From Limosilactobacillus fermentum (GTDB lineage: Bacteria; Bacillota; Bacilli; Lactobacillales; Lactobacillaceae): a stretch of 64,000 nucleotides of DNA. Position numbers and translations under genes: made by a program. Numbering within the stretch: the first letter of the stretch is position 1; each line of letters starts with the position of its first letter. The notes under the pieces were generated by a model. The model was not told the DNA's origin. It saw nothing but the letters and a program-made list of their open reading frames with translations, and ran no database searches. Positions 1 through 64,000 of the stretch are shown in pieces. The stretch is from the NCBI RefSeq assembly GCF_013394085.1, contig NZ_CP040910.1, forward strand, positions 1,036,903 through 1,100,902. The letters run 5' to 3'.

Positions 1-212
1 TCGGCGTCCTTTGTCGCCTGAATGACGTCAGTGGGATTCGTTAAATCCCCGTCTAACAGGGTCACCCGCGGGTTGTCGTTCAATTCAGAAAGTCGTTCCG
101 GATGACGGAGCATCAGGGTTAATTGGATGTCTTTAAAGGTTGGTTCAGTTAACAGCCGTTCTTCAACTAGGTGGGCAATCTGCCCGTTGGCAGCTAAAAT
201 GGTAACGTTCAT
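1..212 (-). CDS. NAD(P)-binding Rossmann oxidoreductase, N-terminal part
   Basis: The first 70 residues of a protein that runs off the left edge. It opens MNVTILAANGQIAHLVEERL, a beta strand and a glycine turn as in NmrA-like or atypical short-chain dehydrogenases, and continues with a segment ending in LLDGDLTNPTDV, typical of the cofactor-binding second half of the Rossmann fold. The glycine motif is degenerate (AANGQI). The start is the ATG at 212, preceded by AGAGGCGG. It is transcribed away from nothing else visible, and shares an operator-like sequence with the neighbouring TetR gene, so it is the likely target of that regulator. Substrate unknown. Confidence 0.7.
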   Translation of the reverse strand, partial: MNVTILAANGQIAHLVEERLLTEPTFKDIQLTLMLRHPERLSELNDNPRVTLLDGDLTNPTDVIQATKDA

Positions 213-229
213 AAGTTCCGCCTCTTAAT

Positions 230-242
230 TGACTGATGGTCA
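230..242. promoter_or_regulatory. Putative TetR operator, copy 1 (TGAC-N5-GTCA)
   Basis: The sequence AATTGACTGATGGTCATT lies just upstream of the oxidoreductase start and contains the inverted repeat TGAC-N5-GTCA. The same core AATTGACTGAYGGT recurs upstream of the tetR gene at 899-919, which is what one expects of an autoregulated TetR repressor that also controls its neighbour. Confidence 0.55.
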
Positions 243-268
243 TTATTTTTGATAAAAAAGGGGCGCCC

Positions 269-859
269 CTATTTTACTAAGTAAGGCGCTAGCATGGAAC
301 CGAGGGCGACATCGCAGTAGTCGCGTAAGCGTTGTTCAGGGCTTGCTTGGTCATCAACCCCCCAAGCGACTAAAATGCCATAGAGTTCCACCGTTAAAAG
401 GTTGGCGATGGTTGCCACAGGGGTTGACGCCGTTAAACGTTGGTGGTCAACCAACCCTTGTAAGAGTCGTTCAATCCCCCGCCGGTCGTTTTCAAACTTA
501 CCAATTTGTCCATTAGAGGGGTCCAAGATAAAGCGGAGCCAACTCCGGACCATGGCTAAGGTCGATTGATCGGTGACCACCTTGAGGTAACTCATTAAGT
601 AGTGACGAATCCCTTCGACTGGATCGCCGTTGACCAGAATCGGGATTTGGTCATTAATCGCCGCAAATCGGTGTTGACTCAGGGCGATCATTAAGTCCCC
701 CTTCTTTTTAAAGTAGGTATAAAAGGTTCCCTTAGAAACCCCGGCCAGCTTGGTAATTCGTTCGACCGACACCGCTGCGTAGCCTTCCTTAACGATTAGT
801 TGGTCCGCCGCCGTTAGTAGTTTTTGCTTGGTTAAGCGGACTTGTTCTTCACGCTTCAA
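269..859 (-). CDS. TetR/AcrR-family transcriptional regulator
   Basis: A 196-residue repressor of the usual TetR length. The N-terminal helix-turn-helix is clear: an AADQLIVKEGYAAVSVERIT helix pair followed by AGVSKGTFYTYFKKKGDL, the standard TetR recognition helix signature. The C-terminal ligand domain is not assignable. I chose the TTG start at 859 because GGGAGGTG sits just upstream; a longer reading (start at 892) would place the ribosome site inside the gene. It lies between two copies of an inverted repeat that resemble its operator and is co-oriented with the oxidoreductase at the window edge. Confidence 0.85.
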   Translation of the reverse strand: MKREEQVRLTKQKLLTAADQLIVKEGYAAVSVERITKLAGVSKGTFYTYFKKKGDLMIALSQHRFAAINDQIPILVNGDPVEGIRHYLMSYLKVVTDQSTLAMVRSWLRFILDPSNGQIGKFENDRRGIERLLQGLVDHQRLTASTPVATIANLLTVELYGILVAWGVDDQASPEQRLRDYCDVALGSMLAPYLVK

Positions 860-898
860 AGTGCACCTCCCTTTCCTTGATGCTCGTATCATATAACA

Positions 899-919
899 TA
901 ATTGACTGACGGTTAATTA
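899..919. promoter_or_regulatory. Putative TetR operator, copy 2
   Basis: TAATTGAC, five bases, GTTAATTA: an 8-bp inverted repeat with one mismatch immediately upstream of the tetR start. It shares the 14-base core AATTGACTGACGGT with the site at 227-242. Confidence 0.55.
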
Positions 920-973
920 TGTTAGAGCGAAAACTTGGATAAGCCCTATTTTCATCTACTTAACATAATGTAA

Positions 974-1594
974 TTAGTTGATACCGCCGAAGTCGATTTG
1001 ATCCAGCAAGTCTTCCCTACTCTGCTGGTCGAGCCCCAAGTAGGCCAAGGTCATCGCCTCGCTGGAATGGTTGAGCAGCTTCATTACGAGTCCAATGTTG
1101 TAATTGGACTGTACGTACACCCGGTAAGCACCAGTTTTACGCATCGTGTGGGTACCGAGGTAGTTTAAGCCGAGTAAATCCCCCACCTTGTGCATGACTT
1201 TATAGTACTGATGCTCGGTAATGTGGCGTTCCGGGCGTTGAAAGGAGGGAAAAAGCCATTCGCTGGTATAAACCTGGCAGTCCGGGTTAGCTAATTGGTA
1301 GTTGGTCAACCAACGGGCGTAGCGCTTGAGGTCTTTTTCGACCGGCTTCAAATAAAGGGTGTTTTGCTTGTGGGTTTTCTTGTCGACGATGAAGGCGTTG
1401 CGTCGTACCTCCCCTTCTTCATCAAACACGTCAGCCTTTTTTAAACTGATAACGTCGGACACCCGCAACAGGGTCGCCTTCCCGACTTGGAAGATCGTGT
1501 AGTTGCGTTGACCAAACTTGAAATTGTCACGCAAGGTCGCTAATACCTGGGATAACATCTGGGAGTCCTTAATGGGGAGTACCAACTGCTTCAA
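974..1594 (-). CDS. Small tyrosine recombinase (phage-integrase family)
   Basis: 206 residues comprising little more than the catalytic domain of a tyrosine recombinase. Box I Arg is in LLRVSDVISL, the beta-hairpin Lys in KKTHKQNTLYL, the H-x-x-R motif in HTMRKTGAYR, the second His in LLNHSSEAMT and the nucleophile Tyr in LAYLGL, so the active site is complete. It lacks the N-terminal SAM-like core-binding domain of phage integrases and XerC/D, which resembles FimB/FimE-type inversion recombinases in size. Translation probably starts at a TTG (1594) behind AGGAAAGAAG. No phage genes flank it, so its target is unknown. Confidence 0.75.
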   Translation of the reverse strand: MKQLVLPIKDSQMLSQVLATLRDNFKFGQRNYTIFQVGKATLLRVSDVISLKKADVFDEEGEVRRNAFIVDKKTHKQNTLYLKPVEKDLKRYARWLTNYQLANPDCQVYTSEWLFPSFQRPERHITEHQYYKVMHKVGDLLGLNYLGTHTMRKTGAYRVYVQSNYNIGLVMKLLNHSSEAMTLAYLGLDQQSREDLLDQIDFGGIN

Positions 1595-1865
1595 AAGATC
1601 ACTTCTTTCCTGGGGGCTGTTTTTTAGCTATCCTCAATTATAGTCCTCATCACCCAAACCGTCAATTTTAGATCCTATTAAAACGGCATTCTCGGGGGCC
1701 TATTTGTATATTATAGGCCCCATTTTGGCGCCACAAATCCCCAGAACAGTAAATTCGCTCTCAGACAAAATTTCAGTCGGGTTAATGGGTACTTGTCCGT
1801 TTCATTATCGCTGAACGTCAAATCATTTAATTAACATAATATAATTTAAACAACTTCTCCCCTAC
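1595..1865. other. Intergenic region with a GC-rich hairpin
   Basis: No convincing gene. It holds a hairpin with a perfect 9-bp stem (GGGGCCTAT at 1695-1703 and ATAGGCCCC at 1713-1721) that has only a short T-run after it on the plus strand, and at 1829-1846 one copy of a TTAACATAATATAATT-type motif that recurs elsewhere in the first 10 kb. The hairpin could be a weak terminator or a recombinase-related site; nothing decides between them. Confidence 0.4.
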
Positions 1866-1890
1866 TAAAAAATCCCCCGCTAAGGGAGGA
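1866..1890 (-). terminator. Rho-independent terminator of the hydrolase gene
   Basis: On the minus strand ATCCTCCC-TTAG-CGGGGGAT followed by TTTTT, directly after the hydrolase stop codon. Confidence 0.7.
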
Positions 1891-2670
1891 TTACAGCTGG
1901 TGTAAAAATTGACTCACTACTTGATTGAAGACGGCTACCTGTTCGGCCATGACGACGTGGCCGGACTGGTCAATTGAAACGTGATGGACCATTGGGTTAT
2001 CCTTAGCCACCGTTGCGTAGGCTGATTGGTAAAAGGGGCTTTGGTTGGCGGTCACCAATAAGGTCGGCACCTTGGTGGTTGCTAGGGTTGGCCGGAAGTC
2101 TTGGCGCGCGACGTCGGTAACTAGTTCCCGGTTGGCCGCCCGGTCGAAAGGAAACTGCTGTTTAACTACCCGGAGTTGGTCATAAACGTGTTGGTCGATG
2201 CCGTGTAGCGTTTCTGATACGCCGGGTGCAAGTAGACCCTGCTGGTAGTTGGCACGGGTAACCTTCATGAAGCCATAGGGCCAAGATGGCGAATTAATCA
2301 GGCGCGGGCTCTGGTCGACGGCCACTACCCCCGCCAACGGATAGTTAGGGTACCGGGTTAAGAAGTCATAGATGACACTAGCCCCCATTGAGTGACCAAT
2401 CAAGATGGGGTAGTTGATGGTTGACAAAGCGAGCAACTCTTGGAGGTCCCTACTGAGGCGGTGAATGCTGTCGAGGTTGGGATCAAACTGGGAGGAACCG
2501 TGATTACGTTGGTCGTAGGTTACGACCTGATAGCCGCGGCTGGTAAAGTATTCAACTTGACGCGTCCAAACTTGCTGGTAGCCACCAAAGCCGTGGATGA
2601 AGATCAGGCTTTGGCCGTAACCAACGACTTGGTAGTTAAGGCGGAGTCCATCATCAGTTCTTAGTTCCAT
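1891..2670 (-). CDS. Alpha/beta-fold hydrolase
   Basis: A single-domain soluble hydrolase of about 260 residues. Visible are the oxyanion segment FIHGFGGYQQVW, the strand VVTYDQRNHGSS, the nucleophile elbow GHSMGAS and a late acid/His pair (His in SGHVVMAEQ), so the Ser-Asp-His triad looks complete. I prefer the ATG at 2670 over 2676 because AAGGGG is too close to the latter. The start overlaps the 3' end of citXG, so it is probably translated from the same message. Substrate unknown; esterase, lactonase or haloperoxidase-like activities are possible. Confidence 0.8.
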   Translation of the reverse strand: MELRTDDGLRLNYQVVGYGQSLIFIHGFGGYQQVWTRQVEYFTSRGYQVVTYDQRNHGSSQFDPNLDSIHRLSRDLQELLALSTINYPILIGHSMGASVIYDFLTRYPNYPLAGVVAVDQSPRLINSPSWPYGFMKVTRANYQQGLLAPGVSETLHGIDQHVYDQLRVVKQQFPFDRAANRELVTDVARQDFRPTLATTKVPTLLVTANQSPFYQSAYATVAKDNPMVHHVSIDQSGHVVMAEQVAVFNQVVSQFLHQL

Positions 2671-4087
2671 GATCATTATCCCCTTCCATCACACTGGCCA
2701 AAAAGATGGTGGCAATCAGGAGGTCGGCCGCCCCACCCAGACTGAGGTGGCGGTCAGAAAAGTCCTTCTCTAGGTTGACCAAGAATTGACGACCTTGTTT
2801 CGTTGTTAGACCACCGAGCTCAAAGAAACGGTCTAACTGTTGGTCCTTCCATGCTAAGATGGCTGGGTCCCCAGCCCGCTTAACTAGGGTCGTGTCATCG
2901 GTGTGGCGGGCAATCTTCAAGAAGGTGGTTAGCTGGCGGTCATTTTGGTTCATCCCCCAGTTAGCCCGCCAGGTCGGCAGGCCATACTTGAAAACGGTTG
3001 GGAAACCGCTCGCCGCTTCCCCCCGGATCCCGGTTTGCCCGTAGGCTAGGTACTGGCGCTCCCCGGCGGTCAGCTGTTGGCCATGCTTTAAGCCATCCAG
3101 GTCGGTCGCCAATAGGTTAGCCAACATCTCTTTGACAACCCGTTGAACGTTCAACTGGGTAACTGGCAACTGACGCCCCTTCAGCGTCGCCACGGTTCCA
3201 GTCAAAATGCCCAGCGAAAAAATGGTGCCCTTGTGAGTATTAACCCCCGCTGTTGCTTTGAACATCGTCGTTTCGGCCCGCTGACCGAGGAGGCGAAGTT
3301 GGTTAAAGAAAAGGGGCGCAGGTTGTTCGGTCGGGAAATTGAGGCCGGCCGTGGCCGCCTGCTTAAAGTAAGGGCGTAGACTGGTGGCGCTTTGAATAAA
3401 GGTGAAGACATCCATATCTGGGTGGGCGCGGTGCTCAACTGGGTTAACCAATCCTGGTTTGGGCCAGGTGACGACTTCGTTTAACATTGCCTTCACCGCT
3501 TGGTCCGCCAGTTGCTCAGCAACAGTCTCCCGTTGGTTAGCCGCGGTTGCTTCGTCAATTAGTTTGGCCACCCGGGCTTGTAGTTCTTCAACGCTGTGGC
3601 GCCGTGACCGTCCACATTCCTTAGCCGGGCGCCCGCAGATTAGACAGGTCCGAACTGTAAGATCAAAATCCCCCCGCGAAAGTGAGTGGGATTCCCCGCC
3701 GTTGGTGATTAACACATCGAGGTCAAAGAGCCGGTTGGCTGGTTGGCGCTCTTCGAAGTGGACGGTCCCCTCCTTGACGGTTACGCCAGCGCTATATAAT
3801 AGGTAGAAACGTTCCGGACCGGTTGGAGCATCCTCCCAAGAAGTCGCAATTTCAAAGGGTTGTCCGCACGCTAGCCACTGGTCCTCAAGGCGTGCTAAGC
3901 CGGCGGTAAAGAAGGCTTGGATGGCAGCGCTGTTCTTGACTGGCCCCGGGATATTTAGCTTGCAGGCGACCACCACCTGGGAAGGGTGTTCTCTTAATAA
4001 CTGTGCCTGCGTGGCTACCCGCCGGTCGCGGTTGGCTAAGACCGCTGGGATCTCTACATTGGTCCCTTCAAATACCTTGCTCACCAT
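2654..4087 (-). CDS. citXG: CitXG fusion: citrate lyase prosthetic-group maturation enzyme
   Basis: A 477-residue fusion. The first ~180 residues are CitX (apo-citrate lyase phosphoribosyl-dephospho-CoA transferase), with its nucleotidyl-transfer motif RLFDLDV and the Cys-rich CLICGRPAKECGRSRR segment. The rest is CitG (triphosphoribosyl-dephospho-CoA synthase), with WPKPGLVNP, HKGTIFSLG and the LGGAADLL tail. Together they make and attach the prosthetic group to the citrate lyase acyl carrier subunit. The start ATG has TAGGAGGAA in front. Oddly, citCDEF, the enzyme this protein would activate, is not next to it; a truncated citrate-type regulator is instead. It may therefore be an orphan. 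Confidence 0.9.
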   Translation of the reverse strand: MVSKVFEGTNVEIPAVLANRDRRVATQAQLLREHPSQVVVACKLNIPGPVKNSAAIQAFFTAGLARLEDQWLACGQPFEIATSWEDAPTGPERFYLLYSAGVTVKEGTVHFEERQPANRLFDLDVLITNGGESHSLSRGDFDLTVRTCLICGRPAKECGRSRRHSVEELQARVAKLIDEATAANQRETVAEQLADQAVKAMLNEVVTWPKPGLVNPVEHRAHPDMDVFTFIQSATSLRPYFKQAATAGLNFPTEQPAPLFFNQLRLLGQRAETTMFKATAGVNTHKGTIFSLGILTGTVATLKGRQLPVTQLNVQRVVKEMLANLLATDLDGLKHGQQLTAGERQYLAYGQTGIRGEAASGFPTVFKYGLPTWRANWGMNQNDRQLTTFLKIARHTDDTTLVKRAGDPAILAWKDQQLDRFFELGGLTTKQGRQFLVNLEKDFSDRHLSLGGAADLLIATIFLASVMEGDNDHGTKN

Positions 4088-4158
4088 TGTTAGTTCCTCC
4101 TAATTATATTATGTAAATAAAAGGGTACCGGATCAAGGTAACCCTATTCTGACGCTAC

Positions 4159-4995
4159 TTGATCACCAAGTACTTAGACGAGGCCCTGGCGCGCGGGATC
4201 GTGGACATTAACATCCACACTGATTACGCCCGGAACGCCAAGCTGGAAAAGCAATTAAGCCAGGCCCTGAACATCAAGCACCTCTATATCCTACGGGAAC
4301 CCGTTAGCCCTTCTAAACGCCAAGGGGTCCTGACCAGCTTTGCCGCCCACCAGGTTCAAGCCGCCATTGCCCAATCGCATGTGGTGGGGCTTTCCTGGGG
4401 GGAAACGGTCTTTGCCGTCTTGGATGCCTTTAGCCTCCAGGAAGCCGATGACCTGACCTTCACCCAGTACCTGGGCGAAAACATGAAGTACCGCTCTTCA
4501 TCCGGGTCAATGCGAATGGTCCAAAAGGCGGCCTCCAGTTACGACGCCGGCTACACCACCATCCCGGGGCCCCTTTACATCGTCAATGATCAGGTCCGCC
4601 AAGGCCTCATCCAGGAACCCTCGATGACCGAAGCCTTTGAAAATGCCGCCCAGATGGACATGCTCTTATCGGGACTGGGCACGATCGAGTCCATCAACGC
4701 CATTCCCGCCTGGCGCTCCGCCAAGGAAGCCATCTTCCCCGGCGTCGACTTAGACCAAGTGGCCGGGATGGCCTTCGGGCGCCCGTACGACATCAACGGG
4801 AACTTTTTGATTGACCAAGAAAACGATAAGACCTTCTCGCTACCACTGGAACAAATCTTACAGGTTCCCCGTCGCTTTGCCGTCGTTCAGCGCCGTAGCA
4901 AAGCCTCCGCTGCCCTGGGGGCCTTACGGGGGGGCTTTTTTACCGACATGATCTTCACTGAGACGATTGCCATGAAAGTGCAAAAATTACTGTAA
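4159..4995 (+). pseudogene. SorC/DeoR-type sugar-binding regulator lacking its HTH (CitI-like remnant)
   Basis: The open frame encodes 278 residues matching the effector-binding domain of SorC-family regulators (for example VGLSWGETVFAVLD and the late GMAFGRPYDINGNF). The frame begins inside the family: ITKYLDEALARGIVDINI is the end of the DNA-binding domain, and the preceding helix-turn-helix, normally 40-50 residues, is missing. A stop (4150-4152) closes the frame just upstream and only 71 bases separate it from citXG. The gene is divergent from citXG, the normal CitI arrangement, so I read it as a citrate regulator beheaded by a deletion. Confidence 0.7.
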
Positions 4996-5002
4996 GAACT
5001 CG

Positions 5003-5041
5003 AAAAAGCCGTCGCTTCGCAGGTGCGAAGTGGCGGCTTTT
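5003..5041. terminator. Bidirectional terminator between regulator remnant and alcohol dehydrogenase
   Basis: AAAAGCCG..CGCTTCGCA / TGCGAAGTGGCGGCTTTT forms a long stem with A- and T-runs at its ends, placed between two convergent genes. Confidence 0.8.
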
Positions 5042-5058
5042 GATTTGACATTTGGTAA

Positions 5059-6180
5059 CTATTCGCCTGGCTTGTAGTCTTCATCGATGATCAGGACCGG
5101 CTTGATCGTCTTCCCGGACCCAGAATCGGCGTTGGCCTCGTTAATCTGATCGAAGGTGTAGAACTTCTCGGTCTTGTCGAAGTCAAACATCCCTAACTGG
5201 TAGAACTTGATCAAGCGTGGGATGTCGACTTGTGGGATCGAGTCCCCCATGTTGACACCGACAATCGTCTTGTCTGCTGGGCACAAGTCATCCCAAGTGT
5301 TGATGTCGATGTGGTTGGCGGTGACGGCAATTGGCGCCAAGACCCCACCTTGGGCCAGTGCCTTGATCGCGTCTTGAATCACCTTAGAAACCCCGGTCGT
5401 GTCGACGGCGTAGTCAACCCCGTGGCCATCGGTAAGGTCCTGGATGGCCTTAACCATGTCAACGTTCTTACTGTTGATGACGTCGGTAGCGCCGAGTTCC
5501 TTGGCCAATTCAAGTCGTTCGTCGTGAATGTCAACGGCAATCACGGTTGTGCACCCAGAAATCCGTCCGGCCATCATGGCAGCTAGCCCTACGGCACCTG
5601 TCCCAATTACGGCAATCGTAGAACCCGGTTCTGGCTTGAGCGTGTTAAAGACGGTCCCTGACCCGGTTACGTAACCACAGCCTAATGGTCCGAGCTTACG
5701 TAAGTCCAGTTCCTTTGGTACCTTAACGGCATTGCGTTCCCGGACCACCGTGGTCGTGGTGAAGGAGGATTGGTCAAACATATCCGCCACGTCATGCCCG
5801 TTTTCGGTGAAGTGGGCACTCCCGTCCGGACGCACCCCTGACAGGTTGTTAGCGGCGTAGTGGAGACACTTGGTTGGCATCCCCTTCATGCAGTTGACAC
5901 AGTTTCCGCACCCGTAAAAGGAGAGGATGACGTGGTCACCGGGCTTAAAGTCCTTAACTTCGGGGCCGACTTTTTCGACGATCCCAGCGCCTTCGTGTCC
6001 CAGCACGATAGGATAAGAAATCACTGCATCACCCTTACGCAAGGCTTCGTCGGAGTGGCAAATCCCCGAAGCCACCATGTGCACCTGAATGTCATCAGCC
6101 TGCATCTCAGCCAGTTCAACATCGTCCTTAATGGTAAATGGCGCACCTTGTTCTTCAACCACCGCAGCTTTAATCTTCAT
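5059..6180 (-). CDS. Zinc-dependent alcohol dehydrogenase (aryl-alcohol type, MDR family)
   Basis: 373 residues. Catalytic zinc ligands Cys41 (GICHSD) and His62 (GHEGAG) and the structural-zinc cysteines 91, 94, 97 and 105 (CGNCVNCMKGMPTKC) are present, as is the Rossmann motif GTGAVGLAAM. The LSFYGCGNC and LDLRKLGPLGCGYVTGSG segments resemble the NAD-dependent benzyl/aryl-alcohol dehydrogenase branch. It is monocistronic, with a consensus promoter whose spacer contains a cre site, so catabolite repression by CcpA is expected. Probably reduces aldehydes to regenerate NAD in a heterofermenter; exact substrate unknown. Confidence 0.88.
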   Translation of the reverse strand: MKIKAAVVEEQGAPFTIKDDVELAEMQADDIQVHMVASGICHSDEALRKGDAVISYPIVLGHEGAGIVEKVGPEVKDFKPGDHVILSFYGCGNCVNCMKGMPTKCLHYAANNLSGVRPDGSAHFTENGHDVADMFDQSSFTTTTVVRERNAVKVPKELDLRKLGPLGCGYVTGSGTVFNTLKPEPGSTIAVIGTGAVGLAAMMAGRISGCTTVIAVDIHDERLELAKELGATDVINSKNVDMVKAIQDLTDGHGVDYAVDTTGVSKVIQDAIKALAQGGVLAPIAVTANHIDINTWDDLCPADKTIVGVNMGDSIPQVDIPRLIKFYQLGMFDFDKTEKFYTFDQINEANADSGSGKTIKPVLIIDEDYKPGE

Positions 6181-6220
6181 AATTCACGTCTCCTTTGCTT
6201 GTGATATAAATTACATAACT

Positions 6221-6249
6221 ATTATAGAAAACGCTTTCAAAAATAACAA
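6221..6249 (-). promoter_or_regulatory. Promoter of the alcohol dehydrogenase with an embedded cre site
   Basis: On the minus strand: -35 TTGTTA, 17-bp spacer, -10 TATAAT. The spacer contains TGAAAGCGTTTTCT, a close match to the CcpA cre consensus, so bound CcpA would block polymerase. Confidence 0.75.
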
Positions 6250-6303
6250 GTGGTTTTATCAGGGTGTTTACTAACTTGGGAGGATACGTATTTATGCCGG
6301 TTA

Positions 6304-6329
6304 AGAAAAAACACCAGCCAACGCTAGTG
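6304..6329 (-). terminator. Terminator overlapping the stop codon of the 81-residue ORF
   Basis: Minus strand CACTAGC-GTTG-GCTGGTG followed by TTTTTT. The TAG stop of the preceding ORF lies within the stem. Confidence 0.65.
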
Positions 6330-6569
6330 CTTAATTGTTTCAATGGACTTAAGTTTATCTAGCGGGATGCCATTACCATATGATATCGAATCCGTTGTAT
6401 TGTATACGATACAATCTTTTTCAGGTCCCACATCATTTTCTTGGTATTCATCGTCAACATCCAGAAAGAAAATCTTCTTGGACGTTCCGTCTTTAAACGT
6501 AATGGTCACCCAAGTCCGTTCATATTCCCTTAGGAGGTCATATATTTCAGTATGTGTGTCGATCATCAT
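6324..6569 (-). CDS. Hypothetical protein, 81 residues
   Basis: Not recognised. An acidic small protein with alternating beta-like segments (WVTITFKDGTSKKIFFLDV). AT content is higher than in the metabolic genes around it. It follows a phage tape-measure remnant by a few bases in the same orientation and ends in its own terminator, so it is probably a leftover of a mobile element that still has a coherent transcription unit. Confidence 0.5.
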   Translation of the reverse strand: MMIDTHTEIYDLLREYERTWVTITFKDGTSKKIFFLDVDDEYQENDVGPEKDCIVYNTTDSISYGNGIPLDKLKSIETIKH

Positions 6570-6575
6570 CTTTAT

Positions 6576-6722
6576 TCACTCCCCAGTACTACTTAATATT
6601 CTGTCACAGAATGGTTGATTTTTAATTGCCTTCCATGCATTCGTATTGGCTGAGATAGCCTGACGCATTGCCTGCATGGAATTAGCCGCCTGGACAGTAT
6701 CAACAGTGATCCGGGTCGCCAT
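6576..6722 (-). pseudogene. N-terminal remnant of a phage tail tape-measure protein
   Basis: A 48-codon frame. Its first 35 residues, including VDTVQAANSMQAMRQAISAN and TNAWKA, look like the conserved start of lactobacillus phage tape-measure/minor tail proteins, which are normally over 1000 residues long. After that the similarity ends and the frame closes with unrelated residues. AGGAGG lies upstream, although the spacing to the first ATG is long. This is the only phage structural trace in the window. Confidence 0.5.
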
Positions 6723-6768
6723 TTCGTTTTGAACTTTAGCTATTTTTACCTCCTTTCTGCATAATAAA

Positions 6769-6789
6769 AGCCAGCTATTTAAGCTGGCT
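6769..6789 (-). terminator. Hairpin with T-run, minus strand
   Basis: AGCCAGCT-TAAAT-AGCTGGCT followed on the minus strand by TTTTATTAT. It would end transcription coming from the hydroxyacid dehydrogenase before it enters the phage remnant. Confidence 0.6.
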
Positions 6790-6804
6790 CCGCCGTTGAT
6801 TAAT

Positions 6805-6871
6805 TAACTGAAACTTGAAAGCTGATAACCTCGCCTGTTTGACATGGTTATCAGCTTTCAAGTTTCAGTTA
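6805..6871. repeat. Perfect 26-bp inverted repeat with 15-nt loop
   Basis: The arms 6805-6830 (starting TAACTGAAACTTG) and 6846-6871 are exact reverse complements around TCGCCTGTTTGACAT. There is no T-run on either side, so it is not a textbook terminator. It lies between the dehydrogenase gene and a phage remnant. Confidence 0.9.
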
Positions 6872-6935
6872 TACAGAATAAGGTTGGTGCTTTATTAGGG
6901 ATATGTTTGAGGAGAGATCATTTAATACCAGCAAG

Positions 6936-7880
6936 TTAGGCGTCTTGTTGAGCTGCCCGTTGTTCTTCTGCAGCAAGGCGATCCTTGATGTATTTGGCAG
7001 AGGTAGCGAGCTTTTCTTTTTCAGCAGCGGTAAGGTCCAGGTGAAGTTGTTCCACCACCCCGTCACGACCAACGACTGCGGGGTAGGAGAGGTACGTTCC
7101 GTATTCTTCACGGTAATTTGAAACTGGCATTTCAGTCCGGGCATCACTTAGTAGGGCATTGGTAAGCCGGACTGCGGCAGTAGCAACACCGTAGTTGGTA
7201 TACTTCTTTCCCTTATAGACCATGTAGCCTCCTTGCCGTGCGCGTTCTTCCATGTCGGTAAGGTCGAGGTGCCGTTCATCCACCAGATCTAGTACTCGTT
7301 TGCCGAGAACCCGGACTGTTGACCAGGCAGTAAATTGGGAGTTACCGTGTTCACCAAGATTGAAGCCGACCACGGATCGTGAGTCAACATGGAGGGCTTC
7401 CCCAACGCATGCGCGCATTCGTGCGGAGTCTAGCAGGGTCCCCGTACCCATCACGTGATTCTTTGGTAGCCCCGTGAGCTTCTGATACATTGAAGTGATG
7501 ACGTCACAGGGATTGGTAACGTCGACAAGTTTGCCATGAAAACCGTTATCGACGAGTTTCTTAGCGACCAATGGAACCTGAGTCCGGGTAAATTTAAATT
7601 CTGCAAAGCGGTCGTGATCGGGTGTGTCCACCAGCTTAGACTTTCCCAGAGTAGAGATTACAACGTCACAGTCAGCTAATTGTGAATCATCATTAACGGT
7701 TAAGTTTGTGTGGAACGGGAGATTCGCCATGGCGTCACGGAGGTCAAGCGCATCGGCACGGACCTTTGCTTCGTTAGTATCATAGAGAGCTAAATCATCA
7801 GTGAATCCACCAGCAACGAGATAATGGGCGACAGTTGCGCCAACGTGCCCCATTCCAACTACTGCTACTTTCCTTGTCAT
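6936..7880 (-). CDS. L-2-hydroxyisocaproate dehydrogenase (LDH/MDH superfamily)
   Basis: 314 residues that follow the Weissella L-HicDH family almost segment by segment: GMGHVGATVAHYL nucleotide motif, VVISTLGKSKL, VTNPCDVITSMYQKLTGLP, GTGTLLDSARM and the catalytic-His segment NLGEHGNSQFTAWSTV, then YTNYGVATAAVRL and YLSYPAVVGRDGV. It reduces branched-chain 2-oxo acids such as 2-oxoisocaproate with NADH, part of leucine-type amino-acid catabolism. The ribosome site is AGGAAG. A T-box leader lies 100-400 bases upstream on the same strand, so expression should respond to amino-acid starvation. Confidence 0.88.
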   Translation of the reverse strand: MTRKVAVVGMGHVGATVAHYLVAGGFTDDLALYDTNEAKVRADALDLRDAMANLPFHTNLTVNDDSQLADCDVVISTLGKSKLVDTPDHDRFAEFKFTRTQVPLVAKKLVDNGFHGKLVDVTNPCDVITSMYQKLTGLPKNHVMGTGTLLDSARMRACVGEALHVDSRSVVGFNLGEHGNSQFTAWSTVRVLGKRVLDLVDERHLDLTDMEERARQGGYMVYKGKKYTNYGVATAAVRLTNALLSDARTEMPVSNYREEYGTYLSYPAVVGRDGVVEQLHLDLTAAEKEKLATSAKYIKDRLAAEEQRAAQQDA

Positions 7881-7980
7881 AATAAAACTTCCTTTCGATT
7901 ATCGTATTGTTGCCTTTAATCTTACTAATGTCAGAAATATCACTGTCTGCCATGATCACCACCACCTTTAATATCAAAAC

Positions 7981-8276
7981 AAAAAGCGTCCTTTCTAGCT
8001 CTTGATAAATCTAAGAACTAAAAAGGACGCTTGTGCGTGGTACCACCTTTCTTTACGACATAATGTCGCCTCAACCAACCGCCACAAATAATGTGGTATT
8101 AGCCGGCACGGTAATGGGTGCTACCAATACGCTCTACTAGGGAATCCGTTCGGCGTACGACTCACGAGTGATTAGTAGGTGCGGCCTCTCACTGGTTCAC
8201 ACCACCCACCAGCTCTCTTGCTTCGGCCTCATCGCTGTTTCTCGCTCAACGTCTTTAACTTGTTTCAATTGATTGT
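7981..8276 (-). ncRNA. T-box riboswitch leader upstream of hydroxyisocaproate dehydrogenase
   Basis: Minus strand. The T-box sequence AAGGTGGTACCACG lies at about 8037-8050, followed by the terminator AAGCGTCCTTT ... AAAGGACGCTT plus T-run (7981-8036). Upstream are stem I elements, including GAAACAGCGATGAGG and AGAGAGCTGGTGGGTG ... GAACCAG. The specifier loop reads near CCTACTAATCACTC; candidate specifiers are CUA (Leu), ACU (Thr) or AUC (Ile), which I cannot decide by eye. Leucine would fit the downstream enzyme. Confidence 0.88.
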
Positions 8277-8281
8277 TAAGT

Positions 8282-8311
8282 ACTATATCACTAGGCAGAT
8301 AGGGAAGTCAA
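8282..8311 (-). promoter_or_regulatory. Promoter of the T-box transcription unit
   Basis: Minus strand -35 TTGACT, 18-bp spacer, -10 TATAGT, just upstream of stem I. Confidence 0.7.
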
Positions 8312-8408
8312 GATAAAAATTAAAAAAAGATGAGAAAAGATGGGTGCAAAGGCAGACAATTTATAGTATAAATTCGTTTGATAGCGGGCATTTCTTGAGG
8401 AAAAATTA

Positions 8409-8437
8409 TTGACACGTTAGCTTAGATTGATTATAGT
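8409..8437 (+). promoter_or_regulatory. Consensus promoter for the 26-residue peptide gene
   Basis: -35 TTGACA, 17-bp spacer, -10 TATAGT, about 40 bases before GAGGAGGTGA and an ATG. This is one of the best promoters in the window. Confidence 0.7.
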
Positions 8438-8478
8438 TTGTTTTAAAATTTGATTAGAAAAATGAGGAGGTGAGTGCA

Positions 8479-8559
8479 ATGGTTGGTAATATTAATATTT
8501 CTACAAATACAGCCACCCTCACCGCCAATAGTAATGACGTGATGGGCGTGAAGGATTAA
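8479..8559 (+). CDS. Small peptide ORF, 26 residues, operon cut by IS30
   Basis: Starts MVGNINISTNTATLTANS and ends DVMGVKD. Unrecognised, but it has a near-perfect promoter and the ribosome site GAGGAGGTGA eight bases from the ATG. A second ribosome site (AAGGATGGTGG) and a GTG follow its stop, but that second frame runs straight into the IS30 end at 8586. It could be a secreted or bacteriocin-like peptide, or a leader. It is Asn/Thr-rich with no double-glycine processing site. Confidence 0.45.
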   Translation: MVGNINISTNTATLTANSNDVMGVKD

Positions 8560-8616
8560 TAAAAAGGATGGTGGATAATTGTGTTTGGCAGATTGTAAGA
8601 AATAACTTGAACGAAT

Positions 8617-9566
8617 TTAATGACGTAAATTAAGCAGGAAGATCTCGATTGGTGTGCGCCAGTTAAGACATTTAAGTGGCCGTGAATTCAGATACCAATT
8701 GATTTGAACCAGCTGGCGATCACTTAGTTCTTCAATGGCTTGTCCCTTGGGAATAAACCGTCGCAAAACTCGGTTACGGTTTTCATTACTACCACGTTCA
8801 TGTGGTGAATAAGCATGGGCAAAATAAACCTGAGTACCTGTTAGCTGTTCAATTGTCTGATAGTTAGCGAACTCTTTACCATGATCCACGGTAAGCGTCT
8901 TGAGCTTGTCTTGAAGTTGACTAGCTAGTTCAAGTACGGCTTGAGTCATGGACTGACTGTCGCGACCATGGAGCCGTTTAACAATTGTCAGGCGACTCTT
9001 ACGTTCCACAAAAGTAGCCACAGCCTGACCTTTACGTTTACCAGAAAGTACGGTATCAGCTTCAAAGTGGCCGAATTCCTGGCGAGTTTCGACTTTATGA
9101 GGACGCTCCTCAATGGAGCGGCCGTGATTGAACGTACCACGGAGCGGCCGTGATTGAACGTACCACGCTTTTCTTTAGCACGATGACGACGAATTCCATG
9201 ATCAGGCAAATCGGGCAACTGTACATCAAGCCAGCCTTGATCAATCCAGTTATAGACCGTCTTGTAGGCAATCCCCACCACATGGGCAACTTGTTCAGGG
9301 GACCACTTCTGGACTTGAATTTTTTCCTCGATCAAGTGTTTAAGGTTTTTAGTGAGCGAAGACTTCCGCCCCCGTTGACTAACCTTTCGTTCAAAGTCAG
9401 TTTGCGCTAGCCCAGCCTGGTACTCACTATTTAGCCGGTGAAGTTCGTTAAAGATGGTGGTCTTACTAAAGCCTAAGTAGTTAGCGATGTATCGCAAGGA
9501 ACGTCCTTCATTATGAAGCGTTTCAATGACAACACGGTTCTGGAATGATAAAATAGTGGTGCTCAT
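8617..9566 (-). pseudogene. IS30 transposase, frameshifted by a 26-bp tandem duplication
   Basis: The N-terminal part (start ATG 9566 behind AGAAGGA) carries the helix-turn-helix region SLRYIANYLGFSKTTIFNEL and WSPEQVAHVVG. The C-terminal part in another frame carries the rest of the DDE domain: VERKSRLTIVKRL, LTVDHGKEFANY and SPHERGSNENRN. Between them a 26-bp block is duplicated exactly, which shifts the frame. Removing one copy restores a single reading frame of about 307 residues, the usual IS30 length. Confidence 0.9.
9115..9166. repeat. 26-bp perfect tandem duplication inside the transposase
   Basis: The block beginning GGAGCGGCCGTGATTG occurs at 9115-9140 and again, base for base, at 9141-9166. 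Twenty-six is not a multiple of three, so it frameshifts the gene. Confidence 0.95.
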
Positions 9567-9700
9567 CAAGGTCCTTCTTTCTAATGGATTGTGTGGTAAC
9601 ACCATTAAAGACCTTGATGGGTTTTTCTGTCCACTTAAATTTTACAATCTGCCATAATGTAAATTTTCCAAAGTGAGTCTAAGTAGCGCCGTTAGAGTAA

Positions 9701-9763
9701 TTACCTGAAAAGAGCGGCGATGCAAAAGACGACCAGTTTCAATTCCACCCACCATTTCCTCAT
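9701..9763 (-). CDS. Small hydrophobic peptide ORF, 20 residues
   Basis: MRKWWVELKLVVFCIAALFR, a basic tip followed by a short hydrophobic stretch, with GGGGAGGACC upstream and a possible promoter (TTGCAA, 18 bp, CATAAT). It is cut off from downstream sequence by the IS30 right end 46 bases after its stop. Membrane-active peptide, leader or chance ORF cannot be told apart. Confidence 0.3.
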   Translation of the reverse strand: MRKWWVELKLVVFCIAALFR

Positions 9764-9766
9764 ATC

Positions 9767-9990
9767 TGGTCCTCCCCTCGATAAATTATGTGTGCTTTTG
9801 CGTACTGGTTGCAACACTAATACAAAATCGGGGCCAACTTAAATCGACTGCGTAGTGGCGCCCCTTTCGTAACAGTTAGCCGACGACTTCTCGATTGATT
9901 TACATAATATAAAATTAAAAAATGTGATTTAGGTAATCCCCCAATGGTCACCCGGCAACTTTCTAAGCATAATAGTAGCCAATTTGTGAA
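9767..9990. other. Intergenic region without a recognisable gene
   Basis: Apart from the possible promoter of the 20-residue peptide and one TTTACATAATATAA motif at 9900-9913, I see nothing supported here. A GGGGCC...GGCGCCCC pairing at 9832-9868 is imperfect and lacks a T-run. Confidence 0.4.
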
Positions 9991-10374
9991 TTAATGTTTA
10001 TGATTGTTGGTTGGTGCTGGGACGTTCATCAGGGTGATGGTTGCGGTAGCCGTTAATCGGTCGTTAACCAGCAGCCGGGCTTGCCAGGTCTGAAGTGTGC
10101 GGCCGACGTGGTCGGGAGTTGCAACGACAAAAATTACACCTTCCCGTATCGCTTGAAGGTGTTGTGTGGTAACATTGACCCCGACCGCGATTCGCCCCGG
10201 CGCTACGTTGGCGTTAGCCCCTAGGGAGGCTGCGGTTTCCGCCAGTACGGTGTTAATTCCGCCGTGAACGATCCCGTACGGTTGCAAGTGCTTTGCTTGG
10301 ACCGGCATGGAGAGTTCAACGCGGTCTTTGGTCACCAAGTCCTGGTGAATGCCTAAGTTTTCAAGTAAATTCAT
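9991..10374 (-). CDS. Hotdog-fold acyl-CoA thioesterase (MenI-like candidate)
   Basis: 127 residues of the PaaI/YbgC-type hotdog family: the helix segment [20 protein letters not shown] with its HGG and acidic residue, then the strand [15 protein letters not shown] start it at the ATG 10374 behind AGAGGT; the longer frame has no ribosome site. It is divergent from menB with only 34 bases between the start codons, so the two genes share a control region. Given that context, hydrolysis of DHNA-CoA to free DHNA is the most economical guess. Confidence 0.8.
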
Positions 10375-10408
10375 TTTTGTACCTCTGGATTTTGTAAAGG
10401 AGTTTGTT

Positions 10409-11230
10409 ATGACGAGTGCTAACTGGACCCCCGTTAAGGAGTATTCCGAAATTATTTTTGAACGCGACGATAAGATCGCCAAGATTACGATGAACCGGCC
10501 GGAAAAGCACAATGCCTTCACCCCGGTAACGGTCGCCGAAATGATCGACGCGTTTAACATCTGTCGTGATGATAGCACAATTGGCGTGATTATTCTTACC
10601 GGAGCCGGCGATAAGGCCTTTTCTTCCGGTGGTGACCAATCCGTGCGGGGTAACGGGGGTTACGTGGGCCCCGACCACATCGCCCGGCTCAACGTTTTGG
10701 ACCTCCAACACTTGATTCGGATCATCCCCAAGCCGGTGATTGCCATGGTCAAGGGCTGGTCAGTCGGGGGCGGGAACGTCTTACAACTGGTTTGTGACCT
10801 GACGATCGCCGCCGACAACGCCATGTTCGGGCAAACGGGTCCGAAGGTGGGTTCCTTTGACGCCGGTTATGGCTCGGGTTACCTAGCCCGGGTGATCGGC
10901 CACAAGCGGGCCAAGGAAGTTTGGTTCTTAAACCACTTCTACACGGCTGACGAAGCTTACCAAATGAACTGGATTAACAAGGTGGCGCCCCTAGCTGAGG
11001 TCGAATCAGTTACTTTAGACTGGTGTCATGAAATCTTAAAGAAGTCACCGACCGCCCTTCGCTTCATTAAGGCGGCCATGAACGCCGATACAGATGGTTT
11101 AGCGGGGCTTCAACAATTTGCCGGTGACGCCACGATGCTTTACTACACGACTGACGAAGGAAAGGAAGGGCGCGACGCCTTTAACCAAAAGCGCGACCCC
11201 GACTTCGATAAGTTCCCGAAGTTCCCGTAG
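10409..11230 (+). CDS. menB: 1,4-dihydroxy-2-naphthoyl-CoA synthase
   Basis: 273 residues of the crotonase family with MenB hallmarks: [17 protein letters not shown] near residue 75, the oxyanion-hole segment [20 protein letters not shown], and the diagnostic [19 protein letters not shown] block. It cyclises o-succinylbenzoyl-CoA to DHNA-CoA. The start ATG is preceded by AAAGGAG. It is followed nine bases later by menE in the same orientation. The remaining upstream genes of menaquinone synthesis (menF, D, H, C) and menA are absent from the window. Confidence 0.93.
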
Positions 11231-11239
11231 GAGGCCGTC

Positions 11240-12664
11240 ATGGAGATTCCAAATTGGCTCCTCAAACAGGCTTCGCTAAACCCTAACCGGGTGGCGGTTA
11301 ACGACGGTACCACCGCCTACACCTTTGCCCAGCTGGTTCCCCTGGTCGCCCACCGTGCTGGCCAGATTCAAGCGCAGACGGACCAGCCCCGGGTTGGGGT
11401 GATGACCCACAATAACCTGGCTGGTTACTTAGCCGCCCTGGGGGTCTTAGCCGCCGACAAGACCATCGTTTGGCTAAATTGGCGCCTCGCCCCTGAAGAA
11501 CTGAGCCGCCAAATCGGCGACGCGGGGCTCGACCTAGTCTTAGTCGATGACCAACTAGCCGACCGCTATTACGGTGGGCACCGGGTCCTCTGTTCGGAAT
11601 TGACAGCCGGCACTGCCCCGGCGGCAGTGTTGACGCCGACGGTTGACCTAGACGCCGTGGCCTCGATCATGTACACCTCGGGAACCACCGGTCAGCCAAA
11701 GGGCGTCTTGCAAACCTACGGCAACCACTTGGCCTCCGCCATTTCGTCATCTTTGAACCTCGGGGTGTTGCCAAACGACCTCTGGTTGTGCGTCGCCCCC
11801 ATCTTCCACATTTCGGGCTTTTCAATTCTAATGCGGGGCCTGATTTACGGGATGGGCGTTCGCCTAGTCAACCATTTCGATGCGCAAGTGGTCAACCAAA
11901 TCCTGGAGGACGAACCGGTTACGATCATTTCGGCCGTTCCCTACATGCTAAAGAAGATGCTCGAAGACGTCCAAGCAAATGACCACTGTTACTCATCGGC
12001 CTTTCGCCTGGTGCTACTCGGCGGTGGGACGATTGACCGGGCAACCCTTAAAGCCTGCGAAGAAAGTGGGCTGCCGGTTGTCCAGTGTTACGGGATGACC
12101 GAAACTTGCTCGCAGTTCGTTGCCCTCTCGGCTGAAGAGGCGCCTTACCACCTTGGTTCGGTCGGTAAGCCCCTGTTTACCACCCAGCTGCGTTTGGTGG
12201 GTGAGCATCACGAAATCGAGATCCAGACCCCGGCCTTAACCCCGGGTTACTTAAACCAACCGGCCAAGTTTGCGGCTAAGCACGATGGCGACTGGTACCG
12301 AACCGGCGACGTCGGCCACTTTGATGAAGACGGTTTCTTGTACGTCGACGGACGGTTAGATGAAATGATCATCTCCGGGGGCGAAAACATTTTCCCCGCC
12401 GAGGTGGAAAACGTCTTGCGCCAGTACCCAGGCATCCAAGAAATTGCCGTGGTCGGCCGTAATGATCAACAGTGGGGCGCCGTTCCCGTGGCCGTGGTCG
12501 TCAGCAAACAACCCGTCGACTTTCAGCAGTTGGAGGCCTTCGGGCGTGAACACCTGGCCCACTATAAGGTACCCAAGGTCTACTTGCAAACAGACGCCCT
12601 ACCGAAAAACGCTAGCGGCAAGGTCCAAAAGTTTCGCTTACAAGACCTGGTCGCTAACGCTTAG
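11240..12664 (+). CDS. menE: o-succinylbenzoate-CoA ligase
   Basis: 474 residues of the ANL adenylate-forming family. The phosphate loop YTSGTTGQPKG, the YGMTET segment, the hinge GDVGHFDEDGFLYVDGRLDEMI and the C-terminal lysine in PKNASGKVQK are present. It activates o-succinylbenzoate to its CoA thioester, the substrate of the adjacent MenB. The assignment rests on the family plus the menB neighbour; alone, other acyl-CoA ligases would be possible. The start codon follows TAGGAGG at the end of menB. Confidence 0.88.
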   Translation: MEIPNWLLKQASLNPNRVAVNDGTTAYTFAQLVPLVAHRAGQIQAQTDQPRVGVMTHNNLAGYLAALGVLAADKTIVWLNWRLAPEELSRQIGDAGLDLVLVDDQLADRYYGGHRVLCSELTAGTAPAAVLTPTVDLDAVASIMYTSGTTGQPKGVLQTYGNHLASAISSSLNLGVLPNDLWLCVAPIFHISGFSILMRGLIYGMGVRLVNHFDAQVVNQILEDEPVTIISAVPYMLKKMLEDVQANDHCYSSAFRLVLLGGGTIDRATLKACEESGLPVVQCYGMTETCSQFVALSAEEAPYHLGSVGKPLFTTQLRLVGEHHEIEIQTPALTPGYLNQPAKFAAKHDGDWYRTGDVGHFDEDGFLYVDGRLDEMIISGGENIFPAEVENVLRQYPGIQEIAVVGRNDQQWGAVPVAVVVSKQPVDFQQLEAFGREHLAHYKVPKVYLQTDALPKNASGKVQKFRLQDLVANA

Positions 12665-12711
12665 TCATGCCACAACAGAATAATCAATTGAGAAAAGAAA
12701 GATACAAATAA

Positions 12712-13905
12712 ATGATGGATGCAAAACCCAACCGCCGGGCGCTGTCGCTCGGTTCCTTTGTAATTTTATACCTTGGTTACATGCTCTTATTCGCCGACCG
12801 GACCGTGCTTAACTTATCGTTGGCCGCGATCGGCAAGGATTTCTCCGTTAGCCCGGCCGCACTGGGGGCGACTAGTTCCGTCTTCTTCTTGGGCTACACG
12901 ATCATGCAAATCCCGGGGGGCTGGCTGACCGACCGCTTCTCTTCCCGTAAGGTGATCATCGCCACCCTCGCCTTTTGGTCGGTGATGACGATCTTTACCG
13001 GGCTGGCCTGGTCCTTAGCCGCCCTCTTGGTAATTCGGTTCCTGTTTGGGATCGCCGAGGGCCCTTACCCACCGGCCGCCATGAAGCAAGTCGCCCAGGA
13101 CTTCCCGGTCAACAAGCGTGCCCAACTGACCGCCGCCTTAATTTCCTCTAACTACGCCGGCGCGGCCCTGGCCCCTTTCATCATTGTGCCAATCATCGCC
13201 GCCACCGGTTGGCGCTCGGCCTTCTTCTGGTTGGGGGGCTTTGGCCTACTCTTGATGGTCAGCTACCTCTTCTTCCGCGGTCACGGCGGTGGACAAACGG
13301 TAACGAAACAAGAACGGCAAAAGATAAACTGGAAGGAAATCGACCCGCGGGTCTGGGCCTTCGTGGTGATCGGGCTGGCCTTAAACATTATCACCAAGGG
13401 GATGGAAACCTGGATGCCGGTTTACTTCTTAAACGCCCGCCACATCAACTTAGCCAACTTGGCTTGGTTAGTTCCCCTACCGACGATTGCCGGGGGGATT
13501 GCGGCCTTGATTTCCGGTTACGTAATGGTGCACATCTTTAAAAATCACGAACGCCTGATGATTATCCTGGCCTCCTTTTTAACGGTCCTGACCATGTTTG
13601 GACTCTACAAGTCCACCAGCCTGGTTTGGTTAGTGATCTTCCAAATGGCCACCTACTTCGTCAAGTCGCTAGCCTTCACCGGGATCTTCTCCTACGCGGC
13701 CCAACTCTTCCCGCAAAAGACTTATGGCTCCCAGATCGGGACGATTAACTTTGGTGGCCAACTCGGGGGCTTCTTCGGTCCCCTCTTAATCGGCTGGATC
13801 GTTCAGCTGAGCGGTTCATACGACACGGCCTTCTTCGGCCTGGTCATCTCCGCCTTGGTGGCCGGGGTGGCGTCCCTCTTCGTTGGGAATTTAAAAGCTA
13901 AATAA
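12712..13905 (+). CDS. MFS transporter, ACS-like (organic anion) family
   Basis: 397 residues with about 12 membrane segments. The loop GGWLTDRFSSRKVI after helix 2 is the MFS motif, and FADRTVLNLSLAAIGKDF in helix 1 resembles the anion:cation symporter branch that carries organic acids. It follows menE by 47 bases in the same orientation and ends the block before a terminator. Import of o-succinylbenzoate or export of DHNA would complete the neighbouring enzymes; this is inference from position. Confidence 0.8.
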   Translation: MMDAKPNRRALSLGSFVILYLGYMLLFADRTVLNLSLAAIGKDFSVSPAALGATSSVFFLGYTIMQIPGGWLTDRFSSRKVIIATLAFWSVMTIFTGLAWSLAALLVIRFLFGIAEGPYPPAAMKQVAQDFPVNKRAQLTAALISSNYAGAALAPFIIVPIIAATGWRSAFFWLGGFGLLLMVSYLFFRGHGGGQTVTKQERQKINWKEIDPRVWAFVVIGLALNIITKGMETWMPVYFLNARHINLANLAWLVPLPTIAGGIAALISGYVMVHIFKNHERLMIILASFLTVLTMFGLYKSTSLVWLVIFQMATYFVKSLAFTGIFSYAAQLFPQKTYGSQIGTINFGGQLGGFFGPLLIGWIVQLSGSYDTAFFGLVISALVAGVASLFVGNLKAK

Positions 13906-13926
13906 TCCGCTAATTATAGAATGATT

Positions 13927-13972
13927 AATGACTGTGGTGACCTCGTACGGGATTATCACAGTCATTTTATTT
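13927..13972 (+). terminator. Terminator of the menB-menE-MFS unit
   Basis: AATGACTGTGGTGA ... TATCACAGTCATT followed by TTATTT; a 10-11-bp stem after the transporter stop codon. Confidence 0.75.
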
Positions 13973-14029
13973 ATTTCCAATCAATTTCTTAACTATCATA
14001 ATCCCTGTTATTTTAACCCTTTCAGGGAA

Positions 14030-14097
14030 TGGGAACGCTTTCTTTGAAATTAATTAAACTCACATATGAAGACTTGGTTATAACATGATTTATGTTA
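14030..14097 (+). promoter_or_regulatory. cre-like site and inverted repeat upstream of the secondary alcohol dehydrogenase
   Basis: TGGGAACGCTTTCT at 14030-14043 is a near match to the CcpA cre consensus. TAACAT-N5-ATGTTA at 14081-14097 is a perfect inverted repeat about 40 bases before the start codon. Together they suggest catabolite control plus a second regulator. Confidence 0.5.
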
Positions 14098-14135
14098 GAA
14101 TGACGGCAACTAATCAAGAAAGGTGGTAGTTATGA

Positions 14136-15206
14136 ATGAAAGGTTTTGCAATGCTGGGCCCCAACAAGACGGGCTTTATTGAAAAAGAAGATCCCAAGGT
14201 GGGCAGCCGTGACGCCCTGGTACGTCCCCTAGCCGTTGCCCCGTGTACTTCTGACATCCACACCGTGTTTGAAGATGCCTTAGGGCCACGGGAGAATATG
14301 ATTCTCGGCCACGAAGCCTGCGGGGTGGTTGTGGAAGTCGGTGAAGACGTCAAGGACTTTAAACCGGGTGACCGGGTACTCGTTCCGGCGATCACGTCAA
14401 ACTGGTCTGACGTTTACTCCCAAGCTGGCTACGCCACTGATTCCGACGGGATGCTGGGCGGCTGGAAGTTCTCTAATATCAAGGACGGGGTCTTCGCCAC
14501 TCGTTTCCACGTTAACGACGCCGACGGGAACCTGGCTCACCTACCGGATGAAATTGACCCGACCGAGGCCTGCATGCTTTCCGACATGATCCCAACTGGC
14601 CTCCACGCTTCCGAAATGGCGGGTGTGACCCTTGGGGATGCCGTCGCCGTGATTGGGATCGGCCCGGTTGGCTTGATGGCCCTGCGCGGGGCGGTGCTCC
14701 ACGGGGCTGGCCGCGTCTTTGCGGTTGGTTCACGGGAAAAGACGGTCGAAGTGGCTAAAAAGTACGGCGCAACCGACATCATTGACTACCACAACGGCCG
14801 GATTTCCGACCAAATCCTGGAAGCCACTGGTGGCCAAGGGGTCGACAAGGTCCTGATCGCCGGTTGGAACGCCAAGGACACCTTTGAAGAAGCCGTCCGG
14901 ATGCTCAAGCCGGGTGGCTCAATCGGGAACGTTAACTACTTAAACGGTCACGACGACGTGGTCTTCAACGCCGGTGACTGGGGTGTTGGGATGGGTCACA
15001 AAACCATCCACGGTGGCCTGATGCCTGGTGGCCGCCTGCGGATGGAAAAGCTGGCCGCCCTCGTGGTGAACGGCCGGATCGATCCATCACTAATGATCAC
15101 CCATCGCTTCGAAGGCTTCGAGAAGATTCCGGACGCCATCGAACTGATGCACCACAAGCCGGCGGACTTAATCAAGCCGGTCGTAATTTGCAACGATATC
15201 GACTAA
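14136..15206 (+). CDS. NADP-dependent secondary alcohol dehydrogenase (clostridial CbADH/TbADH type)
   Basis: 356 residues aligning with the Clostridium beijerinckii/Thermoanaerobacter brockii enzyme from the first residues (MKGFAMLG). The catalytic zinc ligands occupy the family positions Cys37 (PCTSD), His59 (GHE) and Asp150 (LSDM). NADP-choosing residues Gly198, Ser199, Arg200 and Tyr218 are conserved. It interconverts ketones and secondary alcohols. The sequence reads ATGAATGA at the start; I use the second ATG (14136), which is in frame. A GGTGG ribosome site lies upstream, with a cre-like site beyond. Confidence 0.92.
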   Translation: MKGFAMLGPNKTGFIEKEDPKVGSRDALVRPLAVAPCTSDIHTVFEDALGPRENMILGHEACGVVVEVGEDVKDFKPGDRVLVPAITSNWSDVYSQAGYATDSDGMLGGWKFSNIKDGVFATRFHVNDADGNLAHLPDEIDPTEACMLSDMIPTGLHASEMAGVTLGDAVAVIGIGPVGLMALRGAVLHGAGRVFAVGSREKTVEVAKKYGATDIIDYHNGRISDQILEATGGQGVDKVLIAGWNAKDTFEEAVRMLKPGGSIGNVNYLNGHDDVVFNAGDWGVGMGHKTIHGGLMPGGRLRMEKLAALVVNGRIDPSLMITHRFEGFEKIPDAIELMHHKPADLIKPVVICNDID

Positions 15207-15212
15207 TTAAAA

Positions 15213-15332
15213 GGGAGTGGCAAATAACTTGCTCGGCAGGTCGTATGACTAAGCTAGGGGCGGAACACATCGTTCTTCGGCCGGCTTAGATACTAGGCCT
15301 GTGGTTATTGACCACGTTTTCTGTCTAACATA
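15213..15332 (-). repeat. Terminator-linked long palindrome family, copy 1
   Basis: Read on the minus strand (downstream of the transsulfuration operon): ATGTTAGACAGAAAACGTGG, then CCTAGTATCTAAGCCGG, AGAACG, CCTAGCTTAGTCATACGACC and CTGCCGAGCAAGTTATTTG. The two halves are imperfect reverse complements. It matches the copies at 19.5, 21.1, 32.6, 46.3 and 55.8 kb. Confidence 0.85.
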
Positions 15333-15351
15333 CGCAAATTAAAATAAGGGA

Positions 15352-15429
15352 CAAGGAAAAATGTTTTTCCTGACCTTTTCCGTATAAAAACCGCCGGTGG
15401 TGCTCTTGCACCGCTGGCGGTTTTTTTTT
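15352..15429. terminator. Terminators between convergent genes
   Basis: AAAAACCGCCGGTGG ... CACCGCTGGCGGTTTTTTTT (15386-15429) is a bidirectional terminator. A second hairpin, AAGGAAAAATG / TTTTTCCTGACCTTTT (15352-15378), lies on the side of the palindrome copy. Confidence 0.85.
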
Positions 15430-16570
15430 ATGACAGTTGGTCCAGGGCTTGCTGTAAGTCTGCCACGAGGTCTTCTTCGTCTTCGATCCCAACCGACAAG
15501 CGGATTAATTCGTCCTTAATCCCGTTTTGCAGGCGGACCTCACGCGGAATGGAACCGTGGGTCATCACCGCCGGCACTTCAATCAGGCTCTCGATCCCAC
15601 CGAGGCTTTCGGCCAGCGTGATCACCTGCAGGCTTTCGACAAACTTCTTTGCCGAGAGCCCCGCTTGCAGTTCAAAGGACACCATGGCGCCGAAGTGGTC
15701 CATTTGCTTAGCCGCGATATCATGTCCCGGGAAATCTGGCAGCCCCGGGTACAGTACCCGAGCAACCCGCGGGTCCTTTTCCAACAGTTCAATGACGGCG
15801 GCGGTGTTTTCATGGTGGATCCGCATTCGGGCGCCGAGGGTCTTAATCCCCCGCATCAGAAGCCAGGAGTCATCGGGCCCAAGGACGGCGCCAATTGAGT
15901 TTTGGATGAAGGCCAACTGTTCGGCAATTTCCTCGTCGTTCGTAACGGCAATCCCCCCCACCACGTCGGAGTGACCGCCCAGGTACTTGGTGGCGGAGTG
16001 AACTACAATGTCGGCGCCTAGGGTCAGCGGGCGTTGGTTATACGGCGTGGCAAAGGTGTTATCAATGACTGTCTTTAAGCCATGCTTCTTGGCGATCTTA
16101 GCAATCGCTTCGATATCTGAAACCTCCAAGAGCGGGTTGGTGGGTGTTTCAAAGTAAATGGCCACCGTGTTGTCCTGCACGGCCGCTTCGACCGCCGCTA
16201 GGTCCTGGGTGTCGACAACCGTAAATTCGAGGCCGAAACGCTTCAGGACCTTGTTGATCAAACGGAAGGTCCCCCCGTAGACGTCCTTACCAACGATGAA
16301 GTGATCGCCGGAGGAGTAGAGGGAAAAGACGGCGTGGATGGCAGCCGATCCCGAGGCAAAGGCGAAGCCAGCGCCCCCTTCTTCTAGTTGGGCCATTAAG
16401 AGTTCCAAGGAGGCACGGGTCGGGTTGCCGGTCCGGGCATATTCCCACTTGGTGCCACCGCCGAGGACGTGTTGACGGAAGGTTGAGGAGCGGTAAATTG
16501 GGGTCGAAACCGCCCCGGTGGTTGGGTCTTCGCTAATGCCGCCGTGAATTAATTGGGTATTAAACTTCAT
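15428..16570 (-). CDS. Cystathionine gamma-lyase/synthase (Cys/Met PLP enzyme)
   Basis: 380 residues of the Cys/Met metabolism PLP family. YARTGNPTR, FASGSAAIHAVF (cofactor phosphate), the Asp of IDNTFATPYNQRP and the PLP lysine in HSATKYLGGHSDVVGG are all in place, and the active-site SLGGIESL is typical of the gamma-lyase/gamma-synthase branch. Next to a cystathionine-beta-synthase-like gene it most likely cleaves cystathionine to cysteine (reverse transsulfuration). RBS AAAGGAG; 12 bases after the upstream gene, so cotranscribed behind the cysteine attenuator. Confidence 0.88.
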   Translation of the reverse strand: MKFNTQLIHGGISEDPTTGAVSTPIYRSSTFRQHVLGGGTKWEYARTGNPTRASLELLMAQLEEGGAGFAFASGSAAIHAVFSLYSSGDHFIVGKDVYGGTFRLINKVLKRFGLEFTVVDTQDLAAVEAAVQDNTVAIYFETPTNPLLEVSDIEAIAKIAKKHGLKTVIDNTFATPYNQRPLTLGADIVVHSATKYLGGHSDVVGGIAVTNDEEIAEQLAFIQNSIGAVLGPDDSWLLMRGIKTLGARMRIHHENTAAVIELLEKDPRVARVLYPGLPDFPGHDIAAKQMDHFGAMVSFELQAGLSAKKFVESLQVITLAESLGGIESLIEVPAVMTHGSIPREVRLQNGIKDELIRLSVGIEDEEDLVADLQQALDQLS

Positions 16571-16582
16571 AATGTTTCTCCT

Positions 16583-17494
16583 TTATTCGTAAATGTTTTC
16601 GCTTAAGTAACGTTCGCTAGAGTCGGGGAAAATGGTGACGATATTGGCGCCGGCGGGTAGTTTTTCGGCGACCTTCAAACTGGCGGCCAGGGCCGAACCA
16701 GAGGAAGAGCCGATCAAAAGCCCCAGCTCCCTAGCCGCCCGTTTAACCCAGCCAAAGGCATCGTCATCGGTAATCGTTTGGACCTCGTCGATCTTTAAAC
16801 CGCTAAAGAAGGGTGGCACCTGTTCAACCCCAATCCCCTCGGTACGGTGGTCGCCCTTGGGTTGGTGATCGAGAATGGATCCCTTGGGCTGAACCGCAAC
16901 CGTGTAAGCGTTCGGGTAGACGTTTAAGAGCGCCTTAGCGGTTCCGGCAAAGGTGCCCCCGGTGCCGGCCCCGGCCACAAAGGCGTCGATTGGTTGCCCG
17001 TTTAAGTCACTGATAATTTCCGGGCCCAGCGTCCGTTCGTAGGCCCGTGGGTTATCGAAGTTAGCGAACTGGTTAGGCACGTAGGAATCGGCAATGCTGG
17101 CGGCCAGCTCCAAGGCCTTTGCGGTGGCCCCGGTCATTCCGCCCTCGTCCGGCGTGTTAATTACCTCCGCGCCGAGCGCCTTCATCAGTGTCTGCTTTTC
17201 AAAGCTAAAGTGCTCCGGAACCACCAGAATTGTCTTGAGGCGGTGCTTAGCGGCAGCCAGGGCGACCCCGATCCCGGTGTTACCGGCGGTCGGTTCAATA
17301 ATCGTGGTCGTGTTCGTGATCGCCCCGCGGGAAATCCCGTCTTCAATCAGGGCGATCCCCAGGCGGTCTTTGATCGAGCCCCCCGGGTTATACATTTCTA
17401 ACTTGGCAAAGACGTGGCTGCCGTTGGGGACGTCAAGCGGCAACTCCAAGAGCGGGGTGTGGCCGATTAATTGGTAAACATTGTGAACTAGCAT
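16583..17494 (-). CDS. Cysteine synthase / cystathionine beta-synthase family enzyme
   Basis: 303 residues, fold-type II PLP enzyme. The cofactor lysine is in GGSIKDR, the substrate loop is [10 protein letters not shown], the phosphate loop [10 protein letters not shown] and the late Ser is in GSSSGSAL. It lacks the C-terminal CBS domains of eukaryotic enzymes, as usual for the bacterial MccA/OAS-type enzymes. The [10 protein letters not shown] variant and the neighbouring gamma-lyase favour cystathionine beta-synthase (homocysteine plus serine derivative) over plain cysteine synthase. First gene after a leader peptide with three consecutive Cys codons. Confidence 0.88.
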
Positions 17495-17524
17495 CTTGGT
17501 TACTCCTTTTCTAACTGAGGATAC

Positions 17525-17557
17525 AAAAAAGGCGCCGATTCAAGCTGAATCAGCGCC
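17525..17557 (-). terminator. Attenuator terminator of the cysteine operon
   Basis: Minus strand GGCGCTGATTCA-GCT-TGAATCGGCGCC followed by six T, ending 31 bases before the first structural gene. One wobble in a 12-bp stem. It lies after the Cys leader peptide and before the enzyme gene, the position of an attenuator. Confidence 0.88.
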
Positions 17558-17581
17558 AATTACACTTACTCCGGATTAAGC

Positions 17582-17674
17582 TTATCCCCGTTTGAGGGAA
17601 CACCAAAGAGTGGAGCCGCGTAATTGACGCGCTCCACAACAACATACGGCTTGCTTAGTAAATACGTTAGTCAT
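17582..17674 (-). CDS. Cysteine leader peptide, 30 residues
   Basis: Starts at ATG 17674 behind AAAGGAGGG and reads MTNVFTKQAVCCCGARQLRG before ending about ten residues later, with a fourth Cys near the end. Codons 11-13 are TGT TGT TGT. Right after them comes a hairpin GTGGAGCGCG/CGCGGCTCCAC. The ribosome-site region GAGGGAACACCAA is an exact reverse complement of 17594-17606 inside the leader. A ribosome pausing at Cys codons would open these stems. The architecture is that of a translation-coupled attenuator for cysteine; not a T-box and not a SAM riboswitch. Confidence 0.8.
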   Translation of the reverse strand: MTNVFTKQAVCCCGARQLRGSTLWCSLKRG

Positions 17675-17686
17675 TGGTGTTCCCTC
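17594..17686. repeat. 13-bp inverted repeat enclosing the cysteine leader ORF
   Basis: GAGGGAACACCAA at 17594-17606 and its exact reverse complement at 17674-17686. In the RNA it pairs the leader ribosome site with the end of the leader ORF. Confidence 0.9.
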
Positions 17687-17702
17687 CTTTCAAAGTGCTT
17701 TA

Positions 17703-17731
17703 ACTATAACCGGTTACTTTTTGTATGTCAA
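17703..17731 (-). promoter_or_regulatory. Promoter of the cysteine operon
   Basis: Minus strand -35 TTGACA, 17-bp spacer, -10 TATAGT. Transcription would begin near 17696, giving a leader of about 200 nt before the first enzyme gene. Confidence 0.85.
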
Positions 17732-17774
17732 TAAGGGATTTAGAAAAAAGTGACCCGAACGTCTGGAAGAACAA

Positions 17775-17803
17775 TTGCATTTCAGTTCGGAAGCCCGTAT
17801 GAT
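17775..17803 (+). promoter_or_regulatory. Promoter of the ACT/DUF711 operon
   Basis: -35 TTGCAT, 17-bp spacer, -10 TATGAT, then TTGAGGTGA and the ATG at 17836. Confidence 0.65.
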
Positions 17804-17835
17804 TAGAGCAAATTATAACCATTGAGGTGATCTTC

Positions 17836-18102
17836 ATGAAAGCAATTGTTACTACCGTTGGTCAAGACCAAGTCGGCATCATCGCCGGGGTCAGCCACTA
17901 CCTTTCCACCGCCCAGATTAATATCCTCGACGTTTCGCAAACGATCATGAGCGGCTACTTTACCATGATGATGATGGTTGAAGTCCCGGCTGACCAGGAC
18001 TTCACTAAGCTAGCCGCCGACTTAAAGGACCTGGGCACCCAGCTTGGCGTGGAGATTAACATCCGCAACGAACGGCTCTACCAAGCCATGCACCAACTTT
18101 AG
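17836..18102 (+). CDS. ACT-domain protein (UPF0237 family)
   Basis: 88 residues forming one ACT domain: KAIVTTVGQDQVGIIAGVSHYLSTA... with the conserved GQD-xxGIIAGVS ligand turn and the central MMMMVEVP strand. ACT domains bind amino acids. It is almost always paired with the DUF711 gene that follows nine bases later. Start at ATG 17836 with TTGAGGTGA upstream; 17827 is too early. Function of the pair is not established; a metabolite-sensing role is inferred. Confidence 0.85.
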   Translation: MKAIVTTVGQDQVGIIAGVSHYLSTAQINILDVSQTIMSGYFTMMMMVEVPADQDFTKLAADLKDLGTQLGVEINIRNERLYQAMHQL

Positions 18103-18111
18103 GAGGGCGCC

Positions 18112-19455
18112 ATGGAAATCGAAAAGATCCAAGAAACGATTCGGATGATCGCCGACGAAAACCTCGACGTCCGAACAATCACGATGGGGATTTCCCTGCT
18201 CGATTGTATCGATAGCGACAGCGACCGGGCCTGCCAAAAGATCTACGACAAGATCACGACTAAGGCCCAGGACCTGGTTAAAGTCGGGCGCCAGATTGAA
18301 GCCGAATTTGGCCTGCCAATCGTTAACAAGCGGGTCACCGTTACCCCAATCGCTTTAATTGCCGCCGCCAGTGGTGACGCCGATTACGTTAAGTACGCTA
18401 AGACCCTCGACCGGGCCGCGCACACCGTGGGGATCGACTTTATCGGCGGTTTCTCGGCCCTCACCCAAAAGGGCTACCAGAGCGGCGATCGCGTTTTAAT
18501 TAGCTCCCTTCCCCAAGCCCTGGCCGAAACCGAGTTGGTCTGCGCCTCGGTCAACGTTGGTTCCACCCGCAGCGGAATTAACATGGACGCCGTCAAGGAC
18601 ATGGGAACGGTGATCAAAAGGGCCAGTGAGTTGGACCTGATGGCCAACGCCAAACTGGTGGTCTTTTGTAACGCCGTCGAGGATAACCCCTTTATGGCCG
18701 GGGGCTTCCACGGGGTCAGCGAACCAGACGTCGTCATCAACGCCGGGGTTTCCGGTCCCGGGGTCGTTAAGGCGGCCTTGGAAAAGGTCAAGGGGCAACC
18801 CATGGACGTGGTCGCCGAAACGATCAAGCAAACCGCCTTTAAGGTCACCCGGATGGGACAGCTAGTCGGCACGATTGCGGCCCAACGCCTAGGGGTTCCC
18901 TTCGGCATCGTGGACCTCTCGCTGGCCCCAACGCCGGCGATTGGCGACTCGGTGGCCCAGATCCTAGAGGAAATTGGCTTGGAACAAGTCGGCACCCACG
19001 GGACCACCGCTGCCTTAGCCATGCTCAACGACGCCGTTAAAAAGGGCGGGATCATGGCCTGCAGCCACGTCGGCGGTTTGTCGGGAGCCTTCATTCCGGT
19101 CTCAGAGGACGCCGGGATGATTGACGCGGTCAACGCCCACACCTTAAGCCTCGATAAGCTCGAAGCAATGACGGCGGTCTGCTCGGTGGGCCTGGACATG
19201 ATCGCCATCCCGGGGGACACCCCAGCCGAAACGATCAGCGCCATGATTGCCGATGAGGCCGCCATCGGGATGATTAACAACAAGACGACCGCCGTGCGGG
19301 TCATCCCGGTCGCCGGCAAGCAGGTTGGCGAGACGGTCGAGTTCGGTGGTTTACTGGGCCACGCCCCAATTATGGGCGTCAATAAGGCCTCGTCTGCCGC
19401 CATGATTCACCGTGGTGGCCAACTCCCCGCCCCCGTCCACAGCTTTAAAAACTAA
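18112..19455 (+). CDS. DUF711/UPF0210 (PFL-like) family protein
   Basis: 447 residues, the normal family length, with the recognisable [13 protein letters not shown] start, [37 protein letters not shown] and [15 protein letters not shown] blocks. It is structurally related to glycyl-radical enzymes but shows no glycyl-radical motif at its end; there is no activating enzyme nearby. Cotranscribed with the ACT-domain gene (AGGAGG ribosome site, nine-base gap). Cytosolic, function unknown. Confidence 0.88.
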
Positions 19456-19458
19456 GCA

Positions 19459-19500
19459 CAAGAGCCTAGGAGAAGAGCCGCTTTTCTCTCAGGCTCTTGT
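19459..19500 (+). terminator. Terminator of the ACT/DUF711 operon
   Basis: CAAGAGCCT.GGAGAA ... TTCTCTCAGGCTCTTG followed by TTGT; the first part of the composite element that continues with palindrome copy 2. Confidence 0.8.
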
Positions 19501-19509
19501 TGTATTCCC

Positions 19510-19643
19510 GAATGTTAGACAGAAAACGTGGCAAATAACCGCAAGCCTGCTAGTGTCTAAGCCGTCTGAAGAACGGTACGTACCCTACCAACCGCTCACC
19601 CTAGCTAAGTCAGACGTCCTGCCGAGAAAGTTATTTTCCACCC
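19510..19643 (+). repeat. Terminator-linked long palindrome family, copy 2
   Basis: GAATGTTAGACAGAAAACG, GGCAAATAACCGC, CTAGTGTCTAAGCCG, AAGAACGGTACGTACC, CCTAGCTAAGTCAGACG, CCTGCCGAGAAAGTTATTTT. Fixed order, same orientation relative to the upstream gene as the other five copies. Confidence 0.85.
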
Positions 19644-19645
19644 AT

Positions 19646-20578
19646 TTAATCGGCATACTGATTCAGCAGGGTGCGCAATTTTTTTAAATAACCGTCAATT
19701 AGCGGTTGGGGCTCTATAAGCTTGGCGTGGTTGCTAAAGGTTAAGAGGTAGTCGACGACGTAATCGAAGGTCCGCTCGTTATAATAGCCAGTCAAGTAGT
19801 AGCGGCCGGCGTTTTCTTCCAGTCGCATGCTGGGGTAATTACTCCGCAAGAAGTGGTCCCGACCATGCTCTGTTAACAACGCCTTGAACTTGACCCCACC
19901 CTCGCCGTGATTAAAGAGCTTAATTTTTGCTTGGAGCTCTTGTTTGGTTAGTGCTAGGGGCGAGGCTAGCTCTTGGCAACTAGTCAGGCAGTCGCACCGG
20001 TAGTTCCAGCAAGTTTGACTGGTCGGGTCCCAGCTAGCCACCAACCAATAGCCGTCCCGGTAAAGGAGCTGATAGGGCTGGATGGTCAGAGCCTGACCGT
20101 TAAAGGTGACGCTGGCTAAGTGATTGTGTGAGATAATCGTCAATAGGTTCCGCAAGTACGGGTTGTGTTTGACCGCAGGGACGGTGTAGTAGGCGACCGC
20201 ATCTTCTAGCCGCCGAACCCCCGCTTGGCGATTAGGGGCTAAATTCATGAGGAGCTTGGCCCTAATTTGTTTAAAAGGTTCGTTAAAGGGCGTTTCGCTC
20301 ATCATTGACATCGCTTTGAGGGCGAAGAAGATGGCGTGGATTTCATCAGGGTTAAAGTAGACCTTCGTTAACAACCCCTCTTGAATTAGGTGGTAGCCGC
20401 CAGCCGGACCAGGCGTTGAATAAAGGGCGAGACCTAACTGTTCTAGGCTTTCAATGTCGCGGAGGGCAGTCCGCTTAGAGATTTTGAAGGTGGTCATTAG
20501 GTCGCTTAAGTGAAAGGAGTGCTTATCGCTGAGGTAAATCAATTCTTGGTTGAGGCGGGCGGATTTTTGCAAGTTCAT
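19646..20578 (-). CDS. WYL-domain transcriptional regulator (YafY/DeoR type)
   Basis: About 310 residues. N-terminal winged helix: FHLSDLMTTFKISKRTALRDIESLEQLG, with the recognition helix SKRTALRDI. The middle and C-terminal parts hold a WYL-type domain (ALTIQPYQLLYRDGYWLVASWD) and its C-terminal extension. The start is uncertain: ATG 20578 is only three bases from AAGGGG, and a TTG two codons later has better spacing. Divergent from the flavin-type gene at 20659 with an inverted repeat between them, so it probably controls that gene. Ligand unknown. Confidence 0.82.
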   Translation of the reverse strand: MNLQKSARLNQELIYLSDKHSFHLSDLMTTFKISKRTALRDIESLEQLGLALYSTPGPAGGYHLIQEGLLTKVYFNPDEIHAIFFALKAMSMMSETPFNEPFKQIRAKLLMNLAPNRQAGVRRLEDAVAYYTVPAVKHNPYLRNLLTIISHNHLASVTFNGQALTIQPYQLLYRDGYWLVASWDPTSQTCWNYRCDCLTSCQELASPLALTKQELQAKIKLFNHGEGGVKFKALLTEHGRDHFLRSNYPSMRLEENAGRYYLTGYYNERTFDYVVDYLLTFSNHAKLIEPQPLIDGYLKKLRTLLNQYAD

Positions 20579-20593
20579 TTCCCCTTTTTGCAA

Positions 20594-20614
20594 TGGTGAC
20601 AAGATCTGACACCA
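20594..20614. promoter_or_regulatory. Putative operator of the WYL regulator
   Basis: TGGTGACA-AGATC-TGACACCA, an 8-bp inverted repeat with one mismatch in the short divergent control region. Confidence 0.5.
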
Positions 20615-20658
20615 TTATACGATAAAGTAAGTACATCAAAAAGAATGGGGGCATTTTA

Positions 20659-21051
20659 ATGCTTGAAAAAAGTACCACCCTTACCAAGGGCCTATTAGAA
20701 ATCATGCCAGATCCGCAGCCAGTCACCATCGTCTCCGTCGAAGGTAATCCGGCGCACGTCGTTAACACCTGGAGCGACTACGTTCAGGTTATTGATGACC
20801 AAACCTTCTTAATTCCGGCCGCCGGGATGCGGTCAATTGAAGCCGACGTCCAGAAAAAGTCCAGTCCGTTAACGATCGCCTTTGGCTCCAAGAAGTTTGC
20901 AGGAACCGAAGGGATGGGGCGGGGCTACCACGTCCACGCAACCGGGGAGTTCTTAGCCAGCGGCGAATACTTCGACCAGATGAAGGCTAACTTCCCTTGG
21001 CTGCGGAAAGTCCTGGTCGTGCACGTAACCGACGTAGAACAAAAAATCTGA
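20659..21051 (+). CDS. Pyridoxamine 5'-phosphate oxidase-like flavin-binding protein
   Basis: 130 residues of the split-barrel flavin-binding family: GNPAHVVNTWSDYVQVIDDQ, then PAAGMRSIEADVQ and the strand LTIAFGSKKFAGTEGMGRGYHVHATGEF. Such proteins bind FMN or F420/heme and act as small reductases; the substrate is not predictable. Divergent from the WYL regulator, separated by 80 bases with an operator-like repeat. Followed by a terminator and palindrome copy 3. Confidence 0.75.
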   Translation: MLEKSTTLTKGLLEIMPDPQPVTIVSVEGNPAHVVNTWSDYVQVIDDQTFLIPAAGMRSIEADVQKKSSPLTIAFGSKKFAGTEGMGRGYHVHATGEFLASGEYFDQMKANFPWLRKVLVVHVTDVEQKI

Positions 21052-21063
21052 CCATAAATAACT

Positions 21064-21103
21064 AAAGAGGCTGAGAGAAAACACAGTTTTCTCCCAGCCT
21101 CTT
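21064..21103 (+). terminator. Terminator of the PNPOx-like gene
   Basis: AGAGGCTGAGAGAAAA-CACA-GTTTTCTCCCAGCCTCTT followed by GTTGTGT. Confidence 0.85.
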
Positions 21104-21115
21104 GTTGTGTTCACG

Positions 21116-21245
21116 AATGTTAGTCAGATAACGTGCTCCCAACCACGGGCCTAGTGGCTAAGTCTGGCCACGGAACACCGCCGAGGGCGTTAACCTGTGC
21201 CCTATCCTTAGCCCTACGGCCCGTCGAGGAGGTTAGACCGCACTC
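21116..21245 (+). repeat. Terminator-linked long palindrome family, copy 3
   Basis: AATGTTAGTCAGATAACGTG, CCAACCACGGGCCTAGTGG, CTAAGTCTGGCC, GGAACACCGCC, CCTATCCTTAGCCCTACGG, CCCGTCGAGGAGGTTAGACC, GCACTC. The half-sites ACCACGGGCC and GGCCCGT pair in the RNA. Confidence 0.8.
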
Positions 21246-21272
21246 ACTTTGAAAACGTGGTCAATCCCGTGG

Positions 21273-22526
21273 CTATTCCCCCGTAATCCCGTGTTTGGTT
21301 GAGGCCAAGTACTGATCCCAGACCCGTTGGATGGTTACCCGGCCGTTGGTGGCGGCGACGGTGAAATCCCAGGTTACCATCAACTCATCAATCAGGGCGT
21401 TGCGCTGGTCAACCGAAAGACCCCTGACGGCCCCGAAGCGTTCCTGGGCCCGCTCGGTCAGCCAATACATCATCCCGCTACGGCGAATCGTCCGGTAGCT
21501 CATTAGCTCCTGATCGCCGTAGAAATCAGCCGCTAGCTGGCGCAGCTTATGGTTAATCGCCCACCGCTTGATCGTTTGGTTTTGTACCCGCCGGCAGCCG
21601 TGAATTAAATAGCAGCCGACCTTATCCTCGTTTTCCCCCACGAGTTACTTTAGCAGTTCCTCTTCCCGGTCGGACAGGCGTAAGCTCCGGACGCCGTGGC
21701 GGGTCGTAATCCGCAGGCGGTGGTCGCCCAAGTCACGGTTTTGAATGTAGCGCAAGCCGTAGTCAATTGTGTCGCTGACCTCCGCCCCCTTAAAAATTAG
21801 CAGGGCGATAATCTGGGGCAAGATCGAGCCGTGCTTACCTTCAGTCAGGCAAACCGTCGACAGTTTGGGCGAAACCAGGTTCTCATAGGAGGTGAAGAAG
21901 ATGTCGTTGGACTGGGCGATTTTCTTGAGGGCCCGTTCAAAGAGTTGCCAGTGGTTTTTCACCCGGCAGTGGGTATGGAGGCGGCAAAAGTCACAAAAGT
22001 CAATCAAATTATCCTGGTGGCGCCGGATCATCACCGGGGTCAAGCCGGAACTAACGATTTGGTGGACCACTTCCTTGGTGTTAGCGATCGTGAATTGAAG
22101 CAGGGAGCGCCCAAACTGGTCCTCGTACTTTTGCAAGAGGTTGAGCGTCCCCCGCACCACCACCGCCCGCAGGCAGTTGTGGTCCCGGTGACAAAGCCAC
22201 CGTAAGTAGAGGGTTTTAGCGTTATGCTGGAAGTGAAACGGGGGTGTAAAGGCGGGGGCACCGGGCCGATCGTCATCAAGCAAGGTCAGCTTCAGTGACC
22301 GTTCCAGTAACTCCTCTTTGGGCGCCACCATGAATAGTCGCTCCACCAGGTCCTCCCCCAAAGTGGTTAACGGGCCATCACCCAGCAATGATTTTATCGA
22401 TCGATCACTTATTATGTCGTGGCGAACTAATTGTCTTTGAGTCTGTTGCCAAGCCGGCAGTAGCTTAATTTTCAGTGTACTGTTCTTCACTCTGACTTCA
22501 CCCTTATCGCAAATAATTTCTCTCAT
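21273..22526 (-). pseudogene. Tyrosine-recombinase-like protein interrupted by an in-frame stop
   Basis: Two open frames (293 and 122 residues) are in the same phase, separated by TAA at 21645-21647 and one codon; together they make about 417 codons. The join region IIALLIFKGAEVSDTIDYGL, then RLRIT...VRSLRLSD, and in the second part YRTIRRSGMMYWL and RVWDQYLAS have the order of box I, hairpin, box II and the tyrosine of integrases. However, the box I Arg is a Glu (GAEVSD) and the H-x-x-R His is absent. So this is either a degenerate recombinase or a different helical protein. The CDFCRLHTHC segment could bind a metal. Confidence 0.45.
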
Positions 22527-22654
22527 CGGGAAATAGTTCGTTTTTTAGTATGCGCTGTCAAAACAACAAAGTCAACCGGTCGATAAAGGGGCGATAATTG
22601 GAATGAAGAGCTAGTTTGCGTCAGTTAATTTAATAAAATTGCTTTTGTGTGCAC
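22527..22654. other. Intergenic region without a recognisable gene
   Basis: Nothing supported between the recombinase-like pseudogene and the terminator of the 60-residue ORF. Confidence 0.4.
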
Positions 22655-22682
22655 AAAAAAAAGAACGCCCCTTCGAACGTCC
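22655..22682 (-). terminator. Terminator of the 60-residue ORF
   Basis: Minus strand GGACGTT-CGAAGG-GGCGTTC (two wobbles) followed by eight T. Confidence 0.6.
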
Positions 22683-22686
22683 CTGG

Positions 22687-22869
22687 TTAGTTGGTCAGCT
22701 GTTGCTGGCGGATTTGGATCCATTCTTCAAATTGACGAAGGTCCTGTTCATTTGCCGATTTAAGGATAAAGTTCTTCCCCCGACTCTTGTATTGAATCCG
22801 ACGAACAACATCTGGGTTCTTCTTTTGGTAGCGCACGTTGGCACGCTTTTGGGCTTCGCTTATCGACAT
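22687..22869 (-). CDS. Small hypothetical protein, 60 residues
   Basis: MSISEAQKRANVRYQKKNPD then a basic stretch (VVRRIQYKSRGKNF) and an acidic helix ending QQLTN. The opening resembles small phage- or plasmid-borne ribbon-helix-helix-like proteins, and basic/acidic halves fit a DNA-binding dimer, but I cannot name it. RBS GGCGGTGG; own terminator. It stands alone in an AT-rich stretch that otherwise holds no gene. Confidence 0.5.
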   Translation of the reverse strand: MSISEAQKRANVRYQKKNPDVVRRIQYKSRGKNFILKSANEQDLRQFEEWIQIRQQQLTN

Positions 22870-23112
22870 GTAAATCCACCGCCAGTCTATATGTAATCGT
22901 ACATGATAATTATCGGAGTGAAGATCAAGATTCCCAATCCACTAAATCAAAGTGGATAAAAATACGGTCAAAGGGTGAATTATCAGTAGTATATGAGGAG
23001 ACTTGAATAACCTTCATCCCGACCCCTTTGACTATATTTATTTTACACCCGATAGACAAGATAGATCGAATAGATTTTCAAATAAGAAAAATACGTTTAT
23101 TTATAAGCACAC
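22870..23112. other. AT-rich intergenic stretch with inverted repeats
   Basis: No gene I would support; a 63-codon plus-strand frame (23003-23194) has no ribosome site and overlaps the next gene. Visible structure: hairpin ATCCACT-AAATCAA-AGTGGAT (22937-22957) and the inverted repeat GTCAAAGGG (22967-22975) / CCCTTTGAC (23024-23032). Confidence 0.4.
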
Positions 23113-23141
23113 AAAAACCGGCTTTTCGCGCCGTTGCCGGG
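23113..23141 (-). terminator. Terminator of the 120-residue gene
   Basis: Minus strand CCGGC ... GCCGG with a 13-nt loop and five T; weak but well placed. Confidence 0.5.
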
Positions 23142-23179
23142 TAAAAAGTCGGTTGAGTAACAAAAATTTTGATTTTATT

Positions 23180-23542
23180 TTACGCCTCGTTTAACAAGTT
23201 ACCTGTCACTCGTTCGATAACGGTGGCGGGGTTTTCAACACTCAAAATCAGCCGGTCGTAGCCTTCGTTTATCAGCGTTATAACAACGATCGGACTATTA
23301 CGGCGCACGTTATAGAAGCGGCGTTGACCGTCATAAAAAAAGCTACCGGCGTAGTATAAACCAGGAATTGCGGTTCCGGGCAAGCGCAAACCTTTGCGCT
23401 CCTCAAAGGCCCCCTGATCACGAAAGATACCGGTCACGTGCCTCCAAGGCACCCGAATGGCTCCCTTCAGCGCCCAGAGGCGGTCGAGGCCGGCCGGGGA
23501 AACGATCAGTTCGGTTGGCGTAATGGTAATTTGGTTGTACAT
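23180..23542 (-). CDS. Hypothetical protein, PH-domain-like
   Basis: 120 residues from ATG 23542 (AAGGAGCG upstream). It begins MYNQITITPTELIVSPAGLD, then RVPWRHVTGIF, GTAIPGLYYAGSFFYDGQRR and RNSPIVVITLINEGYDRLIL: short beta strands ending in a helix, the pattern of bacterial PH-like (bPH) domains. No membrane segment. Neighbour to a transporter of the EamA family in the same orientation, 74 bases away. Function unknown. Confidence 0.6.
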   Translation of the reverse strand: MYNQITITPTELIVSPAGLDRLWALKGAIRVPWRHVTGIFRDQGAFEERKGLRLPGTAIPGLYYAGSFFYDGQRRFYNVRRNSPIVVITLINEGYDRLILSVENPATVIERVTGNLLNEA

Positions 23543-23615
23543 TGAGCATCGCTCCTTATCGATCACTACTTAAATGGACTAATGTAAGGGCAACTTTCAT
23601 TATCAAAGGTTATGG

Positions 23616-24533
23616 TTAGTGCTTGGCAAGGTGCAAAAGATCCAAGATTCGTTTGAGTGGCAGCGACTGAATCAGGGTGCACAGGATGATCAATAATGAA
23701 CCCAAGACGCTCGCTGCCGTCAACTTGGTTCCCAAGAAAGCCACCGCTAAGGTTGTGGCGACCAGTGGTTCAAAGGCCGACAACATCCCGGTGACGGCTG
23801 GTGAAATGTAATTAATGCTGCTCAAAAAGAGGGTGTAGGCCAGGATCGTTCCGAATATAACGATGTAGACAAGGGTTCCCCAATCGAAGGCCGTCATATT
23901 GGGTAAGGGCGTAAGGACCAAAACTGGGCTCATGCAAATCCCCCCGATCAGCATTCCTAGGCCGCAGACGGTTAGCGTGTCGTAGCGACTTAACAGGCCC
24001 TGGGGTAAGACGGTGTAGATGGCGGCCGCCAGCGCACACATTAACCCCCAAAACAGGGCGATCGGCGTCAGGGATAGCGAGTTCAAGTGTCCGCCGGTGA
24101 CCAAAAAGAAGGTCCCCACCAGAGCAATTGTAATCGAAAGTATGTCTAGCCGCCTGGGCCAGGCCCGGTTACGAAGGGTAAACCAGACAATGATTAACAC
24201 CGGTTGTAGGTACTGAATCACCGTGGCGGTCGGAGCGTTGCTCGTTTGTACCGCCTTCATGTAGGTAAACTGGGAGTTCAGCATCCCCAAAAAGGTAAAT
24301 GCAATTAAAATCCCTAGGTCGCCCCTATTAGTTAAGAGCCCCTTGGTTTGCCCCGGGTTGCGCACCAAACCGATTGCCGTCATGATTAAGCCGGCAAAGA
24401 TCAGGCGGACGGCCACTAACCAGGATGCGGTCATTGACGTGTGTGAAAAGATTAGCTGGGCGCCAGCTCCCAAGGCCCCCCACAGGGACGCTCCGCAAAT
24501 GGCCAGGAGGATCCCCTTGTTTGATTCTGTCAT
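23616..24533 (-). CDS. EamA-family (drug/metabolite) transporter
   Basis: 305 residues, ten hydrophobic helices in two homologous halves (ILLAICGASLWGALGAGAQL and LFWGLMCALAAAIYTVLPQG), the layout of the DMT superfamily. The second half ends with the characteristic AFEPLVATTLAVAFLGTKL segment. Likely an exporter of small metabolites or amino acids; substrate not predictable. Stands alone; TTG or ATG start near 24533 behind GGGGATTG. Confidence 0.85.
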   Translation of the reverse strand: MTESNKGILLAICGASLWGALGAGAQLIFSHTSMTASWLVAVRLIFAGLIMTAIGLVRNPGQTKGLLTNRGDLGILIAFTFLGMLNSQFTYMKAVQTSNAPTATVIQYLQPVLIIVWFTLRNRAWPRRLDILSITIALVGTFFLVTGGHLNSLSLTPIALFWGLMCALAAAIYTVLPQGLLSRYDTLTVCGLGMLIGGICMSPVLVLTPLPNMTAFDWGTLVYIVIFGTILAYTLFLSSINYISPAVTGMLSAFEPLVATTLAVAFLGTKLTAASVLGSLLIILCTLIQSLPLKRILDLLHLAKH

Positions 24534-24775
24534 TCAATCCCCTCTCTTCTTCTAAAGTGTTAACCCTAAATATAGCAGTCGCCAAAAGAAATGAGCAACC
24601 CCCCTCGCCAAATAAAATAGGGGTGGAAGCGGTTTATCAAACCCTTTATAATATAGATAGAAAATCTAGATCGAAGAATGCGGGGTCCGTTAACCAATGG
24701 GGGTTGGTTAAATGGGTGCACCCCTACGTCCAATTACTGATCGACGTTAAAAGCTGCTATTCGGGAGGAAGCCTC
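24534..24775. other. Divergent intergenic region with a -10 box
   Basis: Control region between the EamA transporter and the lipoprotein-like gene. TATAAT at 24647-24652 is a good -10 box for the rightward gene but has no clear -35. No further gene is supported. Confidence 0.4.
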
Positions 24776-25360
24776 ATGGCAAGAAAAATTAAGGATGATA
24801 ACGGTCACGTGTACGTAGAAAAGAAGCCCTTTTATAAACGGGTCTGGTTCTGGTTAGTGGTCGTGGTGTTAGTGGTGATTGTCGCCGCGGGGATGGGTGG
24901 CTCCGGTTCATCGGATAGCTCAGACAAGTCCGCCTCGAGCTCGAGCAGTTCGGCCACCCCACTCGATAAGGTATACAAGGTCGGCCAAACCGCCTCGTAT
25001 AAGGGTTATAAGATTAAGGTCAATAGCGTTTCGTACAGTTCCGGTAACGAGTACGAACAGCCCGATTCCGGTAAGCAATACGTGATTGTCAACGTGACGA
25101 TCACCAACGATACCGACGAATCGCAAGACTACAACCCTTATGACTTTAAGCTCGACGCCGACGGGAATAACACCGACCTCGATGAAATCTACACCGACGT
25201 CGACAACACCTTAAACGCCGGTTCCTTAGACAAGGGGGCTTCGGTGACCGGTAACATGGTCGGCCAGGCAAGCACGAGCGTCTCTAAGCTCCAGCTCCAA
25301 TACCAGACCTCGGTTTGGAACGATAAGACGGTTAAGTTTGATTTGAAGAGTAATCAGTAG
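24776..25360 (+). CDS. Membrane-anchored DUF4352 protein
   Basis: 194 residues. A short basic N-terminus, one membrane helix (VWFWLVVVVLVVIVAAGMG), a Ser-rich linker and an immunoglobulin-like DUF4352 domain: KVGQTASYKGYKIKVNSV, the conserved YVIVNVTITND strand and a late VSKLQLQYQ. The domain sits outside the cell. I start it at ATG 24776 behind GGGAGGAAG; the longer frame to 24425 reads backwards through a transporter gene and is not credible. Role unknown; often cell-envelope or immunity-related in Firmicutes. Confidence 0.82.
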   Translation: MARKIKDDNGHVYVEKKPFYKRVWFWLVVVVLVVIVAAGMGGSGSSDSSDKSASSSSSSATPLDKVYKVGQTASYKGYKIKVNSVSYSSGNEYEQPDSGKQYVIVNVTITNDTDESQDYNPYDFKLDADGNNTDLDEIYTDVDNTLNAGSLDKGASVTGNMVGQASTSVSKLQLQYQTSVWNDKTVKFDLKSNQ

Positions 25361-25402
25361 AAAAAAGATCCCGGGAATAAAGACTTTCCCAGGATCTTTT
25401 TT
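25361..25402 (+). terminator. Terminator of the DUF4352 gene
   Basis: AAAAAAGATCCCGGGAA ... TTTCCCAGGATCTTTTTT; long stem with A/T flanks, usable from both sides. Confidence 0.85.
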
Positions 25403-25466
25403 ATTTCGGTTTTTTACGACAGGAAGCTTTAGAGACTGCACAAATGTTTAGATTTGTCCTGTCCCC

Positions 25467-27320
25467 CTAGCCGTTTTCTTGTGCGGCGGTATCGGCGGCC
25501 AAGCGGCCAAAGGTAAAGATATCAGCCAACGAGTTACCACCGAGCCGGTTCCCAGCGTGGAGGCCCCCGGCGTTTTCCCCGGCGGAGTATAAACCGGCGA
25601 TTACTCGCTCCGCCTTGTCTAGCACGTGACCGTGTTCATCAATCGCCAAGCCCCCCATCGTGTGGTGGATGGCCGGCTTGCGCGGGGTGGCGTAAAATGG
25701 CGCCACTTCGCACTTAAGGTGGAAGGCACTCTTGCCAAACTCCGGATCGTGGCCCGCGTCGACGTAAGAATTGTACTTGTTAATCGTGTCTTCCAGGGTG
25801 GCCGGGTCCATCCCCACCTTCCCGGCTAGTTCCGCTAACGTATCTGCCTTAAAGAGGGTGCCGGCTTCGACTTGGGCGTCAATTGATTCCTGGGTCGTGT
25901 TGTAGGCCGTCTCTTTGATCTTATCATCGGCGATCAAGTAGAAGAGGCCCCCCTGGGCAATCGCGGCGGCGGCCAGGGTGTCGCGTTCCGCAAACTCGTT
26001 GACGAACCGCTTGCCCTCTTGGTTGACCATGATGAAGTTTTCCGGTGGCGTCTGCAGGCCGGTAAACAGTTCCCCGGTCACCGGGTCGGAGACTGGCATT
26101 AACTGGATAAAGCCCATCCCGGTCAACTCAGCGCCTGCCTCCTGGCCTAAACTAATCCCGTCACCGGTGATGGCCGGTGAATTAGTGGTGGCAATGTCGT
26201 CGTCAATGTGCTCCCAGTAGGTGTTGTACTTTTGGACCATTGGCGTGTTGGCGCCAAAGCCCCCGGCGGTCAAGAAGGTGGATTTAGCACGGACGGTCAC
26301 CTTAGTCCCGTCGGTCTTGTGGGCCACGACCCCCACTACCCGGCCGTTTTCCATCAGGAGGTGTTCGGCACGGGTTTCGGTCAGGATGGTGGCACCGTGT
26401 TCCGTAACCCAGTCGCCCAGGACGTGAATGAAGGCGTACCCCATTGGCTCAACCGGCTTGTGGCCACGCCGCCACAGGGCCCCAACCGGCATTGTTACGT
26501 CGGTTTGATCGAATTTAACCCCAAGGTCAGCTAGCCATTTGACCGAGTCCAGAGCGTTATCGACCAAGGTCTTGACCAGCTGGTACCGACCGTGAATTTC
26601 ATGACCGGCGAGGTCTTCACGCTTCCCCCCTAAGTAAGTCTGGATTTCGTGAAGGAGGTTGGAATCAAAGAGGTACTGGGCTCCGGAAGCAATGTATTCC
26701 TTAATTTGCTCCCGTAACCGTTCAAAGTCGGCACGGTATTCGGGGTCGATCTGTTCTAATGGCGTGTTAGCCAACTCTTTCAGGGTCTCTTTTTCCCCGG
26801 TCAAGGCGGCAAAGTCCCTTTGCCAGTCCGGATCGGCGGCGTTCATTGGTCCCCCGGCCCGGGTGGTGTTGCCCCCTAGTTGCGGGAACTTTTCTAAAAT
26901 AACAACTTGCTTATCGTGCTGGAGGCTCCGGGTAGCGGCCGCCAAGCCAGCCCCACCGGCCCCAACTACCACCACGTCGGTTTGATATTCCTCAACTTGA
27001 GCGGCCTGAGTCGCTGCTTCTGGCTTGGCCCGTTGCTTCCACTCAGCGGCATCGCCACCGGCCAGGGTAATCGCTTCGGCCACCCCGTCAACGACCCCAC
27101 GTGAGGAGATTGTCGCCCCGGCAACGGTGTCCACGTTTAGCGTTTGTCCCTTCACAATCTTAGCCGGAAGCCGTTTAAAAACTTCGTCGGCGATCCCGCT
27201 TGTTTCCCCACTGGCGTCAACTCGAATCCGTTGAATCGCATCGTCGCTTAGCGTGACCTCCATTGGCATGAAGGATGAGCCGTGCCCCTTAGCTTTTACT
27301 TTGTACGTTCCTGCTTTCAT
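25467..27320 (-). CDS. Fumarate reductase-like flavoprotein with FMN-binding domain
   Basis: 617 residues in two domains. Residues 1-90 are an FMN-binding domain with the attachment-site motif [10 protein letters not shown] (usually S/T before GA[TS]). Residues ~115-610 are the FAD-binding fumarate reductase/succinate dehydrogenase domain: [39 protein letters not shown], the active-site [10 protein letters not shown] and [10 protein letters not shown], and the C-terminal [15 protein letters not shown]. No signal peptide, so cytosolic. Fumarate or a related unsaturated acid is the probable acceptor. Divergent from a LysR gene that likely controls it. Confidence 0.88.
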
Positions 27321-27445
27321 TGTTCATCGCTCCCTTGTGAAAGCAATCTCATGTTCGAGTAAATTGTAGCGCTTCCGAACGGAAATGGGAACGACCTGTG
27401 TTATTATTGGATCATAACTAAAATGTTATCGAAAGGATGGTTAAC

Positions 27446-28372
27446 GTGCGTGACCCGGATTTGATGCTCAACTACTTAGAGGTCTTGCTTAAGCACAGCA
27501 ACTTCACTAAGGCGGCTAGCGAGCTTTACATCTTCCAGCCCTATTTGACCCAGCTAATCAAACGGATCGAAAAGGAATTGGGCGCCCCAATTATCAACCG
27601 CCACCGCTTACCCTTCTCTTTAACGGAAGCCGGCCAAATATACTACCAGTACCTCGAGAACCTGTCAGCCGAACATCAACGCCTTGCACTTCAATTAGCC
27701 CGCTACACCAACGACAGCACCGAAATCATCCGGGTGGCCGTTTTAGAGAGCCTGGGAACCTTCTTGTTGCCGGCAATCCTCCCCCGCTTCTTAAAGGACC
27801 ACCCCAGCGTCCGGATCCAAGTGGTCGAAGGCTTCCCCCACCAAAGCGAGGAGCGGATTTTAAATGACCAGGCCGACCTTTACATGGGCCAAACCCCCGA
27901 AACCTTAAATTACGGGATTCACCCCTACATTAACGGCGGCGAGAACTACTACGTCATCATCCCCGCCACCTCCAAGTTTTACCAACCCGGTCGCTTCATC
28001 CTCGACCCTTCAACGTATAACCTAGACGACCTCTTGCAAGAACCCTTCGTCTTGAGCTCCGCCGAATCGGAAATTCGCCACCAGGTTAACAGCCTCTTTC
28101 AAAACCGGAAGCTGGTTCCCAAGGTGGTGATGGTCTCAAACAGCGTCATCACGGTCGCCAACCTCGCCATTCAGGGGGTGGGCTTGACGATTTCGGCCGC
28201 CAGCATCCTCAAACGGATTAAGGAAACGCCGATCAACCTCTACCCACTCGACCCCTCGCTGATCCAAATCCGCTACTTTATTGGCGCCAAAAAGGACCGT
28301 CCGCTCACCGACGCCATGCGAGACCTCATCGCCGCTTTTCAGTCCGCCAACCTCCAAATGAAAATCCATTGA
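27446..28372 (+). CDS. LysR-family transcriptional regulator
   Basis: About 308 residues. The helix-turn-helix is LKHSNFTKAASELYIFQPYLTQLIKRIEKELG, a standard LysR N-terminus, followed by a periplasmic-binding-type effector domain (IRVAVLESLGTFLLPAIL...). I prefer GTG 27446, correctly spaced from GAAAGGATGG, over the ATG at 27437, which lies inside that site. Divergent from the fumarate reductase-like gene, 126 bases apart, the classical arrangement for a LysR regulator and its target. Confidence 0.85.
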   Translation: MRDPDLMLNYLEVLLKHSNFTKAASELYIFQPYLTQLIKRIEKELGAPIINRHRLPFSLTEAGQIYYQYLENLSAEHQRLALQLARYTNDSTEIIRVAVLESLGTFLLPAILPRFLKDHPSVRIQVVEGFPHQSEERILNDQADLYMGQTPETLNYGIHPYINGGENYYVIIPATSKFYQPGRFILDPSTYNLDDLLQEPFVLSSAESEIRHQVNSLFQNRKLVPKVVMVSNSVITVANLAIQGVGLTISAASILKRIKETPINLYPLDPSLIQIRYFIGAKKDRPLTDAMRDLIAAFQSANLQMKIH

Positions 28373-28468
28373 TGAAGGCGCTTTTAGGCAAAATTAGGGT
28401 TTTCGTCACTTATGTTGGCAATCCGGTGGTGCTATAATTTCTGTATCTAGTCGACAGGAGGGAATTTC

Positions 28469-29326
28469 ATGTTATATAACGCAGCCTTAGTTTTAGAAGG
28501 TGGGGCGATGCGCGGTCAATACTCCACCGGTGTTACCGATACCTTTTTAAAACACCACGTTGAATTCAAATCGGTAATTGGGGTCTCCGCCGGGGCCCTG
28601 TGCGGGGCGAACTTCGTTTCTAAGCAGTACGGACGAATGGCTGACGTTAACACCCACTACCGTCACGACCGCAATTACATCTCCCCCCTGCGCCTTTTAA
28701 AGCGCGAGGAAATTTTGAACTTGGACTTTTTGTTTGAAGACCACGGCTGGGACTGGCACAACTTCGACGAACGGGCCTACCAGCGTTCGGCGTCCGATTT
28801 CACCATCGTCGCCACCGCTCTAGAAACCGGGAAGGCCGTCACCTTCACAAACGCGACGGGCGAAGAGTTCATCACCGACCTGAAGGCCTCTTCTTCGATG
28901 CCCTTCGTTTCCGAGCCCCAGGTAACCACCGCCGGTCCCTGTTTAGATGGGGGCGTTGCCGATTCAATCCCCTTCGACATCGCCCAAGAGCAGGACTTTG
29001 ACAAGATCGTGGTGGTCCGGACCCGGCCGCGTGACTACCGCAAGAAGCCGACCAGCCGGGTGCTTAGTGAGATGTACCAGCACTCCTTTAAGGACTACCC
29101 GGCCTTCGTGGATGCCGGGATTAACCGGCCAACCGTCTACAACCAGCAGGTCGAAACGCTCGATCAACTTGAAAAAGACCGGCAAGCCTTCGTGATCGCC
29201 CCGACAGAACCAATTAAGGTCAAGCGTCTAGAGGGCAACGTTAAAAAAATTCGCCAGCTCTACGAACAGGGCCAGGCCCAAGCCGAGGAAATCTTAGCCG
29301 ACGTTCTCAACTACCTGGAGAACTAA
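28469..29326 (+). CDS. Patatin-like phospholipase
   Basis: 285 residues with the full patatin signature: oxyanion loop LEGGAMRGQYSTG, nucleophile Ser40 in GVSAGALCG and the dyad Asp in LDGGVADSIPF. The family includes the YqhO/RssA-type bacterial esterases, cytosolic or peripheral, that hydrolyse acyl lipids. A probable promoter has TATAAT at 28433-28438; RBS is GGAGGGAA. Monocistronic, closed by a terminator at 29332. Confidence 0.88.
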   Translation: MLYNAALVLEGGAMRGQYSTGVTDTFLKHHVEFKSVIGVSAGALCGANFVSKQYGRMADVNTHYRHDRNYISPLRLLKREEILNLDFLFEDHGWDWHNFDERAYQRSASDFTIVATALETGKAVTFTNATGEEFITDLKASSSMPFVSEPQVTTAGPCLDGGVADSIPFDIAQEQDFDKIVVVRTRPRDYRKKPTSRVLSEMYQHSFKDYPAFVDAGINRPTVYNQQVETLDQLEKDRQAFVIAPTEPIKVKRLEGNVKKIRQLYEQGQAQAEEILADVLNYLEN

Positions 29327-29329
29327 TTG

Positions 29330-29373
29330 ATGGCGGCGGAGTGATCAAAGTGGTCACTCCCCGCTTTTTTCGT
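29330..29373 (+). terminator. Terminator of the patatin gene
   Basis: GCGG.GGAGTGATCA-AAG-TGGTCACTCCCCGC followed by six T. Confidence 0.85.
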
Positions 29374-29420
29374 TAAAATAGATGAGACTGTTAATATTAA
29401 ACAAATGAGGGTTGATAAGT

Positions 29421-30593
29421 ATGGAAAAAGTTGTTTTCGTTGGAGCTGCACGGACGCCGATTGGAAAGCTCGGTGGCGCCCTGGCCACACTGACCGCTGC
29501 CCAGTTGGGAACAATTGCCATCCAGGCCGCCTTAGAGCGGGCCGCGGTTGCTCCCGAAGAAGTGAATGAGGTCTACCTGGGCTGCGCCATCCAGGCCGGC
29601 CAGGGGCAAAACGTCGCCCGCCAGGCCAGCATTGCCGCCGGGTTGCCGGTTACCGTTCCGGCCACCACCGTTAACGTGATGTGTGGCTCCGGAATGCACG
29701 CCGTTAACCTAGCGGCCAAGCTGATTGCCATGGGGGACGCCGAAGTGATGGTGGCGGGGGGCACCGAAAGCATGTCGACGGCCCCGTATTTGATGCCCAA
29801 GGGCCGCTTTGGTTACAAATACGGTAATGCCGAACTGGTCGACGCCCTGTATAAGGACGGGTTGGAAGACGCCTTCTTCCACTACCCAATGGGTTGCACG
29901 GCCGAAAACCTGGTCGAAAAATACCAGGTGACTAGAGAAGACCTCGACCACTTCGCCCTGCAAAGCCAAGTGCGGGCACGGACGGCGCAAGACGCGGGGC
30001 GTTTTAAAGACGAAATCGTGCCGGTGACCGTCAAGGGCAAGCGCCACCAACTTGAAGTTACAGAAGACGAGGCGATTCGCGACACGACGATGGAAAAATT
30101 AGCGGCCTTAAAGCCGGTCTTTAAAGAAGGTGGCGACGTGACGGCCGGCAATTCTTCCGGATTAAATGACGGCGCCGCTGCTTTAATCCTAATGAGCGAA
30201 CGCCGGGCTCTGGCGGAAGGCAAGGAAATTCTCGGCTACTGGCAGGCCGGCACCTTGGCCGGGGTCAAGCCGGAACTGATGGGGATCGGCCCCTTGGCGG
30301 CCACCAAGAAGCTGCTCGCCCAGGTTGACATGACGCCCGACCAGCTTGACCTGATCGAAATTAACGAAGCCTTTGCCGCCCAAGCGATCGTTTGCCAGCG
30401 CGAATTGGGCTTCGAGGAGAGCAAGGTGAACGTCAACGGTGGGGCAATTGCCCTTGGTCATCCCCTGGGCGACTCCGGGGCCCGCATTTTGGTGACCCTA
30501 CTCTACCAAATGAAGCGCCAAAACGCCAAGCGGGGGCTGGGGACCCTGTGCATTGGCGGCGGGATGGGCGCTGCCACCCTCGTCTACCGTTAG
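29421..30593 (+). CDS. Acetyl-CoA acetyltransferase (thiolase)
   Basis: 390 residues, degradative/biosynthetic thiolase family. The acylated Cys88 is in NVMCGSGMHAV, the base His in NGGAIALGHPLGDSGARI and the second Cys in GTLCIGGGMG. It condenses two acetyl-CoA to acetoacetyl-CoA; in lactobacilli this feeds the mevalonate pathway. Start ATG 29421 with GAGG ten bases upstream. The next gene follows after nine bases, so the two may share a transcript although they look unrelated. Confidence 0.92.
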   Translation: MEKVVFVGAARTPIGKLGGALATLTAAQLGTIAIQAALERAAVAPEEVNEVYLGCAIQAGQGQNVARQASIAAGLPVTVPATTVNVMCGSGMHAVNLAAKLIAMGDAEVMVAGGTESMSTAPYLMPKGRFGYKYGNAELVDALYKDGLEDAFFHYPMGCTAENLVEKYQVTREDLDHFALQSQVRARTAQDAGRFKDEIVPVTVKGKRHQLEVTEDEAIRDTTMEKLAALKPVFKEGGDVTAGNSSGLNDGAAALILMSERRALAEGKEILGYWQAGTLAGVKPELMGIGPLAATKKLLAQVDMTPDQLDLIEINEAFAAQAIVCQRELGFEESKVNVNGGAIALGHPLGDSGARILVTLLYQMKRQNAKRGLGTLCIGGGMGAATLVYR

Positions 30594-30602
30594 GAGGATT
30601 GT

Positions 30603-31703
30603 ATGCGTAAATTATTCAAACTCCCTTATGCCCCCTTAGTGGTGGCTATTTTCGCCTTATACCTGGCGATTACCTATTGGCCAAACGTTGCGGGCCTGTT
30701 GAAAACATTATTGGCGGCAGCCATGCCCCTCCTGATTGGTTGCGTGATTGCCTACATCGTTAACCTGTTGATGGTACGCTACGAAGGTTTATACCACCGG
30801 GTCTTTAAGGGACAGCGGGCCCAAAGGTTTGCCCGGGTCACCGCCCTTTGCCTCGCCTACTTATCAATCGTGGTGGTGATTGGGGTGGTTTCTAGCGTGG
30901 TGGCCCCCCAGTTAGTAGCTTGTGTTAAGTTGCTCTTCTCCGGGCAAAGCAAGGTCATCCCCCAGTTCATCAACTGGCTAGAAAACGAGAGCTTTTTAAA
31001 GAGCCTCTGGCAACAAATTGACCTCTCCAAGATTAATTGGACTAAGGTGCAAAGTTACCTCTTAAACGGGGCCAGTGGCACCTTTAGCACGGTCATGTCC
31101 ACCGCTAGCAAGATGGTCTCCGCCCTGACTACGACCGTCGTAGCGATTTTCTTTTCGATCTACCTCTTGCTCTTTAAAGACCGTCTCGCCCGCCAGTTCA
31201 AGCTCTTATTGACCACCTACTTGCCGGGGCAAGTGGCCCGGATTTTACGGGTACTGACGGTGTTTGACCAGTCCTTTTCTAGCTATATCGTGGGGCAAGT
31301 TAAAGACGCCGTGGTGCTCGGGTGTTCGTGCACCGTCTTGATGCTAATTCTCCAACTCCCTTACGCACCAATGGTCGGCGCGGTGATGGCCGTCACCGCC
31401 CTCGTACCGATCATCGGGGCTTTGATGGGGGCCAGCGTGGGGATCATCGTGATCTTCGCAGTTTCCCCGGTCAAGGCCCTGATCTTCTTGGTGATGATTC
31501 TAGCCCTCCAGGAATTCGATAACCGGGTTACTTACCCGTTGATCGTCGGCAAGTCGATTGGCCTGCCCAGCGTGTGGGTCTTCGTGGCCGTCATGGTCGG
31601 TGGCGGGGTTTCCGGGATCCTAGGGATGATGTTCACCGTGCCCCTCTTTGCGGCCTTCTACCAACTATTAAAAACCGACGTTGCCAAGCGGCAATTAAAC
31701 TAA
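30603..31703 (+). CDS. AI-2E-family (UPF0118) membrane protein
   Basis: 366 residues with about seven or eight membrane helices; the central soluble part (SFLKSLWQQIDLSKINW) and the C-terminal block VGAVMAVTALVPIIGALMGA, then FDNRVTYPLIVGKSIGL..WVF, are hallmarks of the TqsA/PerM family. Members have been linked to autoinducer-2 or ion export; the substrate here is unknown. GGAGG ribosome site directly after the thiolase stop. Confidence 0.85.
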   Translation: MRKLFKLPYAPLVVAIFALYLAITYWPNVAGLLKTLLAAAMPLLIGCVIAYIVNLLMVRYEGLYHRVFKGQRAQRFARVTALCLAYLSIVVVIGVVSSVVAPQLVACVKLLFSGQSKVIPQFINWLENESFLKSLWQQIDLSKINWTKVQSYLLNGASGTFSTVMSTASKMVSALTTTVVAIFFSIYLLLFKDRLARQFKLLLTTYLPGQVARILRVLTVFDQSFSSYIVGQVKDAVVLGCSCTVLMLILQLPYAPMVGAVMAVTALVPIIGALMGASVGIIVIFAVSPVKALIFLVMILALQEFDNRVTYPLIVGKSIGLPSVWVFVAVMVGGGVSGILGMMFTVPLFAAFYQLLKTDVAKRQLN

Positions 31704-31705
31704 AC

Positions 31706-31739
31706 TCACCCCCACCCTAGTGCGCCAAGGTGGGGGTGA
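31706..31739 (+). terminator. Stem-loop between the AI-2E gene and the next gene
   Basis: TCACCCCCACC ... GGTGGGGGTGA, 11 bp perfect. It lacks a T-run; TATAAT of the next gene follows at 31745, so it may be a weak terminator. Confidence 0.6.
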
Positions 31740-31782
31740 TAGTGTATAATAAGCGTGTTTTTAGTTAAAGGAGGCGGCAGAT

Positions 31783-32523
31783 TTGACGTTAAATTTGTTG
31801 GTAGTGGTGTGTGGTTTTCTGATTGGCTTTTTCGTTATCTCAACCGGGGGTGGCGGGGCCGCTTTGTACCTTGGGGTTTTAACGGGGCTGTGCGGGTTAA
31901 GTGCCGCCCACGCGGTGGATACCTCGCTTCTAACCGCCATCCCCGCCCTGTGCTTTGGTGCCCTGTCCTTTTACCGTCACGGCAACGTCAACGTCAAACT
32001 AGCCCGCCAGTTTCTGTACTTCGCCTTACCAACCGTGATCGTAGCTTCCTTGTTGGCCCGCTACATTCCCGAAAAGATTTACGCCCCGCTGATTGGACTC
32101 GTCTTGGTGGTGTTAGGGGTTCAAATGTACTTTCGCAAGGTGCGCCAAACGGAAGATATCCACGTCGACCGGGTCAAGGCAGCCTATTACGCCATCTTGT
32201 CCGGTTTAATGATCGGCATCGGTGGGCTTTCCGGTGGCGGCGTGATCATGGCCGGCCTGCTAGCGATGGGCGAAGATATGTTGGGCACCGTGGCCACGTC
32301 TAGCTTCATCCTCGTTTGGACGAGTTTAATTGGTGCCGTGATGCACATGACTGGCGGGGGCGTTAGCTACTTTTACGCCCTGTTACTGATAATCGGCTCC
32401 GTAACCGGGGCGCTTATAGCCCCACGGGTCTTATCCCGGGTTAACCGGGCAACCTTTGACCGGATTTGCAAGCCAGTTATTTCCTTAATTGTGATCCTAA
32501 TGGGGTTGCAGATGATTTTCTAA
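31783..32523 (+). CDS. TauE/SafE-family sulfite/anion exporter
   Basis: 246 residues, about eight membrane helices with the two-fold symmetric glycine-rich segments typical of TauE/SafE: FVISTGGGGAALYLGVLTG in the first half and MIGIGGLSGGGVIMAGLLAM in the second. It exports small anions such as sulfite or sulfoacetate. Start is a TTG at 31783 correctly spaced from AAAGGAGGCGG. A second, longer frame over the same DNA (31755-32303) is a shadow. Confidence 0.82.
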   Translation: MTLNLLVVVCGFLIGFFVISTGGGGAALYLGVLTGLCGLSAAHAVDTSLLTAIPALCFGALSFYRHGNVNVKLARQFLYFALPTVIVASLLARYIPEKIYAPLIGLVLVVLGVQMYFRKVRQTEDIHVDRVKAAYYAILSGLMIGIGGLSGGGVIMAGLLAMGEDMLGTVATSSFILVWTSLIGAVMHMTGGGVSYFYALLLIIGSVTGALIAPRVLSRVNRATFDRICKPVISLIVILMGLQMIF

Positions 32524-32531
32524 CTCAACTG

Positions 32532-32568
32532 AAGAGGCCGGGGAAAATTCCGTTTTCCCCGGCCTCTT
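32532..32568 (+). terminator. Terminator of the TauE-like gene
   Basis: AAGAGGCCGGGGAAAA-TTCCG-TTTTCCCCGGCCTCTT, a perfect 16-bp stem, followed by GCTGT. Confidence 0.9.
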
Positions 32569-32579
32569 GCTGTATTCAC

Positions 32580-32712
32580 GAATGTTAGATAGATAGCGTG
32601 GAAAATAACCGCAGGTCTAGTGTCTAAGCAGGCCGAAGAACAGTGCGTACCGCACTAACCGTTCGTCCTAGCTTAGTCATACGACCTGCCGAGAAGGTTA
32701 TTCCCCAATCAC
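32580..32712 (+). repeat. Terminator-linked long palindrome family, copy 4 (best-preserved)
   Basis: Folds along its full length: AATAACC/GGTTATT (outer), GCAGGTC 32611-32617 with GACCTGC 32683-32689, CTAAGC with GCTTAG, AGG.CGAA.AAC with GTTCGTCCT, and AGTGCG-TAC-CGCACT at the tip (32642-32656). Same blocks and order as the other copies. It ends five bases before the stop codon of the convergent pgpA gene. Confidence 0.9.
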
Positions 32713-32716
32713 TTTC

Positions 32717-33214
32717 CTATGCGTACTTGTGGGCTAACTTACCGCACAGGGCGGCGACAATCGCCCCTAGCAAATCATCGATGAAGGTGTTGACCTGGTC
32801 GTTATCCTCATCGTATTGCTTGATGATCCCGTACTTGACCCGGTCGAGATAACCGAAGTTGGTTACCCCAATCGTGCCGTAGATGTTGGCGGTTTGCAGG
32901 GCCAGGGCTTCATCAACCCCGAAGACGCCGGAGTCGTTTCTAATGATGGTCAATAAGGGCTCTTTAATTTGCCCCTCTTCGGCCAGGCGGTCGAGTTCCA
33001 ACGCCACCATCGCGTTGTTCAAGAGTTCGCGTTTGTGCAACACGTTCAGCAGTTCTTGGTAGCACTCCTCCTGGGTAATGGTGGGCACGAAGTTGTGCTG
33101 TAAATCATAGGCGATCCCACTCAACTGGTGGAGGTCCACCCCGCGCTTTTTCAGTCCGTCAATAACGAAGTCAAAGGCAACGGTGTCGGGATACTTAAAG
33201 TCTTTATTTAACAT
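32717..33214 (-). CDS. pgpA: Phosphatidylglycerophosphatase A
   Basis: 165 residues of the PgpA/YutG family: FDFVIDGLKKRGVDLHQLSGIAYDLQ, then NNAMVALELDRLAEEGQI, DSGVFGVDEALA, ANIYGTIGVTNFGYLDRVK and the late acidic DDLLGAIVAALCGK. It dephosphorylates phosphatidylglycerol phosphate in phospholipid synthesis. Twelve bases follow the serine hydrolase gene, so the two are cotranscribed. Confidence 0.88.
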   Translation of the reverse strand: MLNKDFKYPDTVAFDFVIDGLKKRGVDLHQLSGIAYDLQHNFVPTITQEECYQELLNVLHKRELLNNAMVALELDRLAEEGQIKEPLLTIIRNDSGVFGVDEALALQTANIYGTIGVTNFGYLDRVKYGIIKQYDEDNDQVNTFIDDLLGAIVAALCGKLAHKYA

Positions 33215-33226
33215 GCTACATCCTCC

Positions 33227-34279
33227 TTAATCGAGTTCCTGAGCCAGTTTGCTGTAGTAATAGCGGTTCAGTTGCGTCCGAATTGTTTTTGCGGTCCCTA
33301 GGTTGATGTTATTAGTGAAAAAGATCATCCGCTGCTGGGTCGAAAAGTCCCCCGAGGCAATCGCCGAGTAACCAGCGTAGCCTCCGTTGGCGTGGAAACT
33401 ATTGCCGCTAAAGTAAATCCCGCCAAAGTAGCTAACCGTCTTTTGGTCGGCGTACTTATGGAGCCAGGTGCTGGCTGCCTGGTCGTCCATCAAGTGGCTA
33501 ATCAATTGCCAATAACCTACCGGGGTCGCCAAGTAGTTCCCGGCCCCAAAGGTCGCCGACATCGCCCGCCGCAAGCTCGTCCAAGAGGCCGTTGGCAAAA
33601 GGCTCTTAGACACCTGGCTGGCCTTCAGCGCACTAAAGGGTTTAATCTCCTTAATCCCCCACGGCGCCAGGATTTTGTCCCGAACGAACTGATCATAGCT
33701 TTCGCCGCTGACCTTGGAAACGATCGCGGCTAAGAGGACGTAATCGATGTTGGAGTAGTTCCAAGTTTCTTTACCACTCGACTTATAGTGGGCCAAGGAG
33801 TATTTGACCTGTTCGCTTTGACTCATGAGGACCCGTGGGGCGACCGTCTGGGTGTCGGCAAGCCCCGAGGTGTGGCTCATCAGCCACCCAATCGTAATTT
33901 CCTTCGCGTGGGCCACTTGGGGGTAGTAAGTCGCCAGGGTGGTGTTAACCGATAATTTGCCCTCCTTGACGAGGGTGTAGATGGCTAATCCCGTCAACAG
34001 TTTTTGCAGCGACGCAGTCGGGAAGTAACGGTGGCTAGAGACCGCCCGTTGACTGTTGGCCCCCACCAGTGAGTTTTGAATCACGGTGGGTGTGTCATCG
34101 CTACCAATTAAAAGAATCCCGTTGACGTGGTTGGATTTAAGCACGTCCTTGAGCGTTAATTGAAGTCGCTTGGTGGTTGAAATTACTTCCGGGGCGTGTA
34201 CATTCCGGGGGCGAACCCCAGTGATCCCGATTCCCGCAAGCAAGCCAAGAGCCGTGCCGAATAGCCATCTTCTCTTCAA
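33227..34279 (-). CDS. Serine-type beta-lactamase/PBP-like hydrolase, membrane-anchored
   Basis: 350 residues. An N-terminal signal anchor (WLFGTALGLLAGIGITG) is followed by a class C beta-lactamase-like fold: the S-x-x-K motif is SLQK in TASLQKLLTGLAIY, Y-x-N is YSNIDYVLLA and the third motif NGGYAGYSA resembles HxG. Family members act on peptidoglycan or esters outside the cell. The TTG start overlaps the TGA of the upstream gene (TTGA), implying translational coupling. Confidence 0.82.
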   Translation of the reverse strand: MKRRWLFGTALGLLAGIGITGVRPRNVHAPEVISTTKRLQLTLKDVLKSNHVNGILLIGSDDTPTVIQNSLVGANSQRAVSSHRYFPTASLQKLLTGLAIYTLVKEGKLSVNTTLATYYPQVAHAKEITIGWLMSHTSGLADTQTVAPRVLMSQSEQVKYSLAHYKSSGKETWNYSNIDYVLLAAIVSKVSGESYDQFVRDKILAPWGIKEIKPFSALKASQVSKSLLPTASWTSLRRAMSATFGAGNYLATPVGYWQLISHLMDDQAASTWLHKYADQKTVSYFGGIYFSGNSFHANGGYAGYSAIASGDFSTQQRMIFFTNNINLGTAKTIRTQLNRYYYSKLAQELD

Positions 34280-35475
34280 AGATTGTCACCCTTCCAATTT
34301 TTCGCGGCGTCTTCTTTATTCAGTTGCGCCAGCTGGTCGATCATCGTCAGGCGTTCGCGAGGCGAGAGGTTACGTAAGAATTCGAAAAAGGAGTCCGGAA
34401 ACTTCTTCATTAGGTCAATGAATTCCTGGGTGGTCTTATCCGGTTGGGCAATCATGTCCTTGTAGCCCAGGTTTAGATCGATGTTGGATTCCCCCCACCG
34501 GTTGGCGATCACCACTTGGACCGCCCGCATGAGGACGTGGCTATCCTTAATCGAAAGCATTTCGGTGGTCTGCATGTACATAATCAAGTAGCGTAACGCT
34601 AATAAAATCGGCTCCGGATCGGCGTCGTCTGGGGCGAAGGCCTCCCACTGGAGGAGGAAGTCGGTGGGCGATGTTAGGTCATCAATGACACACATCGGCC
34701 GCCGCTGGGTTAAGTAGTCGTTTAGGTATTGATCGAGCAATTCCTTGATCTGGGCCCGGGTCTTTTCATCCGTTGTGGTGTAGGTTTCCACCCAGGTCAT
34801 CAGGTCAGCGATTAGTTCGGTGTTAATGTCGATCAATTGGTCGTACACCGCTTGGACTTCCGGGGCCTGCTCGTCAAAGTTAGCTAAGTAGGTTGGGGAG
34901 TTGTTTAAGTCCACCCAACGCCGTACAAAGTAATTCCCCTTGTTCGTGATCATCGGGATCCGGACCTGGTTGACGATTTGATCGGTAAAGTTGATCATCG
35001 GCGTTTCCTGGCGGCCAAACCGTTCCCGGTCCGCGAGGGTGACCGATTCCATCGCTAACCCCATTAACAGGTCGTTTTCCTCGTAGCTTTCTAGTTCTTC
35101 CGGGGTGATCTTGCTAAAGGCGTCCACGTAGTAACGGAAGGCCCGCTCTAACAAGAAGTCATTGCTCGTGTTCCGGTAGGCCACCCCGCCGTTTAAGATT
35201 TGATCGGTGTAGCGGGTCGCCTTATCCGGGTTAATGGCCAAGCGGCTGCAGATTTGCTTAACCACTTGGGCTAAGACAAACTCAACCCCGACCCGCAGGT
35301 ATTCCACTCCCGGAATGATGGCGGGCATCAGGGTTTCGTGATTAACGGCGAGGACCATTGAGATCCCGTTAATCGTAAACGGGCGGATTGTCCAGTCGCG
35401 TAAACTAGTGGGACTAGGTTTCTTTTCCTCACTTAATTTAATATCTTCTTCCAGCACGTTGGATGCGTACAGCAT
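34276..35475 (-). CDS. Hypothetical protein, 399 residues
   Basis: Not recognised with confidence. Acidic, soluble, mostly helical. The first ~150 residues (MLYASNVLEEDI..., IRPFTINGISMVLAVNHETL) resemble a small domain in which a strand carrying an N-x-x-T motif is conserved; the rest has no motif I can name. It is coupled by overlap to the downstream serine hydrolase and lies 15 bases after the 58-residue ORF, so the three are one operon. Function unknown. Confidence 0.6.
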   Translation of the reverse strand: MLYASNVLEEDIKLSEEKKPSPTSLRDWTIRPFTINGISMVLAVNHETLMPAIIPGVEYLRVGVEFVLAQVVKQICSRLAINPDKATRYTDQILNGGVAYRNTSNDFLLERAFRYYVDAFSKITPEELESYEENDLLMGLAMESVTLADRERFGRQETPMINFTDQIVNQVRIPMITNKGNYFVRRWVDLNNSPTYLANFDEQAPEVQAVYDQLIDINTELIADLMTWVETYTTTDEKTRAQIKELLDQYLNDYLTQRRPMCVIDDLTSPTDFLLQWEAFAPDDADPEPILLALRYLIMYMQTTEMLSIKDSHVLMRAVQVVIANRWGESNIDLNLGYKDMIAQPDKTTQEFIDLMKKFPDSFFEFLRNLSPRERLTMIDQLAQLNKEDAAKNWKGDNL

Positions 35476-35490
35476 GTTGTTCTCTCTTCC

Positions 35491-35667
35491 TTATTGATTT
35501 TTGGTTGGGCCAACTTCTTTTCTTAGCCCGGCTTTGACCAAGTCCTTAGCGGTTTTACTGACCGACTGACCCCGTTGCTCAGCGAGGGCTTTTAACTGAC
35601 GGTAAAGGGCCATTTCCTCTTCGCCCTTCCACAACAGCCCAGTCACTTGATGAAATTCCTTTTGCAA
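35491..35667 (-). CDS. Small ribbon-helix-helix-like protein, 58 residues
   Basis: Starts at TTG 35667, ten bases after GGAAGGAG. LYRQLKALAEQRGQSVSKTA followed by KDLVKAGLRK gives the basic helix-turn-helix rhythm of RHH regulators, though the beta strand is not obvious. It lies between two genes of the same orientation, eight bases after one and 15 bases before the other, so it is very probably a real cistron. Confidence 0.55.
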   Translation of the reverse strand: MQKEFHQVTGLLWKGEEEMALYRQLKALAEQRGQSVSKTAKDLVKAGLRKEVGPTKNQ

Positions 35668-35674
35668 AAGACAC

Positions 35675-36532
35675 CTACTCCTTCCCCCAAATCACGTGGG
35701 CAATCTTCTTGATAATCTTGACCCGTTGGTGAAGCTCCGTGTGGGTCGTATCGGTGAAGATGTGTTGGTGATAGTGGACGTGTTTGTGTTTAATCAGGGT
35801 TTTTAACATTAGTGATTGGATTTGGGGAACTTCGCCGTCAGTAGTCGATTTCCCCTCGTCGCTTCCCATCCAGTTATAAAAGACTAGTCCCCTTGGTAGC
35901 TGTGCTTCCTTAACCTCCTTGAGCATCGTTTTAAACATTTGATCGTGAGACTTTTTGAATAACCACTTGGTGTACTTGGTGTTGGTCCCAAACGATTCGT
36001 CAACCGGGACCCCTAAAAAAACCACCTTTTGCAAGGCGATTTCTCGTTGCAGGGTTTTGGACCCGATGTAGGCATGCAAAAGCTCGGTTCCCCCGTAGGA
36101 ATGGGCGATCACGTTTAGTTTTTGAACGTGATACTTAGTGGCTAAAACCTGCAAAACTTGGGTTAGCTCCCGCACCTGGGGCTGGTAAGTGGTGGAATAA
36201 TTCCAGTCGTAAATGAACTGGATCAGTGGGTTTTGCTTGCCCTTCAAGCTACCCGAAACCTGGACGGCTCCGGTGGGTGCTACCCGGACCACCATTACGT
36301 TCGTGGCGATGTTTTGGTCCTGGTAGTAGTCAATTAATTTCGTATAGGTCCACGTGTTTCCACCCCAGCCTGGGATCAGGAGGGTGGGCGTGGCGGAATA
36401 CTTTACCGATGAGTTGGTGGGGGTGATGGCCTTACCCGGGGTTCCCCGCAGCAAGTACAACTGAACCCCCGCCAGTACGACGATGATGACCGCTAAGCCA
36501 ATGGCCACACGGCGTAAAACCTTCTTGAACAT
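35675..36532 (-). CDS. DUF915-type alpha/beta hydrolase, membrane-anchored
   Basis: 285 residues. An N-terminal anchor (VAIGLAVIIVVLAGVQLYLL) and a hydrolase fold: LLIPGWGGNTWTYTKL, the nucleophile elbow IAHSYGGTEL and a late Asp/His (THTELHQ). The DUF915 family consists of lipase-like proteins of unknown substrate, common in lactobacilli, displayed outside the membrane. I use ATG 36532 behind GAGGCGG. Confidence 0.8.
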   Translation of the reverse strand: MFKKVLRRVAIGLAVIIVVLAGVQLYLLRGTPGKAITPTNSSVKYSATPTLLIPGWGGNTWTYTKLIDYYQDQNIATNVMVVRVAPTGAVQVSGSLKGKQNPLIQFIYDWNYSTTYQPQVRELTQVLQVLATKYHVQKLNVIAHSYGGTELLHAYIGSKTLQREIALQKVVFLGVPVDESFGTNTKYTKWLFKKSHDQMFKTMLKEVKEAQLPRGLVFYNWMGSDEGKSTTDGEVPQIQSLMLKTLIKHKHVHYHQHIFTDTTHTELHQRVKIIKKIAHVIWGKE

Positions 36533-36540
36533 GGTCACCG

Positions 36541-36670
36541 CCTCTTTGCTTCCTTGACCATCATACCCTTTCCGGTTCCGCTTGGCTAGTTAGATTATGT
36601 GTGCACAAACAACAAGAGGCCCTCAGCACGGTTCGCTACGTGCGACTGGAGACCATTGAATTGAGTTATG
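36541..36670. other. Intergenic region; decayed terminator-type sequence
   Basis: On the minus strand it contains GGCCTCTTGTTGTTTGTG... CACATAATCTAAC, reminiscent of the terminator tail plus GTTAG start of the long-palindrome family, with GCACG/CGTGC as a short stem. Probably a decayed copy serving as terminator for the gene ending at 36671. Confidence 0.4.
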
Positions 36671-39019
36671 CTAGCCAAACAACCGGGCCCAAAAGCCCTT
36701 CTTCTTTGGTTTTGAAACCTGCCCGTGTTCAATCGCCGACGGCACCCGTGGCGTCTCTGCGACGTCATAGGTTTCGTGGACGGTCACCCCGGCTGGCAAC
36801 GCCATGTGAGGGTTGTTGATCCCCAACCAGTGGTAAAAGGCGCCGGCCTTAATTTCGACAAACTTCCCGGTTTTACCGTTGATCCCGTCGACGCAAATTT
36901 CGATTGGTAAGGAGTTGCGGTACTCTTCGACGGCGTCTTGGGTAAAGCCGTTAAAGGAGTTGAGCTTGGAGATATCAAAGAGCAGGCTGTCGTTTTCCTT
37001 GCGGTAGACAAAGTCGCTCTCTTGGGTTAAGTACAGCTTAGCCCAACGATTGCGTGAGCTCTCGCGGAAGTCATCGAAAATCCCGTCGTTGAAGTAGTCC
37101 GGCAGCGGTTGGTCGACCATTTGGTAGTACTCCTTGAAGATCCGCCGCGGCATGGCCAAGAAGTCGAGCAGGCCGGTTTCCTTATTGTAGGTCCGCCACG
37201 GGGTTTGGTCGTCTTCTAAGAGGTTGGCCATCCGGACGACAAAGTCCTTGAAGAGGGTGTTGTTTAAGATCTTGCGGACGTTGTAAATGTACTTGGTGGC
37301 CTCCGATTTTTGCTGGTCGTCAATCACCTTATCCAGTTGCAGGTAGTAGGTCCGCCGGGCGGTTTCTCTGGCCATCGAAAAGCCCCCGTTGTAGTTAGTG
37401 GTCCCGATCAATGGTGCGATCGGCTTGGGGCTGTTAACCAACTGGTTCATCGTGTCGACGACCAAGTGGCGGCTGTACTGCGGTTGCTGGAAGAAGTAGG
37501 GTTCAATTTCATCAATTAGGACTGGGTAACTGGAGCCCGTCTTCATGTACAATTCTAGGGCCTGGACCGTCTTGGCCTTGCGCTGCGGGGTATCGGTGTC
37601 GTAAATGGTGCCGAAGTCAATCATCGAGTTGGCGGTGTTCCAGGTCAGCTGGTTAATGATCCGTAAGAGAGTCGACTTCCCTGCCCCGGCCGTCGCCCCT
37701 AGGATCAAGAAGTTAGGCACGTCATTACCGTCCTCGGGGTTCAAACTAGCCTTGGTGCGGATTTCCCATAAAAACGGCGCCGCAAAGCCGTAGAGGATTG
37801 CCTCAAAGAACCGGCGCCCGTATTCCGGGGTGTAATCGACCACGAACTTGGCATAGCCCTGGATCACGGCGTCAATTTGGTGCAACCCCTCCCGAATTTC
37901 AGAAACGGTTGCCAGCTTCCCAAACGGCAAGGGGTAGGTGCCGGTGTCGTTGGGGGTGTAGAGGCCAGTGGTGTTACGGGCAATGTTGCGTTCCAGGGGC
38001 CGGTCGTACAAGAAGGTGGTGTACTTTTTTTCGACCGCTAAGTCCTCGGGGGTCACCGCCTGTTCGAAGGCTTCCACCACCCGTTTGTTGATCTGGGCCC
38101 GTTCCCGTAGCTTCGGGTGGGCTGCCCGCGGTGAAACGGCCTCTTTTTCCAACTTCAGGATCATTTCACGCTGTTCAATCGCCCGCTCGGCCTCGTCCTT
38201 TTCGGTGGCGTAATTGACCGTTACGTTACGCAAGCCCAGCGGCAGTTCCGGGTCGACCAGTTCCTTGTCAAGCTGACGTTGCACGTCGTTGACTAAGAGG
38301 TTGGTCAACTCCACCTGGGCGATCCGGTCGGTCTCTTCGTTAGAGAGGATCACCACCTGGCTAGCGTCGGCATCCTTGTCCTTTTTCAGGGCCTTGAGTT
38401 GCTTTTCGGCGGCGTTGAGTAGTTCATTAGTGAAGTAGGGCTGCATCACCGGTAGCATGTCAACCTTAAAGTGGTTATTCAAGCTTTCGTAAAGCGGGTG
38501 GTTGTCAAAGATGAGGGCCTCTTCAAAGCGGTTGTGGGCCGGGTCAAAGGAATCTTCGGTCAAGTTAACCGACCCCAACACTACCCGGGTTTGCTCGGTA
38601 GTCGGGTTACTGAGCAGGTAAAAGCGGGAGTGGACCGCTTGGGTTGGCGAAATGTCCAGCTTTAACAGCCCGGACACGGCGTTTAACTGCATTTGGCTGG
38701 TTAAAGCATGAAAAAGCTTGGCCGCTTCCTTGTTGGCGGCGTTTAACATCGCCGTTGCCAGGGCGTCTTTAGTGATCGTTTCGGTGGCGGTGTACCCGGT
38801 CGCCGTCTGGCGGGCGCCCAGTCCGATTTCGACCTTTACAAAATCGGACAAGTAGGTGTTGATAAAGTCAGGCGTCACCGCTCCGGTCATGGCGATCAGC
38901 TGGGAATACTTTTCCGGATCAAAAATCTCTTTAATCCCCAGTTCAGCCGGTTGCCCATCGTGGAGAACGTGGATCTTGTGCAGGTCCCGTGGTTGGGGGG
39001 TCGTCTTGGTGCTTGTCAT
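36671..39019 (-). CDS. PLD-like / AAA+ ATPase fusion protein, 782 residues
   Basis: N-terminal ~200 residues: a phospholipase-D/nuclease-like domain with a degenerate HxK (VHSRFYLLS), then LGSVNLTEDSF, the G-S-x-N of the HKD family, and EEALIFDNHPLYESL. The central region is acidic and coiled. From about residue 440 comes an ATPase: Walker A GATAGAGKSTLL, Walker B YPVLIDEIEPYF, sensor Asn GTTNYNGG and an Arg-finger-like ARETARRT. No membrane segment until a basic/aromatic tail KKKGFWARLFG. RBS AGAAGG. Monocistronic. PLD nuclease plus ATPase recalls anti-phage effectors, but no defence partner gene is present; function unknown. Confidence 0.7.
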   Translation of the reverse strand: MTSTKTTPQPRDLHKIHVLHDGQPAELGIKEIFDPEKYSQLIAMTGAVTPDFINTYLSDFVKVEIGLGARQTATGYTATETITKDALATAMLNAANKEAAKLFHALTSQMQLNAVSGLLKLDISPTQAVHSRFYLLSNPTTEQTRVVLGSVNLTEDSFDPAHNRFEEALIFDNHPLYESLNNHFKVDMLPVMQPYFTNELLNAAEKQLKALKKDKDADASQVVILSNEETDRIAQVELTNLLVNDVQRQLDKELVDPELPLGLRNVTVNYATEKDEAERAIEQREMILKLEKEAVSPRAAHPKLRERAQINKRVVEAFEQAVTPEDLAVEKKYTTFLYDRPLERNIARNTTGLYTPNDTGTYPLPFGKLATVSEIREGLHQIDAVIQGYAKFVVDYTPEYGRRFFEAILYGFAAPFLWEIRTKASLNPEDGNDVPNFLILGATAGAGKSTLLRIINQLTWNTANSMIDFGTIYDTDTPQRKAKTVQALELYMKTGSSYPVLIDEIEPYFFQQPQYSRHLVVDTMNQLVNSPKPIAPLIGTTNYNGGFSMARETARRTYYLQLDKVIDDQQKSEATKYIYNVRKILNNTLFKDFVVRMANLLEDDQTPWRTYNKETGLLDFLAMPRRIFKEYYQMVDQPLPDYFNDGIFDDFRESSRNRWAKLYLTQESDFVYRKENDSLLFDISKLNSFNGFTQDAVEEYRNSLPIEICVDGINGKTGKFVEIKAGAFYHWLGINNPHMALPAGVTVHETYDVAETPRVPSAIEHGQVSKPKKKGFWARLFG

Positions 39020-39291
39020 CGAATAAACCTTCTTTGTTGTAAATTATGATTCGTTAAGGGGGGCGCCGTAATTCTCATAATTACTCCTTGCCACCCCCTC
39101 CCCTCGTTGCTAAACGATTGATAAATCATTGATGATTTGGTGTCGCTTCCAAGGGCGGACCGACAAACATCGTGGTTTGCCTTAGTCACATGATAATTTT
39201 ATCTTACCACAAGACTCCCCCGCTCGCCCGGTGGGATCGTGATTTCCTCATTTTTTCGTCTCAAGCAGGGCGCCGGACCGTTAACCACGTC
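39020..39291. other. Intergenic region without a recognisable gene
   Basis: No gene. Contains GTAATT-CTCAT-AATTAC (39068-39084) and AT-rich stretches; the promoter repeat of the next gene starts at 39292. Confidence 0.4.
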
Positions 39292-39383
39292 AGCTTGAAA
39301 ACGATTTCGTGATATACTAATTACAAAACTAATCGTTAGCTTGAAAACGATTTCGTGATATACTAATTACAAAACTAATCGTT
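39292..39383 (+). promoter_or_regulatory. Tandemly duplicated 46-bp promoter/cre unit
   Basis: Two identical 46-bp units (39292-39337 and 39338-39383). Each contains TTGAAAACGATTTCG, a cre-like CcpA site, then TATACT as a -10 box and the inverted repeat AACGATT ... AATCGTT. The downstream copy lies about 40 bases before the start codon of the hydroxyacyl-CoA dehydrogenase. Confidence 0.85.
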
Positions 39384-39405
39384 TGCTTTAAGAAAGGAGA
39401 CCACT

Positions 39406-40293
39406 ATGACCATTAAAAATGTAACCATCGCCGGGGCCGGCACCTTAGGGAGCCAAATTGCCTACCAATCCGCCCTCAAGGGAATGCGGGTCACCGTTTG
39501 GAACCGCCACGTTGAGAGCGCCGAAACTCGTTTGCACGCCTTAAAGGATGCTTACCACCGTGACCTCAAGCTTTCCGAGGCCGATTTTAATGCCGGCCTG
39601 GCCAACATTGTCGCGGTCACGACCGACCTAAGAGAAGCCGTTGAAGACGCCGATTTAGTCATCGAAGCGGTGCCGGAAGCCATGGAAGTCAAGGAAGCCT
39701 TCTACGAGGAACTCAAGGCCGTAGTCCCTGATAAGACGATCGTGGCCAGCAACTCTTCGACCTTCATGCCTAGTCAATTGGTGAAGTTCTTTGGTGACCC
39801 GCGCCGCTTCTTGCACATCCACTTTGCTAACGAAATTTGGAAGTACAACGTCGCCGAAATCGTCGGTAACCCGGACACCAAGCCGGAACTGGTGGAGGAG
39901 GTAATTGACTTTGCTAAGGCCATCGGAATGGTGCCGATCCACCTTTACAAAGAGCAACCCGGCTACGTGCTCAACTCACTTCTGATTCCGTTTCTCGATG
40001 CCGCAATGGCGTTGTGGGTCAACGGCATCGCTAGCCCCCACGAAATTGATAAGGACTGGATGATTTCCACCGGCTCCCCGTCCGGCCCGTTCATTATCTT
40101 GGACACGGTGGGCTTACGGACCGCTTACCAAATCTCTTTAAACAAGCACCAAGCCACCGGTGATGAAATGGCCAAGCAAGTCGCCGACAAGCTCAAGGAA
40201 ATGATCGATGCTGGCCACTACGGCAGGGAGGCCGGCCAGGGCTTTTACCACTACCCGGACGCCGAGTTTCTCGCCCCGGGCTTTTTGAAGTAG
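39406..40293 (+). CDS. 3-hydroxyacyl-CoA dehydrogenase family protein
   Basis: 295 residues. The NAD-binding half opens with VTIAGAGTLGSQIAYQSALKG and has DLVIEAVPEAMEVK and SNSSTFMPS; the catalytic His is in LHIHFANEIW (family GxHFFNP). The C-terminal half has the QPGYVLNSLLIPF and GSPSGPFIILDTVGL helices. It oxidises or reduces 3-hydroxyacyl-CoA, or a related hydroxyacid. The HFANE variant departs from the fatty-acid enzyme, so a different substrate is possible. RBS AAAGGAG; controlled by the duplicated cre promoter. Confidence 0.82.
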   Translation: MTIKNVTIAGAGTLGSQIAYQSALKGMRVTVWNRHVESAETRLHALKDAYHRDLKLSEADFNAGLANIVAVTTDLREAVEDADLVIEAVPEAMEVKEAFYEELKAVVPDKTIVASNSSTFMPSQLVKFFGDPRRFLHIHFANEIWKYNVAEIVGNPDTKPELVEEVIDFAKAIGMVPIHLYKEQPGYVLNSLLIPFLDAAMALWVNGIASPHEIDKDWMISTGSPSGPFIILDTVGLRTAYQISLNKHQATGDEMAKQVADKLKEMIDAGHYGREAGQGFYHYPDAEFLAPGFLK

Positions 40294-40330
40294 GCAACGT
40301 AAACTAAGCAAAAATAGCTGAGGATCACGT

Positions 40331-40391
40331 TAACTAAGCAAAAAGACCACTTTCTCCCCTGACGGTTGAAAGTGGTCTTTTTGCTTAGTTA
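40331..40391. terminator. 24-bp perfect bidirectional terminator
   Basis: TAACTAAGCAAAAAGACC... (40331-40354) pairs exactly with 40368-40391 around a 13-nt loop. The distal arm contains the stop codon of the nuclease gene. A second copy of the arm start, ACGTAAACTAAGCAAAAA, lies 30 bases upstream at 40297-40314. Confidence 0.9.
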
Positions 40392-41272
40392 GTAGCGGTG
40401 GCCTTCCCGGTGGCGTAATTGATCGTAATGTTATTTTGAACGTTCGGAACAAAGACGTTGAACTGGAGGCTCCCGTCCTTTGACTTGGCCTCAATGTGGG
40501 CGCCGGACGGAACTAGGTTATTACCGTCATAAATGTCGGTTACCCGGTAGCGGACTTGCTTACCCCGGTCGAGGGCCTTGCGAACTAGGCCTTCGTAGTA
40601 GTTTTGCCCGGTTGAATCGGTTGACCGGGCTTCGTTAGCCCAAGCGGTTTGGGTGGCGATGTTTTTCGGGTTGGACTCCGAAGCGTTGAAACCGGAGAGC
40701 CCCCCGACCAAGGCGTAGCCGAGTAGGTGCCCCCGGTCATAAGCGTGGGTCGGGCCGTTCTTTAAGTTGGTCAGTTGCATAAAGCCGACCGGTTTCCAAC
40801 TAGTGGCGCCGTTCCCGGTTTCGGAACGATTCTTGTATTGGCGCGTCGTTTTGTTTAACCAGGCATCGCCCTGCCAAGCACGTCCCTGGCTGTCGAGCCG
40901 GTCAACGGCGTAGGGCGCGTTGTTGATCTTGGCGTTGAGCTTGGTCTTATTGTTGTTGATAATGAAGGCCCCATCGCCATTCCAAGTGATCGAACTCCCC
41001 AGTTGTTGCTTAACGTTGGCGGTTAAAACCGCCTCGGCCTTTTGCTTGCTCGGGGTGACCATCGTGCTCGAGCCGCTGGTTGACGACGAGCGCGACCGGT
41101 AGCTTAGGTTTTCCACCAGGGAGTTGACCTTGGCAACCAGGGTTTGGGCACTCGGTGAACTAGTGGTGGTCGTAGAAGATGCCTTGCCCGGGATACCCGA
41201 GGCAAGGGCGAAGAGGATGACGAAGGCAATTAACCAGCGCCAGCCCTGCTTCTTGTTACGTCGGCGTTTCAT
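40385..41272 (-). CDS. Secreted DNA/RNA non-specific endonuclease (EndA/DRGH type)
   Basis: 295 residues. Signal anchor ([22 protein letters not shown]), a Ser/Thr-rich linker, then the beta-beta-alpha-metal nuclease core: the catalytic DRGH motif in [14 protein letters not shown], the Asn in [12 protein letters not shown] and the late [16 protein letters not shown] strand. Acts on extracellular DNA for nutrition or competence, in the manner of Streptococcus EndA. Convergent with the dehydrogenase across a shared terminator. Confidence 0.9.
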
Positions 41273-41346
41273 GATTTTCCTCCTCGTAGGTGTTGGGTTG
41301 TCTCACCCCCATTATACCCGTTGGAACGCCTGTTCGCTACTTAATT

Positions 41347-42717
41347 CTAAAACTGCAGGTGCTCGTTTAAAAAGGCCTCCTTTACGCAGTCACCAAGGAG
41401 CTTAGTCCCCTCCTCGACCGCTGCTTTAGCCATTTGGTCGTTGACTTGGGTTAAAAAGGCGGGCAGGTCTGCTTCTCCCGCCGCCTTCGCATCGGCGGCC
41501 ACTTGTAATTGACGGCCCAGCGCCGTTACCGTTTGCTCGTAGGCCTCAACCTTAGGGGCCAAAGCCCGGTAGTGGTGGTCGCCAATCGCCGCCAGGGTGT
41601 GGGCTAGCCAGTATGCCTTGGTCGGGTCGTACTGACCGCTCGTGTCCCGGTAGGCACTCGGGGTGTCGGTAACGTTGGCATAGAAGGGAACCAGGGCGTT
41701 AAAGGTGTTGGGACCAAAGGCCAGCCAATGGACCGCCGCCACTTCCGGCGCCACTCCCGCCCGGATTTCTAAGACGTGTAGTTCTAGGTTCCGGTTCAAG
41801 GCGATTGAACGGACCTGGCCCCCCTTCTCACCACCATAGGGGTCATACGGGGTACCTTGGTAATGTGATGACATGGCCTGTTTGATGTCTTCAACCGCCA
41901 ACCGGTGCTTGGGGTGGCAGATAAAGGGTAGGTCCATTTGGGTTGGGTCCGCCCCTGTTTCCACCCCGAATAGCTTCTGAACGTACCACGCCCGCGGGTT
42001 ATTATAGCGCATGTCCCGGTAAGTGCGGGAACCACAAATTTGCCGTAGGTTATAGCCATCATCGGCTGGGTTTAAGTCGTGTTGGTCAATCCAGTCCTTG
42101 AGGTCGGGGCTAGCCAAGGTGGTCGCACTCTCAAAGTCAAAGTCGGTGATGTTAAACCGGTTCGGTGCGATTACAAAGGCGTCGTCGGGGATCCGGACCG
42201 CTGCCCAGCGGTGACCGCCAATCGTTTCTAAAAACCAGACCTCGTCTTGGTCGGCAAAGGCAATCCCGTTGGCTTCGTAGGTCCCGTATTGTTCTAACAA
42301 CTGACCCAGTCGCTCTACCCCTTCGCGTGCCGATTGAACGTACGGGAGGACCAGGGTCACGAAGTCCTCTTCACCAATCCCGCTTTCCTGGTTAAAGGGG
42401 TCGAGCCCTAAGATACGCGAGTTGGTGGTCGATGATTCGGTCGCCGTCATTGCCACGTTGGCCTGATTGATTCCCCCCGCCGCAAAGACACCGGCGCTAC
42501 TATCGACGTCAGGAGTGGACGTGTAGCGTAACGGGTTTTCCGGTAAATCACAGATGAAGTCGGTGGTCTTAGAAGCGTAGTGGCGGGGTTGGTCCTGGGG
42601 TAAAATTACCCGAAAGGACTGGGGGTTAAAGGCGTTACCGTAATCTTCTTGACGGGCGATTAACAGGGCGTGATCGAGACTGGCGTCTTTACCAACCAAA
42701 ATTGTGGTGCAGGGCAT
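41347..42717 (-). CDS. pepD: Peptidase C69 family dipeptidase
   Basis: 456 residues. The mature N-terminal nucleophile is Cys3 of MPCTTILVGKDAS, and ARQEDYGNAF, SSAGVFAAGGIN, NRFNITDFD and the late PYDPYGG are typical of lactobacillus PepD. Cytosolic dipeptidase of broad specificity in peptide utilisation. Its ATG overlaps the TAA of the upstream gene (TAATG), so translation is coupled. Confidence 0.9.
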   Translation of the reverse strand: MPCTTILVGKDASLDHALLIARQEDYGNAFNPQSFRVILPQDQPRHYASKTTDFICDLPENPLRYTSTPDVDSSAGVFAAGGINQANVAMTATESSTTNSRILGLDPFNQESGIGEEDFVTLVLPYVQSAREGVERLGQLLEQYGTYEANGIAFADQDEVWFLETIGGHRWAAVRIPDDAFVIAPNRFNITDFDFESATTLASPDLKDWIDQHDLNPADDGYNLRQICGSRTYRDMRYNNPRAWYVQKLFGVETGADPTQMDLPFICHPKHRLAVEDIKQAMSSHYQGTPYDPYGGEKGGQVRSIALNRNLELHVLEIRAGVAPEVAAVHWLAFGPNTFNALVPFYANVTDTPSAYRDTSGQYDPTKAYWLAHTLAAIGDHHYRALAPKVEAYEQTVTALGRQLQVAADAKAAGEADLPAFLTQVNDQMAKAAVEEGTKLLGDCVKEAFLNEHLQF

Positions 42718-43412
42718 TAGAATTCCTCCTTTTTGGTGCGGCGTAGCATTTCTTGCATCATATCAAAGAGTTGACCGATCTTTCGGTCCGCTAAGATGCG
42801 GGCGTCTTCGCGACGGGAATTCTTCAAGTATTGACCGGCCCGCTGGGAATCGCCAAGGATTTGCCGGTAATTAGGAATAATCTGGGCGGTGTTGATCTCC
42901 ATTTCGCGATCAAAGTCGTGCTCCTCAAGTGAGTTAATGAAGCTAGCGAAGCGGTCGTTGGCCACCTGCTCTTCTTGCAGGGCTTCATAGAAATCGTAGT
43001 AGTTGAGCATCGCCAAAAAGCAAAGGCGGAAATAACTACGGGTTTCCTCGTCCATTGGCGGCAGCGTTAAAAAGAGGCTGGTGTAGCTAGCGCCGGCTAA
43101 GAACCGCTCAATGTAATCGGCGTAATCGCGACGTTCCCGGTTGGTTAAATACCCACTCTCTTCTTCGCCCCAGTAATCGTCAAAGGCAATCACGGCGGCC
43201 ACTAAAAAGTCGTCGACGGCCATTCGCCACTCCGGCCGGCTATCCCCGCTCTCTAAAAAGGCAAAGGCCCGGTTGCCAAAGGACTCGGCGTTTGGCCAGA
43301 GGGCGATGGCGTCCGTAAAGTACTTGATCGCTAAGTGGAGATGCCCATCAACGACGGCCTCCTCCCCCTGTCGGTTGTAGCGCATGGCAAGTGTTTGATT
43401 GTAGCTAGCCAT
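42717..43412 (-). CDS. TPR-like protein coupled to PepD
   Basis: 231 residues, all helical, with a tetratricopeptide-like start (YNRQGEEAVVDGHLHLAIKYFTDAIALWPNAESFGNRAFA). No enzymatic motif. I start it at ATG 43412 behind GAAGGGGG. It overlaps pepD by the TAATG junction and is in the same operon; TPR proteins usually mediate protein contacts. Function unknown. Confidence 0.68.
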   Translation of the reverse strand: MASYNQTLAMRYNRQGEEAVVDGHLHLAIKYFTDAIALWPNAESFGNRAFAFLESGDSRPEWRMAVDDFLVAAVIAFDDYWGEEESGYLTNRERRDYADYIERFLAGASYTSLFLTLPPMDEETRSYFRLCFLAMLNYYDFYEALQEEQVANDRFASFINSLEEHDFDREMEINTAQIIPNYRQILGDSQRAGQYLKNSRREDARILADRKIGQLFDMMQEMLRRTKKEEF

Positions 43413-43567
43413 TTCAAGGCCCCCTTCATTGGAATTATTATGGTTCATTTTACTCTCTTTACCAAGGAAGCACCAAATTTCGGTTTAAAGCTAATTCCAT
43501 GGAATAAAAAAGGATGGGGAAAGCGTAACTTTCCCACATCCTTGAATTTAATAACGGCATTGCTCCT

Positions 43568-44953
43568 TTATTCAGCCTGAGCTTGCTTACGTTTGTGCAC
43601 CGTACTGAAGTAGATTGCCGTCATCAGTGCTAAGAAGATGACCCCTACGGCAACGGAAACCCGCGTATCTGGGTTAAAGAACATAAAGATCAAGATCAAC
43701 AGTAAGGCGATTAAGGAGAAGTAGTTGTAAGCCGGGAAGAGCGGCATCTTAAACGGGTGCTCCCTCAAGGCTTCCGGGTGTTGCTTGCGGAAGTTTAATT
43801 CCGACATCAAGATGACAAACCACGGTACCATCCCCGGTAAAACGGAGGAGGAGTACACGATCACGAAAAGGTTTTGCGTCTTGGCAGATACGGCGGAGAG
43901 GATAAAGTTAACGATGAAGCCAACGGAGATCCAACCGGAAATCGTCAGGATCGCCACGTTTGGCACCACCCGCTTGGACAGCTTGGAGAAGACCTTGGAA
44001 ACTTCCCCGTCAACCGAGAGCTTAAACAACATCCGTGAAGCCGAGTAGATCCCGGAGTTGGCCCCGGAAAGGGCGGCCGTTAAGACGACGAAGTTGATGA
44101 TCCCAGCGGCTCCGGTGATCCCAACCTTAGTAAAGGTTTCCACGAACGGTGAGCCAACCGAGCTCAATTGGTTCCACGGGTAGATCGAAACGATCACGAA
44201 GATGGCCCCAATGTAGAAGATCAGGATCCGCCAGATAACGGACTTGACGGACTTAACAATCGCGTACTTTGGTGAAGAGGATTCACCAGCCGTAATCCCC
44301 AACAATTCGATCCCTTGGTAGGACCCGGCGATCACGGACAGGGAGAACATGAAGCCCATCCACCCGCCGGTGAAGAAGCCGCCGTGGCTCCACAAGTTAG
44401 AGATCCCAACTGGGTGCCAGTGGTTCCCGAACCCCAGCACAATCACCATTAACCCTAAGATGATCATGACGATGATCGTGACCACCTTAATCATGGCAAA
44501 CCAGAATTCCAGGCGCCCGTAGGCCTTGGCACTGGCCAGGTTGGCCGCCGTTAAGATGGCGACCATCACGATTCCCGACACCCAGTCTGGCAGGTTGGGC
44601 CACCAGTAATTTAGGTACTGCGACATTGCGATGATGTCGGAGATCCCAACGATAATAAACTGGAAGACGTTGCTCCACTTCACCAGGTAACCAACCACCG
44701 GGTGAATGTACTTCGACCCGTAGTCGGCAAACGACCCGGTCCCCGGCGTCAGGTAAACCATTTCCCCAAGGGCCCGCATGACCCCGTACAGAACCATTCC
44801 GACAAAGGCGTAGGCTAATAGGACCGAGGGCCCGGTCCACTTAATCGTTGACGTGGCCCCCATAAATAGCCCCGAGCCAATCGTTCCCCCGATGGCAATC
44901 ATTTCCATCTGACCCGGCGTCATCGACCGCTCTAGTTCAGGTTTTTTATCCAT
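43568..44953 (-). CDS. Amino-acid permease, AAT family (threonine-type by its leader)
   Basis: 461 residues, about 12 membrane helices. The signature MIAIGGTIGSGLFMGATSTI, the ALGEMVYLTPGTGSFADYG block and EFWFAMIKVVTIIVMI are typical of the AAT branch of APC permeases; RKQHPEALREHPFKMPLFP is the conserved C-terminal loop. The start ATG 44953 follows GAGGAATGCGG. The protein alone does not reveal its substrate; the upstream leader peptide with a run of Thr codons and a terminator indicates threonine (or Ser/Thr) supply. Inference, not shown. Confidence 0.85.
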   Translation of the reverse strand: MDKKPELERSMTPGQMEMIAIGGTIGSGLFMGATSTIKWTGPSVLLAYAFVGMVLYGVMRALGEMVYLTPGTGSFADYGSKYIHPVVGYLVKWSNVFQFIIVGISDIIAMSQYLNYWWPNLPDWVSGIVMVAILTAANLASAKAYGRLEFWFAMIKVVTIIVMIILGLMVIVLGFGNHWHPVGISNLWSHGGFFTGGWMGFMFSLSVIAGSYQGIELLGITAGESSSPKYAIVKSVKSVIWRILIFYIGAIFVIVSIYPWNQLSSVGSPFVETFTKVGITGAAGIINFVVLTAALSGANSGIYSASRMLFKLSVDGEVSKVFSKLSKRVVPNVAILTISGWISVGFIVNFILSAVSAKTQNLFVIVYSSSVLPGMVPWFVILMSELNFRKQHPEALREHPFKMPLFPAYNYFSLIALLLILIFMFFNPDTRVSVAVGVIFLALMTAIYFSTVHKRKQAQAE

Positions 44954-44971
44954 TCCGCATTCCTCATTTCC

Positions 44972-45037
44972 AGGTAAAAATAAACCAGGCCCGCTCATTA
45001 AACACCGAAAGGATGTTGGTGGTTGAGCGGACCTGGT
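44972..45037 (-). terminator. Attenuator terminator of the permease gene
   Basis: Minus strand ACCAGGTCCGCTCA (45037-45024) pairs with TGAGCGGGCCTGGT (44997-44984), one G-U pair in 14, followed by TTTATTTTT, 19 bases before the start codon. Confidence 0.88.
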
Positions 45038-45072
45038 ATTTTTGACTGCTAATTAGACCATGTCAAAATCCC

Positions 45073-45144
45073 TCAACCAACAAGCGTTGTTGTTGTGGTT
45101 GAGGTGGAGCTAGTAACGATAACGTTGGATAATTGCTTAATCAT
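45073..45144 (-). CDS. Threonine leader peptide, 23 residues
   Basis: ATG 45144 behind AAGGAGGAGCC; the peptide ends VTSSTSTTTTTLVG, eight of its 14 last residues being Thr or Ser, including ACC ACA ACA ACA ACG in a row. Region 1 (CCTCAACC inside the Thr codons) pairs with region 2 (GGTTGAGG at the stop codon); region 2 also pairs with CTCAACC in the 5' arm of the terminator. This is the standard attenuator logic: stalling at Thr codons frees region 2, forms the antiterminator and lets the permease be transcribed. Confidence 0.85.
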   Translation of the reverse strand: MIKQLSNVIVTSSTSTTTTTLVG

Positions 45145-45180
45145 GTTGGCTCCTCCTTGCAGGTCTTTAATATGTTTATT

Positions 45181-45209
45181 AGATTACCATTAGAACTAAG
45201 CGATTGCAA
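45181..45209 (-). promoter_or_regulatory. Promoter of the permease attenuator unit
   Basis: Minus strand -35 TTGCAA, 17-bp spacer, -10 TAATCT, about 35 bases before the leader ribosome site. Confidence 0.65.
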
Positions 45210-45227
45210 GCTAATCATGTGAATTTC

Positions 45228-46190
45228 TTAAACTTTTTGGCTCACCCAACTCCGTTTAAGGGCGCTACCAACCATTGCAAATAAACCTAGCCCGGCGATG
45301 GTCAGGCCCGTTCCCTGATTACCAGTTTGGGGGAGTTGGCGTTGGGGGGTGTTGGTGGACGAAGCACCGCCCCTTTTTAAGGCTTGGTGATCCCCACTCC
45401 GTTCGTCAGCGGGGGCGCTTGATGAGCTTGCCGCCTTTTTACCCAGGATGTTGGCGAGTACTTGGTCAACGGTCCCTGCGTTCACCGGGCGCCCTTCCTT
45501 TGTCGAATTCGTTGCCGCCCCACTGGAACTAGCAGCACTTTCGGTTGCTGACGAGCTTGCGACCACCGGTGACGAGGAAGTGGCCGCACTTGTAACGGAT
45601 GCTTCGGTAGACCTACTACCACTCGGTTGGCTAACGGCGGCTGTGTTTGACGAAGGTGCCTGCTCATCACTGGCGGCCGACGAAGAAACCGAACTCCCTG
45701 CCACCTGACTAGCCGAACTATCACTTGCCAACGCCGCTTCATTCTCGCTGGTCCCACTTGAAGTCGCGGCGCTGGTAGGTTCCTGTTCTGGCTGATTGGC
45801 TTGCGGTTGCATCGGGGCGGCACTCGCCACGGTAACGGCGCTCGCCTTTGATACCGCGGTGCTTGGCGTCGTCTCCTCCTCACCCTTAGTAACCTCGCTG
45901 ACTGAACTAGTAGTACTAGTTGAAAAAGCCGGAGCACTAGTGGGGGCAGAACTGGCTGACGAGCTTGGCGTTGACGCACTACTTGGTGTTGCCACCCGTG
46001 AACTTAATTGGGGCGCCGGACTGTTAACCACCCCTTTGGACACCTCCGACTCCGGTTTAACGGCCTGCACCGCTATGGCTGGCGATTTACTGGCTGGCGC
46101 CAGGGGTTCCCTAGTGGTGATGGTGGTGGCAGTGGTTAAGAGGCAGCCGCTAGTGAGGGCCAGCCCCAGTGCTTGGAATTTAAATGACAT
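45228..46190 (-). CDS. Ser/Ala/Thr-rich LPXTG cell-wall-anchored protein
   Basis: 320 residues. N-terminal signal sequence, a ~230-residue low-complexity Ser/Ala/Thr/Pro region with no domain, a short helix NAGTVDQVLANILGKKA, then the sortase motif LPQTG, a hydrophobic segment (LTIAGLGLFAMVGSAL) and a basic tail. It is a stalk-like surface protein, probably glycosylated. The signal also contains LTSGC, close to a lipoprotein box. Its terminator-side neighbour is the permease leader region, on the same strand. Confidence 0.78.
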   Translation of the reverse strand: MSFKFQALGLALTSGCLLTTATTITTREPLAPASKSPAIAVQAVKPESEVSKGVVNSPAPQLSSRVATPSSASTPSSSASSAPTSAPAFSTSTTSSVSEVTKGEEETTPSTAVSKASAVTVASAAPMQPQANQPEQEPTSAATSSGTSENEAALASDSSASQVAGSSVSSSAASDEQAPSSNTAAVSQPSGSRSTEASVTSAATSSSPVVASSSATESAASSSGAATNSTKEGRPVNAGTVDQVLANILGKKAASSSSAPADERSGDHQALKRGGASSTNTPQRQLPQTGNQGTGLTIAGLGLFAMVGSALKRSWVSQKV

Positions 46191-46260
46191 GGTTTGTTCC
46201 TCCCGTAGTTGGTCTCACTAACTAAGTACGGGAAAAGGGGAGGAAATGACGAAAAAAAGA

Positions 46261-46453
46261 GAGTGCGATCTAACCTATCAAGCAGGCCGTGGGCTAAGGA
46301 TAGAACGGGGGTTGATGCGGTACGCATCGTTCTCCGGTCAGACTTAGCCACTAGGCCTGTGGTTGGAGAGCACGTTATTAGAAGTGCGACCAACCTCCAA
46401 TTCGGGTCGTATGGCTAAGCTAGGGAGGAGTACGTTATCTGTCTAACATTCGT
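46261..46453 (-). repeat. Terminator-linked long palindrome family, copy 5 (compound)
   Basis: Minus strand: GAATGTTAGACAGATAACG, then a partial unit (CCTAGCTTAGCCATACGACC, GGAGGTTGGTCGCACTTC) followed by a full unit (ACGTGCTCTCCAACCACAGG, CCTAGTGGCTAAGTCTG, AGAACGATGCGTACCGC, CCTTAGCCCACGGCCTG, AGGTTAGATCGCACTC). It is therefore a tandem of a truncated and a complete copy. Confidence 0.85.
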
Positions 46454-46462
46454 GAATACAAC

Positions 46463-46498
46463 AAGAGGCCCAGAGAAACAGCTTTCTCCAGACCTCTT
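46463..46498 (-). terminator. Terminator of dxs
   Basis: Minus strand AGAGGTCTGGAGAAAG-CTG-TTTCTCTGGGCCTCTT then GTTGT; first part of the composite element. Confidence 0.8.
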
Positions 46499-46506
46499 TC
46501 AATATT

Positions 46507-48285
46507 TTATAAACTTGAGTGCAAGACCCGTTCAATGTCGTCAACGATTTGTTCAGGGGTCAAGTGGTACCACTCGTACATGACGTCAAGCGGTACGTTA
46601 TCGGCAAATTCACGCTGGGAACCAAAGTTGAGCACCTTCATGTTGGTTGGTCCGTAGTAGCGCGAAATCGTTTCGCCAAAACCGCCGGCAACCATCCCGT
46701 CCTCCAAGGTGACCACCAGATCGTGATCTTCTTGCAAGTAGTGGAGGTCTTGTTGGTCGATGTTGGTGACCGCCTTCGGGTTGATCAGGGTGGCATCGAT
46801 GTTGAGCTTGCTCTTGAGTTGGGCAAGGACCTCTTCACCTAGTTCCCAGAAGCCCCCCACGGCCATGATCGCTACTTCGCTCCCCTGGTGGGCGATTTCG
46901 TAATCGATCGTGTCGTAGTTATCCTGGGTGGCCGGCCGGTGGAGCAGCTTTTGCTCTGGTTGGCGGATGATGACCGGGTTTTCGGCCTGGGTCAGTGCCC
47001 AGTCAAGCATTGAGATTAGCTCTTCCACGCTGGTTGGGGCTAGGTAATCAACGTTTGGCAGGCTCGACAGGTAAGCAATGTCAAAGGAGCCTTGGTGGGT
47101 GGCGGAGTTTTCCTTAATGGACCCGTTGCGAACGATCATCACGACCGGTTCCCCGTTGAGGGCCATATCGTGGATTAACTGGTCGTACGCCCGTTGTAAG
47201 AAGGTCGAGTTTTCAAACAGTACCGGTCGGATCCCGGCTTGGGCCATCGCTACGGCCGAAGAAACTGACATTTGTTCGGCGATTCCCACGTCAAAGTAGC
47301 GGTCCGGGTACTTCTTTTCGAAGCGCTTGAGGTCAAAGGCTCCCGGGATAGCGGCGTTAATGGCCGCAATTGGGGTACCGGCTTCAATTAAACGTTCTAA
47401 TTCATCAATAATGGCGCCGGAGTAGGTTTCCTTTGGGGCTGGTTGAAGGTCTGCACCCGTCTTTGGATTGAAGGGGCTGCGCCAGTGATAGCGCATTTTT
47501 TCCTCTTCCGCCGGCTTAAAGCCCTTTCCCTTCAGGGTATGGACGTGTAAAACAACTGGGTGGTCAACGTCTTTGACACCCCGAAAGGCTTCGATCATGG
47601 TGGCTAAGTCATTACCGTCTTCTACGTAGCGGTAATCAAGGCCCATAAAGGTGAAGATGTTGTTCGCTGCTTGACCATTTGATGCGCGCAGTTCCTTGAG
47701 CCCTTGGTAAAGCCCCCCTTGGTTTTCGTCGATCGACATTTCGTTATCGTTAACGACGATGATCAAGTTTCCCTTAACCTTGGTGGCGTTGTTCAGTCCC
47801 TCAAAGGCTAACCCACCGGATAAGGAGCCATCCCCGATCACGGCAATTACGTCGTCTTTGGACTGCGGGTCTTGCAAGTCGCGAGCTTCGGCCTCACCCA
47901 CTGCCAAGGCAATGGAAGTGGAGGTGTGACCAACTTCAAACAGGTCGTGATCGCTTTCCTCAGGGCTTGTGTACCCGGTGACGTCTTCGTAGTGGTCCGG
48001 ATCTAAAAAGCCCAGCTTACGTCCGGTCAGCATCTTGTGGGCGTAGCTTTGGTGGGAGACGTCCCAAATCACCTTGTCGTGTGGAGAATCAAAGACGTAG
48101 TGGAGGGCAATCGTCAGCTCCATGGTGCCCAGGTTTAGACCGACGTGACCGCCAATCTTTTCGTCGCGTTCCAAGACGAGGGTCCGCATTTCCGTTGCCA
48201 ACTGTTGAAGCTGTTGGAGGGTCATCCCCTTGATGTCTTCGGGTTCGTTGACTTCGTTTAACAGGTAATCTGGATGCAGGTTCAT
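46507..48285 (-). CDS. dxs: 1-deoxy-D-xylulose-5-phosphate synthase
   Basis: 592 residues of the transketolase-like family. Thiamine-diphosphate motif GDGSLSGGLAFEGLNNA...NDNEMSI, catalytic His region VLFENSTFLQRAYDQL and DVGIAEQM are present. It joins pyruvate and glyceraldehyde 3-phosphate. Lactobacilli normally make isoprenoids by the mevalonate route, and no other MEP gene is nearby, so the product may go to the thiazole of thiamine or to vitamin B6 instead. ATG 48285 fits AAGGGG better than GTG 48297. Confidence 0.88.
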   Translation of the reverse strand: MNLHPDYLLNEVNEPEDIKGMTLQQLQQLATEMRTLVLERDEKIGGHVGLNLGTMELTIALHYVFDSPHDKVIWDVSHQSYAHKMLTGRKLGFLDPDHYEDVTGYTSPEESDHDLFEVGHTSTSIALAVGEAEARDLQDPQSKDDVIAVIGDGSLSGGLAFEGLNNATKVKGNLIIVVNDNEMSIDENQGGLYQGLKELRASNGQAANNIFTFMGLDYRYVEDGNDLATMIEAFRGVKDVDHPVVLHVHTLKGKGFKPAEEEKMRYHWRSPFNPKTGADLQPAPKETYSGAIIDELERLIEAGTPIAAINAAIPGAFDLKRFEKKYPDRYFDVGIAEQMSVSSAVAMAQAGIRPVLFENSTFLQRAYDQLIHDMALNGEPVVMIVRNGSIKENSATHQGSFDIAYLSSLPNVDYLAPTSVEELISMLDWALTQAENPVIIRQPEQKLLHRPATQDNYDTIDYEIAHQGSEVAIMAVGGFWELGEEVLAQLKSKLNIDATLINPKAVTNIDQQDLHYLQEDHDLVVTLEDGMVAGGFGETISRYYGPTNMKVLNFGSQREFADNVPLDVMYEWYHLTPEQIVDDIERVLHSSL

Positions 48286-48444
48286 GTTATTAAACACCCC
48301 TTAATTTGATATGCGTCGATAATTTACATTCATTATTTTACACCATTTTACCAACCACCGGGGATAATTTAGCCCGATCGTTTGACGCTCCCCGGCAGAA
48401 TCAGTACCATGGTAAACATAAAGAAATGTTTAAGGACGTCCCCT

Positions 48445-49680
48445 ATGCAAACTGATACCAACCAAGCGGTGGCTAAGTTATCCCCCTTGTTACCCCTCAC
48501 ACCGGAACAAGAACAACTCCTCCACCAAATTCTTAACTTTACCAACCAGCACCTGACCGGGACGGCTCCGGCCGTTTTTACCATTTACGGTGAGGCCGGT
48601 ACCGGTAAAAGCGTGGTCTTATCCCACCTCTTTAATGAGCTCCAGGTAAGGACGCGTAATGATCAAACCAGCCCCCTCTTTAAGACCACCAATTACTTTT
48701 TGGTTAATCACCCGGAGGTTTTAAAGGTTTATAAGGAAATTGCAGGCGACCAGGCCGCCCTACTCAAGAAGAACTTCATGCGGCCCACCTCGTTTATCAA
48801 CCAGCTGGATAAGCAGCACCAAACTGTCGACGTGGTGGTCGTTGACGAGGCCCATCTCCTCTTGTCCAAGCCCGATCACTACAATAACTTCTACCACGAA
48901 AACCAGTTAGCAGAAATCATTAAGCGGGCCCGGGTGGTAATCTTAGTCTTTGACCCCTACCAGGTATTGCGAATGAAGAGCTTTTGGACTAGGGACCGTT
49001 TGGAACAGATCACTCACCGCTATCCTCACCAAGAAGTTACCTTAACCCACCAGTTTCGGATGAGCGCCTCAACCAGTCTCTTGCAGTGGATGAACGACTT
49101 CACCGACGGCGTTATTAACCCCTTGCCCGCCGATGCCCGCGACCACTACGACTTCCGGGTCTTTACAGACGCTGAGAAAATGCGCCAACAGGTCTTTAAA
49201 CGGGACGCGGCGGTCGGCCTCTCCCGGATTCTGTCAACCTCGGGGTACCCCTCCACTTTAGATGGGGGTAAGCACTACATCCAAGAGGGACGCTTCAAGA
49301 TGCCCTGGGACCAGTACAATTACACCGCCACGCCTTGGGCAGAAATCCCCAGCACCATCAATGAAGTGGGGTCGATCTACACTTGCCAAGGCTTTGATCT
49401 TAATTACGCCGGGATCATCATCGGGCCGGTGATTGCCCAAGTTCCCGGTACTAACCGCCTCCAGGTCAACTTGGACCGCTTCACCGACAGTGAGGCCTTC
49501 AAGCGTCGGGACGACCTTACCGACCCAGCAGAGGTTAAGCACTACCAGGAACGTCTGATCCTAAACGCGTTAAACGTCATCCTAAAGCGAGGCGTCCGCG
49601 GCACCTACCTGTACGCCCACGACCCCCTGCTCAACCACACCCTGGCCACCATCTACGCCAGCAACTTAGAAAGAAAATAG
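48445..49680 (+). CDS. DUF2075 P-loop NTPase (helicase-like)
   Basis: 411 residues. Walker A YGEAGTGKSVVLSHL, Walker B VVVVDEAHLLL, then the helicase-like FDPYQVLR, TLTHQFRMS and the late STINEVGSIYTCQGFDLNYAG, which is the DUF2075/Schlafen-like helicase core. Start ATG 48445 behind AAGGACG. A soluble ATPase acting on nucleic acids is likely. Followed four bases later by a membrane-protein gene. Confidence 0.78.
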   Translation: MQTDTNQAVAKLSPLLPLTPEQEQLLHQILNFTNQHLTGTAPAVFTIYGEAGTGKSVVLSHLFNELQVRTRNDQTSPLFKTTNYFLVNHPEVLKVYKEIAGDQAALLKKNFMRPTSFINQLDKQHQTVDVVVVDEAHLLLSKPDHYNNFYHENQLAEIIKRARVVILVFDPYQVLRMKSFWTRDRLEQITHRYPHQEVTLTHQFRMSASTSLLQWMNDFTDGVINPLPADARDHYDFRVFTDAEKMRQQVFKRDAAVGLSRILSTSGYPSTLDGGKHYIQEGRFKMPWDQYNYTATPWAEIPSTINEVGSIYTCQGFDLNYAGIIIGPVIAQVPGTNRLQVNLDRFTDSEAFKRRDDLTDPAEVKHYQERLILNALNVILKRGVRGTYLYAHDPLLNHTLATIYASNLERK

Positions 49681-49683
49681 TTC

Positions 49684-50364
49684 ATGGAAAACCACCGTTT
49701 AAATAAGTACTGGCTAATTGGGCCGGGCGTGATCGCCATCATCCTCTTGGTGTTGGCCCTCGTGCACGACTTCATGCCTGAAATTCGCCTCCTAATGGAC
49801 CTGACCCCCTCTCACCGGGCCGAGCTCTTAACCATGATTCGCAGCAACGGTATTCGCGACCTGATCTTCATGTTACTCCTAGTGGGGGTAATGAACGCGA
49901 TTCCGGGCCTCTCCAACGCCGTTATTTGCGTTTTTGTCGGTCTCTGTTACGGCCCGTGGATCGGTCTCTTGGTTAACTGGGCGGGGAATATTTTGGGCAA
50001 TTGTGCCGTCGCCGCCCTGTTATCGCACGTCAAACTCTCCCATAAATTTAAGCAAAACAAGATTTTGGACAGCTTAACCCACTACCGCCATCCCGCCCTA
50101 GGGTTGACAGTGGGGTACATGGTCCCCATCATCCCGTCGGTGCTAGTTAACTACGCCTGCGCGACGATGAAAATCCCCCGTAAGAACTTCATCCTGATGG
50201 TGGCCGTGGGGATGTTCCCAACTTCGGCCCTCTACGCCTTTGGGGGCGACGCCTTGTTTAAGGGAAACTACACCCGCTTACTCGTCATCGTTGTTTTAAT
50301 CGTCATCATCTTACTTTTAACCCGCTTTGTTCACCAACGGCGGGTAGAAGCAGCTACAAAATAG
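49684..50364 (+). CDS. VTT-domain (TVP38/DedA-like) membrane protein
   Basis: 226 residues, about six membrane helices. The central block NAIPGLSNAVICVFVGLCYGPWIGLLVNWAGNI and the re-entrant GYMVPIIPSVLVNYACATMKIPRKNF are the VTT hallmarks. Such proteins move lipids across membranes. Four bases after the DUF2075 gene and ended by a terminator at 50382. Confidence 0.82.
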   Translation: MENHRLNKYWLIGPGVIAIILLVLALVHDFMPEIRLLMDLTPSHRAELLTMIRSNGIRDLIFMLLLVGVMNAIPGLSNAVICVFVGLCYGPWIGLLVNWAGNILGNCAVAALLSHVKLSHKFKQNKILDSLTHYRHPALGLTVGYMVPIIPSVLVNYACATMKIPRKNFILMVAVGMFPTSALYAFGGDALFKGNYTRLLVIVVLIVIILLLTRFVHQRRVEAATK

Positions 50365-50381
50365 AATCACCAGCAAATATT

Positions 50382-50418
50382 AAGGGGCCGAGAGACACGC
50401 CATTCTCTCAGCCCCTTA
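50382..50418 (+). terminator. Terminator of the VTT gene
   Basis: AAGGGGCCGAGAGA ... TCTCTCAGCCCCTT. Confidence 0.75.
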
Positions 50419-50456
50419 TTATGTTTTCACTCTAAACTAATCTTAGGTTGTTCATC

Positions 50457-50894
50457 CTATTGATCAACCACGGTTCGCTCCGGAAACCAAATCTCGATTT
50501 CCCGCTTCGCATTGGCCGGGTTGTCAGAGGTATGAACGACGTTGCGCAAGTTACCGTCCGGCCATTCGCGGCCAAAGTCGCCCCGGATAGTCCCCCAGGC
50601 CGCCTCAACGGGATTGGTGGCCCCTGCCATCCGGTGAATGGCCTTGACCACGTTGGTCCCCGCCACGATGATGCCCACGATTGGCCCCTCGGTCATGTAA
50701 GACATTAACCCAGCAAAGTAGGGCTCGTTGACCTTATCGGCGTAATGTTGGCGTAACTTGTTTTCGGTAGGCTCAATCATCTTTAAGTCAATAATCTGGT
50801 AGCCCTTGCGTTCAATTCTAGTGATCACTTCGCCCACGTGGCGGTTTTTGACACCGTCCGGCTTAACTAATACTAGGGTCCATTCTTCTGCCAT
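50457..50894 (-). CDS. ndk: Nucleoside diphosphate kinase
   Basis: 145 residues from MAEEWTLVLVKPDGVKNRHV. The active-site His is in NVVHTSDNPANAKREIEIWF; the family has HGSDS there, so the Gly and second Ser are replaced (Thr, Asn). The rest (GTIRGDFGREWPDGN) is normal. Exchanges phosphate between nucleotides. I pick ATG 50894, which gives the family's usual start; it overlaps nothing and follows padR by five bases. Confidence 0.85.
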   Translation of the reverse strand: MAEEWTLVLVKPDGVKNRHVGEVITRIERKGYQIIDLKMIEPTENKLRQHYADKVNEPYFAGLMSYMTEGPIVGIIVAGTNVVKAIHRMAGATNPVEAAWGTIRGDFGREWPDGNLRNVVHTSDNPANAKREIEIWFPERTVVDQ

Positions 50895-50899
50895 CGTCA

Positions 50900-51448
50900 T
50901 CATCCTTTCTTTGGCGGGGTCAACCCCGCTAGCCACTGCAATTGGGCCTGCTGGCGGCTGATTGCCCGCTCCAGAATTAGGTAGTGGCCGTAACTTTCCC
51001 GAATCGCTTGGGGCGAACTAAACAGCCGCTTCTTACGTTCGTTTAAGTGGGCCAGGCTTGCTTCCACCAAGCGGCGTTGGTTTTCAATTAGCACGGCCAT
51101 CCGCGGGTCGTCTTGGTCCTTAATGAAAAACATCTTGAGCGAAAAAAGGTCCTTGGACACCGGCAAAGCCTGATTCGGCGTTTGTAACCACTGGTTTAAA
51201 ATCCGGCGCCCCTCCGTAGTTAGTTGGTAGTGGATTTCCTTATCGTTATCCGGGTCCGGGACCACGGCTAGCCAATGGTCGGTGGTCATCCGCCGCAGTT
51301 CCGGGTAGATTTGGCTGTGCGAGGACTTCCAAAACTCCCCAATGTCGGTCGTAAATTCCTTGGTGATATCCTTGCCGGATAGCTGGCCATGTTCTTCAAT
51401 GATCCCTAAGATGACGTAGGGTAAAATTCGTTTGGCGGGCACCCCCAT
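50900..51448 (-). CDS. padR: PadR-family regulator
   Basis: 182 residues. N-terminal winged helix ILPYVILGIIEEHGQLSGKDI ... SSHSQIYPELRRM, the PadR signature, and a C-terminal helical domain (SLKMFFIKDQDD). Two genes before it, on the same strand, is the phenolic acid decarboxylase it would repress; phenolic acids release it. Start ATG 51448 behind AAGGGAAG. Confidence 0.88.
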   Translation of the reverse strand: MGVPAKRILPYVILGIIEEHGQLSGKDITKEFTTDIGEFWKSSHSQIYPELRRMTTDHWLAVVPDPDNDKEIHYQLTTEGRRILNQWLQTPNQALPVSKDLFSLKMFFIKDQDDPRMAVLIENQRRLVEASLAHLNERKKRLFSSPQAIRESYGHYLILERAISRQQAQLQWLAGLTPPKKG

Positions 51449-51485
51449 CACTTCCCTTCCCCGTTAATTAACGACATTATACCAA

Positions 51486-51531
51486 AGAGGAGGCCGGGAA
51501 AAATCGTTTTTTCCCGACCTCCTCTTATTTT
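51486..51531 (-). terminator. Terminator of the phenolic acid decarboxylase gene
   Basis: GAGGAGGTCGGGAAAAAA ... TTTTTTCCCGGCCTCCTC type stem with short T-run. Confidence 0.8.
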
Positions 51532-51532
51532 G

Positions 51533-52084
51533 CTATTTTTGACGACGGTAGTTTTGGTCAAAGAAGTTACCGTTACGGATGTCGTCGGTCATCCCTTCGT
51601 ACGGGGCTTCGTTGATGACTTCATCATTATCCTGGCCCGCATCCCCCATGTAAGTAATGGTGGCAAATTCTGGCACCACCAGTTTCGGGTAGGTCGCGTA
51701 CTTTTCCCGGCTTTCGTGCATTAAATCAATGTGCTCGTTTTGGAAACAAACCGTGATTTCCGGGTGCTCTTGGACCCACTTGGGAAAGAAGATCGTCCCG
51801 TTGAGCTTGTGCTCGTTTGGAACAAAGTCCAAGGCCACGTCGGTCCCAGTCGGTTCCGTCCAAGCAACCTTGTATACTCCTTCAGTCAGCATATCAATGT
51901 GGGCTTCTTGGTCCTTCACCCAGCGGCCGGCGACCATCCCACCGTGAATCCGGTAGTCAACGGTGTGGTCGTTTTTAGCGTACCATTCGTATTCCCAGCC
52001 GTTATCGTAGGTGTAAATAAAGTGGGTCCCCAAAAAGTCAGCGAGGGTCTTAAATTGCTTATCCATGTGGTTTAATTGTGCCAT
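51533..52084 (-). CDS. padA: Phenolic acid (p-coumarate) decarboxylase
   Basis: 183 residues nearly identical in outline to the L. plantarum enzyme: [40 protein letters not shown] and [20 protein letters not shown], with the catalytic Tyr, Arg and Glu of that fold. Non-oxidative, cofactor-free decarboxylation of p-coumaric, caffeic and ferulic acids to vinylphenols, a detoxification of plant phenolics. RBS AAAAGGAG; operator-like repeats in the promoter. Confidence 0.95.
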
Positions 52085-52104
52085 GATATCTCTCCTTTTT
52101 ATAA

Positions 52105-52149
52105 CGTTATCGACACATCTAGGATATAACTTTATGTCGTTATCGTCAA
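52105..52149 (-). promoter_or_regulatory. padA promoter with candidate PadR operator
   Basis: Minus strand -35 TTGACG, 17-bp spacer, -10 TATCCT. An imperfect ACAT ... ATGT inverted pair flanks the -10 region, CGTTATCG occurs twice at 52105-52112 and 52138-52145, and CGACACAT/ATGTCG is inverted. PadR of L. plantarum binds ATGT/ACAT-type repeats, so this is the likely operator. Confidence 0.65.
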
Positions 52150-52158
52150 ATAAAAATA

Positions 52159-52196
52159 AAAAAGGACCGGAAAAACAGCTCTTTTCCAGTCCCTTA
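52159..52196 (-). terminator. Terminator of the XRE-type gene
   Basis: Minus strand AAGGGACTGGAAAAGAGC ... TTTTTCCGGTCCTTTTTT. Confidence 0.75.
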
Positions 52197-52198
52197 AA

Positions 52199-52471
52199 TC
52201 ACCGATACTCAATGTTAAGCCGTTTTCCCGCCCGGTGTGCGATGTCAGCCACCAGGGCGTAGGAGACGTTAATCTGAACCTCTTCAATGGACGAAATTAA
52301 AGTTGGCGTTAAGCCTACGTATGTCGCAAATTCTCCCGTGGTCATGTCCAGGTCCTGGCGCAGCCCCCGCACGAGCACCGCGGCGTTGGCGTTTAGCTGG
52401 CGCTGGGTGGTGGCGTCTAAGCGGGCCACTTCTTGGGGAACCTGGGCGGCAGTTGTATTAAGATTGAGCAT
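52199..52471 (-). CDS. XRE-type helix-turn-helix protein, 90 residues
   Basis: LRQDLDMTTGEFATYVGLTPTLISSIEEVQINVSYALVADI matches the five-helix XRE fold with recognition helix TPTLISSIE. An N-terminal helical arm of about 35 residues precedes it. Small DNA-binding regulator; target unknown. Ribosome site GGAGGG. Not obviously phage-linked. Confidence 0.78.
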   Translation of the reverse strand: MLNLNTTAAQVPQEVARLDATTQRQLNANAAVLVRGLRQDLDMTTGEFATYVGLTPTLISSIEEVQINVSYALVADIAHRAGKRLNIEYR

Positions 52472-52611
52472 AATCCCTCCAACGATTCTGGCTAGGCAAC
52501 TAAACTACCCTCACCATAACGGTCTTTGGTCGATTCGTCAAGTGGTCTATTTTAATTATTCCCTTTCAAACCAGATAATTAAACGCTTTCAATCAATTAG
52601 TGGTTCTTGAA

Positions 52612-53724
52612 TCATTTTTGTTTAACCGGCCGGCGCCCCCATATCAGGTGTAACAGGTAGGCAAAACCAAACGCTAACAACCAAGTAGCCGGCCAGAGGA
52701 GCGCCAACGCTAACCATGGGTGCGTGGTGGCTAATTGACGACCCCACCAATCCCAAAGCAAGGTCTGCCAAAAGACATTGCCTAGGTAAGCGCGGTAGGC
52801 ATACGTTGCCACCCCGTGCATAATCCGCAGGTTCCCCCGCCACTGGCCAAATTGGTTCACCACCCACCAAATGGTCACTAAGCTGATGACCCCGAGGGCG
52901 TAGAGAGTGGCGGAAAGCTTGTAGTAACTGACGACGCTTAAATTGGCCCACTCGCCTCTCATTTGGACGATCATCCAGGCAAGGCTAGCCAAGGTGAAGA
53001 CCGTTGCTTGTAGCCAAAAGCGCAGTAAAACATTCAGCAAGGGGCGCCGGAAGTTAACTAATAATATCCCGCCCACCGCATAAATTAAAAAGCTCACCCA
53101 GACTCGATCGAGCAAATACCAATGGCCGGGGTTCTGGCCCACTAGGTGTTGGTACAAAGCCAACCAGGCTAGCGTAATTAAGGCGGTACCGATAGCCACT
53201 ACCCACCCCCGCTGCGGACGTTTCCCAACCAAGCGGTGGAGGGCCCAAAAACAGGGCATCAAGATGATGAACTGGAGCATCATCGTGTTATACCAAAGGT
53301 GGGGCGCCGCGTTACCGTTCACGAATTGCCAGGCGAAACTGGTCCAATTATGGTAGTGTTGCTCTTGTTGGAGCTTGGGTAATAAAAGTAAGTAGGCGCT
53401 GGTCCAGTATATGGTGGGCCAAAAAAGTGCCGCCCACTGTTGGCGCAGGTAGTGGCGGTAATTAAAAACGCCGGCGCCGCTATGGGTACGGATGGTCGTG
53501 TACAAGATGCCAAAGATGAAGGCGGGTGCCGTGTACTTAACCAGGTTATCCAAGATCGCTAGGCCAAGCTGCGTTGGCCCAGTCGAAAGTCTCACCAGTT
53601 GGGCAAGCAATGGCTGGACCATCACCGCCGTGCAGGCAAAGACCTTCAAGAAGTCACCAATGTCCCCCTCTTGGTGGGGTAAGGAAATCCCCGGGCGGCC
53701 CGTCGTCGATCGGTGTTCGTTCAA
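52612..53724 (-). CDS. Membrane acyltransferase (acyltransferase family 3)
   Basis: 370 residues with about ten membrane helices. LKVFACTAVMVQPL is in the position of the family's charged start, and AAPHLWYNTMMLQFIILMP contains the HLWY of family 3 (the usual HLWF). Members O-acetylate peptidoglycan, polysaccharide or teichoic acid. The motif has Tyr instead of Phe. Start by a TTG (53724) behind GGGAGAA. Substrate unknown. Confidence 0.75.
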   Translation of the reverse strand: MNEHRSTTGRPGISLPHQEGDIGDFLKVFACTAVMVQPLLAQLVRLSTGPTQLGLAILDNLVKYTAPAFIFGILYTTIRTHSGAGVFNYRHYLRQQWAALFWPTIYWTSAYLLLLPKLQQEQHYHNWTSFAWQFVNGNAAPHLWYNTMMLQFIILMPCFWALHRLVGKRPQRGWVVAIGTALITLAWLALYQHLVGQNPGHWYLLDRVWVSFLIYAVGGILLVNFRRPLLNVLLRFWLQATVFTLASLAWMIVQMRGEWANLSVVSYYKLSATLYALGVISLVTIWWVVNQFGQWRGNLRIMHGVATYAYRAYLGNVFWQTLLWDWWGRQLATTHPWLALALLWPATWLLAFGFAYLLHLIWGRRPVKQK

Positions 53725-53796
53725 ACTATTCTCCCCCTTTTCTCCCTACTAGATTGACATTAATCGCCACCCTTGTCAAAAAAATTCAAAAGGGGC

Positions 53797-53825
53797 TTGC
53801 ATCGATTCACTGATGCGGGTATAGT
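53797..53825 (+). promoter_or_regulatory. Promoter of the tRNA-Leu gene
   Basis: -35 TTGCAT, 17-bp spacer, -10 TATAGT, 13 bases before the mature tRNA. Confidence 0.75.
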
Positions 53826-53838
53826 ACTTCTTGTTGAC

Positions 53839-53923
53839 GCGGCGGTGGCGGAACTGGCAGACGCGCAAGATTAAGGATCTTGTGGTCATTGAGACCGTGG
53901 AGGTTCGAGTCCTCTTCGCCGCA
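53839..53923 (+). tRNA. tRNA-Leu(AAG)
   Basis: 85 nt. Acceptor GCGGCGG pairs with TCGCCGC plus discriminator A; the anticodon stem CAAGA/TCTTG frames the loop TTAAGGA, anticodon AAG at 53873-53875. A long variable arm (class II) and T-arm GAGGTTCGAGTCCTC are visible. CCA is not encoded. Confidence 0.93.
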
Positions 53924-53926
53924 CTA

Positions 53927-53962
53927 CTAAGGCTTCCGGCAGATGCTGGGGGCTTTTTTTGA
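53927..53962 (+). terminator. Terminator of the tRNA-Leu gene
   Basis: AAGGCTTCCGGCA ... TGCTGGGGGCTTTTTTT; the T-run is clear, the stem has bulges. Confidence 0.55.
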
Positions 53963-54062
53963 AAGCGGGCAAGGAAACACGTTCTTTTAAGGACGTGATG
54001 AATTGCCTTTTTTTGTGCCCTTAGGGCACATGATCGAACCGTAATGTAATATAATTATTGGT

Positions 54063-54500
54063 ATGAAAGATACAAAAAGAATTACATATGGTAGAACGTC
54101 AGTCTACAATCTTAATTATCATTTAATTTGGGGAACTAAATATCGTAATAAAGTGTTGAAAGGACACGTAGAAGAAGTCTTGAAGCAATCATTATATGAT
54201 ATAGCTTCAAAATATGGATTTACGATTGCTCATATGGAGATTGGTAAAGATGACCATATCCACTTACTAGTGAGCGCTCCGCCAAAACTGTCTGTAACTA
54301 ACATCATGCGCTGGCTTAAAGGCATTTCTGCACGGCACCTCTTCCGAGAATGTCCAGAACTACAAACTAGCTACTGGAAAAAGCAAGGTCGTCACCTATG
54401 GTCACCAAGTTATTATGTTGAAAGCATTGGGAGCGTTAATGAACAAGCAGTAGCCAAGTATATTGATGATCAACGCAAAAAGGAGGTGAAATTAGAATGA
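54063..54500 (+). CDS. tnpA: IS200/IS605 Y1 transposase TnpA
   Basis: 145 residues. The HUH motif is [10 protein letters not shown] and the nucleophile Tyr is in [13 protein letters not shown]; the start [18 protein letters not shown] is diagnostic. It cuts and joins single-stranded ends of the element. Complete. Its last codon overlaps the tnpB start. Confidence 0.93.
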
Positions 54501-55660
54501 CCAAATTAATTAAAGGGGTCAAGCTACGCTTGTACCCTAACAAGCAACAACAAGCTCAACTATGGCAAATGTTCGGCAATGACCGTAGAGTGTGGAATCT
54601 CATGCTAGATATGGCTAAGCAACGCTATCAAAACAATCCTAGCAGTCATTTTGTAAATGAATATGGAATGAATTACTTGCTTAAACAGTTGAAACAAGAA
54701 TATCCCTATCTTAAAGACAGCGATGCGACTAGTTTCCTTGTGGTGAACCATAATCTAGTCCAAGCTTTTAAGATGCTGTTTAAACATCGTGGTGGCTATC
54801 CACGCTTTAAAAGCAGGCACGCCGCCAAACAGTCATATACTGGTCGGTCGGTCTGCACAGTGATTGCCAAGAGAAGAATGAAGCTACCTAAGTTAGGAAG
54901 CATTCGAACTAGTAAGACCTCTCAAGCTGTAAATGGCAAAATTAAGCGTTATACCGTCAGCTATGGTCCAACTGGTCGCTACTACTTATCTTTGCAGGTC
55001 GAGACTGTTGCTCCAGAAGCATTGCCAAAAACAGGCAAGACCGTTGGCCTGGATGTTGGGATCGCTGACTTAGCGATTAGTTCTGACGGTGAAAAGTTTG
55101 GTACTTTCAATGCTAAGTGGTTGGAAAAGCAAGCCACAAAGTGGCAAAGCAAGTATAGTCGCCGAAAATATCAAGCAACCGTAGCTGTTCGCCAATGGAA
55201 CCATAATCATAAAGACGTAAAAATGGATCTCAATGATTATCAGAATTGGCAACGGGCTCAAAAACAAAAGGCTCGCTACCAACAACGGATAGCGAACCAA
55301 CGTCAAGATTACTTACACAAACTAACAACAGCCTTAGTTAAAAAATACGATGTGATTGTCATTGAAGATTTGAAAGCCAAGAATCTACAAAAGAATCACC
55401 ATTTAGCTAAAGCTATTGCGAATGCCAGTTGGTACCAATTTAGAACCATGCTGGAATACAAGTGTGATTGGTACGGTAAACAGTTAATTACTGTTAATCC
55501 TAATTACACCAGTCAGATCTGTAGCACGTGTGGTTACCATAGTGGGAAGAAACCACTTGAAATTAGAGAATGGACTTGTCCTAAATGTGGTACTCATCAC
55601 GATCGAGATATTAATGCGGCAGTTAATATACTCCATAGAGGATTAAAAGCCGTTGGCTAG
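54497..55660 (+). CDS. tnpB: TnpB RNA-guided nuclease
   Basis: 387 residues. RuvC residues are in [12 protein letters not shown] (Asp), [10 protein letters not shown] (Glu) and [15 protein letters not shown] (Asp); the zinc ribbon is CSTCGYHSG...CPKCGT. The N-terminal [17 protein letters not shown] is canonical. Full length, so likely active. The transcript's 3' end and right end of the element would form the guiding (omega) RNA. Confidence 0.93.
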
Positions 55661-55780
55661 GGACTAGCCGTGGTAAAAGAACGGAGTTCTGTAAGTTTAG
55701 GTATTCTGAATACAGAAGCAACATCCTAAATACTACTTCGTGTTCCCAGAAGCTCGGTCATTTATGGCCGAGTAGTTCAC
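55600..55780 (+). ncRNA. Probable omega RNA region of TnpB
   Basis: The end of tnpB and the following right-end hairpins (GGCTAGGGACTAGCC; CTCGGTCATTTATGGCCGAG) occupy the position from which TnpB-bound guide RNAs are made. The guide segment would be the host sequence just past the element's right end. Confidence 0.45.
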
Positions 55781-55784
55781 GTTT

Positions 55785-55948
55785 GAGTGCGACTAACCTC
55801 CTTGACGGGTCGTATGGGCTAAGCTAGGGGAAAGATTAGCGCGGAACGCGGTGTTCTTTACCCGTACTTAGCTACTAGACCCGTGGTTAGGAGCACGTTA
55901 TTGAGAGTGTGACTCAGCCAAAAACCAAGCCGTGGGCTAAGTTAGAGT
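55785..55948 (-). repeat. Terminator-linked long palindrome family, copy 6 (compound)
   Basis: Minus strand: CTAACTTAGCCCACGGCTTG (partial unit), CACACTC, then ACGTGCTCCTAACCACGGG, CTAGTAGCTAAGTACGGG, AAGAACACCGCG, CCTAGCTTAGCCCATACG, ACCCGTCAAGGAGGTTAG, TCGCACTC. As in copy 5, a partial unit precedes a full one. Confidence 0.8.
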
Positions 55949-55962
55949 AAGCAAATTAATTC

Positions 55963-56010
55963 AAAAAGCTGGAGGTTTCGTCTGGATAGACGTTATCCCC
56001 AGCTTTTTAA
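55963..56010 (-). terminator. Terminator of the substrate-binding protein gene
   Basis: AAAAAGCTGG.GG ... CCCCAGCTTTTT stem with A/T-rich flanks. Confidence 0.8.
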
Positions 56011-56023
56011 TTCTATCGATCGT

Positions 56024-56854
56024 TTATTGGTTGTTGCTGTATTGTAGCTTTTGGGCTTCTTTGAAGAGCTTGTCTAATTCGCCGGACTTCTTGGCGTCCT
56101 TGATCGTCTTGTTGACGACCTTTAAGAGGGCCTTATCGGACTTGCGAACCACGACCCGCGGGTCAGAAGTTTTGGCGCTAATCTTAAAGGTAATGTTCTT
56201 GGCGATGGCGTAATCATTAGGGTGTTCAGCCACAAAGGCGTCCGCCGAGGTCTGGGCTAATATCAACCCATCCAAAGTCCCCGCCTTCACCTCTTGGGAC
56301 AGGGTCGTGATTGAACTTTCGGTGACCAACTTTACCCCGGAAAGGGACTTCCCGATCGTTTCTTGTTCGGAGGATTGTTGGGCACCCAACGTGGCTCCCT
56401 TCAAGGCGCTGATGCCGCTGTACTTGTTTTCGTTAGCCTTAGAAACCAACAGAACTTGACCCCCGTGGTGGTAGGTACTCGAGAAGCTAACCGCCTTGGC
56501 CCGTTCCTTGGTCCAAACCATCCCGGCCATCACCATGTCGAACTTCTTGTTTTGCAGCTCACTAATCAGGGATGGAAAGGCAATGTTGACGAACTTAACC
56601 TTCTTGACCCCGATGTTTTTGGCGATTAAGTGGGCTAGTTCAACGTCGTAACCGACAATTTGTTGCTTACCGTTTTTAACGATCTGGAATTCATACGGTG
56701 GGTAATCGGCCGAGGTTCCCACGACTAACTCACCCTTCTTTTTGATGTCTTGGACACTGGAGTCGCTAGAGGAGCTACACCCGGCTAAACTCACCGCCCC
56801 CATCACCACTAGGGCCGCCACCATTAACATTTTCAACCATTTCTTCCACGCCAT
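56024..56854 (-). CDS. Amino-acid ABC transporter substrate-binding lipoprotein
   Basis: 276 residues. Signal peptide with lipobox LAGCSS, then the type-3 periplasmic binding domain: GELVVGTSADYPPYEFQIV, GYDVELAHLIAKNIG, FDMVMAGMVWTKERAK and DGLILAQTSADAFV. The fold binds polar or basic amino acids. The permease and ATPase genes are not adjacent, so it works with components elsewhere. Upstream there is a 17-bp palindrome. Confidence 0.9.
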   Translation of the reverse strand: MAWKKWLKMLMVAALVVMGAVSLAGCSSSSDSSVQDIKKKGELVVGTSADYPPYEFQIVKNGKQQIVGYDVELAHLIAKNIGVKKVKFVNIAFPSLISELQNKKFDMVMAGMVWTKERAKAVSFSSTYHHGGQVLLVSKANENKYSGISALKGATLGAQQSSEQETIGKSLSGVKLVTESSITTLSQEVKAGTLDGLILAQTSADAFVAEHPNDYAIAKNITFKISAKTSDPRVVVRKSDKALLKVVNKTIKDAKKSGELDKLFKEAQKLQYSNNQ

Positions 56855-56870
56855 AACAATTCCTCCTTAT

Positions 56871-56887
56871 GAGTTCAATTTGAACTC
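56871..56887. promoter_or_regulatory. Palindromic operator candidate
   Basis: GAGTTCAA-T-TTGAACTC, a perfect 8-bp palindrome between the promoter region and the ribosome site AAGGAGG of the binding-protein gene. Confidence 0.5.
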
Positions 56888-56968
56888 TCTCATGATTTTT
56901 TAAAAGTATACACCATTATTTTATATTTAACCAGTTAAATTTAATATTTTTGATTTTTCATGCAATTA

Positions 56969-57045
56969 TAAGCATAAAAAAGTGGGCAATCACCGCAACC
57001 AGAGCGCGAAATCCAGTCGCTCAGGTTGGTGATTGCCCACCCTAA
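56969..57045 (-). terminator. Terminator of the glutamate-cysteine ligase gene
   Basis: GTGGGCAATCACC and GGTGATTGCCCAC pair perfectly with an inner AACC.GAGCG/CGCTC.GGTT stem; T-run on the minus strand. Confidence 0.9.
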
Positions 57046-57048
57046 TCA

Positions 57049-58422
57049 TTATGCTTCTTCCGTTTTCCAAGTTCCGCCAAAAAGTTGGCTAGCTAATTCA
57101 TCGGCCGACAAGCGGCCCCCGTTTTCCTCGAAGCCGCGGAACGGGCGCAAAGCCAGCATCGCCCCGTCCTGGTGCTTGCGGGCCTGGTGGAGTGCGTAGT
57201 CAACCAGTGAACCATCCTTCATCCGCTCAACTAGTTGGCCACTCAAGGTCGTCTTGGGGTGGTCAACCTTGTATTCCAGGTCGTCAATGATTTCCAAGTA
57301 TTCCGGGCCGGCCTGCAGTTCGTTAACGAAGATCCGCAGGTGGCGAATAAAGGCCTTGGCCGTGGCGGCGAAGGTGCTTGGCTTGGTTGGGTCTTCTAAG
57401 GCGACCGTTTCGTTCATTTCGTCGGCCCGCTTCATCACCCCCGGGACCTCCTTAGGCGCCAGGGCAGTGTTCATGATGAAGTAGCCGGCCAGGAGGCGAA
57501 TAAAACGGAGGGTCCCGGTCCGGATCCCGATTTGACTGGTTGGGTCGAGGTCGAGCATCCGCAGTTCGATGTATTCAACTCCCTCTTTGGCCATCGTCTT
57601 TAAATCCGCGGCGCCCTTAAACCGAACTGGGCCGTGAAATTCAGACGGCGCCAGTAGTTCGCCGCTTTCAACGGCCGCTAAAATCGTTTCGACGTAGGAA
57701 TCAATTGAGCTGTAATCGCCGCTAAACTTGGTGCCAAACCCGTACTGGCGGGACTGGCGGATGCAGCGAACCGGATGTTTTAAGGGCGTTGCACCGTTTT
57801 CAAAAAAGTTTTGCTCGGCGATCGGACTGGCCCCAAATAAGTAGGTTAACAGCCAACGGTAGCGAACGAAGCCCTGGGTAATGATCTGATACAGGTAATT
57901 GCGGGTCGCCACCTCGTCTTTAAAGCGGTCAGGAAAGCTTTCAAACACCACTTTGACCAGGCCCGGATTGATGCTTAAGTTGATGTGGGCGCCGGACGGA
58001 GTCCCCTCGGAAATCGAATGGCGCTTGAGCCACTCCTGGAAGTACTTTTCCTTTTCCGGACCGGCCTTGGCAATTGGGACCTGCGAGCGATCACGGGGCA
58101 AAATTGGCGGCATTGACAACGGCCACAACAACTCTCCCGGGGCGAGCGCCGTGCGTAGGGCGGTATTAATGCTGTACAGATAGTGGATCGCATCGGTGGC
58201 GTTGCTGGCCGGTGGGGTCACGATTTCAGACATCGTTTCCAAAAAATCGTTGGTGATCCACGGGTTTTTCTTTTCGTCCCCCACCGCTGCCGGGTAAGGT
58301 TCTTGACTCAGGTGACCAGTTTCGTCCACCCGCTGCATTTCAATTTCCAGGCCCATCTTAAAATCCGAGGCCTCCAAAATCGCTTGGTGGTCAAAGATGG
58401 CCTGCCCAATTTGACTAAACAT
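57049..58422 (-). CDS. gshA: Glutamate-cysteine ligase
   Basis: 457 residues of the Firmicute GshA/GshAB-type ligase: FKMGLEIEMQRVDE, ITNDFLETMSEIVTPP, LLWPLSMPPILP, the Cys/metal-binding SGAHINLSINP and ELRMLDLDPTSQIGI. It makes gamma-glutamylcysteine, the first step of glutathione. The glutathione synthetase ATP-grasp half found in GshAB fusions is absent, so it may stop at gamma-glutamylcysteine or use a separate gshB. ATG 58422 behind GGCGGAG. Confidence 0.88.
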   Translation of the reverse strand: MFSQIGQAIFDHQAILEASDFKMGLEIEMQRVDETGHLSQEPYPAAVGDEKKNPWITNDFLETMSEIVTPPASNATDAIHYLYSINTALRTALAPGELLWPLSMPPILPRDRSQVPIAKAGPEKEKYFQEWLKRHSISEGTPSGAHINLSINPGLVKVVFESFPDRFKDEVATRNYLYQIITQGFVRYRWLLTYLFGASPIAEQNFFENGATPLKHPVRCIRQSRQYGFGTKFSGDYSSIDSYVETILAAVESGELLAPSEFHGPVRFKGAADLKTMAKEGVEYIELRMLDLDPTSQIGIRTGTLRFIRLLAGYFIMNTALAPKEVPGVMKRADEMNETVALEDPTKPSTFAATAKAFIRHLRIFVNELQAGPEYLEIIDDLEYKVDHPKTTLSGQLVERMKDGSLVDYALHQARKHQDGAMLALRPFRGFEENGGRLSADELASQLFGGTWKTEEA

Positions 58423-58517
58423 TTTCTCCGCCCTATTTCTCACTAGTTTGTAACTTTTGTTTAATTTATTAGATCACAACCAAAAGGGCAAGCTACGGTT
58501 TTTGTTTAAAATAACCC

Positions 58518-58545
58518 TTGCCTATCATTAGAAAATGATTATAAT
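58518..58545 (+). promoter_or_regulatory. Promoter of the leucine attenuator unit
   Basis: -35 TTGCCT, 16-bp spacer, -10 TATAAT; the spacer contains ATCATT-AGAA-AATGAT, an inverted repeat that could be an operator. Confidence 0.65.
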
Positions 58546-58581
58546 TAGTAACATCTTCTCTAAGGAAAGGGGTTCTTAATA

Positions 58582-58653
58582 ATGAGTACACAACCAATTC
58601 GTGTCATCCGTCAACGGGCGCACCAGGCCGTCGCCCTACTACTTGTTAGCTAG
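58582..58653 (+). CDS. Leucine-rich leader peptide, 23 residues
   Basis: ATG 58582 behind AAGGAAAGGGG; it ends QAVALLLVS with CTA CTA CTT GTT. Region 1 GCCCTACT (58633-58640, over the Leu codons) pairs with AGTAGGGC (58686-58693); the latter alternatively pairs (GTAGGG with CCCTAC) with the terminator 5' arm. Ribosome stalling at Leu codons would free it to form the antiterminator. The same three-state logic as in thr, trp or leu operons. Confidence 0.82.
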   Translation: MSTQPIRVIRQRAHQAVALLLVS

Positions 58654-58720
58654 AACCCACTTTTCGGCGGGTTCTATTTGCAACCAGTAGGGCCCCCCTA
58701 ACATTTAAAGTTAGATCTCA

Positions 58721-58758
58721 AAGGGAGTCCCTACACGTTTTACAGGGGCTCCTTTTTT
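58721..58758 (+). terminator. Attenuator terminator before the aminotransferase
   Basis: AAGGGAGTCCCT pairs with AGGGGCTCCTTT (12 bp, two G-U pairs) followed by six T, 31 bases before the aminotransferase start codon. Confidence 0.85.
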
Positions 58759-58789
58759 GGGTCCCCGACCATTGAAAGGGGTATTGATT

Positions 58790-59974
58790 ATGACTTATCG
58801 TTTTTCTAAATTTGTTCCTAAAACCACCACCGATCCGGTGGGCGACATCCTGCGGGTGGCCGGTCACCCCGGCGTGATCTCCTTTGCCGGGGGACTGCCG
58901 GCGCCGGAACTGTTCCCAGTTGAAAAGGTCCAAGCGGCGGCCCAGGCAGCGCTCGCTGAGCATGGCGCCGCCGCCCTCCAATATGGTAGCGCCCAAGGCG
59001 TTCCCCAGCTCCTCGACGTCATCACCGACCGAATTAAGCGGGAGCAGATCAACGCGACACGAGAAAACGTACTGGTCACCACCGGCTCCCAGCAGGTCCT
59101 CGACCTGGTGGCCAAACTCTTTATCAACCCGGGTGACTCCGTGATCGTCGAAGAACCCACCTATCTCTGTGCCGTTGACGCCTTCAAGTCTTACGGCGCT
59201 AACTTAGTCGGGGTCGAAATGGACGACGATGGGATCCGGGTTGACGAGCTCGAACAAGTCCTTAAGAACCGGGATGACGTTAAGCTCCTCTACACCATCC
59301 CCAACTACCAGAACCCGACCGGGCGCTCGATGCCGGCAGAACGGCGCCAACAGATCGCCCAACTGGCGGAAAAGTACGACCTGATCGTCTTAGAAGACAA
59401 CCCCTACGGCGAAATCAACTTCACCGGCGAACGGATCCCGTCGATCAAGTCGTATGATCAGAGTGGCCACGTCATCTACACCTCAACCTTCTCCAAGATC
59501 TTGGCACCGGGGATGCGAGTTGGCTGGCTGATCGCAGACGAGGAATTGATCCCCCACTTCACGATGCTCAAGCAAACCGTCGACCTGCACACCGATAATT
59601 TCACCCAGTACACGATCGCCAAGTTCTTTGAGCAAAACGACGTCGATGAACACGTCCGGCAAATCACCGACCTTTACCGCAGCCGCAAGGACGCCATGAT
59701 CGCGGCGATGGAAAAGTACTTCCCGGCCGACGTCAAATTCTCCCGGCCCACCGGGGGGATGTTCCTCTGGGTCGAGGTTCCGGGTGGGGTGGACACCCAA
59801 GCCCTGTTTAACGAGTGCATCGCTAATCACGTTGCCTTTGTGCCGGGTGAACCTTTCTACCCGAAGGACGCGCCCGCCGGCAAGTTCCGCTTGAACTTCT
59901 CTAACACCCCGGCTGACCAGATTGAGGTCGGCATCCAGCGCTTGGCGGAGGCCTTGGTTGCTACGCCGGTCTAA
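58790..59974 (+). CDS. PLP-dependent aminotransferase, fold type I (probably branched-chain or aromatic)
   Basis: 394 residues. ISFAGGLPAPELFP, QYGSAQGVPQLLDVI, TTGSQQVLDLVAKLF, the Asn/Tyr segment PNYQNPTGR and the PLP lysine in TSTFSKILAPGMRVGW are those of the LysN/AadR-like aminotransferases, which accept 2-aminoadipate, leucine or aromatic amino acids. The leucine-rich leader upstream points to branched-chain substrates. Start ATG 58790 behind GAAAGGGG. Confidence 0.88.
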   Translation: MTYRFSKFVPKTTTDPVGDILRVAGHPGVISFAGGLPAPELFPVEKVQAAAQAALAEHGAAALQYGSAQGVPQLLDVITDRIKREQINATRENVLVTTGSQQVLDLVAKLFINPGDSVIVEEPTYLCAVDAFKSYGANLVGVEMDDDGIRVDELEQVLKNRDDVKLLYTIPNYQNPTGRSMPAERRQQIAQLAEKYDLIVLEDNPYGEINFTGERIPSIKSYDQSGHVIYTSTFSKILAPGMRVGWLIADEELIPHFTMLKQTVDLHTDNFTQYTIAKFFEQNDVDEHVRQITDLYRSRKDAMIAAMEKYFPADVKFSRPTGGMFLWVEVPGGVDTQALFNECIANHVAFVPGEPFYPKDAPAGKFRLNFSNTPADQIEVGIQRLAEALVATPV

Positions 59975-59980
59975 ACACGG

Positions 59981-60031
59981 AAAACTAAAACGCCCTGCTG
60001 AGCAAGCGACTCACCAGGGCGTTTTAGTTTT
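59981..60031 (+). terminator. Terminator of the aminotransferase gene
   Basis: AAAACTAAAACGCCCTG pairs perfectly (17 bp) with CAGGGCGTTTTAGTTTT. Confidence 0.92.
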
Positions 60032-60102
60032 ATTTATCCGATTATCAATTTTATGAATATGATGGAAGGGGATACTTAGGCATTTTCTGTTTACACCAAA
60101 AA

Positions 60103-60149
60103 AGAGCAAGGGGTCGGAAAAACAGATTTTTCCCGGTCCCTTGCTCTTT
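60103..60149 (-). terminator. Terminator of the guanine deaminase gene
   Basis: AAAGAGCAAGGGGTCGG ... CCGGTCCCTTGCTCTTT, stem with A/T flanks. Confidence 0.85.
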
Positions 60150-61481
60150 TTAATCGCGTACTTGGTACACCCAGTTGCCGTTGACCATCACCGCCGCTAC
60201 CGTTGAGCGGTTAGCCTGGTACATCAGGCGTTCAAAGCGTTCCAGGGGGCTTTCGCTTGGCCACGGGTGCGGGTCAGTTAAAATCTGGAGGTCGGCTTGG
60301 CACCCGGCTTCGATTGCCCCAACTGGCAGGTTCAAGGCCTCCGCTCCACCCTTGGTCGCCAGGTAGAAGGCGGCGGGCATTGAGATCCGGGAGTCAGGGG
60401 CCCCGTGGTCGGCATTGGTTACCCCATCGGTACGGACCTGAGAAAGGGCGACGGCGTGGCGGATGTTATCGTACAGGCTCGGCGAGTAACCACCGGAGAT
60501 GTCGGTCCCGAGCCCGACCTCGTTGCCCGCCGCCAGTAATTGCTTAACCGGTAGCACGCCGTTACCGAAGTAGGCGTTAGAAATTGGGCAGTGGGCCAGG
60601 GCCGTTCCTCGCTCGTGCAGTAACTTCGCGTCCGCCTCGGTCAGCTGGGTTCCGTGGGCCAGCACCGTCTTGTCGGTTAAGAGGCCAAAACGATCCAGCA
60701 CTTCGGCATCGTGAATTCCGAACCGGTCAATCGCGTACTGGTGCTCCCAGTTACTTTCCGACACGTGGGATTGGATCGGCAGGTCGTACTTTTGCGCTAG
60801 TTTCCCCAAACCAGCCAGGGTTCCATCGGTGCACGATGGCACGAAGCGGGGCGTGATCACCGGTAGCGGCGCCAGTGGCTCGTCTTACCCCAGTAATTCT
60901 AGGGCCTGGATGAAACGTTCGGTCTCGGCGATCGCCTCCTCGCTGCTTCGATCGCGGTAATAGGCCGGGGTTTGGTCGGGATTATCCATCGCCACACGCC
61001 CGATCGCGCTCCGTAAGCCCTGATCCATGCACTCGCGGGCCAGGACCAAGTTGGCCTCGGTGTGGATGGTGCCGAAAAAGAGGACCGTCGTGGTTCCGTT
61101 GGCTAAAAGGGTGTGGACCAGGTCGTGGTAGACCGTTTGGACGAACTCAAGGTCCTCGTACTTAGCCTCCAAGGGAAAAGTGTAATCGTTGAGCCATTCG
61201 TTGAGCGGCTTATCGAGGGCGTGACCAGCCTGGGGCCACTGCGGGGCGTGGACGTGCAGGTCCACAAAGCCGGGCACGAGCACTTGGCCGGGGGTTAGTT
61301 TGGTCAGCCGGCCGGCCGCTTGGGCTTGTCGCAGGTGTCCTTGGTAGTCGGCATCGTTGGGCGTTAAAACGGCGATAATCTTGCCGGTTTGGTTAATTTC
61401 AACCAGGGCGTCTTGAAGGTAGGCAACGTGATGCGGGTCGTCCGGTGTGTAGACCGGCCCGAGAATGGCGGTTTTTAACAT
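60150..61481 (-). pseudogene. guaD: Guanine deaminase interrupted by an in-frame TAA
   Basis: 444 codons in one frame apart from a TAA at 60885-60887. Before it: metal-binding DLHVHAPQ, the start MLKTAILGPVYTP and ALDKPLNEWLNDYTFP. After it: ITPRFVPSCT, QSHVSESN, LAHGTQL, AHCPISNAYFGNG and GLGTDISGGY, so every zinc ligand and substrate residue is present. Removing the stop gives a normal guanine deaminase (guanine to xanthine). The second part could restart at GTG 60860, but as two pieces activity is unlikely. RBS AGGAGGAA for the first part. Confidence 0.85.
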
Positions 61482-61542
61482 GGCTTCCTCCTATGAATGT
61501 GACAGCTTACCGTTTAATGTTATCACGAACTTTTTTACAAAA

Positions 61543-61586
61543 AAAGCAACGCCCCTACTTTCATCACTGAAAATTAGGGCGCTGCA
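61543..61586 (-). terminator. Terminator of the M20 peptidase gene
   Basis: Minus strand GCAGCGCCCTA ... TAGGGGCGTTGC followed by seven T. Confidence 0.8.
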
Positions 61587-61602
61587 CTTTTAACTAAAAC
61601 GG

Positions 61603-62754
61603 TTACTTGCCGAAGAATTCATTAGCGAACTGTTGGTAGAAGGCAATCGCCTGGTGATAGGCGGCGAGGCTGACCCATTCGTTAGGCTGGTGCTGACTGT
61701 CACTGCCGGGGCCGACCATCACGATTGGGTAGTCACCCTTGGCCCGAACGAACTCGGAGCCGTCACTAGCCCCGGTTCCGCCGACCGGGGTCAAGGTGTG
61801 ACCAAAGACCTCCAGGCCAACCTTTTGAAGCAGTTGAACCAGCGGGGAGTGGGCGTCGCCGGGCATCGGTTCCTCGGGGTAAATGTAATCGACGCTGAGC
61901 TGGTAGCCCGGCTTGGCGTTTAATTCGGCGATCAAGCCATCGATCACATCAAAGATCACCTGGTTAGTGTAACCCGGGATCGTCCGGATGTTGCCAGAGA
62001 GCTCGGCTTGGGACGGGACGGAATTAATCTGTTCACCGCCCTTAATCAGGGTAATCAAACTGGTAAGTTTCCCGAGTACCGGATCCTTTTTATCCAAGCG
62101 GGCTAGGCGGGCTTGAACCTCATTGGCAAACTCCAAGAGGTGGGCGATTGCATCTTCACCCTCGTGGGGCCTAGAAGAGTGGGCGGCGATTCCCTTGGAG
62201 GTAACGTGGTAGTCCACGACGCCCTTGCTGGTGTAGCAAATTTGCCGCATTCCGTCGGTCGGTTCGGCGATCACCAACGCACTCAGGTCGTCGGCGAGCC
62301 CGGCATCGGTGACTTGCGCCGCCCCGTATTCGCCGGATTCTTCACCGACCGTGGCGATTAACTTGATCTTGCCCGGGACCTTCTTTTCTTCCAGCATGGC
62401 CAGCATCGCGCAGACAACTGCCGCCAAGCCACTCTTCATGTCCGAAGCACCACGCCCAATCAGGCGCCCCTCCTTGATGGTCGGTACAAAGGGGTCGGTG
62501 TCCCAATCAGCCAGGTCACCGGGGTCCACGACGTCTTGGTGCCCGGAAAAGCCTAACGCGGTCTCCCCCTCCCCAATCGTGACAATCAAATTGCTGCGGC
62601 CGGGTGAATATGCCAACTCCTCAATCGTAACCCCCTGATCTTCGTAAGGGGCAAAGAGACTCGCTAAGTAATCGGCGACCTCTTTTTCATTATCATTCAC
62701 GGTTGGAATGGCGATCACCTTTTTTAAAATCTCCTCTGCGTGCGCTTGATCCAT
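61603..62754 (-). CDS. M20-family ArgE/DapE-type metallo-deacylase
   Basis: 383 residues. Zinc ligands and bridge: GFSGHQDVVDPGD (His, Asp), GRGASDMKSGLAAVV (Asp), ATVGEESGEYGA (Glu pair), AEPTDG and the final His in DSQHQPNEW. The dimerisation domain lies between. Typical for succinyl-diaminopimelate desuccinylase or acetylornithine deacetylase; which of the two cannot be said. I start it at ATG 62754 behind GAGGAGGAA; the upstream extension (to 62847) has no ribosome site. Confidence 0.88.
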   Translation of the reverse strand: MDQAHAEEILKKVIAIPTVNDNEKEVADYLASLFAPYEDQGVTIEELAYSPGRSNLIVTIGEGETALGFSGHQDVVDPGDLADWDTDPFVPTIKEGRLIGRGASDMKSGLAAVVCAMLAMLEEKKVPGKIKLIATVGEESGEYGAAQVTDAGLADDLSALVIAEPTDGMRQICYTSKGVVDYHVTSKGIAAHSSRPHEGEDAIAHLLEFANEVQARLARLDKKDPVLGKLTSLITLIKGGEQINSVPSQAELSGNIRTIPGYTNQVIFDVIDGLIAELNAKPGYQLSVDYIYPEEPMPGDAHSPLVQLLQKVGLEVFGHTLTPVGGTGASDGSEFVRAKGDYPIVMVGPGSDSQHQPNEWVSLAAYHQAIAFYQQFANEFFGK

Positions 62755-62863
62755 GACGGTTCCTCCTCTTAAAATATTTAAGCATATCATACACTTGTTA
62801 TACATTATAAACAAGTTAATCCCGTTTTTCATTAATAACATTTGCATATTTAATCATTAGCGG

Positions 62864-62908
62864 ATTAAAAAGCTCCCCCAGCGGTGCTGCATGGGGGAGC
62901 TTTTATTA
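62864..62908. terminator. Strong stem-loop upstream of the M20 gene
   Basis: AAAAAGCTCCCCCAGC ... GCATGGGGGAGCTTTTA; 9-10 bp of stem with A and T flanks, a terminator from either side. Confidence 0.85.
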
Positions 62909-63010
62909 ATTTGAAAAATTTACTTTTTCCAGGAATTGCAGGTTTTGCATAAGGTTGAAATGGATCTACTTCCTTTCAAAATACTCCTACTATTGAACGT
63001 TCAACCACCC

Positions 63011-63439
63011 CTACTTAATTTCGGCGTGGCGGATGAAGTCGAGCTTAGTAATCACTTCGATTAACTGGGAAATGGTTAGCAGCAGGGCCCCACCTTGAAC
63101 CGTCGTCTTTAGAAAGCCGCTGGACGCATCGAAGTAGTGCTTGGCACCAGCTAATTCCATCACGTGCTTAATCTAATTGTTGGTGTAGCCCGCATCAGAA
63201 AATTCGTCCTTTAACCAACCGGTGTCGACGATTTGGTACTGGTCAGCACCAATTAGATCAATGTAGAGATGGTAATTTTCGTGAACATCCGCATCATAAA
63301 CCGGTAGTTGAACCTGGATCCCATCTTCTTCCGTGTTCTTAAAGCTGATCTGGTCCTTGGCCCAATCGTGGTATTGTTCCGCTAGTTCCTGGGCGTCAAA
63401 AATTGGCTTGTTAGGGCGCTTTTGCCCTTCTTCGTCCAA
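63011..63439 (-). pseudogene. DUF1828-like protein with an in-frame TAG
   Basis: One frame of about 143 codons interrupted by TAG at 63173-63175. The first part carries GIQVQLPVYDADVHENYHLY and the acidic IVDTGWLKDEFSDAGYTN, which resemble the DUF1828 pattern (strand, D-x-H, DxG). The second part continues IKHVMELAGAKHYFD and ends FIRHAEIK. Function unknown. It follows an HTH remnant in the same orientation, so the pair may be a broken toxin-antitoxin or phage-derived unit. Confidence 0.5.
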
Positions 63440-63648
63440 TTCACGGGGGGGCGGTCCAACCCCATCCCCGCCGTCATCACCACCAATATCCGGCCAAATT
63501 CACGGATCGTGCCGGCCGGGAACTTTTCCGGGTGGTTGCGCTAGGTATTGCGAACGTAACTTTCGCCGTGGCCCCAGATCTTAGAGGCTTTCTTGAGCGG
63601 CCTTGTTAATGACCCGTAAAAATCAACAATCTCTATAACGTCGTACAT
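63440..63648 (-). pseudogene. Helix-turn-helix protein remnant with an in-frame TAG
   Basis: Begins MYDVIEIVDFYGSLTRPLKK, has ASKIWGHGESYVRNT, then a TAG at 63541-63543, and continues RNHPEKFPAGTIREFGRILV. The pattern ASxIWGxGxSYVRNTYRxHPEKFPAGTxR is familiar from lactobacillus HTH proteins that accompany DUF1828-type partners. The TAG stands where a Tyr is expected. Without it the gene would encode about 70-90 residues. Confidence 0.5.
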
Positions 63649-63662
63649 AGGGGTTTAATGGC

Positions 63663-64000
63663 TTAGCACCCTAATTTTGTTGTTTGCAATGCTTCTTTTA
63701 GTTCTTTGACCCGTTCTTCAAGCTGGTCAATTACCTGGTTAAATTTATCATCACCCAGACCAGTTGGATCGTCCAGCCCCCAATTCTGGCGCATTTGAGC
63801 GGGGAGGCTGGGGCACTGGACGCCACAGCCCATCGTAATCACTACGTCCACCTGGGGAAGGTCGGTCAGGGCCTTGTTGTGTTGCCCATTGGCCAACATG
63901 TCAATTCCGTAGCGCTCCTTAACGAGCCGGACGGCATCCGGGTTAATCGTCCTTTTGGGGGCAGTTCCCGCCGAGTAACTATCAAAAACGTCGCTGGCCA
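63663..64000 (-). CDS. ArsC-type arsenate reductase / low-MW phosphatase, C-terminal part
   Basis: The frame runs off the right edge. The visible ~112 residues contain DSYSAGTAPKRTINPDAV, then VDVVITMGCGVQCPSLPAQM and WGLDDPTGLGDDKFNQVIDQ, the second-Cys and DDPxG signatures of thioredoxin-coupled ArsC. The active-site CxxN/SxR loop would lie beyond the window. Arsenate detoxification is the family role. Confidence 0.85.
   Translation of the reverse strand, partial: ASDVFDSYSAGTAPKRTINPDAVRLVKERYGIDMLANGQHNKALTDLPQVDVVITMGCGVQCPSLPAQMRQNWGLDDPTGLGDDKFNQVIDQLEERVKELKEALQTTKLGC

Follow-up and report, generated by a model that had tools for sequence, protein, structure and literature searches.

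The leader upstream of the cbs–cgl operon of Limosilactobacillus fermentum is best explained, on comparative sequence grounds, as a ribosome-mediated transcription attenuator that would read charged Cys-tRNA, and we hold this explanation to be very probable. It lies on the minus strand of the window, the 64,000-nt stretch of DNA that was analyzed, in a genome that consists of a single contig of 1.888 Mb. An earlier note on this DNA had already claimed a cysteine leader-peptide attenuator, which our analysis supports as the best reading of the locus, but the note had overlooked the antiterminator. The pairing between the loop of hairpin P1 and the 5′ arm of the terminator is, as read here, the part that defines the attenuator.

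Organization of the leader region

The earlier note had listed a promoter with TTGACA and TATAGT 17 bp apart, a strong ribosome site, a 30-residue leader with TGT TGT TGT at codons 11–13, an exact 13-bp inverted repeat linking the leader ribosome site to the leader end, a second hairpin after the Cys codons and an intrinsic terminator before the first enzyme gene. All of these were found on the minus strand (Table 1).

Table 1. Features of the cbs–cgl leader region (window coordinates).
Feature	Position	Strand	Description	Basis
Promoter, sigma-70-type	17703..17731	-	TTGACA 17731-17726, 17-nt spacer, TATAGT 17708-17703	11/12 consensus match
Leader ORF	17582..17674	-	30 codons, MTNVFTKQAVCCCGARQLRGSTLWCSLKRG, ATG 17674 to TAA 17582	Homologous leaders in relatives
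Putative sensor codons	17636..17644	-	TGT TGT TGT, codons 11-13	Sequence; uORF scan free of selection by Cys
P0, 5′ strand	17674..17686	-	GAGGGAACACCAA, leader ribosome site through A of start codon	P0 permutation test
P0, 3′ strand	17594..17606	-	TTGGTGTTCCCTC, close to leader ORF end	P0 permutation test
P1 hairpin (regions 1:2)	17610..17637	-	Begins inside third Cys codon	Folding; covariation in 20 relatives
Region 2	17618..17630	-	GCGTCAATTACGC, loop plus 3′ arm of P1; antiterminator 5′ strand	Complementarity, covariation, folding
Region 3	17553..17565	-	GTGTAATTGGCGC, antiterminator 3′ strand; overlaps terminator 5′ arm	Complementarity, covariation, folding
Intrinsic terminator P2 (regions 3:4)	17525..17557	-	GGCGCTGATTCAGCTTGAATCGGCGCC (17557-17531), then T6, last T 17525	Folding; terminators in relatives
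First regulated gene (cbs)	16583..17494	-	PLP enzyme, cystathionine beta-synthase / cysteine synthase family	Protein models
Second gene (cgl)	15428..16570	-	Cystathionine gamma-lyase / gamma-synthase family	Protein models

The promoter by itself is not beyond chance (1 found versus 0.7 expected in a 501-base scan); its position is fitting, and its hexamers are identical in L. gorillae, whose Cbs shares 81% identity with that of the window. A Cbs protein from an L. fermentum record shares 99.7% identity with it. The leader ORF carries consecutive cognate codons and, with the ribosome site AAAGGAGG ahead of its ATG, is predicted to be translatable. Cysteine makes up 0.7% of codons in window ORFs of at least 250 codons, so that three consecutive Cys residues within 30 would be expected about 1e-5 times. 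The leader transcript folds at -72 kcal/mol, compared with -47.3 ± 3.9 kcal/mol in 200 shuffles (z -6.4). The terminator stands between the leader and the first gene, with about 30 nt from its last T to the ATG at 17494. The best models for the first gene were cysK and cysKM, with cystathionine beta-synthase also matched, all scoring under curated cut-offs; the same was true of all 25 models listed for the second gene. On the plus strand (17827-19455), genes for an ACT-domain protein and a PRK05313-family protein diverge from the cbs promoter region.

Proposed mechanism

We infer stalling, the switch, readthrough and the role of P0 as follows. Transcription would start from the promoter, and a ribosome would begin the 30-codon leader behind RNA polymerase. 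With ample Cys-tRNA the ribosome would clear the three Cys codons; P1, joined by P0 after the ribosome has left, would re-form and hold region 2, the terminator would form and transcription would stop. With scarce Cys-tRNA the ribosome would stall on the Cys codons and cover the 5′ arm of P1, leaving free region 2, which begins 14 nt past the first Cys base. Free region 2 would then pair with region 3, no terminator would form and cbs–cgl would be transcribed. Given the footprint length of a ribosome, the modeled geometry fits: a ribosome at the Cys codons would block P1 and leave region 2 accessible. If the leader were not translated, P0 and P1 together should hold the switch off, and P0 should restrict leader translation to the pioneer ribosome.

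Conservation of the leader and its cysteine codons

The earlier note had called for a check of orthologous loci. In these the ORF and its Cys codons are retained, and so are the stems, which show compensatory changes. We read the sequence upstream of genes for Cbs homologues at 48 loci, namely the window, 28 of 80 named loci and 19 same-genus loci (L. gorillae is in both sets). A tandem-Cys leader was seen at 40 of them at first reading. The eight others comprised four Bacillales loci (L018, L021, L024 and L025, the last with a false match inside a Bacillus gene that was removed) and L003, L014, L100 and L099. The L003 sequence stops 112 nt upstream of cbs and is unusable; at L014 the leader is present farther upstream, its T-run 553 nt from cbs; at L100 a group II intron lies between attenuator and cbs; and L099 has cbs with no leader in the upstream stretch read. 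The leader is thus present at 42 of the 43 usable Lactobacillales cbs loci (Bacillales and L003 excluded).

Spacing to the operon varies. The distant T-run of L014, from Companilactobacillus furfuricola, is due to extra sequence, and in C. zhongbaensis (L005) the distance is 349 nt. At L208 a group II intron directly follows the attenuator T-run, leaving an intact-looking attenuator 1937 nt from cbs.

A scan free of selection by Cys was made of the 450 nt upstream for ATG uORFs of 12–45 aa preceded by a Shine–Dalgarno site. Tandem Cys was found at 21 of 23 named Lactobacillales cbs loci, compared with 0.2 in shuffles, and at 2 of 56 Bacillales and other loci, compared with 0.6. Among 68 distinct leaders, TGT and TGC are exchanged at the first two Cys codons, a variation that suggests selection on the codon; two of the 68 have TGT TTT and entered the set through the P1 covariance model. 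The leaders used for the codon and pairing analyses were chosen by tandem Cys, so Cys-conservation counts within them are circular; the uORF scan and the count of 42 of 43 are not. All 40 leaders examined have a terminator, 78–107 nt past the first Cys base. Two leaders before a lyase gene (L164 and L166) have TGT TTT TGT where the others carry tandem Cys codons.

A ribosome stalled for whatever reason near codons 10–13 would expose region 2, and the attenuator might therefore sense a general slowing of translation, as by an antibiotic or low energy, instead of cysteine specifically. This appears very unlikely: among tandem residues in the Lactobacillales uORFs, Cys far outnumbers all others (21 of 23 loci, with Asn second at 7), the target genes are those of cysteine synthesis and probable uptake, and the L. 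paracasei orthologue responds to cysteine as described in PMC6004538.

A metabolite or tRNA riboswitch (a T-box, a SAM-type element or a novel cysteine aptamer) could also govern the terminator, the ORF being incidental. The genome is rich in T-boxes (32 matches, six over the cut-off), and PMC6004538 describes one Cys T-box in L. paracasei. However, no Rfam family matched at the gathering cut-off, either at the locus or in six relatives, and the two sub-threshold matches were both to unrelated sRNA families. At the locus itself, neither the T-box covariance model nor the SAM riboswitch models of Rfam gave a match. An incidental ORF also fits poorly with tandem Cys in an open frame, with TGT/TGC exchange, at nearly every Lactobacillales locus, and with leader peptides of other families that differ outside the Cys run. 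We therefore judge a riboswitch to be extremely improbable and retain ribosome-mediated attenuation as the preferred explanation.

Covariation of the antiterminator

In the window, regions 2 and 3 are complementary over 13 bp with two G-U pairs, and in relatives both sides change together, as in GCGTCTTATGC:GTATAAGACGC, GTGTCAATTGC:GTAATTGACAC and GCACTTTATGC:GTGTAGGGTGC. For the comparison, 77 of 82 leaders were resolved (L098, L156, L158, L188 and L191 were skipped), and an 11-nt region 2 was placed by its distance from the first Cys base, 14 nt, or 17 nt in leaders with an extra codon, the split being decided by eye from the P1 register. Its best complement was the terminator 5′ arm, ending 4–9 nt past the start of that arm, in 62 of 69 distinct leaders. 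At least 9 of 11 pairs form in 60 of the 69, and taken leader by leader, 46 of the 69 matches beat 95% of their own shuffles.

The covariation count used 50 of 54 distinct pairs, L002, L169, L181 and L186 being omitted for an uncertain region 2 anchor. In these 50 leaders, 88.5% of cells are paired and 84 are double-changed, compared with 29.0 in shuffles (0/500), and double changes occur at 10 of the 11 pairs. Sliding the partner by 1–3 columns lowers pairing to 35–56%. Regions 2 and 3 also fit each other better within a leader than across species (-21.4 versus -14.3 kcal/mol in 38 leaders, 0/2000 permutations). For the covariation count, region 3 was placed at the best of 11 offsets, a choice that favors pairing; when the offset was re-optimized in each permutation as a control, the result was again 0/5000 in 35 thinned leaders, a set that partially corrects for the relatedness that the shuffle controls ignore. 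The antiterminator is predicted to be exclusive with the terminator, and it covaries, except in Enterococcaceae, whose leaders gave no convincing antiterminator by an 11-mer scan. It is weak in Tetragenococcus (L020, L023 and L026), and the self-pairing energy ranks poorly in an L. reuteri-like group (L087, L091 and L097). In L091, L093 and L095 of that kind, the usual terminator is swapped for other sequence with its own terminator, and the region 3 core ATAAGGCG is kept.

A different antiterminator, pairing AAGCTTAATC after the leader stop with GATTCAGCTT in the terminator, looked plausible by eye in the window alone. It was rejected because the P1-loop pairing is longer and conserved.

The leader might instead code for a small Cys-rich protein that has a function and a terminator of its own, cbs–cgl being expressed by constitutive readthrough. 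In Enterococcus faecalis the counterpart bears a hypothetical-protein annotation, and a motif like CCCxxxRLxR recurs in Lactobacillaceae leaders. The recurring Arg and Leu codons, however, fall on region 2, and region 2 covaries with the terminator; the peptides differ between families save for the Cys run; and a small protein gives the antiterminator covariation no role. Such a protein is thus a most improbable account of the locus compared with attenuation.

P1 and P0 helices

In 20 leaders, 82.9% of P1 cells are paired compared with 73.4% in shuffles (0/500), and 26 cells are double-changed compared with 7.1 (0/500). Of five measures of P1 covariation, three exceed shuffles; the other two, the number of pairs showing a double change (5 versus 4.0) and that of further pair types (14 versus 15.8), do not.

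The 13-bp inverted repeat was dropped as the main switch in favor of reading it as P0, a helix that would mask the ribosome site of the leader itself. In enteric bacteria, the ribosome site of the trp leader is sequestered in similar fashion. Across 35 leaders, P0-like pairing links the segment that follows P1 to the ribosome site or to the first codons, and the two strands fit each other better within a leader than across species (-16.6 versus -11.2 kcal/mol, 0/5000 permutations). In 20 leaders the self-pairing ranked fifth or better out of 35; L007, L085, L086, L096 and L170 have a weak P0 or none. P0 is present in many relatives and not in all.

Folding predictions

Folding tests were performed on 37 and 36 of the 77 resolved leaders, picked as distinct. 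With polymerase in the terminator loop, the predicted fold of the window leader was the 2:3 helix when the ribosome was stalled (-36.1) and P0 plus P1 when it was ribosome-free (-55.4). Over 37 leaders paused in this way, the 2:3 measure averaged 1.03 stalled and 0.60 free, and it was clearly raised in 21; in nearly all of the remainder, 2:3 pairing is predicted to form even without a ribosome.

At full-transcript equilibrium, the terminator basal pairs averaged 0.99 free and 0.86 stalled in 36 leaders. A drop of more than 0.2 upon stalling was predicted in nine of these, the window going from 0.99 to 0.71. Because the terminator persists at equilibrium in most leaders, a kinetic switch must be assumed; and since the terminator is usually more stable, the antiterminator would have to form before the terminator 3′ arm is made. 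Such an order of events is accepted for classical attenuators.

Distribution and target genes

Amino-acid gene regulation in lactobacilli has mostly been described through T-boxes and riboswitches, and leader-peptide switches are thought rare in lactic acid bacteria. The earlier note accordingly regarded a Cys-codon attenuator as unusual for this group. That view does not hold, as the leader occurs at nearly all usable Lactobacillales cbs loci, at 29 of 30 more loci order-wide and ahead of other sulfur genes.

A first covariance model (R1) had a poor structure of seven pairs and was not used. A second model built on P1 (R2) matched 84 of 396 family genomes and 12 of 40 genera, at 94 places, and 16 of 395 genomes in an order-wide draw that partly overlaps the family set. 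These counts are lower bounds, since the filters were strict and R2 misses the leaders of the window and of L. gorillae, probably because of their longer P1.

Forty of the 94 places were read; they were chosen for second copies and genus variety, so their proportions are not representative. Twenty-four precede cbs, nine a cystathionine lyase gene followed by ABC-transporter-sized genes, three the lyase gene alone, one ABC genes directly, two a MetA-like gene with cysK, and one an OppA-like binding protein gene. Thus 39 of the 40 stand ahead of cbs, cystathionine lyase, the MetA-like/cysK pair or ABC genes of the lyase-adjacent kind. Pfam was run for L153, L182, L171, L165 and L169, and the other target genes were called by similarity, ORF size and gene order. 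A metA-annotated L. paracasei gene is a serine acetyltransferase according to work cited in PMC6004538, and a gene of this function would be in keeping with the MetA-like/cysK pair. Around the three ABC permease loci searched in the L. fermentum genome, no second Cys leader was seen.

Several of these places have features of their own. At L160 the leader has TGA straight after the third Cys codon, followed by an intact lyase gene (81% identical) and ABC-transporter-sized genes. At L161 (774-1248) the lyase gene behind the attenuator is broken, with pieces in different frames, and the ABC-transporter-sized genes downstream are open. The leader at L169 (about 577-650), which starts with GTG and has four Cys codons, lies ahead of the OppA-like protein gene, possibly one for cysteine-peptide uptake.

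A search with the E. faecalis Cbs matched 101 of 295 order genomes at 1e-70. Among the best 30 of these loci, 29 have a Cys-rich leader, a count made with no shuffle control, and all 29 have a terminator. The 30 loci span four families (f2, f3, f7 and f9, of which f3 includes Tetragenococcus and Enterococcus), and the peptides are unlike those of Lactobacillaceae save for the Cys run. A clear antiterminator, equaled by no more than 5 of 100 shuffles, was seen in nine of the 29 leaders, all in f2 and f7. The E. faecalis leader (L121, 3274-3411) is annotated as hypothetical protein WP_002355203.1, and a re-reading of leaders so annotated is suggested. Plasmid records with a Cbs match number 37, of which Lacticaseibacillus accounts for 32; the leader was examined in the FAM18149 and E. 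faecalis records.

Relation to expression data from L. paracasei

In L. paracasei FAM18149, the operon cysK2-ctl1-cysE2 differed by log2 2.9–3.2 between methionine- and cysteine-deficient media, being about 8-fold higher in the cysteine-deficient medium (PMC6004538). The same source reports high 5′-UTR read coverage, a terminator-like palindrome and no T-box upstream of this operon, and describes the mechanism as "yet to be discovered"; it proposes antisense RNA as an additional regulatory element and notes, for T-boxes, that the use of RNase III could enrich structured RNA. A second study describes the operon as massively up-regulated without cysteine and calls the cluster highly mobile in its title (PMC6200037). 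Upstream of the operon on plasmid pFAM18149.25, we found the leader MMSQSMFNAINCCCRTTRFWRCSAC, P1, the terminator-like palindrome and a region 2:3 match of 10/11.

The attenuator may offer an answer, testable base by base, to the question left in 2018 on this methionine-to-cysteine operon (PMC6004538), which may bear on cheese sulfur flavor. The same reading would cover a large part of the order and a number of sulfur operons, and the leader could act as a cysteine marker in annotating transporters.

Chances seem evenly balanced that the attenuator goes back to the ancestor of Lactobacillales and controls a cysteine regulon, that P0 in many leaders limits reporting to the pioneer ribosome and keeps the switch off when translation fails otherwise, and that the module travels with mobile cysK-ctl-cysE clusters. 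On that reading, the regulon would comprise cbs-cgl-cysE, cgl with ABC uptake genes, a MetA-like serine acetyltransferase gene with cysK, and an oppA-like gene.

Comparison with known systems

The trp, his and other amino-acid attenuators of Proteobacteria are the classical systems of this kind. They likewise have a leader ORF with tandem cognate codons and mutually exclusive attenuator, antiterminator and terminator hairpins. The present family differs in that cysteine would be sensed, in its order, Lactobacillales, in its targets, transsulfuration and transport, and in the putative P0 helix that many leaders carry over their own ribosome site. His attenuators have been reported in Firmicutes (PMC2965389; PMC9413887), including the Bacillus cereus group, Eubacteriales and Erysipelotrichales (PMC9413887), and the uORF motifs listed in the main text of PMC11109978 include none with cysteine. 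Among the open-access papers searched, no description of a Cys leader-peptide attenuator in Lactobacillales was recognized.

Liu et al. (2012), as quoted in PMC6004538, reported a palindromic motif before the cystathionine synthase/lyase genes of lactobacilli as a potential regulatory motif. This palindrome, of which a similar one lies upstream of the FAM18149 operon, corresponds to the terminator of the attenuator; leader ORF, Cys codons and antiterminator are unmentioned in the quoted description. Cys runs in a leader ORF have also been described for cys operons of Mycobacterium and Propionibacterium and for cbs of Bifidobacterium longum (PMC1262725). According to that paper, the Cys codons of those leaders are close to the stop codon and a conserved terminator hairpin was not detected, whereas the Lactobacillales family has an intrinsic terminator and a predicted antiterminator. 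The uORFC-8-2 element of Rhodobacterales is similar in its stems, its intrinsic terminator and a uORF in which two Cys codons stand in tandem, but by its description it belongs to Alphaproteobacteria and stands upstream of cysS only (PMC8632094). The kind of mechanism proposed here is already known; the family, its breadth and its regulon appear to be new.
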